IMG/VR virus record: IMGVR_UViG_3300037076_000109
Coordinates: 1-30,083 of that record
From: a virus
Length of the DNA: 30,083 nucleotides
Reading direction: 5' to 3' (one strand)
A model generated the notes under the pieces. That model saw nothing but the letters and a program-made list of their open reading frames with translations, ran no database searches and was not told where the DNA came from. The translations under genes and the position numbers were made by a program. Positions 1-30,083 of this stretch are shown here, piece by piece (position 1 is the stretch's first letter; the number at the start of each line of letters is the position of its first letter).

Positions 1-117
1 AACGTGGGACCCGAAAGCCTCTTGCAGCGATTGGTAAGATCCTCGGGTGGCTATCTTTGGCCCTCGCGGCGGTGACGGGATACATTCAGCTTCGATATGA
101 CGTTTCAGTTGTTCCAT
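1..117 (-). CDS. Partial ORF of unknown function, cut by the left window edge
   Basis: An open frame begins with ATG at 117 and stays open for 39 codons to base 1. It is preceded by AGGGGAGAGT, a good Shine-Dalgarno site at the right distance. The visible N-terminus (MEQLKRHIEAE...) is hydrophilic, with no signal peptide and no motif I recognise. It follows the fibre gene in the same direction after about 70 bases, so it may be another tail accessory or a lysis gene. That is inferred from position only. Confidence 0.55.
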   Translation of the reverse strand, partial: MEQLKRHIEAECIPSPPRGPKIATRGSYQSLQEAFGSHV

Positions 118-187
118 ACTCTCCCCTAAACCCATCTAACCCGTTCACTCGTGCGTTTCATGCGACTAGTCTCATCAACTTGGGTGC

Positions 188-2596
188 CTAGTAATTTCCG
201 CCAAACATTGGTCCGATTCGGAGCGTTGTATCGCCCCCCGCTATGCCGACGTATCTGCCGGAAGGAATTGCAGTATCAACTTTTTGAATCTTCGGCGCTC
301 CGTTCACATAGCACGTCTGGATTGTTCCCACTGTGGTCATGCTGAGCACATCCCCGGCGGATGCGGTATAAGCAACTGTTGATCCAATCTGCGTTGGCGT
401 GCCGGATATGAATTTGAAAAGCTGTACTCCGGTCCCTTGAACATAGAAGCACGCATACATTGTTTCAACGGATGGACTCACTCGGCTTAGAACCGCGACC
501 GATCCCGCCGACGCCGGTAGCGTGACTATCGGAATTTGAATCCTCAGATTGTCACTACTCAGGGCGGTCGCGTAGTACATATAGCAACCCGTTGTCCCCA
601 CGGTCGCGCACGTCACTAAATTGGTGTTTATGCTGAGAGGTTGCGGAATGGTCGGGACTTGCGTCCACGGTGTGGTCAGATTTGCATTCGTTCGAGTGAA
701 ATCGTCGTAGACCACCGTTGTCACCGCCGCTGCCACGGTAGGAACGTAGGGGGGAATGTAATACCTGTACGCGCTTACTTGCGGTTTGGCGCTCCAGAAA
801 GTGAGCCATGCGTTGTAGATGAGCGAATTGCCGAATGCATTTGGGTGTATGCCGTCAGCGCCGAGTACGGTGCTGACGGCATACGACGAGAGCGGCGCGG
901 TGAAAATGTTCCCACTTGGATAGGTGGCGCTGATCCACGTAGCCAACGGCGCTTGCGTTGCCTGACAGGTGCTGGGCGAGCCTTCAAATATTGGCAGCAG
1001 GTGATACACGGTGATCCCGGCTGTTGTTAGTTGAGAAACAATGCTGGCGTAGTTCGTCTCAACCGTTCCGAGCGAGATTGAGTAAGCGCACAAATCGTTC
1101 CGACCGATGTTCAGCACCACGGCTTTAGGCTTCAACGCGATGATTTCAGGGATTTCGAGGAGTACGTCGCCGGTCGCATCTGATCCACCGGCCAGAGTGA
1201 TGGCCCTCGCATTTGTCTGTGCCAGCACCGAGAACGCTTGCGCATACGTTCCTGCATAGTAACCCACTGTTTTTGAATCCCCCACAAAAGCCACGTCGGT
1301 GCCAATCGGGATTGCGCTCGAAATACTTAGGGACGAGACAGCTATACTGCCCCCAAAATCGAACACGGCGAACCGTCCAAGGTTGGGCATATTGACCGTC
1401 TGCGGGTCCGAAACTTGAAACTGATACGACGCTGAGACTGCCGCACTGTGTGTCGTTAGGTCGCTGGCGGTACAGGTAAGCGTGTCAAAGTTTCTGTTGG
1501 CGGTTACAAATATTTGATCGCCTGCGGAATAAGCTAGATTACTGGGCGATTGTGCCAGCAGCGTTCCCGTTGCCCCTCCACCCCACACAACTACCAGCCC
1601 CGTTGAGCCAGTGTTCATGCCCATTTGACACACCGCATTGTAATAAGTCCCAGACGTTTCGGTGCTGCGAACGCCAAAGCCCAGACCATAGGTTGTGCTT
1701 CCCGCTGTCGGGGCTGTCATGGTCGCGGAGACTGTCCAATTTGCGAGCGTCGTGTAGTAGTTGTAATCCAAGCTGCTCGCAAACCCAGACGTTGCAGTTC
1801 CGGCAAAGTTGAGTGTCCCACCCGAAGTCGTAGGCGTCGGACTGACGCCGTGGTTTATGTAACCAGACAAGGAAGACCAAGATGTTTGATTGAGAATAAC
1901 GCCGGAAGCAAGTAACCCAGACACGCCGCCCGGTCCGCACCCGGTACCGTCCCCCTTAACGTATAGATCTGTACATGGTCCGGTTGCCCCGCCGATGATG
2001 ATGGGGTTCGTAGCGCCAGCCGCGACGATGCCTGGGAAACCCACCGCCTGGGATACGCCAGAGCCGGTCACGGTAACCCCCGCCGGAAGCGACCCGCTGC
2101 CAATAGGGCCGGTTGGGCCTGTCGGGCCGGTTGGGCCGGTTGGGCCTATGGCGCCGGGGATCATGTTCACCGGAATGCTCGAGACACCGGTGGCCGGGTT
2201 CCAGCTCGACCAGTCCCACGATGAGCCTGCGGTCACAATCGAGACCCCAGGGTACTGCGTGACCTGTCCCGTCGCGGTGTTGGTGATGGTGACGTGGTAG
2301 CGGATATTCAAGGGCGTAGTCAGCGCAGGGTTCGCGAGCTTGAATGTCGATGCGAACTGACCGGCGACGACATTCACACACTTCGTCGACTTGACGGCCT
2401 GGAATGCTCCGCCCACCGAGAATGCGATCGGGCTGTCGGTGGCGTCGGTCGCATAGGCGCAGTACTTACCCTTGATGCCGTCCCCGCCTGCATCCGAGAT
2501 CTCATTGGTGTTGGTCGTCGTGATGGTCAGGTAGTTGGACTGTGCCAGTACGCACGCAGGCGCAGCGAGGCTCAGCAGCAGCAATAGCTTCCGCAT
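188..2596 (-). CDS. Secreted-type tail fibre / receptor-binding protein with SGNH (GDSL) hydrolase domain
   Basis: This 802-residue protein starts at ATG 2596 behind GGGGAGAT. Residues 1-18 look like a Sec signal peptide (MRK, a Leu run, then VLA before Gln). A collagen-like GPT repeat lies near residues 149-164. A beta-rich LamG-like region follows at about 225-430. The SGNH esterase core comes next: block I GDS near 439, block III GRND near 498 and block V DGIHP near 582, which supply the Ser and the Asp/His of the catalytic triad. A second jellyroll-like region (from YDDFTRT) fills the C-terminus. In phages such hydrolases deacetylate or cleave surface glycans during adsorption. The last large gene after the tail-tip module is the usual fibre position. 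The signal peptide is unusual for a virion protein; a secreted adhesin or esterase is the alternative. Confidence 0.8.
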   Translation of the reverse strand: MRKLLLLLSLAAPACVLAQSNYLTITTTNTNEISDAGGDGIKGKYCAYATDATDSPIAFSVGGAFQAVKSTKCVNVVAGQFASTFKLANPALTTPLNIRYHVTITNTATGQVTQYPGVSIVTAGSSWDWSSWNPATGVSSIPVNMIPGAIGPTGPTGPTGPTGPIGSGSLPAGVTVTGSGVSQAVGFPGIVAAGATNPIIIGGATGPCTDLYVKGDGTGCGPGGVSGLLASGVILNQTSWSSLSGYINHGVSPTPTTSGGTLNFAGTATSGFASSLDYNYYTTLANWTVSATMTAPTAGSTTYGLGFGVRSTETSGTYYNAVCQMGMNTGSTGLVVVWGGGATGTLLAQSPSNLAYSAGDQIFVTANRNFDTLTCTASDLTTHSAAVSASYQFQVSDPQTVNMPNLGRFAVFDFGGSIAVSSLSISSAIPIGTDVAFVGDSKTVGYYAGTYAQAFSVLAQTNARAITLAGGSDATGDVLLEIPEIIALKPKAVVLNIGRNDLCAYSISLGTVETNYASIVSQLTTAGITVYHLLPIFEGSPSTCQATQAPLATWISATYPSGNIFTAPLSSYAVSTVLGADGIHPNAFGNSLIYNAWLTFWSAKPQVSAYRYYIPPYVPTVAAAVTTVVYDDFTRTNANLTTPWTQVPTIPQPLSINTNLVTCATVGTTGCYMYYATALSSDNLRIQIPIVTLPASAGSVAVLSRVSPSVETMYACFYVQGTGVQLFKFISGTPTQIGSTVAYTASAGDVLSMTTVGTIQTCYVNGAPKIQKVDTAIPSGRYVGIAGGDTTLRIGPMFGGNY
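2108..2147. repeat. Collagen-like 9-base repeat inside the fibre gene
   Basis: Near-identical GGGCCNGTNGG-type units encode the Gly-Pro-Thr repeats near residues 149-164 of the SGNH fibre. Such repeats form short trimeric collagen-like stalks in phage fibres. Confidence 0.75.
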
Positions 2597-2627
2597 AATC
2601 TATCTCCCCTTGTTTTGGTTGGTGGTT

Positions 2628-3485
2628 CTACCAGCTAAAGCCGGCCGCTGCCGAGACGCTCGAGTCGGCGACGCTCGTCGCCATGATGGCTCCCCCGCCA
2701 TGAGTTGTTACCGCCGCCGTGAAGGTTCCTGTGTTGCCCGAACCGCTTACACTGCAGCCTGCCACTGATCCAGTCGCAAGGCTCCACGTCACGCCCGTAA
2801 TCGATGAACCAGTGACGGTCGCGGTCACGCTGACGTTTCCCCCAGTAGTCGTCGTTCCGCCACTTGGCGATAGCGTGATAAGGATGCCTCTGCCGCTCGT
2901 TCCGCCGCCGCCCGTCGTTCCACCGTTCCCGCTTGAATCGCAGGTAGTCACGATGCCGGATCCAATCCATCCATAGGAGAGGTAGAGCTGGTACGTGATG
3001 AAATTGGTGAACGCCACATACTGGCTAATGGTCGGGTCGAAGGCCACGTAGTAGGTGGTCTGAAAGGCTTCCCCGGTCAGCGTGGCCGCCGGAGCTACCA
3101 AAGTCGTTCCGTCCCCGCGCGTAAAGGTTCCAGCCGTGCCGACTGGATTCCCGGTCTGGTAAATCTGGATGTCGGCCGTTGCTCCGCCGGCGTGGACAAC
3201 AGAGTCAAGCACCATGTTTGAGAAAATGCTTTTCCCCGAATTGCCAAACTTGCCGGTGAGCAGGAATGTATAGTCGGTCACGTCCGACAGCGCTTCCTGC
3301 ATCTGGCCGACCAGGTTGAATGAGCAGAACTTGAAGTGCAGTGTCTTGCCCACCAACGATGGGTCGAAGGGATACGAGAACACGGCATCATCGAGACGCA
3401 AAAACTGCGCGCCGGCTCCATGGGCTGCGATGGGCGAGGCGAAGACCCCGCGCCGCGTGTAGCCGGACAGCGCGCTTATCGTCAT
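2628..3485 (-). CDS. Tail-tip associated protein with C-terminal bacterial Ig-like domain
   Basis: This 285-residue protein starts at ATG 3485 after GGAGAACGTT. Residues 1 to about 190 form a hydrophilic beta-rich domain of unknown family, with no signal peptide. After a Gly/Thr/Ser linker (near 190-205) comes a domain typical of bacterial Ig-like (BIG2-type) modules, with the pattern ITLSPSGG...VTATVTG...VTWSLATG...GTFTA. Ig-like modules on phage tails are generally thought to bind carbohydrate weakly. It lies between the large hub/fibre protein and the SGNH fibre, consistent with a minor tail or fibre-attachment protein. The N-terminal function is unknown. Confidence 0.65.
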   Translation of the reverse strand: MTISALSGYTRRGVFASPIAAHGAGAQFLRLDDAVFSYPFDPSLVGKTLHFKFCSFNLVGQMQEALSDVTDYTFLLTGKFGNSGKSIFSNMVLDSVVHAGGATADIQIYQTGNPVGTAGTFTRGDGTTLVAPAATLTGEAFQTTYYVAFDPTISQYVAFTNFITYQLYLSYGWIGSGIVTTCDSSGNGGTTGGGGTSGRGILITLSPSGGTTTTGGNVSVTATVTGSSITGVTWSLATGSVAGCSVSGSGNTGTFTAAVTTHGGGAIMATSVADSSVSAAAGFSW

Positions 3486-3500
3486 AACGTTCTCCTTAGG

Positions 3501-6209
3501 CTACCAACGCCAGACCTGAATGTTTCTTCCGTAGGCATCAACGGTCCCGCTCCCGCTGCTCGTGCCTTCTATCTGAAAGTTGATGACCAGTCGAGCTACT
3601 GCCCATCCAAGACTTGCAGCGGTGTTTGCTGGAGAAACGCCGAATGCGGTATATACACCATCGAACTCAACTCCGTCCCAGGTGGTAATGTTTCCGGTCA
3701 CGTCCCGGTGCCAGAAGATGCGAATGTGGTGGTAGGTGCTGATTCCCCATGTCTGCGGATTGCCGAGGATCGTCGAAGCGTGCCAGTTGTTGTACTCCCA
3801 GCTACCAGAACCACTCGCGCACTGGCAGTCGAATACCACTGTGCGGCCGTCTGCCATCACTTGGTTCATATCCAACTCCATATTCAAAACTTGAGTTGGA
3901 TCGGTGAACGCGACTTCCAAGTCGTAGCAGAAATTCTGCGACGTGGTGTCGGATGCGAAGAAAAGCGAGTATCGCTCACCGCCATTGCCGGTGTAAGTGA
4001 AATTGAAATTCCGGCCCACCGTTGGTGAGATGTAAGCCGATGTTCCCGTGCTCGTCCCAGGAGTCCCGGTATCGTGGACTCCCAGCCAGGTGCCCGGCGT
4101 CGTAGCGTTATCGAGGATGCCAGAATTAACTGCCCCACCTGGAATAGTAGGAGCACCTGAACCTCCGCCTCCACCTCCAGACACCAGCGTCATGGTCGAG
4201 TAGGCGATCAGCTCGCCGTCGAGGTAGCTCAGCGTCTGCCACCCGTCCGCCGCGGCCGAGCTCGCGGAGACAAGCGGAGGGGCAAAGTCATCGAGGACGA
4301 CATTGAAGGTTGTTGTGGTATCGGGATCGGCGACCGCACCCACGCCGCTCAGCAGCGTGCCCATGCGCGCCGGTTCCTCAATGATGCCGATCGGCGCGTA
4401 GTCGGTTCCGTCGGTCGAGAGAAACACCTGGCAGCCGCCCCAGTTGTCTGTCTGCCCGCAAACGCCGATCCAGATCTCCGCGCCGCCCGACCGGAACATG
4501 CGGTCCATCGGCTCGAAAATAATGGGCGCGGCCACCATGCCTGGATATTCGCGCCCCGGCTTGCCGCCGCCGCCGCCCGGGCTGCGCTGAAATCTGGCAG
4601 GCTGGCCGGCGCCCCAAGGGAAGTCTTCAGCGGTGATGGTGATCTCGGCCGTCTTCTCATCCTCCTCGATGTCCTCGATCCGCACCGGCCAACGCACAAT
4701 GCCATAGTCCGGGTTTGGATGTGTCACGGTCACCACATCCATCTTCTCGAGGTGCGGGAAACACTGGTTGAGCTTGAAGCGGAATTTCCGGTACGGATAG
4801 CTCTTGCGGGTCAACAGAGCGTTCAGCACGCTCTGCGCGACGTTTGCCGTGGTGATCTGGTGCGCCGTGACTGTATCGCACGGCCGGAGTCCGATCTGCT
4901 GGACCGAAGCCTGGTTCAGGTCGCTGATCGGATCGATGTTGTAACTGTTCGCCCGGTTGCGGAATTCGAGCTTCATGTAATTCGAGTTGTCAGCAAGGGC
5001 TGGAAGGTCGATCGCCAAAGGCTCCTCCTGGCCCTGCTGTATGAAGTCGTCGATGGTGAGGTCATAGAGCGGCTGCGTAACCGGTGTGAACTGGCGCCCG
5101 AATCCGACCACGGTCGTATCACCATAGGGCACGATCTTGAGTAGCCCGTCCCAACTCCAGAAGGGCTCGGAGTTAGCCAGCTTCGCCAGGTCATCAATCA
5201 CCTGGCTCGCAGCTGACGCGGTCTCATAATAGGGCGAGAAGAAGATGCCATTCGCGACGCAATAGTTCGAGAGCTGCGTCATGTCGCCGAGCCAGGGGAA
5301 CTGCGCGCCGATGTACGGATCGGTGAGAATAGTGGTCACGAGCGCGGCCGGATCGCAGTCCATGATGCCGCCGCCGAATGCAAGCTTGCCGCCGTTCAGA
5401 AGCTCGAAGTTGAACGTGGGGACGTTGGCGCCGCTGCCGAGATCCATGTTCTGATCGGCGACCATCACCAGGCCCGGATAGTTATGCGCGTGGGTTGAAT
5501 AATTGGCCGCGAGATAGCCCCAGGCGCTCTGCGGGCGCGTGCCGAGAAAGAAGCTCAATCGCAGATATTCAGCCGGCGCGGAGGTGATCGCTTCATGCGT
5601 CGCCTGCTGAGTGTAGGCATAGCTGATGGTTACCGTCTTGCCCGCGTCGACCGCTGCGAAGGTGTAGGTCCCTGTCGCGCTGACGGCGTAATGCAACGCG
5701 CCTGGAGAGCCCACCGTCTTCGCCAGGGGGAGTTGATGGAAGCCAGCGATAGTGGTCAGGCCGTCCGACCCGAAGTCGTCCACCGTGGCCGAATAGGAGC
5801 CCTGGTACGTCACGCCCTCGTCGTAATAGAAGGCGCTGCCTGCATGGCTGACCGCATACGAGCCGCCGCCGCCTGGAATTGTGTAGTACTCAGTGGCGGG
5901 CGTCAGCTGCTGGCCGCCCGACTGGTCGTAGATGTTCCCCACTCCATCGGCGCCGCCGTACTGAGTCGCCTTCGAAAGCAGCATCAGCACCGCGGCGTAA
6001 TATTCATATCCGGTCACCCCACCGCCGCCCTTGCCTCCCTGGCTCGTCTTCGTCGCGTTGAAGTGCACGTAATCGATGAGCTTCGGCGAGACGATGTTGG
6101 TGCCTAACAGGATGGGTACGTTGACGCCGAACTCCGACGTCTGCACCTGCATCGAGCCGAGCCTGTTGGGCTGCGTGTTGCGGCTGCCGGCATTGAAGAG
6201 TCCGCTCAT
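3501..6209 (-). CDS. Large tail tip / host-specificity protein (gpJ-like, GTA gp15 position) with C-terminal secreted-type beta-sandwich
   Basis: I place the start at ATG 6209 (902 residues, MSGLFNAGSRN...). It overlaps the stop of the NlpC/P60 gene as ATGA, and the frame upstream of 6209 is only a shadow of that gene. The N-terminal ~600 residues resemble phage central tail hub proteins (putative tail protein family PF13550), including VTHPNPDYGI and the following IEDIEEDEKTAEITITAEDF strand pair. A GSGGGGGG linker near residue 685 leads to a separate C-terminal module (about 690-902) with many aromatics. That module resembles beta-sandwich domains I associate with acidobacterial secreted proteins (DPTQVLNMELDMNQVMADG region). 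The order DUF2460, DUF2163, NlpC, hub is the gp12-gp15 order of Rhodobacter gene transfer agent tails. Confidence 0.85.
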   Translation of the reverse strand: MSGLFNAGSRNTQPNRLGSMQVQTSEFGVNVPILLGTNIVSPKLIDYVHFNATKTSQGGKGGGGVTGYEYYAAVLMLLSKATQYGGADGVGNIYDQSGGQQLTPATEYYTIPGGGGSYAVSHAGSAFYYDEGVTYQGSYSATVDDFGSDGLTTIAGFHQLPLAKTVGSPGALHYAVSATGTYTFAAVDAGKTVTISYAYTQQATHEAITSAPAEYLRLSFFLGTRPQSAWGYLAANYSTHAHNYPGLVMVADQNMDLGSGANVPTFNFELLNGGKLAFGGGIMDCDPAALVTTILTDPYIGAQFPWLGDMTQLSNYCVANGIFFSPYYETASAASQVIDDLAKLANSEPFWSWDGLLKIVPYGDTTVVGFGRQFTPVTQPLYDLTIDDFIQQGQEEPLAIDLPALADNSNYMKLEFRNRANSYNIDPISDLNQASVQQIGLRPCDTVTAHQITTANVAQSVLNALLTRKSYPYRKFRFKLNQCFPHLEKMDVVTVTHPNPDYGIVRWPVRIEDIEEDEKTAEITITAEDFPWGAGQPARFQRSPGGGGGKPGREYPGMVAAPIIFEPMDRMFRSGGAEIWIGVCGQTDNWGGCQVFLSTDGTDYAPIGIIEEPARMGTLLSGVGAVADPDTTTTFNVVLDDFAPPLVSASSAAADGWQTLSYLDGELIAYSTMTLVSGGGGGGSGAPTIPGGAVNSGILDNATTPGTWLGVHDTGTPGTSTGTSAYISPTVGRNFNFTYTGNGGERYSLFFASDTTSQNFCYDLEVAFTDPTQVLNMELDMNQVMADGRTVVFDCQCASGSGSWEYNNWHASTILGNPQTWGISTYHHIRIFWHRDVTGNITTWDGVEFDGVYTAFGVSPANTAASLGWAVARLVINFQIEGTSSGSGTVDAYGRNIQVWRW

Positions 6210-6628
6210 AGGGTGAACACCTTGTACGGCCTGTGCCGGAGCTGTCCGTCGGTGAGGGCGTTGGCGGTCATCACGCCGTCCGGCTTGAGCGAATGAACAA
6301 CCGTGGGCCAGTCGACAATGATGGCCCCGTGCGAGTAGGCGCGGCCGATCTTCCACACCGTGAAGTTGCCGGGCTCGAGCGAGTCTGTTTCGATTGCGCC
6401 GATCGAGAGGATCTTGTCGACGTAGCGCTCCTCGGAGAAATGGAGAAACCACTGCTCGGAATATTCGGGAATGTCGATCGTTCCCAGCAGCCCCAGCGAT
6501 TGATAGACCCTGACAGGAAATAATGCGCAGTCGGCCGCGAGGCCTTTGGCCGCCTGGTGATGGCCGTAGGGCGTCCCCACCCAGGTCAAGGCTTCGGCGA
6601 CTACCAGCTTGCGTCTGAGTGCGTCCAT
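6206..6628 (-). CDS. NlpC/P60-family tail peptidoglycan peptidase
   Basis: This 140-residue protein starts at ATG 6628 behind GAGGCTTCC. NlpC/P60 Cys peptidases cut peptide bonds in peptidoglycan stems; on a tail tip they open the wall during DNA entry. The nucleophile is Cys34 in AADCALF, the catalytic His is His100 in YSHGAIIVDW, and His112 in VVHSLKPDGV sits where the third polar residue is expected. The length matches single-domain tail members such as GTA gp14. Its stop overlaps the hub start by four bases (ATGA), implying translational coupling. An AT-rich 75-base gap with a hairpin separates it from the preceding hub gene. Confidence 0.88.
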   Translation of the reverse strand: MDALRRKLVVAEALTWVGTPYGHHQAAKGLAADCALFPVRVYQSLGLLGTIDIPEYSEQWFLHFSEERYVDKILSIGAIETDSLEPGNFTVWKIGRAYSHGAIIVDWPTVVHSLKPDGVMTANALTDGQLRHRPYKVFTL

Positions 6629-6652
6629 GGAAGCCTCGTTGTCGAAAAGGGC

Positions 6653-6687
6653 GGAATATTATTAGCTCCGCTTACTAATTAAATTCC
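6653..6687. other. AT-rich imperfect inverted repeat between hub and NlpC genes
   Basis: Arms at 6653-6665 (ggaatattattag) and 6675-6687 (ctaattaaattcc) pair at 11 of 13 positions around a 9-base loop. It fills most of the only sizeable gap in the tail-tip module and is much more AT-rich than its surroundings. It has no U-tract, so an mRNA-processing or attenuation hairpin seems likelier than a strong terminator. Confidence 0.5.
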
Positions 6688-6703
6688 AGCGTTTTGACAA
6701 ACC

Positions 6704-7600
6704 TCAGTACGCCGTCGTCGGCTGCGGCACGAATTCGAAGCCGCCCCAGTTGGCTGCGTTTGAGAAGCGCGATCCACACAGCCCGAGGTCCTGATGACAA
6801 GTGGGCATGATGGTGAACGCGTCGCCGGCGCCAGGAGCGACGAGCGCGGGCGTCTGCAGGGCGATCTTGCCGCCGGTGTGGAGATATGTGCGCACCCAGT
6901 ATGTAAGGCCCGCAAGCACGCCGCCCGTGAACGTGATGGTGCCGCCATCGTAGTAGTCGTCGGCCGCCGTGAGCGAGGTCGAGAATCCGTTGACGGTCCC
7001 GCTCCCTACCGTGCCCGATGTTGTGAAGGTGGCCGCCACCGCCCCGCAGTCGGTCGAGTAGATCACTTTTGTACAGGTCGACATGATGGTGTCCATCGGC
7101 CAGTTGCGATCGAGCAGGTGCACCATAGGTTTCACATTCAGGTCGGCTGAAATGCGGCCGATGTTCTGAATGTCGAGGATCTGGCCGAGGAAGCGCGGCG
7201 CCCTGCCCAGCCAACGCTGCCCAGGCCCGGCCGAGAATGCTCGCTCGATCCTCACCGTTGCGAAGTCCCACTCGTGCCGCGCGATCCGCGCCAGCAATGG
7301 CACGCCGTTCAAGTGGACGCTGTCGTCGCACTCGACGATGACCGTGGCGTCGGAGGCCTGCAGGCCGCTCTCGCAGCGCAGCGCCGGGCGCTTGAAGTTG
7401 GGCGGCCCAGGCGACCATACATGTCCGCCCAGGCTCACCGCGAACAGCGAGCTCGTCCAGCGCAGCGTTGCCCCGGCCGGTGCGTACAGGCCTGGCCGCA
7501 GCGAGATCGAGTAGAGTTCCGCCAGCAGCATGTATTGCGGGCGGGAATTGAGAAAGTTGAGCAGGTCCGAGTTGCCGTTGTACGCAACCAGGTCGATCAT
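6704..7600 (-). CDS. DUF2163 / phage BR0599-family tail hub protein (GTA gp13-like)
   Basis: I choose ATG 7600 (298 residues, MIDLVAYNG...), which overlaps the preceding stop as ATGA; the longer frame to 7702 is a shadow. The C-terminus carries the BR0599 signature: Cys176 and Cys185 (STCTKVIYSTDC), then Cys268 and Cys275 in CHQDLGLC, followed by SRFSNAANWGGFEFVP. In gene transfer agents this family forms the ring between distal tail protein and tip. Lambda gpL, which acts at the same place, binds an iron-sulfur cluster, and the four spaced cysteines here suggest a similar site. Cluster binding is inference; the family assignment rests on motif recognition. Confidence 0.82.
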   Translation of the reverse strand: MIDLVAYNGNSDLLNFLNSRPQYMLLAELYSISLRPGLYAPAGATLRWTSSLFAVSLGGHVWSPGPPNFKRPALRCESGLQASDATVIVECDDSVHLNGVPLLARIARHEWDFATVRIERAFSAGPGQRWLGRAPRFLGQILDIQNIGRISADLNVKPMVHLLDRNWPMDTIMSTCTKVIYSTDCGAVAATFTTSGTVGSGTVNGFSTSLTAADDYYDGGTITFTGGVLAGLTYWVRTYLHTGGKIALQTPALVAPGAGDAFTIMPTCHQDLGLCGSRFSNAANWGGFEFVPQPTTAY

Positions 7601-8289
7601 TGAATAACCGTCCGCAGCTTCAGCGTCTTGCATTCGTGCACCAGGTACGCGAATTGATCGATGTCGGTGTCGGGAGCGTCGAAGCGGCAGAGATAGACCC
7701 AATTGAAATCAGCCGAGATGACCGCATTCAACGCCGGCGCACTGGCAAACTGAATGATGCCGCCCGGGAGCAGGGTCCAGGTCGATACCAATGCCCCGTC
7801 GACGTAGATCACCGGCGTTGCTGCCGGGTCCGGAGTCTGCACAATTTCGAGGTATGGACCCACGGTGCGGCAGAGCTGAAAGTTGATTGTCGATCCATCG
7901 CCGATGGCGAGCTGCTGACCGTAGACCTGCGAGTCGGCAGGATTGAGGGTGAGCGTTGAGAGCTTCAGGTAGAACGGCATCAGGTCGCCGTGTTGCTGTG
8001 AAAAGAAGCCGAGCAGCTTATCGAACTCCGGATACACGGGCGAACCGTCTTGCGAGGGCGGCGTGGTGGCCATGTTGGCGTCGAGGAAGGCCCAGTCGAG
8101 CTCGAAGGTCGTCACGGGCAGCTCACGCCACGATACGCCCGTCTCGCGACCGCTGGCGGCCCGGGAGAGGGTGTTATCGAAGGCGATGTTGCGCTTCACG
8201 TCGAGTTGAAGGCCCGCGAACTGGTCGGCAGGGAAATAGGGCAGCCCTGACGATACGTTCGCGGGCAGGGTGACGATCGGAGAGCTCAT
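7597..8289 (-). CDS. DUF2460-family distal tail protein (GTA gp12-like)
   Basis: This 230-residue protein starts at ATG 8289, directly after the DUF2934 gene. It has the features of DUF2460/TIGR02217 proteins: an N-terminal FAGLQLDVKRNIAFDNTLSRAASGRETGVSW region, LGFFSQQHGDLMPFYLK, and a C-terminal IDQFAYLVHECKTLKLRTV strand that ends the domain. These proteins form the hexameric distal ring joining the tail tube to the hub. The two genes downstream (DUF2163 and NlpC/P60) complete the standard module and are translationally coupled. Length is typical. Confidence 0.82.
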   Translation of the reverse strand: MSSPIVTLPANVSSGLPYFPADQFAGLQLDVKRNIAFDNTLSRAASGRETGVSWRELPVTTFELDWAFLDANMATTPPSQDGSPVYPEFDKLLGFFSQQHGDLMPFYLKLSTLTLNPADSQVYGQQLAIGDGSTINFQLCRTVGPYLEIVQTPDPAATPVIYVDGALVSTWTLLPGGIIQFASAPALNAVISADFNWVYLCRFDAPDTDIDQFAYLVHECKTLKLRTVIQ

Positions 8290-8293
8290 GCGC

Positions 8294-8476
8294 CTACCTG
8301 ACTACGGGTGAATGTGCGGCAAGGTTGACGACGTCGGGAGACTTGAGGAGTTGGTTGTCGGGTGTGTTGGCCAGCAGTTGCGCTTCTGCGTCGTACCAGT
8401 TTGAGTCGGCGTCCGAGTCTGGGTTCTTTTCCCAAAGAAAATAAGCTGCTACCGCGATTTCGTCGTGAGTATGCAT
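8294..8476 (-). CDS. Small DUF2934-family protein
   Basis: This 60-residue protein starts at ATG 8476 behind a strong AGGAGG site. The pattern EIAVAAYFLWEKNPD..ADSNWYDAEAQLL matches DUF2934, a short helical domain frequent in Acidobacteriota and some Proteobacteria and of unknown function. It sits between the tape measure and the distal tail protein, where tail genes are normally contiguous. It may be a host-derived insertion or a small tail assembly factor. No signal peptide or membrane segment is seen. Confidence 0.75.
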   Translation of the reverse strand: MHTHDEIAVAAYFLWEKNPDSDADSNWYDAEAQLLANTPDNQLLKSPDVVNLAAHSPVVR

Positions 8477-8508
8477 GTGGTCCTCCTGGTTAAAACTTTG
8501 TCGTATGA

Positions 8509-10653
8509 TTACGCCGGCCTGAACCGTCCGTTGCGGATCGACTTCATGGTGGTCTGGGCCAGCGAACGCTCGTGCTGGGCTAGCATCTTCTTGAAGGTTG
8601 CAGCGTCGGCGATGCCGTTGAAGGTGTTGCCGCCGTTGTTGATGGTGTGGCCTCCTCCGCCGCCGCTCACCATTCTTTCGAAGGTGTTGTTCTGAGAAGC
8701 GGTAAGGACGCGCTCGCCGGAATGGGCAAGGATAGGAATCGCCGAACCAAGTGGGCCGGAGACGATGCCGCCCTGGTCGAAAGCTGCTAGAGCCATCACG
8801 CCGGTAAAGGCAGCGGCCCCGAAAATAGCGCCAGCAATCGGTCCGCCCCAGGCGCTAGCCCAGTCGAACGATTTGGCTGCGGCCGTCTTCGCGTGCTTGT
8901 AGATCGACTTGAGCGCCGACATCGTTTCGATGTTATCCTTCGCGGCGGTACCGGCCGCAGTGACAACCGTGGTCTCAGCTTCAGTCGCCACGGTGGAAGC
9001 AACCTTCTGGGTCTTATAGCGAATATCATGCATAAGCATCTGCTCATAGGCCTGAATGACCGACAGGAGCATCTCGGAGCCCAGCCGCCGGAACGCCTGA
9101 CTGATCGAGAGTTGGCCCCGTAGCATTTGCCCTTGAACCTGTATCCATTGATGCCCGATCTGGTCGAAGGCTTTTGTCCATCCCTTCGCAAACTCAGCCC
9201 CCTGCTTCCCGGCGAGAATCGATAGCTGTGCATTGTCCTTCTGCAGCGTAGCCAAGCGCTGCACTTCAAGCCGCTGCCACTCAACCGAGTCCTTAGAATA
9301 GAGAGCTTCGAGAGCATCGTAGTAGGCGTTCTGGATGGCAATCTTTTCCTTTACTAGTTCGGCGAGCTGGGCAGCCTCTTCGCCGCGACCCATGCCGCCA
9401 GCGGAGGCCAGGTTCCGAATACCCTGCTGCCGGCTCTGATTCTGGCCGAGCGCAGCGTCCATCGCGGACTTGGTCTTCAAGACATTGATTTCAAGTTGAA
9501 TCTGAAGCTGCCTCTCCTGCTCCTCCGTCTGCTTTTGCAGGACCGTTAGTCCGTCTCCAAGGACCGCGACGGCATTTCGATTCTGCTCATCGAACAGCCC
9601 CCTATTCGCCTCTTTAACCTTCTCGTCGTTCTCGAAGGCGTGAATATAATCCTCTTGCGCCTTCTTCCGGGCAGCCTCCTCTTTCCGCTGCGCCGCCGCC
9701 GTTTTCTCGATGGCGCGCTGCTTCTTCTCCTCAGCCTGTTCGGCGGCCTTTGCTTCTTTGTCTTTTTCATCGGTGTATTTCTGTTGCAACGCCATAATCT
9801 GAGATTGCGCTTTTTCCATCTGAGCTTGAAGCCCAGGCACACGGGCTTCTTGTGAAGCGGCCTCCATCTTGAGCTTTTCCGGGTTCTGACCGAAGGTTGG
9901 ATTCGCATCCGCAGCAGCCTGCCGCAACTGCTTGGCATCGTCGCGGGCCTTATTGATCTTTTTCTGTAAGAAATCGACGAGGTCGTTTTGGTTTTTGATG
10001 TCCGCTTTGATGGTGGCAATCGGGCTGGTTTCCATCGCAAGGCTGTGCAGTTGGGCGCGGGTTGCCGCCTCGGCGGCCCCTTGCTGCGCCACGTCTTTAT
10101 CTGTCCCCTTGGCGATGTCGTCTCGCAGTTGCTTAATGCCGAGAAGATCCGTGTACATGTCGCGCAGCTTTGAGCCGATGTGGATCATCATCTCGCCGAA
10201 GGCGATAGCGCCAATGATGGGGAATGCCGCCTGAATGATCGGGCCAAGGCCTAGCACGTTGACCGTGAATCGCTCAACCGCCCGTATCGGCAGAGCGCCT
10301 TCGAGTAGGCGGATCGCGCCAGATGCGGCGGCCACCTGGGGAACCATGCGCCCATGCGCGGCGGCGTTTGCAGTCGTGGCAGCGGCGTCTGCTTCTTCAG
10401 CCGCAGCCTCGGCCTCCAGTACCGGCACGATGTCTGCTACGGCCGCCTGGGCCTGGGCGAGTTCCGTTTTGTAAACCTGAAGTGCCGCGATCGCCTGCGC
10501 GCTCCCCGCCGCAGCCGCCGGGCCAAGTTCCTGCAGCGCCTGCGCCATGTTTTGCGTCGCCGCGCGAAGAGCCTCGGCGCTGCTCTTCGATTCGGTCTTC
10601 AGGCTGGAGAAGTCGGCTTTGACACCGACTCCAATCAACATATCGTCGGCCAT
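8509..10653 (-). CDS. Tail tape measure protein
   Basis: This 714-residue protein starts at ATG 10653 after AAAGGATTCCCG. It is mostly helical and Ala/Gln/Lys/Glu-rich, with long coiled coil at about residues 200-360. Hydrophobic stretches lie near 135-165 and 600-630. The C-terminus holds FDQGGIVSGPLGSAIPILAHSGERVLTA, a signature common at the end of tape measure proteins. The protein sets tail length, carries the tip peptidase system and helps DNA cross the membrane. At roughly 1.5 angstrom per residue it predicts a tail near 105-110 nm. A terminator just upstream isolates it from the moron gene. Confidence 0.93.
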   Translation of the reverse strand: MADDMLIGVGVKADFSSLKTESKSSAEALRAATQNMAQALQELGPAAAAGSAQAIAALQVYKTELAQAQAAVADIVPVLEAEAAAEEADAAATTANAAAHGRMVPQVAAASGAIRLLEGALPIRAVERFTVNVLGLGPIIQAAFPIIGAIAFGEMMIHIGSKLRDMYTDLLGIKQLRDDIAKGTDKDVAQQGAAEAATRAQLHSLAMETSPIATIKADIKNQNDLVDFLQKKINKARDDAKQLRQAAADANPTFGQNPEKLKMEAASQEARVPGLQAQMEKAQSQIMALQQKYTDEKDKEAKAAEQAEEKKQRAIEKTAAAQRKEEAARKKAQEDYIHAFENDEKVKEANRGLFDEQNRNAVAVLGDGLTVLQKQTEEQERQLQIQLEINVLKTKSAMDAALGQNQSRQQGIRNLASAGGMGRGEEAAQLAELVKEKIAIQNAYYDALEALYSKDSVEWQRLEVQRLATLQKDNAQLSILAGKQGAEFAKGWTKAFDQIGHQWIQVQGQMLRGQLSISQAFRRLGSEMLLSVIQAYEQMLMHDIRYKTQKVASTVATEAETTVVTAAGTAAKDNIETMSALKSIYKHAKTAAAKSFDWASAWGGPIAGAIFGAAAFTGVMALAAFDQGGIVSGPLGSAIPILAHSGERVLTASQNNTFERMVSGGGGGHTINNGGNTFNGIADAATFKKMLAQHERSLAQTTMKSIRNGRFRPA

Positions 10654-10673
10654 CGGGAATCCTTTCGGGCAGC

Positions 10674-10699
10674 AAAAAGGCCGCCCACTTGGCGGCCTT
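10674..10699 (-). terminator. Rho-independent terminator after the moron gene
   Basis: Arms aaggccgcc (10677-10685) and ggcggcctt (10691-10699) form a perfect 9-bp stem with a 5-base loop. On the minus strand the stem is followed directly by a U-tract (aaaaa at 10674-10678 on the plus strand). It lies 20 bases past the stop of the secreted-protein gene and before the tape measure gene. Confidence 0.85.
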
Positions 10700-10720
10700 C
10701 GAGTGTCGGTGTGTGATGCC

Positions 10721-11482
10721 TTATTGCTTTGCGGCAGCTTCCTGAGCGTTGCGCTTCATCTCGTCTGCCTCGGACTGCTTCTGAGCCACGATTGCATGCC
10801 GAGCCTCAGCCTTTACGTCGACCACAACGAGAGGGTCGAAGTCTAGTCCGCAAGATACTGTGCCCCAATGGCGGAAATTCTTGTACTTTGACCATCCCCA
10901 CGCGCCTGGCATCTGGCACGGCGGAGCGAGAGTTCCAAGTTTGAGCTTGTCATACCAGAGGGCTTCGTGGGGTCCGTGCCCTTTCTGATTCTCACTCTTC
11001 CAGATTAGTTTATGATCGCGCGTGTAGAGACGAGCCTCGCCCTGGTAGGAAGCATTGTGGACCCACTCGCTGAGCGCATGCCCGAGCGCTACGCCCGGCG
11101 ACGGTCCATAGTATGAAGAGCAGTTGCCACGCCTGTCGCAGTCAACTGTGAGTTCATTTCCATCTGAATCTAAACAAGAGGTCGATGACAGGCCAGAACT
11201 GCACGAGACGGAAAGATAGTCCGATGGCCCGCGGTCCGGCATCGGATTGTTCACGATTTCGAGAATTGCGTCTGCCTTCGAAGGATCAGTTACCGGAGTA
11301 AGGCAAGTCTCTTCACTTAGGTGCTTATAAGCCCAAACCACGCCGTTGTAATGGTTGCCGGCGACGTAGACCGTGCTGATTCGGTAACCGTTCACGTTGG
11401 CTTCGCACTTCGCGAGTGCGTGTGCTTGCGCGGCCGTGGCAAGCACAGCCAAAAGTAGCGAGAGCAGAACCCGCTTTTTCAT
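10721..11482 (-). CDS. Secreted Cys-rich protein of unknown function (probable moron)
   Basis: I choose ATG 11482 (253 residues) because GGAG lies nine bases upstream and residues 1-20 form a clear Sec signal peptide (MKKRVLLSLLLAVLATAAQA). The mature protein has about ten cysteines (for example CEAN, VSCSSG, TSCLD, VDCDRRGNC), suggesting disulfides in the periplasm or outside. It also has a YQGEARLYTRDHKLIWKSENQKG segment typical of secreted bacterial proteins, and ends in a charged helix. It is not a recognised virion component. It interrupts the normally adjacent tail chaperone and tape measure genes and has its own candidate promoter and terminator, which fits a moron altering the infected host, for example its envelope. 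The function is unknown. Confidence 0.8.
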   Translation of the reverse strand: MKKRVLLSLLLAVLATAAQAHALAKCEANVNGYRISTVYVAGNHYNGVVWAYKHLSEETCLTPVTDPSKADAILEIVNNPMPDRGPSDYLSVSCSSGLSSTSCLDSDGNELTVDCDRRGNCSSYYGPSPGVALGHALSEWVHNASYQGEARLYTRDHKLIWKSENQKGHGPHEALWYDKLKLGTLAPPCQMPGAWGWSKYKNFRHWGTVSCGLDFDPLVVVDVKAEARHAIVAQKQSEADEMKRNAQEAAAKQ

Positions 11483-11507
11483 ATTAGGATTTCTCCGATA
11501 TGAGGCA

Positions 11508-11534
11508 AGTATACGCTGGTCCGATCTCCCACAA
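11508..11534 (-). promoter_or_regulatory. Candidate sigma70-type promoter of the moron gene
   Basis: On the minus strand TATACT (11508-11513, five of six matches to the -10 consensus) is preceded by TTGTGG (11529-11534) with a 15-base spacer, slightly short. It lies about 26 bases before the ATG at 11482, in the only gap between chaperone and moron. Confidence 0.5.
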
Positions 11535-11573
11535 GGCCTGGATAGCCTCCAAAATGGCCCAAAAGTGGCAGAA

Positions 11574-12004
11574 CTACTTCGGCAAACCCACAAAATGAGC
11601 GAAGAGAAGGCGCAACGGCGGGTGCTGATTCCACCAGTTCAGTAGGTCCAAAACAGCCGGAAAAGGCATTTCCCCAGCCTGGTCATAGCTCATTCCGCCG
11701 TCAGTGATCAGGCGGCCGTAGACGGCGCTGAAGTCTAACGGCTCGCCACCACTTCCCCCGGCGTGATGCCGCTCAATTCAAGGATTCGCTCTGCCAATTC
11801 GTTTAGGTCGGGGATCGAGAACTCCTTCAGGTCATCTACCGAGACCTGGCCGCCGGCGTTCTTGATCGCTTCAACACACGTTTCAAGAGTCGCCTGGATG
11901 GGATTCTCCTTCGCGATGGGTGCGATAGCTTCAACTTGCCTAAGTTTCAGCGGCGCAATCACAAATTCCACGCCCGACGAGAGTGTAACGGTCTTCACTT
12001 GCAC
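11574..12004 (-). CDS. Tail assembly chaperone GT-type fusion made by -1 frameshift
   Basis: The short chaperone frame ends at TAG 11735-11737, but the -1 frame is open from about 11782 to TAG 11574-11576. A run of five G then AAG lies at 11752-11759 (codons CCG GGG GAA GTG), so a ribosome on GGG can slip back one base. The product would have 83 residues of the first frame plus 60 new ones, about 143 in total. The new part reads as real protein (AGEMPFPAVLDLLNWWNQHP). It matches the conserved arrangement in which a tail chaperone is extended by frameshift in a minority of products, to bind the tape measure protein. The A-site re-pairing is imperfect, so the exact slip site is inferred. Confidence 0.72.
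11735..12004 (-). CDS. Tail assembly chaperone (short form, G-like)
   Basis: This 89-residue protein starts at GTG 12004 behind GGGAGGCGCGC. It begins with beta strands (VKTVTLSSGVEFVIAPLKLRQ) and continues as helices, the usual look of tail tube chaperone N-domains. It lies between the tail tube gene and the tape measure, the canonical place. The chaperone coats the tape measure protein and recruits tube subunits and is absent from the virion. A G-rich slip site just before its stop allows the longer form. Confidence 0.75.
   Translation of the reverse strand: MQVKTVTLSSGVEFVIAPLKLRQVEAIAPIAKENPIQATLETCVEAIKNAGGQVSVDDLKEFSIPDLNELAERILELSGITPGEVVASR
11752..11759 (-). promoter_or_regulatory. 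Candidate -1 ribosomal slip site of the tail chaperone gene
   Basis: The coding strand reads GGGGGAAG with zero-frame codons CCG GGG GAA GTG. The window between the last -1 frame stop (TGA near 11783) and the zero-frame stop (11735) contains this run. P-site GGG re-pairs perfectly after a one-base slip; the A site does not re-pair perfectly. Confidence 0.6.
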
Positions 12005-12240
12005 GCGCGCCTCCCTGGCATTGGTAGATGACTCGCAAAGCTTCGGCCACGCGCCCTATCGAGAAAATTCCGTTTGCGCGGAGACATCAAAGCGAAACGA
12101 AGGTGGGCATCAAGCACCCGAGAGGCCTCGACGATGCTCGCTGGTACCGGGATCGGGCCGCGCATCCCCACTGCGGGCATGATTGTCTGATTGAAATGTG
12201 CGAGCGACTCGATGCTGCGAATAAGTCTTACTTCGTCCAC
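11995..12240 (-). CDS. Small hypothetical protein between tail tube and chaperone genes
   Basis: This 81-residue ORF starts at GTG 12240 behind TAGGAGGCGCGC, a strong ribosome site. It overlaps the chaperone start by ten bases. The first half looks like normal protein (VRLIRSIESLAHFNQTI); the second half is very basic (MSPRKRNFLDRARGRSF). I do not recognise it. The ribosome site, tight packing and direction support a real gene. The composition change near residue 50 leaves some doubt about the C-terminus. Confidence 0.55.
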   Translation of the reverse strand: MDEVRLIRSIESLAHFNQTIMPAVGMRGPIPVPASIVEASRVLDAHLRFALMSPRKRNFLDRARGRSFASHLPMPGRRACK

Positions 12241-12249
12241 GCGCGCCTC

Positions 12250-12555
12250 CTAGACCAGCCCCAGCTTATGCTTGGTTTCCAGTGCTGCTTTCCACCGCGT
12301 TAGGGCGGCCTCGGCTTCTTCGGCAAATTTCTGCATCTCGACCTGCGTTGGGTATCTCACGCTGACCGCTGCCTTAATGTCACCGACTGAAATTCCCATT
12401 CCGACAAGGTCCAACCCGCGCAGGTGCTTCGACACTTCGTTGAACTTTTCGCGGATACACTCGCCATGGTGAATCAGCCGGTTAAGCGCCAGTTGAGCTT
12501 CCGAGAATTCCAGAAGGGCTTCCATCTTTAGTTGCTTGATCTGCTCGTCTGACAT
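12250..12555 (-). CDS. Hypothetical helical protein, tail region
   Basis: This 101-residue protein starts at ATG 12555 behind CAGGAGGCGCGCGAA. It is predicted to be largely helical and charged, with likely coiled coil at about 1-45 (KQLKMEALLEFSEAQLALNR) and 70-95 (EMQKFAEEAEAALTRWKAAL). It has no signal or membrane segment. Its position between tail tube and chaperone suggests a small tail assembly factor, but the family is not recognised. Confidence 0.65.
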   Translation of the reverse strand: MSDEQIKQLKMEALLEFSEAQLALNRLIHHGECIREKFNEVSKHLRGLDLVGMGISVGDIKAAVSVRYPTQVEMQKFAEEAEAALTRWKAALETKHKLGLV

Positions 12556-12610
12556 TTCGCGCGCCTCCTGGACTAATTAATTGCGTTCGGGCCGAAATTC
12601 GTCCACCGCC

Positions 12611-13363
12611 TTACGCTGCGCCGAAACAATCCTGGAACAGGATGCCGGTGCCTGGGTCATAGACTGACATATCGAACTCCGGGATCATGATCTCGCCCTG
12701 CTTGAACTGCAGATTCAGTTTGTTCGAGGTGACCTTGAAGAAGCGCTTGCCGTAACCGCCGTCAGTCGGATTGAAGAGGATGCACTCGAAGTACGGCGCC
12801 TCCTGCTGGGCCAGGTTGGGCACGGAGATGGTGTATCCGACGGTTGCGCTGTTGTAGCTGTAGTTGAGCAACACCACAGCGCTGGCGTCGGCCGCCGCGA
12901 AGGTGTAGGTGCCGAGAGCCTGGGAATACTGGCCAACAGTCGGCGCGCTGGTGACGAGCTTCAGCGGGTTGCCGTTCGCCGCGTATTCGACGCCCAGGTC
13001 CTCGATGAAGTTCACGCCGGCCGCCCCGGCATTGAGCGCCGTGAGCGTGTAGGCTACCGAGCCGGGAATCGTTTGCATCTCGTTGAAGGTGTAGAGCACG
13101 GCGCCGGCGGTCACCGATGCGGCGTAATAGATCTCGGCGAAAGCGTTGGCATTGATCTTGGCCGACTTCGCTTTGAGATCGATCTTGCGCTGGCCGCGAA
13201 AAGCACGCACCGGTGCGGAATTGGCTCCGAAGAGTCGCTTTTCCTCGAAGCTGTCGTCGACCGACACTTCCTGCAGCTGGCCGAATTTGCGCGGGGTGGG
13301 GTTGGGATTGGCGGTAGTGGCAAGCGCCTTACCGACGAGAAAGCCTGCTCCGAAGCTGTTCAT
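12611..13363 (-). CDS. Major tail (tube) protein
   Basis: This 250-residue protein starts at ATG 13363 after AAGGAG. It is beta-rich with short loops. It has an N-terminal strand region (FGQLQEVSVDDSFEEKRLFG), a RKIDLKAKSAKINANAFAEI segment and a C-terminal KLNLQFKQGEIMIPEFDMSVY segment, all typical of phage tube proteins. It forms the stacked hexamer rings of the tail tube. An internal segment (GTYTFAAADASAVVLLNYSY) resembles one in the large tail-tip protein. It lies between the terminator-like gene and the chaperones, the standard order. Confidence 0.85.
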   Translation of the reverse strand: MNSFGAGFLVGKALATTANPNPTPRKFGQLQEVSVDDSFEEKRLFGANSAPVRAFRGQRKIDLKAKSAKINANAFAEIYYAASVTAGAVLYTFNEMQTIPGSVAYTLTALNAGAAGVNFIEDLGVEYAANGNPLKLVTSAPTVGQYSQALGTYTFAAADASAVVLLNYSYNSATVGYTISVPNLAQQEAPYFECILFNPTDGGYGKRFFKVTSNKLNLQFKQGEIMIPEFDMSVYDPGTGILFQDCFGAA

Positions 13364-13373
13364 GGATGCTCCT

Positions 13374-13889
13374 TCAAATGGTGAGAATGGTTACGGGAAT
13401 AATCCCCACACTGAGCTGCATCCCGTCGCCTGGCAGGCCGACTATGCGCTCGATTCGTCCCTCGGCGTACGCGGAATCGACAAGATCGCCAAGGGTCTGC
13501 TTCGCGCCAGGGTAAGGAGGCGCAATCGCGGCCAGCGTGGCCATCAGCGCCCGGTTAAGTTCGCGGGTGGGCAGAATGTCTTCCGAGCCCACTGTTTGTT
13601 GTGCGCCGTTGCACGCCAGGACAATCACCAGGTCGGCGCGCAGCGTGTATCTATACCGCCCGCCGATCGTCGCGATCACTGGCCTGATCTCCCACGGCAG
13701 TTCCTCCTGGAACAAGACCGGAAGTTCGCCCTGAGCCAGTTGCGATGGCGGTACTGGGACGCGGGAAAAACCCTTGAAGACGGCATCGTTGCCGCTCTCG
13801 TTCGTCCACTGGGGAGCGTTGGCCTGGACGAGCGCGAAGAGCGCAGCGTACATCGGCTCAAGATCGGGCACGGCGCCGGCTGGGTTCAT
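13374..13889 (-). CDS. Tail terminator / tail completion protein
   Basis: This 171-residue protein starts at ATG 13889 behind GGGAGCAATCAC. The layout is alpha/beta: an N-terminal helix (MYAALFALVQANAP), a strand pair around LPVLFQEELPWEIRP and RYTLRADLVIVLACN, a helix in TRELNRALMATLAAIAP, and C-terminal strands. This resembles gpU/gp17-like terminators that cap the tail tube and bind the neck. It lies directly before the tube gene, as expected. The call rests on position and predicted fold rather than on a strong motif. Confidence 0.65.
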   Translation of the reverse strand: MNPAGAVPDLEPMYAALFALVQANAPQWTNESGNDAVFKGFSRVPVPPSQLAQGELPVLFQEELPWEIRPVIATIGGRYRYTLRADLVIVLACNGAQQTVGSEDILPTRELNRALMATLAAIAPPYPGAKQTLGDLVDSAYAEGRIERIVGLPGDGMQLSVGIIPVTILTI

Positions 13890-13900
13890 GTGATTGCTCC

Positions 13901-14029
13901 CTAAAACGGCCCGTAAGGAAACTCGGCCGCAATTATTTCAAGCACCCGCTCCATGGCTACTATCACCGCCACCGTGAGCACCCCCATTGCCACCGACTTC
14001 AGGATCCTCAAAGCGGGAATCTGTTCCAT
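13901..14029 (-). CDS. 42-residue single-span membrane protein
   Basis: ATG 14029 follows GAAGGAG with a seven-base spacer and the frame runs to TAG 13901. After a short N-terminus (MEQIPALRILKS) there is one hydrophobic span of about 15-18 residues (VAMGVLTVAVIVAM), then a short acidic tail. It sits between the HK97-gp10-like and terminator-like genes and is 11 bases upstream of the latter's start. It could be an inner-membrane peptide such as a holin-like or superinfection factor. Function is unknown. Confidence 0.65.
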   Translation of the reverse strand: MEQIPALRILKSVAMGVLTVAVIVAMERVLEIIAAEFPYGPF

Positions 14030-14084
14030 GGTGGTTCTCCTTCGATCTTTGAATTGCGCGGGGCGCTTTAACCCAACGGGGTAG

Positions 14085-14150
14085 CTAGTGAGGCTGCCGT
14101 TGGCACCCCACGCAAACTTTCCGGCGCCACACCGCGTTGATGGTGCTCAT
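14085..14150 (-). CDS. Possible 21-residue peptide with CxxC
   Basis: ATG 14150 overlaps the upstream stop as ATGA and is preceded by GGGAGCAATCCA, almost the same leader as the terminator gene at 13889. The product is MSTINAVWRRKVCVGCQRQPH, basic with a single CxxC. It is too short to be confident and could be leader sequence only. Confidence 0.3.
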   Translation of the reverse strand: MSTINAVWRRKVCVGCQRQPH

Positions 14151-14638
14151 TGGATTGCTCCCTGCATGGCAGCGGACAGGTTGGACCGGATCTCCGCCTT
14201 CATGTCGTCGAGCGCGGCGGCGAGATACGGCCGCGGCCTAAACTTCGAACCCGGATGGTGCACAAGCTTGCGGTAGATCATCTGGCCACCCGCCATGAAC
14301 GCGAGTGTCTTTCCTTCACTGGCCTCGATGATGTGAGCCCTGGTCGTTCCGCCTTCGTGCAGGATCCGCGCGTAGGGTGCTGTGTTGGCCAGGGGTATGC
14401 CGACCCTTCCGATGATCGCGGTTCCCTGCTCCTGCGTTTCGCTGGCCACGTTGCGCACCAGGTTGCCGGTGCGCTGATTGATCATCTGCCCATGCATCTT
14501 TGCAGAGACCGCGTAAGTGCGTAGCAACATCATCTGCGTCGCCATGGCCTTCGCCGCCGCCGCGTACATGCGGAAGTATCCGCCTTCGATCTCGGCCGCC
14601 ACCTGGGGCGCGTTGACGATCTGGTAATCGATCCTCAT
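14147..14638 (-). CDS. HK97-gp10-like head-tail joining (neck) protein
   Basis: I choose ATG 14638 (163 residues, MRIDYQIVN...), overlapping the upstream stop as ATGA; the frame extending to 14911 is a shadow. The middle has the features of HK97 gp10-family proteins: RTGNLVRNVASETQ, a strand giving IIGRVGIPLANTAPYARILHEGG, and a C-terminal RPRPYLAAALDDMKAEI helix. These proteins act in head closure or tail attachment. Neighbours are the gp6-like connector and the terminator. Confidence 0.78.
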   Translation of the reverse strand: MRIDYQIVNAPQVAAEIEGGYFRMYAAAAKAMATQMMLLRTYAVSAKMHGQMINQRTGNLVRNVASETQEQGTAIIGRVGIPLANTAPYARILHEGGTTRAHIIEASEGKTLAFMAGGQMIYRKLVHHPGSKFRPRPYLAAALDDMKAEIRSNLSAAMQGAIQ

Positions 14639-15228
14639 AGGCCCACCAAGGCGCGATCGCGATACTGATTGATCACGCCGGTCACGCCGGGCGCGGTGTC
14701 TTTCTGCGAGAACGTTGCGGTGGTGACGCCGCCCATGGATTGAGTGATTGTGCCAAGCTTCGGCAGCCGGCGAAACGTGAACACAATCTGGTCGATGACC
14801 GCGCGCTCGATGTCGGCGGGCACGGTCGCATAACCGGCCGTATAGCTGATCTGCACATTTTGCCGGCCGCGCCAGAACTGCCCCGGATGGAGCGAGCCAT
14901 CGTTGAGGCATGTGCCACCGAGCATGAAGATTGAAAGGCCGTCGAACACGAAGCCCGGCTGCACGCTATCTGGCGATGACGGAACCGCAATCCCGTTCAC
15001 GGAAAGAGACTCGACAGAAATGATCGGGAAGTACTTGGTCTGGATCTGGTCGCCGCCCGTGCCGCTGCGGCGCTCAGTGTAACTGGCCTGGAGGATGGCC
15101 CCGCGGTTCATCTGGTTCAGGATCCACGCGCTGATTTCGGTGATAAGGCGCTTGAGCTGGGCGTCATCGTTGGTGTTGGTGATATTGAGATCCTGCTTCA
15201 CGGCATCGAGCGTGACCAGGTCTGCCAT
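14635..15228 (-). CDS. Head-tail connector (gp6-like adaptor)
   Basis: This 197-residue protein starts at ATG 15228 behind TAGGAGGCCGCC. It has the usual N-terminal helices of gp6/gp15-like connectors (LVTLDAVKQDLNITNTNDDAQLKRLI, then ISAWILNQMNRG), a central beta region with NVQISYTAGYATVPADIERAVIDQIVF, and a C-terminal extension. Connectors of this type form the ring beneath the portal. The YTAGY..VP.DI..AV pattern is typical of the family. Confidence 0.8.
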   Translation of the reverse strand: MADLVTLDAVKQDLNITNTNDDAQLKRLITEISAWILNQMNRGAILQASYTERRSGTGGDQIQTKYFPIISVESLSVNGIAVPSSPDSVQPGFVFDGLSIFMLGGTCLNDGSLHPGQFWRGRQNVQISYTAGYATVPADIERAVIDQIVFTFRRLPKLGTITQSMGGVTTATFSQKDTAPGVTGVINQYRDRALVGL

Positions 15229-15237
15229 GGCGGCCTC

Positions 15238-15453
15238 CTACTTCTCAAGTGCGATAGCAGCGTTCGCGGTCATCACGCAGATGCGTAGTTCGCGAATCGC
15301 AGCGCTCTGGTCAGCGGAACTGGGGGTGTTGGCAACAATCACCTTTGCGAATGCTCGGGCTGCCGTGCGGATAGCCTCATAGCGCGCCGGTTGGTCCGCT
15401 TTTGGCGCGTGGTAAGTGAAAATTTCATCGATTTCCGCTTCAGTGAAGGGCAT
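15238..15453 (-). CDS. acb2: Acb2/Tad1-hairpin domain protein, candidate anti-CBASS cyclic-nucleotide sponge
   Basis: I choose ATG 15453 (71 residues) because AAAGGA lies nine bases upstream; the TTG at 15471 is weaker. The sequence fits the short helical-hairpin family of phage Acb2: FTYHAPKADQPARYEAIRTA near residues 12-31, a second helix containing FAKVIVANTPSS, then SAAIRELRICVMTANAAIA at the end. Acb2 oligomers bind and sequester cyclic di- and trinucleotides made by bacterial CBASS systems, blocking effector activation. The gene lies between major capsid and connector with a hairpin upstream, so it would be made with late proteins. The family match is by recognition; ligand and activity are untested. 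Confidence 0.8.
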   Translation of the reverse strand: MPFTEAEIDEIFTYHAPKADQPARYEAIRTAARAFAKVIVANTPSSADQSAAIRELRICVMTANAAIALEK

Positions 15454-15484
15454 GCTTTCCGATCCTTTCAATCTTCGGCAGTCA

Positions 15485-15510
15485 GGGACGAAGGAGTGAC
15501 ACTCCGTCCC
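15485..15510 (-). terminator. Hairpin downstream of the major capsid gene
   Basis: Nested arms gggac/gtccc (15485-15489, 15506-15510) and ggagt/actcc (15493-15497, 15501-15505) form a ten-pair stem with a three-base bulge and a three-base loop. There is no U-tract on the minus strand, so it is more likely an attenuator or mRNA-stabilising 3' hairpin than a full terminator. Confidence 0.5.
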
Positions 15511-15559
15511 CGTCTGCTTTGTCGTGGGCGCATCCGGGCGCGCGGCGCACCCCAGACAG

Positions 15560-17053
15560 TTATCCCTGGCCGACGTTCTTCAGCAGGAAGTTCGACCAAG
15601 GGGTGTAGCTGATCAGGGCGGCGGAGACATACTGCCCACGGCCCCGGGTGCGGGTGACCAGTGGCCACTCGTATTCAGTCCAGTCGCGCGCACGTGCCTG
15701 GAAGCGGTACGGTACCGGCACGTTCGGCGTGGTGTAAGGCAGCCCCTCGGCGCAACCGAAGATCGTTCCCAGCGGGAAGTTCGGATGCACTTCGATGGAG
15801 GTGATCTTCCCGGTGTAGATGTTGTAGTAGTTCTTCACCGTCTCGTTGCCGGTCGCGCCGCGGTTGGTCGAGTTGGCGTCGGTAGTGAAGCGGAACAGCG
15901 GAGCGCCGCCGCCGCCGATGATCTTGGCGTCGATCGAGCGCTTCGTCCCCGAATCGCAATAGATGAAGTCCGGGCCGAGACGGTAGGTATCATACATAGT
16001 CTTGAGCGCCGCATCGATTTCGTTGATGCCGGCCGCGCCCGAAGCGGTAAGGTTGGCGCCGTCGAGAGACTTCACGTAGGCGCCCGAGTTCACCTGCTCA
16101 ACCTGAGTAATCAGGCCGTCGTACACGTAGGCGTCGATCGAGAAGTCGGTGGCCACCTTGGCATCGGTCGCCACCTGCGTGCCGACCGCCGGCGCAGTGA
16201 GGACCATGCTGTTGCCGCTGGTGATTGCCGCCAGAGCCGCCGTAGCCTTCGAGGTGCCGACAAACCAGGCATACCCCCACGCGCCGCGCACGGTTGCCAC
16301 AGTCGCGGCCACGCTGAGATTCGCGCCCAGGACGACCGTGTTCGATGCGGCCGAAACCGCCGAGTTCCCACCGTTGATGGTCTGCGAGAAGCCATCGTTT
16401 GTGGTGCGGGCAATCTGGCCAGCCACGCCGCCCACGACGGTCGACCAGCGCGCTCCGTTGTAGGTCAGAGCCACACACCAGCAAATATACGAAGCCGCGG
16501 CCAGGGTTCCAACGGCAGCCGCATTGTTGGTCAGCACCGGTGTCGGGCAAGTGCCCAGCGCAACCTGCTGCGAACCGCCGGCGCGCATGATGTTGCCGCC
16601 GTTGCCGAACAGGTCGAGCTGCTCTTCCTCGATCAGGTTATCGTTGAGCAAGGTCGTCATCAGGATCGCGCGCACATCGTCAAAGCCTTCCGCTGCGTCT
16701 TCAGATTCAAACGTCGTCGAGCCATCCTGGCCGACCGTGCGATAGGTCACGTTCAGATCCTGCTCGGTGAGTCCCACATCGACGCCGCGCTTGCCTTCAG
16801 CCACGCCGATGCCGCCCGATGCGGTGTTGATGCTGGTGAGAAGCTTCGCATTGAAGCTGGTGCCGCCCTTCGATGAAACGCGACGGGGCAGGTGAGAGTT
16901 GCGGAACGGCGTGAGCACCGGGTAAACCTGCTTGAGTAGCGCTTCAAGGTCGTAGGCTACGATTCCGGTGCCCGTAGTGATGGAAGCCTTCGAAGCCAAC
17001 AACGAACCGTTGGCCTTCGCAATGATTTCCTCAATCCGGTTCATGTAATCCAT
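15560..17053 (-). CDS. Major capsid protein with inserted domain
   Basis: I choose ATG 17053 (497 residues, MDYMNRIEEI...) because GAGGAG precedes it. The first helix resembles capsid N-arms, and LLKQVYPVLTPFRNSHLPRR, the E-loop-like region and the C-terminal VPVPYRFQARARDWTEYEWP segment fit an HK97-fold coat protein. Residues of about 165-310 look like an insertion: rich in Ala, Thr, Gly and Val, with CWCVALTYNGARWS and GYAWFVGTSKATAAL, resembling an Ig/FN3-like module. That would stand on the capsid surface and explains why the protein is well above the common 300-400 residues. It lies directly after the protease/scaffold gene, in standard order. Confidence 0.85.
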   Translation of the reverse strand: MDYMNRIEEIIAKANGSLLASKASITTGTGIVAYDLEALLKQVYPVLTPFRNSHLPRRVSSKGGTSFNAKLLTSINTASGGIGVAEGKRGVDVGLTEQDLNVTYRTVGQDGSTTFESEDAAEGFDDVRAILMTTLLNDNLIEEEQLDLFGNGGNIMRAGGSQQVALGTCPTPVLTNNAAAVGTLAAASYICWCVALTYNGARWSTVVGGVAGQIARTTNDGFSQTINGGNSAVSAASNTVVLGANLSVAATVATVRGAWGYAWFVGTSKATAALAAITSGNSMVLTAPAVGTQVATDAKVATDFSIDAYVYDGLITQVEQVNSGAYVKSLDGANLTASGAAGINEIDAALKTMYDTYRLGPDFIYCDSGTKRSIDAKIIGGGGAPLFRFTTDANSTNRGATGNETVKNYYNIYTGKITSIEVHPNFPLGTIFGCAEGLPYTTPNVPVPYRFQARARDWTEYEWPLVTRTRGRGQYVSAALISYTPWSNFLLKNVGQG

Positions 17054-17136
17054 GTGGTGCTCCTCGGCCAGCGGCCACTCAAGACCGGGCAGTGATGTGT
17101 GAAATGGTTGGGGTCGCGCGCCGAACGCAAAAGGAA

Positions 17137-17157
17137 CGGGCGCCAACGAGGCGCCCG
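17137..17157 (-). terminator. GC-rich stem-loop before the major capsid gene
   Basis: Arms cgggcgcc (17137-17144) and ggcgcccg (17150-17157) form a perfect 8-bp stem with a 5-base loop. On the minus strand it is followed by TTCCTTTTG, a broken U-tract. It lies 24 bases after the protease/scaffold stop and about 84 bases before the capsid start. It is probably a partial terminator or a transcript-processing site. Confidence 0.6.
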
Positions 17158-17180
17158 CAAAGGGAGATAAGGCAATCGGC

Positions 17181-18632
17181 TTAGCGGCCGATGTTAAGCT
17201 CGCGTGCCCCGATCACCTGTGGTTTGGTCAGGATGCTCTTGGCAATCGAGTGAGGGTCTTTGGGGTCGACGACTGCGGCTGCTCCGCCGTTTTCGCCTTC
17301 CTTGGTGACGGTGGTGCCGGTTGCGCCGGGCCCGTAACTCTTGGCCGCGACGGGTTCGCTCCCGACAGTCTTCAAAACCGTCTCGAGGCCCTTGGCGAAC
17401 GAGTCGCCTAGCGCCTTGACGGCCGCGTTGGTTTCCTGGGCAATACGCAGGCTCTCTGCCGCATCCGTCTGGGCTTTTGCGAGCTGCGCTTTTTGGGCTT
17501 CATCCATCTCTGTGTCTCCATTTTCCGGGCTCGCGCCCTGGGGTTGCGGCACTGCGGCCGCCTTCGCAGGAGTTTTATCCCCTGGAACTTCATCGCCGTC
17601 GCCATCGTCTGCGGGATCCGCGAAGTACGACATGGCGTCGGAAGCTTTTTTGTGGCCATCGGCAACGGCCTTGGCGCACTTATGCAGGCCCTCGTGGTCG
17701 CATGCGCCGCTCATGCAGCCGGCAGCGCTGTCGAGAGCCTTCATGCAGTTGGTGACCGCCTGCAGGCCTTTGGTGCCGGCCTTCGAGACCATCTTCATCT
17801 TGGTCGCGCCCGCGGCCTTCATTGCTCCGATGACCTCGGAGACTTTCATCGCGCCCACCAGCTCCGCGCTCTCTTCGCGGGCCAGGTCGACGAGCACTTC
17901 GCAGAGGCTCGTGATCGCGGCCTTCAACTTGTCGGGCACCGGTGATCCATCGCCTTCGGACTCGCGCTCCCATACCAGGTCTTCCTGCGTCCAGCGCAGC
18001 GAGGAAATAATGCTGGCCAGATCGCCGATGTTGTACATGCTTTTCGCGACTGCGGTCCCGGGCGTCTTCGCTACTGTCTCGGCCACGATGGGCTCCTTTT
18101 CCGCGGCCGTGGCCGCCTTGAACTTGCGCTGTTCGGTGGCGCCACCGGCCTTGACTGCCGTAAAGGAAGCGTCTGGGTTGCACGGGTTGTCGCAGATCGA
18201 GAATTCGATTGGCGCGCACGTAAACCGCTTCGCCCCGGGAGTGCCCGAATCCGACCACTTGTCGCCGATGACCGGGCCCATGATCGAAAAGCCGGTGTAG
18301 ATGCCGTCTACGCATTTCTGCCAGGCCGCGTCATCGCCGATGTAAGAAGTCAGGATCACCAGCTTCTGGGTGTCGTCGAAGACGATCGGCTCGGAAAGCT
18401 TGCCTACTGCTGAAAGCTGGTGCATCTCGCGGATGTTGCCGTAGCTCTTGCCCTGGCTGCGGATGTAGACGCCATCGCTCCAGGCCTGGACGTAGGGCTT
18501 CGAGCTTGGGTAGTCGAATATCTCGCCCTCCGCGTCGAGCGCCTCGGATGTACCGATGCCGGTGACGGTGCGCTTCACCTCGTCCACCTTCGAGATCTGA
18601 CAATAGAGCGCCTTCATCAGCTGCTCGGTCAT
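17181..18632 (-). CDS. Prohead protease fused to scaffolding domain
   Basis: This 483-residue protein starts at ATG 18632, overlapping the upstream stop as ATGA. The N-terminal ~190 residues are an HK97-like prohead protease: EALDAEGEIFDY, candidate catalytic His71 in IREMHQLS, candidate Ser116 in YTGFSIMG, and FSICDNPCNPDASF, the usual end of the core. A middle region (about 245-355) is helical with several cysteines (AAGCMSGACDHEG). A Pro/Asp/Gly-rich linker follows, then a coiled coil (AQKAQLAKAQTDAAESLRIA region) and a disordered tail, typical of scaffold. It assembles and then cleaves the procapsid. No separate scaffold gene is seen. Confidence 0.85.
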   Translation of the reverse strand: MTEQLMKALYCQISKVDEVKRTVTGIGTSEALDAEGEIFDYPSSKPYVQAWSDGVYIRSQGKSYGNIREMHQLSAVGKLSEPIVFDDTQKLVILTSYIGDDAAWQKCVDGIYTGFSIMGPVIGDKWSDSGTPGAKRFTCAPIEFSICDNPCNPDASFTAVKAGGATEQRKFKAATAAEKEPIVAETVAKTPGTAVAKSMYNIGDLASIISSLRWTQEDLVWERESEGDGSPVPDKLKAAITSLCEVLVDLAREESAELVGAMKVSEVIGAMKAAGATKMKMVSKAGTKGLQAVTNCMKALDSAAGCMSGACDHEGLHKCAKAVADGHKKASDAMSYFADPADDGDGDEVPGDKTPAKAAAVPQPQGASPENGDTEMDEAQKAQLAKAQTDAAESLRIAQETNAAVKALGDSFAKGLETVLKTVGSEPVAAKSYGPGATGTTVTKEGENGGAAAVVDPKDPHSIAKSILTKPQVIGARELNIGR

Positions 18633-18826
18633 ACGTCATCCTTCTTTCGCGGGATCACAGGTCTTCCTTCTTCATTCCAGCTCAGCTTCGCGTTTCGATG
18701 GGAACCAGAATGATTGCGCGGCAATTCGCAGCGGATGCCTACAGGCTCCGACATACCAATCTTCACTTCCGCGCCGCAGAGGTCCGTACTCGTCGTGGGT
18801 GCGCCCTTCCATTCCCGCTTCAGCAT
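18629..18826 (-). CDS. Small putative zinc-binding protein
   Basis: This 65-residue protein starts at ATG 18826; the GGAG of its ribosome site lies at the 3' end of the portal gene. The spaced residues CGAEV...IRCELPRNHSGSH suggest a Cys2-His2 zinc site (C17, C33, H38, H42 by rough count). It overlaps the protease start by four bases. Small proteins of this type are common in phages. Function is unknown. Confidence 0.65.
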   Translation of the reverse strand: MLKREWKGAPTTSTDLCGAEVKIGMSEPVGIRCELPRNHSGSHRNAKLSWNEEGRPVIPRKKDDV

Positions 18827-18829
18827 TGC

Positions 18830-21157
18830 CTAAACCTCCGCGTCCTCTTTGGGCTTCGCGATGTGCAGCAGCTCGACGCAATGGCAGAGCGGATGCAGCG
18901 GGACATGCAGCGAGCCATCAGGAAAGAACTCGTCGATCCCGATCTCGCCGGCCGCCTCAGCGTCATCGCACTCATCATCGATATCGTGCAGGTTCGACAT
19001 CTGAGTGCTCTTGAGTGTTGCGCCCGCTTCCTTGCCCGTATTAACCGTCGCCGCGGTAAGCGCCATGGATGTTTCCGTCTCCGCGATCATCGCCGCCCGG
19101 CCGCTCGAGAACGTAAACGCCTGGTCGATATTCACGGCCAACTGCGCCGGCGTCCATTCCTCCGCGAAGGCCCGGGCGATCAGGTTGCGGAGATCCTCGC
19201 GCGTTGTCGTGGTGATAGCCCACCGCGCATTGGGATTCTCAACCAGCGCGCCGTTGAGCCATTTTTTGCCCACCATCTCAGCCGCGCGGGCCTGAGCGTA
19301 TTCGAGGGCGAAGGAGTTAGCCAGGTCGAAGAAGCTGCCCTCCTGAGCCATGTTCAGCGTGGCGAAGACCTGGCCGACTGCATCAAGCCCCGTGTCCTCG
19401 AGGTCGCCCTGAATCTGGCTGGCCAGGCTATCCCACACGCCCATGTCGATCAGCTGCATGGCTTCGTCGACTCTCGGATTCGGAGTGTCTCCGGCGGCTT
19501 TCTGAGCGGTCACCACGTACGGGGCGACGGTGTCGATCAGCTGTATGACTTCGCCGATTTTGAGGTCAGCCGGGTCACCGGCGGCCTTCTGAACTGTGGC
19601 GAGATGCGGAGCGATGATCTGACTGATCCGATGGCGTTCGGTGAAGAAGAAGGCCTTCAGCGTTGCGTGAATCCTGTCAGTAGCGGCGCGCCGTGCTTCC
19701 GTGAATTCCCCTGGGGCGATTTTCAGAGTTTTTTTTTGCGCAGTGATTTCGGCTGCCTTGCTCGCGACCTTCGGCGGGGGCTTCTTACCGCCCGTACCTG
19801 GAGTGTCTTCCTCGCCCGGGTCATCCTCCTCGCCCGGCTTCTTCGGTGCACCAGGCGCTCCCGATGGCGAGGGCTCGGCCGGGAACTCATCGCCCCCGTC
19901 GATCGGGCTCAGCCCGTCCCGCAAGCGCAGCTCATTCGGCGTGTTCTTGTGGATGGTGACATTGATCTGATCGATCTGCGCCTGCTTCAGCGGGTCCGTG
20001 TCCGCGCGCTCGTCCCACATGAACTCAACGTCGGGCGCGTTGAACATGTCGCGGCGCTGGACCTGCGAATCGATCTCATCCTTGACCCAGCCCATGATGG
20101 GCTCTTCACCCGACTCCATTCGCGAGTCGTCGGCCTGCTGCGCGGTGGCGCGGTTCATTTGCTTGACGAAGGCAGTCGGGGTCTCACCAAGGACGAAACA
20201 GAATACGCGCGCGGCCCACTCTTCGAACAGGCTCGAAAACTCCTCGTGCTTGATGACTGTGATTTCAGAGCCGGCCGGGACCGGAAGCATGCGCGACCGC
20301 TCCTCGAGGTTGCCGCGAAGCCGCGTCTCAATCTCCCGAATCAGCCGGACCGCGTTGTCGACGTTCATGTCGGCCGGGTAAGGGATCTGCGCGATCGGAA
20401 GGTCGGAGTCCGAGTAATAGTCGAGATGAAAAACCGTCTTGTAGATGAACAGCAGCATCAGCTGGATGGTCATCTCCACAGGCCCGTAGCCGTACAGCTT
20501 GTGTGTGCGCACATTGGCCGGCATGTACAGCAGTTCGTCGCCCTGGAAATCAACCGCGGGCAGACCCTTGATGATCTGCCGGTACGCCGTGAGCGGCGGC
20601 TGGGGGCGGCGCCCGGTCGAGTCGATGACCACGTTGATGGTCGCGCCGTCGATAGGCAAGAGATTCAAAATACGGCGGTCCTTGGTGCGCTGCACTTCAA
20701 GGGTGGCGGCGTCGATCACCAGGCGATCCTCAAGGACCATCCGGAGCCATTTCTTCCAGGAATGAATGGAGTCGGGCGTCTGGTAGAACTCGGTCAACTG
20801 CGTAATACGCGGATCCGCGTTCGACCGTTCCTTGGTCTGTGCGGTCGCTTCCCCAGGCTGAGCCTTCAGCCGGAAGTGCCAGCTCTTGGTGCACATCCGG
20901 TCCTTCATGGACTCGATGATGACCCGCATCAGGTAGCAGTTATCGGCGAACATGCGCAGCTGCCGAAAGCCGATGGGCTCTGTGGCCCGTGGCATCCAGT
21001 TGAGGTTCTGCGCCTGGCTAAAGTCGATCTGCCGCGCCGGCGTGCCTGGTGGCGCGGTGGCCGTGATCGGCTTACCCGGATTGAACCATCCATCCCACGA
21101 GGACCGCAGCCGATCGATAAGTGTCGGCCTATCGGGAACAACTTCAAGTTCAGCCAT
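18830..21157 (-). CDS. Portal protein fused to MuF-like minor head protein
   Basis: This 775-residue protein starts at ATG 21157 behind GAGG. Residues 1 to about 420 are portal-like: an N-terminal wing, IGFRQLRMFADNCYLMRVII, then LAGM-type ANVRTHKLYGYGPVEMTIQL and a stem region. An acidic Pro/Gly linker (about 420-465) leads to a lysine-rich A-tract stretch. A second part (about 475-775) has the MuF/SPP1 gp7 head-morphogenesis signature: FAEEWTPAQLAVNIDQAF, ETETSMALTAATVNTG, DIDDECDDAEAAGEIGIDEF and PLHPLCHCVEL. Portals form the dodecameric DNA channel; MuF proteins are minor head components injected or bound at the portal. These are separate genes in most phages. A slippery A9 tract lies in the junction. 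Confidence 0.87.
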   Translation of the reverse strand: MAELEVVPDRPTLIDRLRSSWDGWFNPGKPITATAPPGTPARQIDFSQAQNLNWMPRATEPIGFRQLRMFADNCYLMRVIIESMKDRMCTKSWHFRLKAQPGEATAQTKERSNADPRITQLTEFYQTPDSIHSWKKWLRMVLEDRLVIDAATLEVQRTKDRRILNLLPIDGATINVVIDSTGRRPQPPLTAYRQIIKGLPAVDFQGDELLYMPANVRTHKLYGYGPVEMTIQLMLLFIYKTVFHLDYYSDSDLPIAQIPYPADMNVDNAVRLIREIETRLRGNLEERSRMLPVPAGSEITVIKHEEFSSLFEEWAARVFCFVLGETPTAFVKQMNRATAQQADDSRMESGEEPIMGWVKDEIDSQVQRRDMFNAPDVEFMWDERADTDPLKQAQIDQINVTIHKNTPNELRLRDGLSPIDGGDEFPAEPSPSGAPGAPKKPGEEDDPGEEDTPGTGGKKPPPKVASKAAEITAQKKTLKIAPGEFTEARRAATDRIHATLKAFFFTERHRISQIIAPHLATVQKAAGDPADLKIGEVIQLIDTVAPYVVTAQKAAGDTPNPRVDEAMQLIDMGVWDSLASQIQGDLEDTGLDAVGQVFATLNMAQEGSFFDLANSFALEYAQARAAEMVGKKWLNGALVENPNARWAITTTTREDLRNLIARAFAEEWTPAQLAVNIDQAFTFSSGRAAMIAETETSMALTAATVNTGKEAGATLKSTQMSNLHDIDDECDDAEAAGEIGIDEFFPDGSLHVPLHPLCHCVELLHIAKPKEDAEV
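19729..19737 (-). promoter_or_regulatory. A9 slippery tract at the portal-MuF junction
   Basis: The coding strand has CAA AAA AAA ACT in frame, which contains the canonical heptamer A-AAA-AAA at residues 474-476. A -1 slip ends 17 codons later at TGA 19677-19679, giving a 493-residue portal-only protein; a +1 shift ends almost at once. Confidence 0.45.
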
Positions 21158-21213
21158 CGGGAGCCTCGTGAAGGTTACAGGGTGTTACATGGTGCGACGC
21201 CGCGAGACGGCCT

Positions 21214-21390
21214 TCAGAACCTGCCGAACAAGCCCAGCGCCCAGCAAATGAGCAGGATCACTAGAATTGTGCCAATCCCAATGCCTGGACCTGCATACGA
21301 GCTGGTAGAGCCCCATTGCCGGTGGCCAACATAACCAAGTCCACCACCAAGCACGATAAATAGAAGGATGAGAATCACGATCAGAGACAT
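21214..21390 (-). CDS. DUF3309-like small membrane protein
   Basis: I choose ATG 21390 (58 residues) because GGAGG lies eight bases upstream; the frame further 5' has no protein-like content. Two hydrophobic helices (SLIVILILLFIVLGGGLGYV and GIGTILVILLICWALGLF) flank a short HRQWGSTSSYAGPG loop. This resembles DUF3309, a small bacterial membrane family of unknown function. Here it lies between the small paralogue pair and the portal. It could be a holin-like or envelope-modifying protein. Confidence 0.65.
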   Translation of the reverse strand: MSLIVILILLFIVLGGGLGYVGHRQWGSTSSYAGPGIGIGTILVILLICWALGLFGRF

Positions 21391-21417
21391 CGCTTTAACC
21401 TCCGTACCTGTGGAGTA

Positions 21418-21451
21418 AGCGCAGCGGCAATGGGTAGATTGCCGCCGCGCT
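21418..21451 (-). terminator. Long stem-loop after the small paralogue pair
   Basis: Arms at 21418-21430 and 21439-21451 pair at 12 of 13 positions around an 8-base loop. It sits between the 76-residue gene and the DUF3309-like gene. No U-tract follows, so it is best read as an attenuator or processing hairpin. Confidence 0.5.
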
Positions 21452-21472
21452 GGTTTGTGATCATCCTTTGGC

Positions 21473-21703
21473 TTAGGCCGCGGGCGTGTTGGCGACGACA
21501 TCGGCGGCCATTGAGTCGGCGGATGCCTTCAGCTGGTTCGTGAGTGCGGTGATGGCGGCAGGGTCGATTGGGGTTCCGGATGCCGCCGCAGCCGCTACAA
21601 GAGCGGCATACTTGGCAGCAATGCCATTAAAAGCCTGCGCAGCGGCGGTCTCGGCGTCGGTTGTGGCTCTCACTTGTACGGTAAGGTCATCAAATTCCTT
21701 CAT
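21473..21703 (-). CDS. Small helical protein, paralogue of its neighbour
   Basis: This 76-residue protein starts at ATG 21703 behind AAAGGAGAACCACCC. It is Ala-rich and helical, with no membrane segment. Its C-terminal half (PAAITALTNQLKASADSMAA) aligns with the upstream gene's PAILAALTEKLKASSDALDA. Its start overlaps that gene's stop as ATGA. Function is unknown; small coiled proteins here may be head decoration, scaffold aids or fibre-tip proteins. Confidence 0.7.
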   Translation of the reverse strand: MKEFDDLTVQVRATTDAETAAAQAFNGIAAKYAALVAAAAASGTPIDPAAITALTNQLKASADSMAADVVANTPAA

Positions 21704-21948
21704 GGGTGGTTCTCCTTTTGCGCGGTTGGGGGTTGGGGTTGATCCGCCTTAACGACGGCATCGAGGGCATCGGAGGACGCCTTCAGTTTCTCGGTCAGAG
21801 CCGCGAGGATCGCCGGATCGGGCTGATCCATGGCAGTACCGATCAAGGTCAGGAAAAGAGTGGCCAAGTGCGAGAACGCAGCGAACTGCGCAGGATCGAT
21901 CTTGTGCGTGACGGTCACAACGTGCTCTTGGCGCTGATAGATATTCAT
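21700..21948 (-). CDS. Small helical protein, paralogue of its neighbour
   Basis: This 82-residue protein starts at ATG 21948 behind AAGAGGGGCCA. The N-terminus (MNIYQRQEHVVTVTHKIDP) is beta-like, followed by a hydrophobic helix (FSHLATLFLTLIGTAM) and a C-terminal helix shared with the next gene. The frame is also reachable by a -1 slip in the upstream gene (A8 tract at 22041-22048), with no stop between. Function is unknown. Confidence 0.7.
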   Translation of the reverse strand: MNIYQRQEHVVTVTHKIDPAQFAAFSHLATLFLTLIGTAMDQPDPAILAALTEKLKASSDALDAVVKADQPQPPTAQKENHP

Positions 21949-21967
21949 TGGCCCCTCTTCAGGTCGT

Positions 21968-22001
21968 GAATCTTCCCTTGCTTGGAATCTTCCCTTGCTT
22001 G
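21968..22001. repeat. Perfect 17-bp tandem duplication
   Basis: The unit gaatcttcccttgcttg occurs at 21968-21984 and again at 21985-22001. It lies in the 62-base gap between the acidic protein gene and the 82-residue gene, upstream of the latter's ribosome site. Confidence 0.9.
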
Positions 22002-22010
22002 TCGCGTGCT

Positions 22011-22646
22011 CTAAGCGGCCGGCTCCGTCTCGTCGGCGTCTTTTTTTTCAGCCTCGGCGTCCAAGTCGGCGGCGCTGGGATTCTCATACGCAGGTCCAGT
22101 CTCGATCGCATAGGGACTGATTGAAGAGACGGGCCCCGTCGGCACATGATCGTAGGTAGTGCCGGCCTGTTCGGGCCCGGGGGTGTAGGTCTCTTCCCTG
22201 ATGGGTTGGCCATCGGCATCCAGTTTGCCCGCTTCAACAACGTCCAGAACGGCGGGCCCATCGGGGTTATAGGCGTACGTATCGACCCGCGCCGGGCCAT
22301 CGACGTGAGCCCCGGTGGAATATCCGTCCTCTTCGGCAATCGTTTCAGGCGCAGAAGAATCCGCGTGCAGCCTGTAGGCCCCCTCGGGGTCCTCGACCAT
22401 GCGCCCTTCGGCGCGGAACCGCTTGACGCGACTCTCGAGGGGCACGACAACAGGCCTCTGGCGATCGAGCACCTCAAGAGTCCTCGCCTTCATCTCGTGG
22501 AACTCCTCCTCGAGGGCATCCAGCATGTCCTTGGCCTTCTCGACCTGGTCTTCGTTCAGCGTCGTAACGCCACTCGCTACGTGGTCGATGGTCTCCTGGA
22601 CCTTCGCTTTGTAGCCCTCAAGTTCGTAAACCGTGTCCTTGACCAT
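22011..22646 (-). CDS. Acidic hypothetical head-region protein
   Basis: I choose ATG 22646 (211 residues) over the adjacent GTG 22649, since both share AGGAGG. Residues 1-65 form a likely coiled coil (VYELEGYKAKVQETIDHVAS, then VEKAKDMLDALEEEFHEMKA). The rest is disordered and rich in Pro, Asp, Glu and Tyr, with many YxxxxGP-like segments and a final acidic tail. The stop of the large terminase overlaps its start. An A8 tract (22041-22048) shortly before the stop could allow a -1 frameshift into the next gene. Function is unknown; location suits a head assembly factor. Confidence 0.7.
   Translation of the reverse strand: MVKDTVYELEGYKAKVQETIDHVASGVTTLNEDQVEKAKDMLDALEEEFHEMKARTLEVLDRQRPVVVPLESRVKRFRAEGRMVEDPEGAYRLHADSSAPETIAEEDGYSTGAHVDGPARVDTYAYNPDGPAVLDVVEAGKLDADGQPIREETYTPGPEQAGTTYDHVPTGPVSSISPYAIETGPAYENPSAADLDAEAEKKDADETEPAA
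22041..22048 (-). promoter_or_regulatory. A8 slippery tract near the end of the acidic protein gene
   Basis: The coding strand reads GAA AAA AAA GAC in frame, containing A-AAA-AAA followed by G. The -1 frame has no stop from here to the ATG at 21948 and is the frame of the 82-residue gene. Confidence 0.4.
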
Positions 22647-24394
22647 CACGCCTCCTCAGCGGTGCGTTGTGCGAGTAACTGCCGCGCGAAGCTGGCACGC
22701 TCTGTCTGTGCGCTCGCTTCGCAGAATTGAATCCATTGTTCTAACTCGGCCGGGTCGATAATTCCACGTGGAACAATCCCCATGCCCACGGTCCGAATCG
22801 ATTCAGACCATTCGTGCTTCCCGTTGCCATTGACCGCCGCGGGCTTCGGCGGCGCTGCTTTCTCCGCTGCCTTCGCCGCGTCTTCCGCATTCAGCCGCTG
22901 GTAGAGCTGCATGAGCTTGTCGACGCCGGCGCGGGTTTCATTGATCGCCTGGCCGGAAGCATCGACCGTGTCGTCGTTCGGCCCGGATGGGAACATCGCC
23001 CACTCCTCGATCAACAGATCGACCCACCAGCGATGCTGCGGAAATGCGTCGAGGTCGGGCAGGTAAACATTCCCGGCCTCGATATCGCCCGATGCCGCAT
23101 AAGCTCTCGCGTACTTCGACCCCTGCGGTTCGACCGCGATGATGCCAGGGACCGTGTCCTGAAGGGACTGAATAATAGCCGGCCCGTTCGCCTTGTCCTC
23201 TACCAGAATCCGGCTCGCCCTGGGCTCGCGCAACGCAAGCCGTTTCAATGCATCGCGTGATGCCGGAAAGTTCATCTGTCCGTGCAAGGCATCAAGAATG
23301 TAACGGTTCGCTCCGACAATGCCGAATTTGAAGCCAGCTACGAAGTCGGACTGCTTCACATCCTTGAATGCGAAGTCCCAAGAGTCGACGACCATGTCGA
23401 AAGTCGCCGGAACCGCGCGGTAGTACTTCCACCATTCGCGCTTGCAGATGTTGCCGCCATCAGGCGCCGGCCGTTGCTGATCCTGCGTCTCGTGCGTGCG
23501 CCGGTGCACCTTGCGGCTGGTTACGACTTCCGGCGTGTGACGTGTCGGCTGCAAGACGTCGTCCACCGGCCTGATCATCTGCCGCCCCGAAACCGGAAAG
23601 TCGATGACCACTTCTTCTTTCGCGTCCTGCACCAGGGGAATTACAACCTGCGTCCACTGCCCTGGCTCGTTATGCAGCAGCCAGCCGGTGACGTCTTCAT
23701 AGCCGGTGCGCTGCTCGATCACCACGATCGCACCTGTGGATGGATCGTTCAGCCTGGTGCGGAACGTGTCGCGAAACCATTCATGCGCTGTCTTGCGCTC
23801 GGACTCCGACAATGCCTGGTCGGCGCTCAGCCCGTCGTCGAGAATCAGGATGTCGCCGCCCCGGCCGGTGCCGGTCGCGCCGACCGAGGTCGCGATCATC
23901 TCGCCCTGGACCGAGTTGCGGTATTGATCCTTGCGGTTGGTGTCTTCGGAAAACGTGATCGGCCAGAGCGACTGATACCACTCCGAGTCGATCAGGTTGC
24001 GCCGCTTCGAGCTGTGCTCGCTCGAGAGGTCCTTCGAATAGCTGGCGGTCAGGAAGCGGCTGCGCGCGTCCCTCGCCCATCCCCACGCCGGCCAGCAGAT
24101 CGTTCCTTCCGTGCTCTTCGCGGTGCGCGGCGGCACGTTGATGATCAGCCGCGTAATCTCGCGGCGCCATACCTTCAACAGGTATTCGCCGATCAACTCG
24201 TAGTGCCAGCTCCAACACAGCGGCCGTCCCGGTTCGAGAATGTTCCAGGCCGCCTTGAAGAACTCCGCCGGCGACGCTTCAAGCTTTGCCCGATATTCGA
24301 AGCGCTGGCGCTCTTCACTGCTCAGTGCATCGAGCTGTTGTTCGCGTTCGAGGAGAAGCTGCAGCTCGGCCAGTTCGGCGTCAACCAAGCCCAT
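22646..24394 (-). CDS. terL: Terminase large subunit
   Basis: I choose ATG 24394 (582 residues, MGLVDAELAE...), eight bases after the small terminase stop, with GAGG upstream; the longer frame to 24481 overlaps that gene. The ATPase part has a Walker A variant at about 87-95 (NVPPRTAKST), Walker B ILILDD at 182-187, and a coupling-type segment near 225 (IVVIEQRTGYEDVTG). The RNase H-like nuclease has VVDSWDFAF (acidic residues near 337-340), ILVEDKANG near 397-404 and PNDDTVDAS near 472-480. It cuts concatemers and pumps DNA into the head. All three acidic nuclease motifs are present, so it looks intact. Confidence 0.95.
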   Translation of the reverse strand: MGLVDAELAELQLLLEREQQLDALSSEERQRFEYRAKLEASPAEFFKAAWNILEPGRPLCWSWHYELIGEYLLKVWRREITRLIINVPPRTAKSTEGTICWPAWGWARDARSRFLTASYSKDLSSEHSSKRRNLIDSEWYQSLWPITFSEDTNRKDQYRNSVQGEMIATSVGATGTGRGGDILILDDGLSADQALSESERKTAHEWFRDTFRTRLNDPSTGAIVVIEQRTGYEDVTGWLLHNEPGQWTQVVIPLVQDAKEEVVIDFPVSGRQMIRPVDDVLQPTRHTPEVVTSRKVHRRTHETQDQQRPAPDGGNICKREWWKYYRAVPATFDMVVDSWDFAFKDVKQSDFVAGFKFGIVGANRYILDALHGQMNFPASRDALKRLALREPRASRILVEDKANGPAIIQSLQDTVPGIIAVEPQGSKYARAYAASGDIEAGNVYLPDLDAFPQHRWWVDLLIEEWAMFPSGPNDDTVDASGQAINETRAGVDKLMQLYQRLNAEDAAKAAEKAAPPKPAAVNGNGKHEWSESIRTVGMGIVPRGIIDPAELEQWIQFCEASAQTERASFARQLLAQRTAEEA

Positions 24395-24401
24395 ATTCGC
24401 C

Positions 24402-24875
24402 TCAATTGCTGTTCGCCTTTCGCTTTTCCAGCAGCTCAGCGATGCGCCGCTCGATCTCCTCCCGAGTGCCAGGCAATTCAAACGGGATTGGGCCGCCGCC
24501 CGGGCCGCTGGCCTCGATCCGCTGGCGGGCCTTGCCTTCTACGCGATCCATGATTTCCACCAGAGCTTTAAAGTCGGTTTCCTTCATCGCCTTGCGAATC
24601 AGTCGCATAGCCATACGCTCGGCGTTTGTCATTTCGGGGTGGATGGCCTTCGGGATGCCCTGCTCGCCGAGCAACAGGCGCAATGCGTCAGAGATGGGCA
24701 ACTTCGAAGGTCTGCCTCCCGGGTTACCGCTCTGACCTTTTTGCCAGGGTCGTAGGCCGGAAGTGTTGGGCTTCGGGCGAACTACGGGAGCCTTGCGCTT
24801 CTTGTTCAGCCAGCCCTTCGGCTTGTTCAGGCTGCCCTTTGGCCTTCCCCGCCCGCGCTTGCCGTCGCTCGCCAT
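24402..24875 (-). CDS. terS: Terminase small subunit, DUF5681-type, with N-terminal AT-hook
   Basis: This 157-residue protein starts at ATG 24875 behind GGAGG, right after the previous stop. Residues 1-20 contain the AT-hook-like GKRGRGRPKGSLNK, which binds the minor groove of AT-rich DNA. WQKGQSGNPGGRPSKLP near 45-60 is the DUF5681 signature. Helices follow (ISDALRLLLG; AERMAMRLIRKAMKETDFKA), and a C-terminal helix (REEIERRIAELLEKRK) may bind the large subunit. It recognises the packaging site. The dyad-rich leader just upstream is a natural candidate site. Confidence 0.85.
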   Translation of the reverse strand: MASDGKRGRGRPKGSLNKPKGWLNKKRKAPVVRPKPNTSGLRPWQKGQSGNPGGRPSKLPISDALRLLLGEQGIPKAIHPEMTNAERMAMRLIRKAMKETDFKALVEIMDRVEGKARQRIEASGPGGGPIPFELPGTREEIERRIAELLEKRKANSN

Positions 24876-25214
24876 TCATCCTCCAAAGCGTGCCGGGATC
24901 AGCCCCCAGCCGATCCACCGCTCGATCTGGCGGCGGGATTGAAACTCGAAGCATCCAGCAATCGCTTCGGAATCCCCATCGGTCAGGCTGCACTCACTCG
25001 AAGGCGAAAGCGATGGAGTGACCGGCCCGTCTTCCTTCCTGTCTTTCTTCAATCGAAATACCAGGGTCGTTCGACCCTTCTTCATCACCTGGGAGCGGAT
25101 GACGTCGCCGCGGTCGGCAAGGCGTGTGTAGAAGTCAATTTCTTCCTGGGTAGTCAGGTGGTTCAAATGACGGCCGTCAACGTCACGGAGTACGGTTCTC
25201 GAGGCTGTCGACAC
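24876..25214 (-). CDS. Hypothetical protein preceding the small terminase
   Basis: The likely start is GTG 25214 (112 residues), because AGGTGATC, an exact match to the anti-Shine-Dalgarno region beyond the core, lies seven bases upstream. Its stop is directly followed by the terS ATG. The protein has an N-terminal mixed region (HLTTQEEIDFYTRLADRGDV), a beta hairpin (GRTTLVFRLKKD), a polar spacer, and a C-terminal RRQIERWIGWGLIP. I do not recognise the family. Position suggests a packaging or regulatory role. Confidence 0.65.
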   Translation of the reverse strand: MSTASRTVLRDVDGRHLNHLTTQEEIDFYTRLADRGDVIRSQVMKKGRTTLVFRLKKDRKEDGPVTPSLSPSSECSLTDGDSEAIAGCFEFQSRRQIERWIGWGLIPARFGG

Positions 25215-25236
25215 GTATGCTGATCACCTGAGCCGT

Positions 25237-25340
25237 GGAATGCGGTGGCCGTCCGCTGAGAGTCCGGAAAGCGCTCTCGCCGCATTCCGCAGAAGGTCGG
25301 AACAGCCTGCACCGAGGAAGGAATTTAATAAAAGGTGCAG
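25237..25340 (-). promoter_or_regulatory. Dyad-rich leader upstream of the packaging genes
   Basis: Three inverted repeats crowd this gap. They are ggaatgcgg/ccgcattcc (25237-25245, 25280-25288), inside it gagag/ctctc (25258-25262, 25274-25278), and ctgcacc/ggtgcag (25307-25313, 25334-25340). They could form leader RNA hairpins, end the upstream 91-residue gene's transcript, or be a packaging site recognised by terminase. No run of phased short repeats is seen. Confidence 0.5.
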
Positions 25341-25343
25341 AAG

Positions 25344-25373
25344 AATCTACCGCATACAGGCTCAAACGGTCAA
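25344..25373 (-). promoter_or_regulatory. Candidate sigma70-type promoter for the packaging/head operon
   Basis: On the minus strand TTGACC (25368-25373) and TAGATT (25344-25349) are separated by 18 bases, in an AT-rich stretch that contrasts with the GC-rich genome. Transcription would begin near 25337 and run through the dyad-rich leader into the terminase genes. Confidence 0.5.
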
Positions 25374-25410
25374 TAAATATTCGTTTACGGTGTTCTGAGC
25401 GGAATAAAAC

Positions 25411-25686
25411 TCAAGAAATGCGCCATACGCGGATGCCGGGAGTGTCGCCTTCGGGATGTTTTTCGGTTACAAAGCGTATACCTTTTCGCGAAGCAAACCG
25501 ACTAACCCACCCGCAAGCGATCGATGCTATTTTACTCTGCAGATAGTTGAGATCATGCCCGTCTGCTGTAACGAAGAAGCTATTGCCTGGCAACATCTCA
25601 GGCCACGGATATTTTTTATTCGTACGACTCCTCGTCGGCTTCCGTTTACCGCTCAGATCAATCTCAAAATCAAATCCGCGTACCAT
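25411..25686 (-). CDS. Hypothetical basic protein
   Basis: This 91-residue protein starts at ATG 25686 behind GGAGGGACT. A basic N-terminus (SGKRKPTRSRTNKKYPWPEM) precedes a compact domain with LPGNSFFVTADG, then a helix (LNYLQSKIASIACGWVSRFA) and a final strand IRVWRIS. The layout resembles small phage proteins in which a helix packs on a beta hairpin and may bind nucleic acid. That is inference only. It is followed by the AT-rich gap holding the operon promoter. Confidence 0.65.
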   Translation of the reverse strand: MVRGFDFEIDLSGKRKPTRSRTNKKYPWPEMLPGNSFFVTADGHDLNYLQSKIASIACGWVSRFASRKGIRFVTEKHPEGDTPGIRVWRIS

Positions 25687-25706
25687 AGTCCCTCCGAGGT
25701 AATCAA

Positions 25707-25731
25707 GGCGCGCCCTGTCGCGGAGCGCGCC
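25707..25731 (-). terminator. GC-rich stem-loop between exonuclease and the next gene
   Basis: Arms ggcgcgc (25707-25713) and gcgcgcc (25725-25731) form a 7-bp stem with an 11-base loop; on the minus strand TTGATT follows. A second small hairpin, gggcgg/ccgccc (25791-25796, 25801-25806), lies just after the exonuclease stop. Neither has a strong U-tract, so termination would be partial. No other feature is seen in this 127-base gap. Confidence 0.45.
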
Positions 25732-25813
25732 CCTTTGTGTTCAAGAAAGGTTTCTAGCGCCGTCGCTCTGCGACTGAGGCCTTTCTCTTGGGGCGGTCAG
25801 CCGCCCGCAAGCT

Positions 25814-26524
25814 TTATTCTGGCGAACCCTGCATGAGCACGGTTCGGAAGTCGCACACATCCAACTCCGCGATGTAGTCCGATTCCTTGAACGTCCGCCA
25901 CCAAATCTTTTTCGGGCCACACCAGTAATATCCGCGCGCCTTTGCCTTCTCCTTGTCGTCGAAGCTGACAACCGCCTGGACGTAGAGGGTCGGCTCCTTG
26001 GCGCGGGCGATGATGTCCTCGATGCTGTAGCGACCGGCCACGCGCAGCATGGTGAGGACGTCGAAGACAGCCCGATGGGCGAAGGGATTCAGGAACTCGT
26101 GCTCACTCGCCAAATGGCGCAGATTGCGTGTGGTGATGTGCTCGGGATACTTGATGTCGATCTTTGTGTCCAGCCAGATCTTGCCGGTCTCTGGCCAGCC
26201 CAGGCGCTTCGCCGCGGCCTCGTAGAACAGCTTGTCGAAGGTTGTGCCATTGTGGGCCATCACGTAGTCAGCGCACCCGATGAGATATCGGAGATCGGCA
26301 AAGACTTCACTCTCCAGGCGAGCATAGTTGCCAATCAGATCGTTAGTGATGCCGGTGATCCTGGTGATCTCCTCCGGTATCGATTGGTCGGGGTGCACAA
26401 GACTGGAGAGCAACTGGAGCGGCGTGCCCGTGTCCCAATCCCACAGAACCGCGCCGACTTCGATGATTCTGTCTTCCTGTGGAAGCAAGCCCGTGGTCTC
26501 GAAATCTACGCCTAATATTTTCAT
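25814..26524 (-). CDS. DEDDh 3'-5' exonuclease (DnaQ/epsilon-like)
   Basis: This 236-residue protein starts at ATG 26524, overlapping the upstream stop as ATGA. ExoI motif is VDFETTG (Asp7, Glu9), ExoII is MAHNGTTFDKLF (Asp97), and ExoIIIepsilon is HRAVFDVLTML (His150, Asp155), so all metal-binding and catalytic residues are present. The fold ends near 170. The C-terminal part (KARGYYWCGPKKIWWRTFKE) resembles the small extension found on some phage and bacterial DnaQ-like exonucleases. It likely degrades or edits DNA ends during phage replication. The coupled upstream gene encodes a zinc-ribbon/AT-hook protein. Confidence 0.88.
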   Translation of the reverse strand: MKILGVDFETTGLLPQEDRIIEVGAVLWDWDTGTPLQLLSSLVHPDQSIPEEITRITGITNDLIGNYARLESEVFADLRYLIGCADYVMAHNGTTFDKLFYEAAAKRLGWPETGKIWLDTKIDIKYPEHITTRNLRHLASEHEFLNPFAHRAVFDVLTMLRVAGRYSIEDIIARAKEPTLYVQAVVSFDDKEKAKARGYYWCGPKKIWWRTFKESDYIAELDVCDFRTVLMQGSPE

Positions 26525-27123
26525 GCCGCCGCCTTCTTCCCCTTCTTGTTCGGGCTCCCCTTCGGACGGCCCTTGCCACGTTTGCCGTTAGTTGGAAGTT
26601 CGACGGCAACTGGGACTTCGCTAACAACGGGAGAACAACTCGCCTTCGGCAGCTCATCCGACCAGCACCACCAGGGCAGTGTCTCTGCACCCGAGTAATG
26701 CGGAATCGGATCGCTCGACTCGCCCCCGATCACGAAGCTGATCGACGGCATCCCCGACGTGCTGACATGCGCGCGCGACGTGAAGACCTCCTCCACCTTC
26801 GCGAAGTGAATGATGTCAGGCTCTTCGGAGAAGCACACGATCTGGCCGTGCACCAGCGGCCGCATCTTCTCAGAGAAAATGGGAAGCCGGTCCAGCTCCT
26901 GCACATTCGCGGCCAGGTCGAAGTAAGGCAGCAGGCGCCGGGTCTCTCCGGACCCGAGGACGGCCGCCGCTGCCGTCGCATCGCAATAGGGGCAGGCAAG
27001 CTCTGCCGGAGGATCGCCCTCCGGCTGCTCGATCGCCATGCGCACGGGCCCACAGTTTATGCACCGCAGGTCGAGAATGATGCACGGCTGGGGCTCGCGG
27101 TGGATCAGGGATGGGAAGCTCAT
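26521..27123 (-). CDS. Zinc-ribbon protein with C-terminal AT-hook
   Basis: This 200-residue protein starts at ATG 27123 behind AAAGGAACCGC. A zinc ribbon is formed by CINC near residue 22-25 and CPYC near 44-47. A central alpha/beta region contains GQIVCFSEEPDIIHFAKVEE. The C-terminal 20 residues (GKRGKGRPKGSPNKKGKK) form an AT-hook very similar to the N-terminus of the small terminase. It probably binds DNA. It is coupled to the exonuclease gene, so a role in DNA processing is plausible. The family is not recognised. Confidence 0.7.
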   Translation of the reverse strand: MSFPSLIHREPQPCIILDLRCINCGPVRMAIEQPEGDPPAELACPYCDATAAAAVLGSGETRRLLPYFDLAANVQELDRLPIFSEKMRPLVHGQIVCFSEEPDIIHFAKVEEVFTSRAHVSTSGMPSISFVIGGESSDPIPHYSGAETLPWWCWSDELPKASCSPVVSEVPVAVELPTNGKRGKGRPKGSPNKKGKKAAA

Positions 27124-27133
27124 GCGGTTCCTT

Positions 27134-27943
27134 TCAGTTGACCGTTCTTATTCCGCGGACATTGCCCTTTGCATCCTGCTTCGATTGCTCGGCCGCGAGG
27201 TGTTTTGCCTGCTCGGCTGCAAGTTCCTTCGGCCCGTTCTTATGCCGCGGGGGCTCGGAGCGCACCATGCGGGTCTGTCCGTTGGTCTTTGCAGCGCCCA
27301 TGGATTCGCGCACCTGGCGTTCGTATTCCGGCGTTCCCGGTTGCGGCACTTTCGTCTCAGGTCGCGGCGCTTTCGTGACGACCACAACTTTGTCGACAAC
27401 GGGATTCGCGTCACCGGCGAGAGCATTTTTCTCGGCGTCGGTCACCTTGTCGTCGATCAGCGTCGCCTGCGCGGGCTTGGCTGTGGCACTCTTGCCGAGC
27501 GATGACGGGAAGGCCATGTAGACTTCCTGCCCGGCCGTCTCGCCGATCCACGCCCAGAAGTCCCTGGCGTACGGCGCGTAGGCCTTGAACTGCAGTTCGA
27601 CCTCGGGATCGTCCTCCGGATCGCCGACGCGCACAACCGAGAAGGCTTTTAATTCTGCGCTCGACACTTTGGCTGATGGATGCGCGAACAGTTCGCCTTT
27701 GGGCTTGTCGTTCGAGAAGGCCAGCATCAGGTCCGCCACCTGCTGCACCTGGGGACTGGCTTCAGTCAGGTACTTCGACACGGCTTCGTATGCTTCGCCC
27801 ACCCAGTCCGGCATGTTGGTGAAGGACTCACCGGTGAGCGGCATGCGGATGGGAATGCAGACGCGGCGGCTGGTGGACTGCAGGGTTGGGCTGCCAAGAA
27901 TCACCCGGCGATTGGTGCCGGTGAAGAAGGTTTGATCTTGCAT
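27134..27943 (-). CDS. Hypothetical protein, DNA-metabolism region
   Basis: I choose ATG 27943 (269 residues, MQDQTFFTG...) because AAAGGA lies nine bases upstream; the in-frame ATG at 27952 lies too close to that site. Residues 1 to about 150 are a folded domain (RRVILGSPTLQSTSRRVCIP, WVGEAYEAVSKYLTE, VELQFKAYAPYARDFWAWIG). The last 100 residues are low-complexity, rich in Pro, Lys, Glu and Gln, with AEQAKHLAAEQSKQDA. A DNA or replication role is possible from its neighbours, but I do not recognise the family. Confidence 0.68.
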   Translation of the reverse strand: MQDQTFFTGTNRRVILGSPTLQSTSRRVCIPIRMPLTGESFTNMPDWVGEAYEAVSKYLTEASPQVQQVADLMLAFSNDKPKGELFAHPSAKVSSAELKAFSVVRVGDPEDDPEVELQFKAYAPYARDFWAWIGETAGQEVYMAFPSSLGKSATAKPAQATLIDDKVTDAEKNALAGDANPVVDKVVVVTKAPRPETKVPQPGTPEYERQVRESMGAAKTNGQTRMVRSEPPRHKNGPKELAAEQAKHLAAEQSKQDAKGNVRGIRTVN

Positions 27944-27996
27944 TGATTTCATCCTTTCGCGTGGGTTGGTGTTGGTTTGAGGGCGAGCCTGTGCGG

Positions 27997-28236
27997 TCAC
28001 AAGATCATGCGCAGAGAGAACGCAACCGCTGCTTCAGACGGTGCACGCTGCTCCTGCAACTCGGCTTCAAACTGGCTCAGATCCCCGGCAATTGGTGCTG
28101 CGATTCGAACGATCAGGCATTGCACCTGGATCCCGCTTTCCGTAACTCCTTCCCAAACGCGGGCGGCGACGGCATGACATCCGGAGTCATCGACGATAGT
28201 GACTAGCTTTGTCGTGGATTCAATCGTGATTTTCAC
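27997..28236 (-). CDS. Conserved-looking small protein
   Basis: This 79-residue protein starts at GTG 28236 with AGAGGG upstream. It opens with ITIESTTKLVTIVDDSG, then ARVWEGVTESGIQVQCLIVRIA, and ends QFEAELQEQRAPSEAAVAFSLRMIL. The beta-rich core with the ARVWEG segment recalls small proteins I have seen in phage genomes, but no function is known. It has no signal or membrane segment. Confidence 0.68.
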   Translation of the reverse strand: MKITIESTTKLVTIVDDSGCHAVAARVWEGVTESGIQVQCLIVRIAAPIAGDLSQFEAELQEQRAPSEAAVAFSLRMIL

Positions 28237-28282
28237 TTACAGCCCTCTCTTCCGTTTGCCCATCCGGGCCGGGTTGAGATTC

Positions 28283-28555
28283 CTACTGCTCGATCAGAAC
28301 CGGCGTTTCATCCGGCATTGTGACCTGGAGATGAATCGGCTGGAAAGGCATGCCGAACGTCAGTTGCGTGAAGACAATGTCGGCGCCGGCCGCGATCGCC
28401 GTCCGCTCCTCGTCGGTCAACCGCCAGCGGGTGAGCATAGGCAGCGACGGAGCGTTCAGATAGACCGCCGGCAGCGGAATGTATTCGGACTGCCCCGCGC
28501 CGATCTCGATCTCGATGGGAGCCGAGCCGGGCATCACTGGCGAGACTGGGTTCAC
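28283..28555 (-). CDS. Hypothetical beta-rich protein
   Basis: This 90-residue protein starts at GTG 28555, overlapping the upstream stop as GTGA. Features include SEYIPLPAVYL, LTRWRLTDEERTAIAAGADI and VFTQLTFGMPFQPIHLQVTM. The middle helix-strand pattern looks conserved and globular. Function is unknown. It belongs to a run of coupled small genes (ASCH, receiver-like, this one). Confidence 0.65.
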   Translation of the reverse strand: MNPVSPVMPGSAPIEIEIGAGQSEYIPLPAVYLNAPSLPMLTRWRLTDEERTAIAAGADIVFTQLTFGMPFQPIHLQVTMPDETPVLIEQ

Positions 28556-28962
28556 GCGATCGCCGCCTCTCTCAGTTGCGGCGTATCAATCGCAGGCAGT
28601 TTCTTGGGGCGCGGCCCCCGCTTGCGAGCGCACATCACTTTGGCGCGTTCGAGAATGTGGGCCGAGGTACACAGAGGCGCGAGCAGGACGGCATCCACGA
28701 CCAGGTTAGGTGGGGGGCCAGTCACCCTCTCGCAGATCAGCAGCGACGGTGTCGAGGCGCGATGGGCGAGCGATGCGAACGATGCGCCGATGGGCCAAAC
28801 GCCGATGACCAGGTCGTACTGTAACTCTGCGAGCAGCGGTGCAGCCTCTTCGGGGCAACTGGCACACGTTACCCTGAAGCCGCGCACGCGCAGGGTGAAA
28901 CAGCGTGCCCCGCGCCTGTTTTCAGATGAGTCGATCAGCAGGATATGTTTGGCTTGTCTCAT
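28552..28962 (-). CDS. Degenerate response-regulator receiver-like protein
   Basis: I choose ATG 28962 (136 residues), overlapping the ASCH stop as ATGA. The N-terminus HILLIDSSENRRGARCFTLR then VRGFRVTCASCPEEAAPLLA and YDLVIGVWPIG follow the strand-helix order of CheY-like receiver domains. The usual phospho-acceptor Asp after strand 3 is missing (IGVW in place of LLDLxMP), so it is probably not phosphorylated. A basic tail (ARKRGPRPKKLP) could bind nucleic acid. Pseudo-receivers act in protein interaction. The target is unknown; it may imitate host signalling. Confidence 0.6.
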   Translation of the reverse strand: MRQAKHILLIDSSENRRGARCFTLRVRGFRVTCASCPEEAAPLLAELQYDLVIGVWPIGASFASLAHRASTPSLLICERVTGPPPNLVVDAVLLAPLCTSAHILERAKVMCARKRGPRPKKLPAIDTPQLREAAIA

Positions 28963-29336
28963 GGGCGCACCGCCAGCGATTTCCAGTGGATGATTTGCCC
29001 TGTGAATGGAAGCCGACCCTCCCAAAACGCAAGCATCTCGTCCCAGTCGCGGAAGCCATCGGCCACAGCTAGGCACTCCCGTTCGGTGTAGTCGAGAGGG
29101 ACTCCGCATAGCGTGACCATCCCGGTCGTTTTGGCGTTGATCTCGATCGACTCAACGCGGCTACATGTTACCGGCTGCGGCAGGATGCGATAAGCACCCT
29201 TATGGCGCAGTCCGGTGTAGAGATAGAGAGAATCCCCAGGCTTGACCGGAACCTTGCGCGTGGCGCGAATCGTATGATGCTTGCGCCCGCTCTGGATGGG
29301 TTCAACGAACTGCTGTTTGAAATTGAGAAGCGGCAT
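28959..29336 (-). CDS. ASCH-domain protein
   Basis: I choose ATG 29336 (125 residues, MPLLNFKQQF...) because it follows the previous TGA by one base and begins the domain; the longer frame upstream is a shadow of the zinc-binding gene. ASCH features are VEPIQSGRKHHTIRATRK, then VKPGDSLYLYTGLR, VTCSRVESIEI, DGFRDWDEMLAFW and a final IIHWKSL. ASCH domains are beta-barrel RNA- or nucleotide-binding folds related to PUA and are common in phages. The gene may influence RNA processing or translation. Confidence 0.82.
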   Translation of the reverse strand: MPLLNFKQQFVEPIQSGRKHHTIRATRKVPVKPGDSLYLYTGLRHKGAYRILPQPVTCSRVESIEINAKTTGMVTLCGVPLDYTERECLAVADGFRDWDEMLAFWEGRLPFTGQIIHWKSLAVRP

Positions 29337-29337
29337 A

Positions 29338-29514
29338 TCAGTATCCCCCTGTCCCCTTGCATTTGGGGCACGGCATCCGTCCGCACGCGCGCCCGTTGAG
29401 GATGTAGCCGGTCCCGTCGCAGCCCTCGCAGGGGTAGACCTTGGGCCTCTGTTTGGCGAGCTGCTCAAGCGCGGCTTTAAGTTCCGCATCCGCTTTGTCT
29501 TTTACTTCGGCCAT
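29338..29514 (-). CDS. 58-residue DnaJ-type zinc finger protein
   Basis: ATG 29514 is preceded by AGAGG at about nine bases; the stop TGA at 29338 is one base before the ASCH start. A short helix (AELKAALEQLAKQ) is followed by two CxxCxGxG-like motifs, CEGCDGTG near 29-36 and CPKCKGTG near 49-56, which together make one DnaJ-type zinc-binding site. Such mini-proteins occur in many phages; the function is unknown. Confidence 0.75.
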   Translation of the reverse strand: MAEVKDKADAELKAALEQLAKQRPKVYPCEGCDGTGYILNGRACGRMPCPKCKGTGGY

Positions 29515-29527
29515 GCCCTGACCTCTT

Positions 29528-29704
29528 TCAGCGCTTCGTCCTTGGTGTTTTCGTGGCGACTACTGCGGCACCGCAACGATGCTCCGTATCTCTCGGAAGC
29601 AACTCTCCACATCGTGGACAGGTGAGTAATACCCCGTCGAAGCCGGAGGCCCTAGCCTTGCAACCTTCATCTGTCCACTCCATCTCAAGCGTGTTCATCT
29701 TCAT
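29528..29704 (-). CDS. 58-residue zinc-binding protein
   Basis: ATG 29704 follows AAGGAGGTGA, a ten-base match to the anti-Shine-Dalgarno sequence, the strongest ribosome site in the window. The product has an acidic N-terminus (MKMNTLEMEWTDEGC), then LLTCPRCGELLPRD and EHRCGAAVV, giving a CxxC and HxC zinc knuckle, and a basic tail. Expression should be high. Function is unknown. Confidence 0.72.
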   Translation of the reverse strand: MKMNTLEMEWTDEGCKARASGFDGVLLTCPRCGELLPRDTEHRCGAAVVATKTPRTKR

Positions 29705-29756
29705 AGCCTCACCTCCTTTCTGGGCGGCCTCCCGCGCGAGCGGGGGGTCGGGTTTT

Positions 29757-30083
29757 CTAGCCGGAGCCGTCGCCGTAGCCGGAGCCGTCGCCGGAGCCGG
29801 AGCCGGAGCCGGAGCCGTAGCCGTAGCCGTAGCCGGAGCCGTCGCCGGAGCCGTAGCCGTAGCCGTCGCCGTCGCCGGAGCCGGAGCCGGAGCCGTAGCC
29901 GTAGCCGTAGCCGGAGCCGTCGCCGTCGCCGGAGCCGTCGCCGGAGCCGTAGCCGGAGCCGGAGCCGGAGCCGTAGCCGTAGCCGTAGCCGGAGCCGTCG
30001 CCGGAGCCGTAGCCGTAGCCGGAGCCGTAGCCGTAGCCGGAGCCGTCGCCGTAGCCGTAGCCGTAGCCGGAGCCGGAGAACAG
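29757..30083 (-). CDS. Glycine-rich GS/GY/GD repeat protein, C-terminal part, cut by the right edge
   Basis: On the minus strand one frame is open from 30083 to TAG 29757-29759 (108 residues visible, start outside the window). After Leu-Phe it is a strict dipeptide repeat in which every second residue is Gly (always GGC) and the other is Ser (TCC), Tyr (TAC) or Asp (GAC). It would be a flexible or beta-solenoid-like tail. I recall some phage proteins of unknown function ending in such GSGYGD tails, but the N-terminal domain that would identify this one is missing. Confidence 0.6.
   Translation of the reverse strand: MFSGSGYGYGYGDGSGYGYGSGYGYGSGDGSGYGYGYGSGSGSGYGSGDGSGDGDGSGYGYGYGSGSGSGDGDGYGYGSGDGSGYGYGYGSGSGSGSGDGSGYGDGSG
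29760..30077. repeat. Hexanucleotide-period low-complexity repeat
   Basis: About 53 units of six bases of the form GCC-G(GA/TA/TC) fill the right end. The order of the three unit types is irregular. Opposite-strand frames also stay partly open because of the period, but only the minus frame ends with a stop immediately past the repeat. Confidence 0.85.

Follow-up and report, generated by a model that had tools for sequence, protein, structure and literature searches.

In phage lambda, two overlapping open reading frames (ORFs) lie in a -1 relation between the genes for the tail tube and the tape measure and give rise to a short product, G, and a fused product, GT, with GGGAAAG as the slip heptamer. 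The pair functions as a tail assembly chaperone, in which G binds the tape measure and T the tail tube (PMC5009743). The heptamer GGGGGAA was catalogued by PRFect as the 'fivetwo' motif in approximately 1,000 SEA-PHAGES chaperone genes, together with an argument based on a G:U pair, and CCCGGAA was the commonest 'threetwotwo' site (PMC10885494); GGGGGAA had been annotated in corynephage phi16 in 2017 (PMC5506516).

Here we analysed a stretch of 30,083 nucleotides from a soil phage (IMG/VR virus record IMGVR_UViG_3300037076_000109, positions 1 to 30,083; hereafter the window), in which a sequence-only reading had proposed a programmed -1 frameshift in a tail assembly chaperone. This proposal was supported by conservation of the frame and of the slip site, by the predicted fold of G and by the position of the genes, and it is highly probable that the locus is a lambda-type G/GT chaperone pair in which a -1 slip at 11759-11753 would yield a 143-aa GT. 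As in lambda, two ORFs in a -1 relation overlap at a place between the tail-tube and tape-measure genes and would specify a short and a fused product, but the heptamer in the window is GGGGGAA and not GGGAAAG, no sequence similarity was detected, and T in the window is a small helical domain of another kind, to which no Pfam entry matches. The heptamer, the gene position and the G:U reasoning are shared with the SEA-PHAGES chaperones and phi16, whose hosts are actinobacteria, whereas the relatives in which GGGGGAA is conserved here came from genomes of proteobacteria, from a MAG of Acidobacteria and from phages that are uncultured.

Arrangement of the G and T frames

G is an 89-codon ORF in the 0 frame on the minus strand (11735-12004), with a GTG start at 12004 and a TAG stop at 11737-11735. 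The -1 open frame, T, occupies 11574-11777 of the same strand, where an in-frame stop at 11780-11778 closes its upstream side and a TAG at 11576-11574 its end, and it overlaps G by approximately 40 nt. The claim that a -1 frame opens shortly before the stop of the 89-residue gene, made with no mention of the strand, was borne out, as was that of a G run inside the overlap, which corresponds to GGGGGAA(G) at 11759-11753(52), in the phase G_GGG_GAA and 22 nt ahead of the G stop. A slip after GAA would join 84 residues of G to 59 residues of T (11753-11577, minus strand; phrog_8018 family), in agreement with the fusion of 143 residues that had been anticipated. In the window, the T frame contained no ATG, GTG or TTG ahead of the conserved domain, the first start being an ATG in the middle of the domain.

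The order of genes, tail-tube candidate, G/T and tape measure, was that usual in tail modules, all on the minus strand. The tape measure protein is encoded downstream of G/T at 8509-10653 (minus strand; phrog_2854, E 8e-10). The tail-tube (major tail protein) candidate upstream, at 12611-13363 (minus strand), was identified by position and conservation and not by name; it matched phrog_8234 (unknown function, E 1e-37) and was kept beside G/T in the relatives.

Several further features of these tail modules were observed. Between T and the tape measure gene, the window contains a gene for a 254-aa protein (10721-11485, minus strand) that has cysteines and what looks like a signal peptide, and for which no Pfam match and no relative among phage records were found. 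The near relative L002 lacks this gene and has only approximately 0.2 kb at that place; insertion of a cargo (moron) gene into the tail module is a possible reading. In Acinetobacter phage 5W (L052, 5339-6049), the same interval between G/T and the tape measure gene holds another additional gene, annotated as a GDSL lipase, and in L002 a terminator-like hairpin, AAGCCGCCTTCGGGCGGCTTTT, is located at 13930-13975, past a small ORF that follows T and ahead of the start of the tape measure gene. Elsewhere in the window, the protein encoded at 188-2596 (minus strand) resembles a tail fibre and combines collagen-like GPTGPT repeats with a GDSL lipase domain (Pfam PF13472). Several relatives (L045, L037, L023, L024, L029 and others) carry tail-tube-like sequence twice, once further upstream and once beside the chaperone pair, which suggests a second protein with a domain common to the tube.

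Identity and conservation of the two products

Neither Pfam nor NCBIfam returned a match to G or T that was of use, and against profiles of named chaperones the E-values were 0.09 (Phage_TAC_7 with the window G) and 0.02 (phrog_183 'tail chaperone' with L196). The window G matched phrog_7947 weakly (E 0.013), with members of its family reaching 1e-53 to 1e-17, and T family members matched phrog_8018 with E-values down to 1e-43. Both phrogs are listed as separate families of 'unknown function', whereas the comparison made here shows them to be halves of a single chaperone with a frameshift.

The AlphaFold2 model of G (pLDDT 85.8) had as its top Foldseek match in the PDB the HK97 tail assembly chaperone, 2ob9 (probability 0.98, TM 0.62–0.64; best E 0.08, none below 1e-3). 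VIA Z scores over approximately 80 residues were 7.4 for 2ob9 and, for two further small proteins with that fold, 8.6 for YqbN (3klu) and 8.8 for RBSTP2171 (3fgx), followed by 4.8 for 5ir0, a PICI-like element protein, and at most 2.6 for unrelated entries; 'tail assembly chaperone' was also the name of many top-ranking predicted viral structures. G is thus predicted to adopt the HK97 tail assembly chaperone fold, a kinship that rests on the fold, identity to these three proteins being 9–19%. T was modelled as a small helical domain (pLDDT 90) for which neither the PDB (best Z 3.9) nor BFVD (best E 0.44) offered a convincing neighbour in structure; this is not proof of a new fold.

A direct search with the 143-aa fusion found no relative in viral contigs or phage records because the proteins diverge too fast, and relatives were therefore sought by way of other proteins: the major capsid protein led to viral contigs and prokaryote genomes, and the tail-tube candidate to cultured phages. 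Iterated over the loci of these relatives, a profile built from the -1 product gave 150 matches in 116 distinct loci, forming 63 clusters at 60% identity; the mixed T alignment was too diverse for a pattern search. Comparison with related phages had been suggested as a check, and by it the -1 frame proved to be conserved as protein in all of these loci. An upstream ORF stood in the -1 relation to T at 116 of 116 loci, with candidates in the -1 relation only at 80, in both -1 and +1 at 36 and in +1 only at none. The upstream ORFs of 114 loci were mutually homologous in an iterated profile, the E-values of which refer to a small set. In all 16 close pairs tested, dN was lower than dS in the T frame, the other two frames mostly showing the reverse or no preference. 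From conservation of the T frame, homology of the upstream ORFs and dN below dS it follows that T is a protein-coding domain and that the frame break is old and selected.

Slip site and candidate downstream stem

No canonical XXXYYYZ heptamer was present in phase within the overlap of the window, and GGGGGAA does not satisfy that definition, its YYY being GGA. Nor is GGGGGAA rare across the window, where 3 sites occurred compared with 4.3 expected; what is non-random about it is its position, phase and conservation. Counts were made on one representative of each of the 63 clusters, with overlaps totalling 6,271 bases and expectations derived from the same contigs. GGGGGAA stood in the slip phase at 45 places and out of that phase at one, against 0.18 expected, and was found in 44 of the 63 clusters, or in 51 when GGGGGAG was counted too (G_GGG_GAR). 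Where a Gly-Glu pair lay within the overlap, Gly was encoded by GGG in 55 of 56 cases, compared with approximately 12% of Gly in Gly-Glu pairs elsewhere, and the preceding base was G in 54 of 56. The heptamer was invariant in the seven nearest relatives (GGGGGAAG). Cultured relatives with GGGGGAA include the Herbaspirillum prophage of L157 and Acinetobacter phage 5W.

Three further clusters, including a large clade of environmental contigs, had C_CCG_GAA at a nearly fixed place, and in-phase CCCGGAA was present in all 16 members tested compared with 8 of 176 Pro-Glu pairs elsewhere. In a sister clade (L160-L182, L006, L009, L010 and L014), GGGGGAA was absent and in-phase CCCGGAA nearly fixed. 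In nearly all members of this clade the 0 frame ends in AAC CCC TGA, where the stop codon offers a further possible slip; as the slip site of the CCCGGAA lineage, C_CCC_TGA was ranked second, being absent in L014 whereas CCCGGAA is in all 16 members. The remaining clusters mostly had AAAAAAC, AAAAAAA, GGGGGGA or GGGAAAC. L029, L036, L037, L041, L044 and their kin carried A_AAA_AAC approximately 37–46 nt before the stop, and within one family the slip type has thus been exchanged.

At both Glu-type sites, the A-site tRNA moving from GAR to GGA would retain two standard pairs and one G:U pair, and sites of this type were dominant by cluster (54 of 63). We lean towards the view that they represent a distinct and broadly conserved class of -1 slip, in which a G:U pair in the middle of the codon lets Glu-tRNA, following Gly (G_GGG_GAR) or Pro (C_CCG_GAR), shift from GAA or GAG to GGA, a class replaced by classical A_AAA_AAC-type sites in some lineages and helped in the nearest relatives by a stem 5 nt downstream. 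The sequence-only reading had described the slip site as G-rich and unlike the common types, but it is not exceptional, GGGGGAA being the 'fivetwo' motif of the SEA-PHAGES chaperones; the A-site pairing, which had been called poor, is imperfect under the XXXYYYZ rule, yet re-pairing is possible by means of G:U (PMC10885494).

The candidate stimulatory stem-loop (11711-11747, minus strand) begins 5 nt past the heptamer, with arms at approximately 11747-11739, GGCGAGCCG, and 11718-11711, CGGCCGCC, in which GGCG.GCCG would pair with CGGC.CGCC with one bulged A. In the nearest relatives (the window, L002, L057, L058, L060, L062 and L063), the heptamer was followed by 5 nt and then by GGCGA-type and TCGCC-type arms approximately 21 nt apart. 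The stem was common to most of these seven, L063 being without it, and it comprised 8 perfect pairs in L002 and L057. Two stem pairs were altered on both sides among the nearest relatives, and pairing was halved when the partner was slid. Covariation of the stem was not significant compared with shuffles, at least 28 of 500 reaching the observed value on every measure, and an aid of the stem to the slip is tentatively offered as a lead and not as a result.

What computation shows here is how the two frames are arranged, that the -1 frame and the slip site with its phase are conserved, and which fold is predicted for G; a ribosomal slip, its frequency, help from the stem and what G and T bind are inferred as follows. 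Most ribosomes would terminate at 11735 and release the 89-aa G protein. In a minority, Gly-tRNA on GGG in the P site and Glu-tRNA on GAA in the A site would slip back by one base together, onto GGG and GGA, the slipped Glu-tRNA being held on GGA by a G:U pair at the middle position. These ribosomes would read on to 11576 and produce the 143-aa GT fusion, with a junction peptide predicted from a slip at GGGGGAA to be TPGESGGEPLDF (TPGE-SGGEPLDF across the fusion point). By analogy with lambda, the G part would bind the tape measure and the T part recruit tail-tube subunits (PMC5009743).

Alternative explanations and significance

The window is a single metagenomic virus record, and the break between G and T might in principle be an indel due to sequencing, assembly or gene decay, the true gene being one continuous frame. 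Yet 116 distinct loci, among them cultured phages and isolate genomes, show this -1 break, in most cases together with the same heptamer, and T is under purifying selection; this conservation already refutes an indel, to which we assign a negligible probability. Translation of T as a separate gene, through re-initiation at the stop of G or coupling to it and without a fusion, would be compatible with the ATG, GTG or TTG that precedes the domain in the T frame of 18 of the 63 clusters, and with public records, including those of the cultured Acinetobacter phage 5W and its kin, in which the G and T halves are separate hypothetical genes. An ordinary start is lacking there in the other 45 clusters and in the window, and re-initiation gives no meaning to the in-phase conservation of GGGGGAA, which makes it very improbable.

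The run of five G at the site could point to slippage of RNA polymerase and not of the ribosome, but five bases make a short run for slippage on the transcript, which would moreover not require the run to keep any particular phase against the codons, whereas that phase is conserved (45 versus 1); other lineages retain the non-homopolymeric CCCGGAA, and polymerase slippage has hardly any probability. The exact site of the shift is invisible from sequence alone, and it might lie elsewhere in the 40-nt overlap, but the overlap holds no other in-phase XXXYYYZ heptamer and the heptamer at 11759-11753 does not vary among the nearest relatives, so that we consider a different site very unlikely. Points counted against a ribosomal slip at GGGGGAA in a G/GT chaperone pair were the imperfect A-site re-pairing by XXXYYYZ, the weak covariation of the stem, the Foldseek E-value of G, which was not below 1e-3, the lack of a recognisable structural relative of T and the signal-peptide gene between T and the tape measure gene.

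The comparative data give good support to a programmed -1 frameshift, of a type already known, in a family that had no name before. The GGGGGAA slip site itself is not new. What the comparisons add is the assignment of a family across several bacterial groups and evidence independent of existing annotation; also new are the separate hypothetical annotation that the halves still carry in cultured relatives, the tentative downstream stem and the dominance of GAR to GGA. Phrog_7947 and phrog_8018, matched by G and T family members and split as 'hypothetical' in current annotation, would gain a function and the missing long product. The comparative evidence suggests that GGGGGAA and CCCGGAA are under selection as slip sites in phages of other bacteria than those of the actinophages, whose annotation had so far been the main source from which these sites were inferred, and such selection on non-canonical sites makes the model of A-site re-pairing by G:U directly testable.

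Follow-up and report, generated by a model that had tools for sequence, protein, structure and literature searches.

Candidate Acb2-family sponge gene in a phage head module, from a branch with altered putative pocket residues

A small gene between capsid and connector

The window, by which we mean the whole 30,083-nucleotide stretch of viral DNA analysed (IMG/VR record IMGVR_UViG_3300037076_000109), carries a small open reading frame (ORF) on the minus strand, 15453..15238, that runs from an ATG at 15453 to a stop codon at 15240–15238 and encodes 71 amino acids. The first-pass annotation had placed a gene at 15238–15453; these coordinates stand, while its strand is corrected to minus. The three motifs it had picked out, FTYHAPK, QPARYE and ANAAIA, are all present in the 71-aa product. 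A TTG at 15471, the earliest start codon in the frame, would add six residues. It abuts the AAAGGA ribosome-binding sequence that stands upstream of the ATG, and for this reason the ATG is preferred as the start. Relatives were found in viral contigs, at 14 loci in one search and with the best 80 of 549 kept in another. Across eight pairwise comparisons with relatives, pN was 0.15–0.25 against a pS of 0.67–0.93, and dN/dS was about 0.1 in the four pairs with finite dS, dS being saturated in the other four. The substitutions look purifying, and the low pN compared with pS indicates that the protein is maintained.

The gene, here called acb2, is part of a head module. Upstream, and read in the same direction, come a DUF5681 protein, by its position the small-terminase candidate; the terminase large subunit (22646..24481, minus strand; PF17289, E 3.5e-10; phrog_38, E 1.2e-89); a portal protein fused to a Mu gpF-like domain (18830..21157, minus; phrog_2662, E 8.4e-66, with PF04860 and PF04233 under their cut-offs); a head maturation protease (17181..18632, minus; phrog_9427, E 3.9e-11, the best family, phrog_21715, being without function); and the major capsid protein ORF (15560..17146, minus), which is 528 aa long from a TTG and whose true start is probably an internal ATG. 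The capsid ORF matches no named Pfam or PHROG family (phrog_13692 has no function given) and is identified by homology to annotated capsids. By tblastn it shares 27–29% identity with the major capsid proteins of Arthrobacter phages Mufasa8 and Sonali and 25% with the major head protein of an Alicyclobacillus phage, and all seven matching records span at least 80% of the ORF. Downstream of acb2 is a gp6-like head-tail connector (14635..15228, minus; PF05135, Phage_connect_1, E 5e-9; phrog_442, head-tail adaptor, E 7.4e-21), followed by neck and tail genes. The placement between capsid and connector given in the first-pass annotation is borne out by these matches on either side. At the tail end, the 802-aa product of 188–2596 (minus) has a GDSL lipase/acylhydrolase domain (PF13472, E 1.7e-11) besides a collagen-like GPTGPTGPTGPTGPIG stretch, and may be a host-surface deacylase.

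The GGAGG ribosome-binding sequence of the connector lies directly behind the acb2 stop codon, and the genes therefore look like one operon. As the phrog_442 alignment starts at position 84, acb2 was also considered as a split-off N-terminal domain of the connector. This was rejected, for the alignment of the window connector with its counterpart in Brevundimonas phage Polewnik already pairs residue 3 with residue 5.

The gap of about 106 bases between capsid and acb2 (15454..15559, minus) holds a strong RNA hairpin, GGGACGGAGTG...CACTCCTTCGTCCC, together with the acb2 ribosome-binding sequence. Positions 15454–15562 fold at −48.2 kcal/mol (z −3.3), and 2 of 200 shuffles folded at least as stably. 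The hairpin stands directly behind the capsid gene and has no T-run; at gathering score, Rfam gave no match within 15000–16000. It could lower or stabilise expression downstream, where the first-pass annotation had proposed late, high expression, and could also protect the capsid mRNA or dampen the genes that follow.

In three related phages, the slot between capsid and connector holds other small genes, with ORFs of 122 aa in Polewnik, 105 aa in Sonali and 72 plus 75 aa in an Acidobacteriota locus (G184). None of these is Acb2-like by Pfam (Polewnik and Sonali) or tblastn (G184), which suggests that acb2 is replaceable or optional cargo. A position beside capsid or portal genes is recurrent rather than special, with five other head-module cases. 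The acb2-family gene follows the capsid in Ps60, lies between portal and major head protein in Vibrio phage D80, follows the portal in Gordonia phage ChisanaKitsune, lies between portal and protease in a viral contig (L014), and stands just after what we read as a portal-like ORF in an Acidobacteriota genome (L299). Nearly the same placement is seen for Ps60 gp39 (Pseudomonas, Beetrevirus), whose gene comes second after the capsid gene and precedes genes for virion structure; it differs in its length of 108 aa, its PaP2-type sequence and its phage lineage.

Membership of a head operon, in a slot that relatives also fill with small ORFs, would suit a minor protein of head structure or assembly. 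However, the slot ORFs of the relatives do not match the 71-aa protein, and relatives of the protein itself are found elsewhere: two genes before RNase H in Tunturi_1, after an HNH endonuclease in Myrna and after a transcriptional regulator in Pahemo. The neighbour families of its branch are likewise mixed, most of them not head genes among the 25 listed of 159 families. This survey took in 130 proteins, each 125 aa or longer, from two ORFs per side by mechanical gene calls, dropping shorter and opposite-strand ORFs and 11 loci judged duplicates. We regard a structural role in the head as highly improbable.

Sequence relationship to Acb2

The Acb2-like identity given in the first-pass annotation is supported by an HMM match to the Acb2/Tad1 family. 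Pfam model PF24729 (Acb2_Tad1_hairpin) recognises the 71-aa protein at E 8.3e-12 and 45.6 bits, above the curated cut-off of 27, with residues 13–68 aligned to profile positions 1–57 of 58. The model gives 71.4 bits for T4 Vs.4 (T4 Acb2), 65 for the PaP2-like 119X gp26 and 59.6 for Ps60 gp39. It also gives 63.1 bits for a Vibrio phage protein of 74 aa, so a length of about 70 aa is normal for the family. Two PHROGs without function match the protein (E 2.9e-21 and 3.9e-16), and PADLOC has no family for it. As a single sequence, it retrieved no Acb2 from the PDB, only chance matches, and no relative from the genome contigs; the same contigs searched with alignment A3 yielded 11.

The relatives divide into two branches, described below: the window branch, with Arg at position 54 (R54-type), and a sister branch. 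The window protein is 50% identical over 62 aa to a sister-branch protein (L015; E 1e-19). Profiles were made from both branches mixed (A1, 10 sequences), from 50 R54-type sequences with five sister rows (A3, 55 sequences), from those 50 R54-type rows as the window branch alone (A8), from the sister branch (A4 and A7) and from T4/PaP2 Acb2 (A5). Against PDB chains, the sister-branch profile A7 matched the solved Acb2 homolog 43 (9ptq) at E 2.9e-5, followed by Tad1 at E 0.035. The mixed profile A1 reached the same homolog at E 7.7e-4, and A3 at E 0.038, ranked under a designed helical bundle. The window branch alone (A8) matched neither Acb2 nor Tad1 chains at E ≤ 1. Homolog 43, unlike the window protein, bears the REKS/TKLEEA signature found in the sister branch.

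Profile–profile comparison gave the same order. Against T4/PaP2 profile A5, the sister branch scored 86.5% (A4) and 83.5% (A7, E 8.4e-6), while the window-branch profiles scored 12.5% (A3, E 0.0023) and 2.2% (A8, E 0.021). A8 and A7, which share no rows, matched each other at 99.88% (E 2.8e-32). Direct profile proof of kinship with Acb2 therefore fails, since A3 without its five sister rows no longer reaches characterised Acb2. Judged by sequence, the tie between the window branch and characterised Acb2 is indirect and runs by way of the sister branch and the curated Pfam model. We take acb2 to be a genuine gene of the Acb2 family.

Predicted fold

The AlphaFold2 model of the 71-aa protein, computed from alignment A3 (55 window and viral-contig sequences), has a pLDDT of 94.8, with helices at residues 5–11, 21–42 and 47–68 and no strands. 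The Acb2 protomer is described in PMC10419184 as a hairpin with one short N-terminal helix, and the predicted protomer has this layout, a short N-terminal helix followed by two long antiparallel helices. In a fold search of BFVD, all four matches at E ≤ 0.001 (6e-6 to 6e-4) are named Acb2/Tad1 hairpin proteins. Among solved structures, Foldseek ranked T4 Acb2 with cGAMP (7uq2) first (probability 0.69), at a non-significant E of 2.9. VIA-align also placed T4 Acb2 first (Z 6.5, rmsd 5.0 over 66 residues), with an unrelated chain in the next row (Z 6.2) and PaP2 Acb2 at rank 39 (Z 4.6). In a control model of the sister branch, T4 Acb2 was again first (probability 0.99, E 0.36) and Tad1 third, with PaP2 Acb2 at ranks 30 and 43.

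The fold check proposed in the first-pass annotation thus held for the protomer layout and the BFVD family matches, while the top solved structure fell short of significance. Direct fold proof of identity fails, as the Foldseek and VIA scores lie within the background of unrelated helical hairpins. The modelled fold agrees with Acb2 and is no proof by itself.

The model also bears on whether the protein could be a relative of Tad1 that has the hairpin only, with a Thoeris signal (a gcADPR isomer) as its natural target rather than a CBASS oligonucleotide. PF24729 covers both Acb2 and Tad1, whose C-terminal hairpin domain is shared by family definition. The sister branch has an S-R-E...A-L-T..EEAxMW motif in common with the Tad1 chains matched at E 0.035, and Tad1 came third in its fold search. 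PMC12043709 describes the Tad1 protomer as having an N-terminal antiparallel beta-sheet, with a gcADPR pocket to which four loops, the C-terminal tail and partner helices contribute. The window protein, by contrast with solved Tad1 (7uav, 8kbb-8kbh), is modelled as helices only, and even the earliest start would supply only six more residues for such a beta domain. Tad1 was reached at E of about 0.36 with mixed profile A1, and not at all with window-branch profiles A3 and A8. We consider a Thoeris-directed Tad1 relative very unlikely. The reading we prefer, and hold to be quite probable, is a small Acb2-family sponge that binds cyclic oligonucleotide alarm signals.

Putative ligand-site residues

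By alignment and Pfam register, Tyr14 of the window protein corresponds to Tyr8 of T4 Acb2 (Vs.4) and Tyr11 of the PaP2/119X-type Pseudomonas Acb2 (8h2j, 8h2x), both of which also match PF24729. Arg29 aligns with T4 Lys23 and PaP2 Lys26, a basic residue that in each protein stands 15 residues past the tyrosine. Among 220 unique cores, 208 have Tyr at position 14 and 216 have Arg at position 29. We take the position of PaP2 Lys26 and T4 Lys23 to be that of a basic residue for the ligand phosphate. The Y8A mutant of T4 Acb2 is binding-deficient according to PMC12657218 and PMC12657230. The background on Acb2 structures and ligands used here comes from reviews, the two Panoptes papers and a preprint.

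Other putative pocket positions differ. Phe82 of T4 Acb2, described as stacking on the ligand, corresponds to Ala68 in the window protein, and PaP2 also has Ala here. Ala47 falls at the position of PaP2 Arg67, presumably a trinucleotide-site residue, and of T4 Asp61. Arg54 falls at that of T4 Thr68 and PaP2 Thr74. T4 Acb2 therefore has D61/T68/F82 where the window protein has A47/R54/A68, and PaP2 Acb2 has R67 and T74 where it has A47 and R54. T4 Acb2 is also longer (88 aa), with a longer helix–helix loop and 16% identity in the fold match, and shares with the window protein its predicted protomer layout; PaP2 Acb2 ranks low in the fold searches. Among 14 T4/PaP2-type proteins, the T4 Thr68 position is T, S, E, D or Q, and never Arg. 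Because of this variation, and because T4 itself has Asp at position 61, the T68 and R67 positions are not Acb2-defining.

Two branches distinguished at positions 47 and 54

The 220 unique cores were obtained from 276 aligned segments by merging identical sequences and excluding any with over 12 gaps. At positions 47 and 54, 131 cores have Arg and Thr (R/T), 77 have A/R and four have P/R. The remaining eight are singletons (L/T, E/R, Q/R, P/N, E/K, V/K, E/M and A/H), and the E/M and A/H cores are probably stray segments. Arg54 never occurs together with Arg47 (0 of 83 cores), while Thr54 does so in 131 of 132. Three further positions track the pair: 57 (Arg vs Glu, Asp or Gln), 62 (Thr vs Trp) and 69 (mostly Leu or Cys vs Arg). 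The window protein carries A47, R54, R57, T62 and L69; Brevibacillus phage SecTim467 (L108) is intermediate, with A47 and R54 together with E57 and W62. The patterns used for collection included position 62 and two collections kept the best 80 loci, so sampling favours the two main types.

In a FastTree phylogeny (226 rows, 58 columns), the 83 R54 tips fall within one clade of 86 with support of 0.87, requiring two parsimony steps. Repeated compensatory evolution at positions 47 and 54 was rejected on this result, and the pattern is read as a single branch signature. The protein is thus of a known kind, and the modest new point is the R54 branch, with Arg at the T4 Thr68 position and a neighbouring Arg changed to Ala. 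No characterised R54 member was seen in PDB searches with the single sequence and with profiles. Members of the branch are seen in a few cultured phages, for example Tunturi_1 and Myrna, and otherwise in contigs from little-studied hosts such as Acidobacteriota and Planctomycetota.

Such changes raise the question of whether the protein has lost nucleotide binding or gained an unrelated ligand. Positions 47, 54, 57, 62 and 69 are all changed in the branch, which as noted never pairs R54 with R47 and alone gives no significant match to solved Acb2. Furthermore, R54 stands where the T68M substitution lowers the affinity of T4 Acb2, according to a figure legend of PMC12657230. Against this, Tyr14 and Arg29 are kept, the gene is under purifying selection, and position 54 also varies in the 14 T4/PaP2-type relatives. 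We therefore judge loss or replacement of the ligand to be very unlikely, and retain the reading of an Acb2-family sponge. Arg54 and Ala47, where the sister branch has Thr and Arg, may nevertheless give the window protein a signal range different from that of studied Acb2 proteins.

Proposed mode of action

Three-helix protomers would assemble during infection, possibly as the homohexamer seen for characterised Acb2. Pockets between protomers would bind cyclic oligonucleotides made by CBASS or related host systems. The bound signals would be withheld from effectors rather than cleaved, with a presumed anti-CBASS effect. A bolder extension, which we regard as speculative and possible at best, is that the coherent R54 branch has rebuilt pockets, with the predicted Arg moved from 47 to 54 and positions 57, 62 and 69 changed, and sequesters a signal or linkage isomer missed by known Acb2 and Tad1. 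If true, this would suggest that Acidobacteriota, Planctomycetota and the other little-studied hosts of the branch use such an immune messenger. The analysis also marks out the R54 branch as a large sister branch with altered putative pocket residues and a ligand that is easy to test.

Host and possible target pathway

The best named match of the window protein is Tunturi_1 gp101 (PP887698), from a phage of Tunturiibacter (Acidobacteriota). The two proteins are of equal length, 69% identical over all 71 aa, and share the A47/R54 signature. Gp101 differs in being annotated as hypothetical and in lying outside a head module. Acidobacteriota are soil bacteria whose viruses are little known, as stated in the abstract of PMC11924767. 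By term search, the main text of this Tunturi virus paper makes no mention of CBASS, anti-defence, defence systems, cyclic signals or gp101 (ORF101), and among the papers searched none joined Acidobacteriota and Acb2.

The window capsid had two matches at E ≤ 1e-10 in 396 sampled Acidobacteriota genomes. One locus, G184, reads as a prophage and is syntenic with the window over TerL, portal, protease, capsid, connector, terminator, tube and three tail-side proteins at 26–37% identity. Of 24 window proteins used as queries, 10 have a match there. Two queries in this set, neck and g3501, were out of frame and uninformative, here and in the L014 comparison. The syntenic prophage and the Tunturi_1 protein together suggest an Acidobacteriota host, which is likely and not proven; the first-pass annotation had raised such a host conditionally, and the evidence now favours it. 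The capsid of Polewnik, a Brevundimonas phage, is 38% identical to that of the window, so relatedness is not confined to Acidobacteriota.

The 11 genome contigs with relatives are all R54-type, to which the search pattern MTANA was biased. Four are titled Pyrinomonadaceae, Acidicapsa, Acidobacteria and Bryobacterales and are grouped as Acidobacteriota, where we presume the Pyrinomonadaceae and Bryobacterales contigs to belong. Three are from planctomycetes, including Singulisphaera, and four from Calditrichia, Ardenticatenales, Geobacteraceae and Caulobacterales. Among 396 Acidobacteriota genomes, PF24729 matched seven, five of them over the cut-off.

Of 199 sampled Acidobacteriota genomes, 16 have a SMODS (CD-NTase-type) domain, 14 over the cut-off, which makes a target pathway in this group plausible. 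The domain is present in one of four Acidobacteriota genomes with an acb2 relative. As a control, 3 of 14 named genomes matched, two of them archaea, so not every SMODS match need be CBASS. On our reading of the window gene, the known class of anti-immunity sponges would reach into the phages of Acidobacteriota.

Variant architectures and annotations of Acb2-hairpin genes

The L299 gene, at about 1500–1700 on the minus strand, encodes an RERS-type Acb2 hairpin whose frame continues for about 200 aa beyond the hairpin. In two further genomes, L300 and L301, the domain likewise stands in an open frame of similar length. C-terminal extensions are also present at L090:5992-6900 (whole protein 302 aa) and at L105:2468-2965, Myrna gp211 (whole protein 165 aa); phrog_31113, with 166 positions, may be of the Myrna gp211 type. 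In ChisanaKitsune (L106), genes 19–22 place the acb2-family gene between the portal and an RNA ligase plus an annotated VIP2-like ADP-ribosyltransferase toxin; this may be an accessory island within the head module. Finally, in Paenibacillus and Brevibacillus phages, Acb2-hairpin genes in several of the records KT361654-KT361657, KT151957, MG727698 and MH460825 are annotated as (putative) phosphomannomutase, apparently a mis-annotation.
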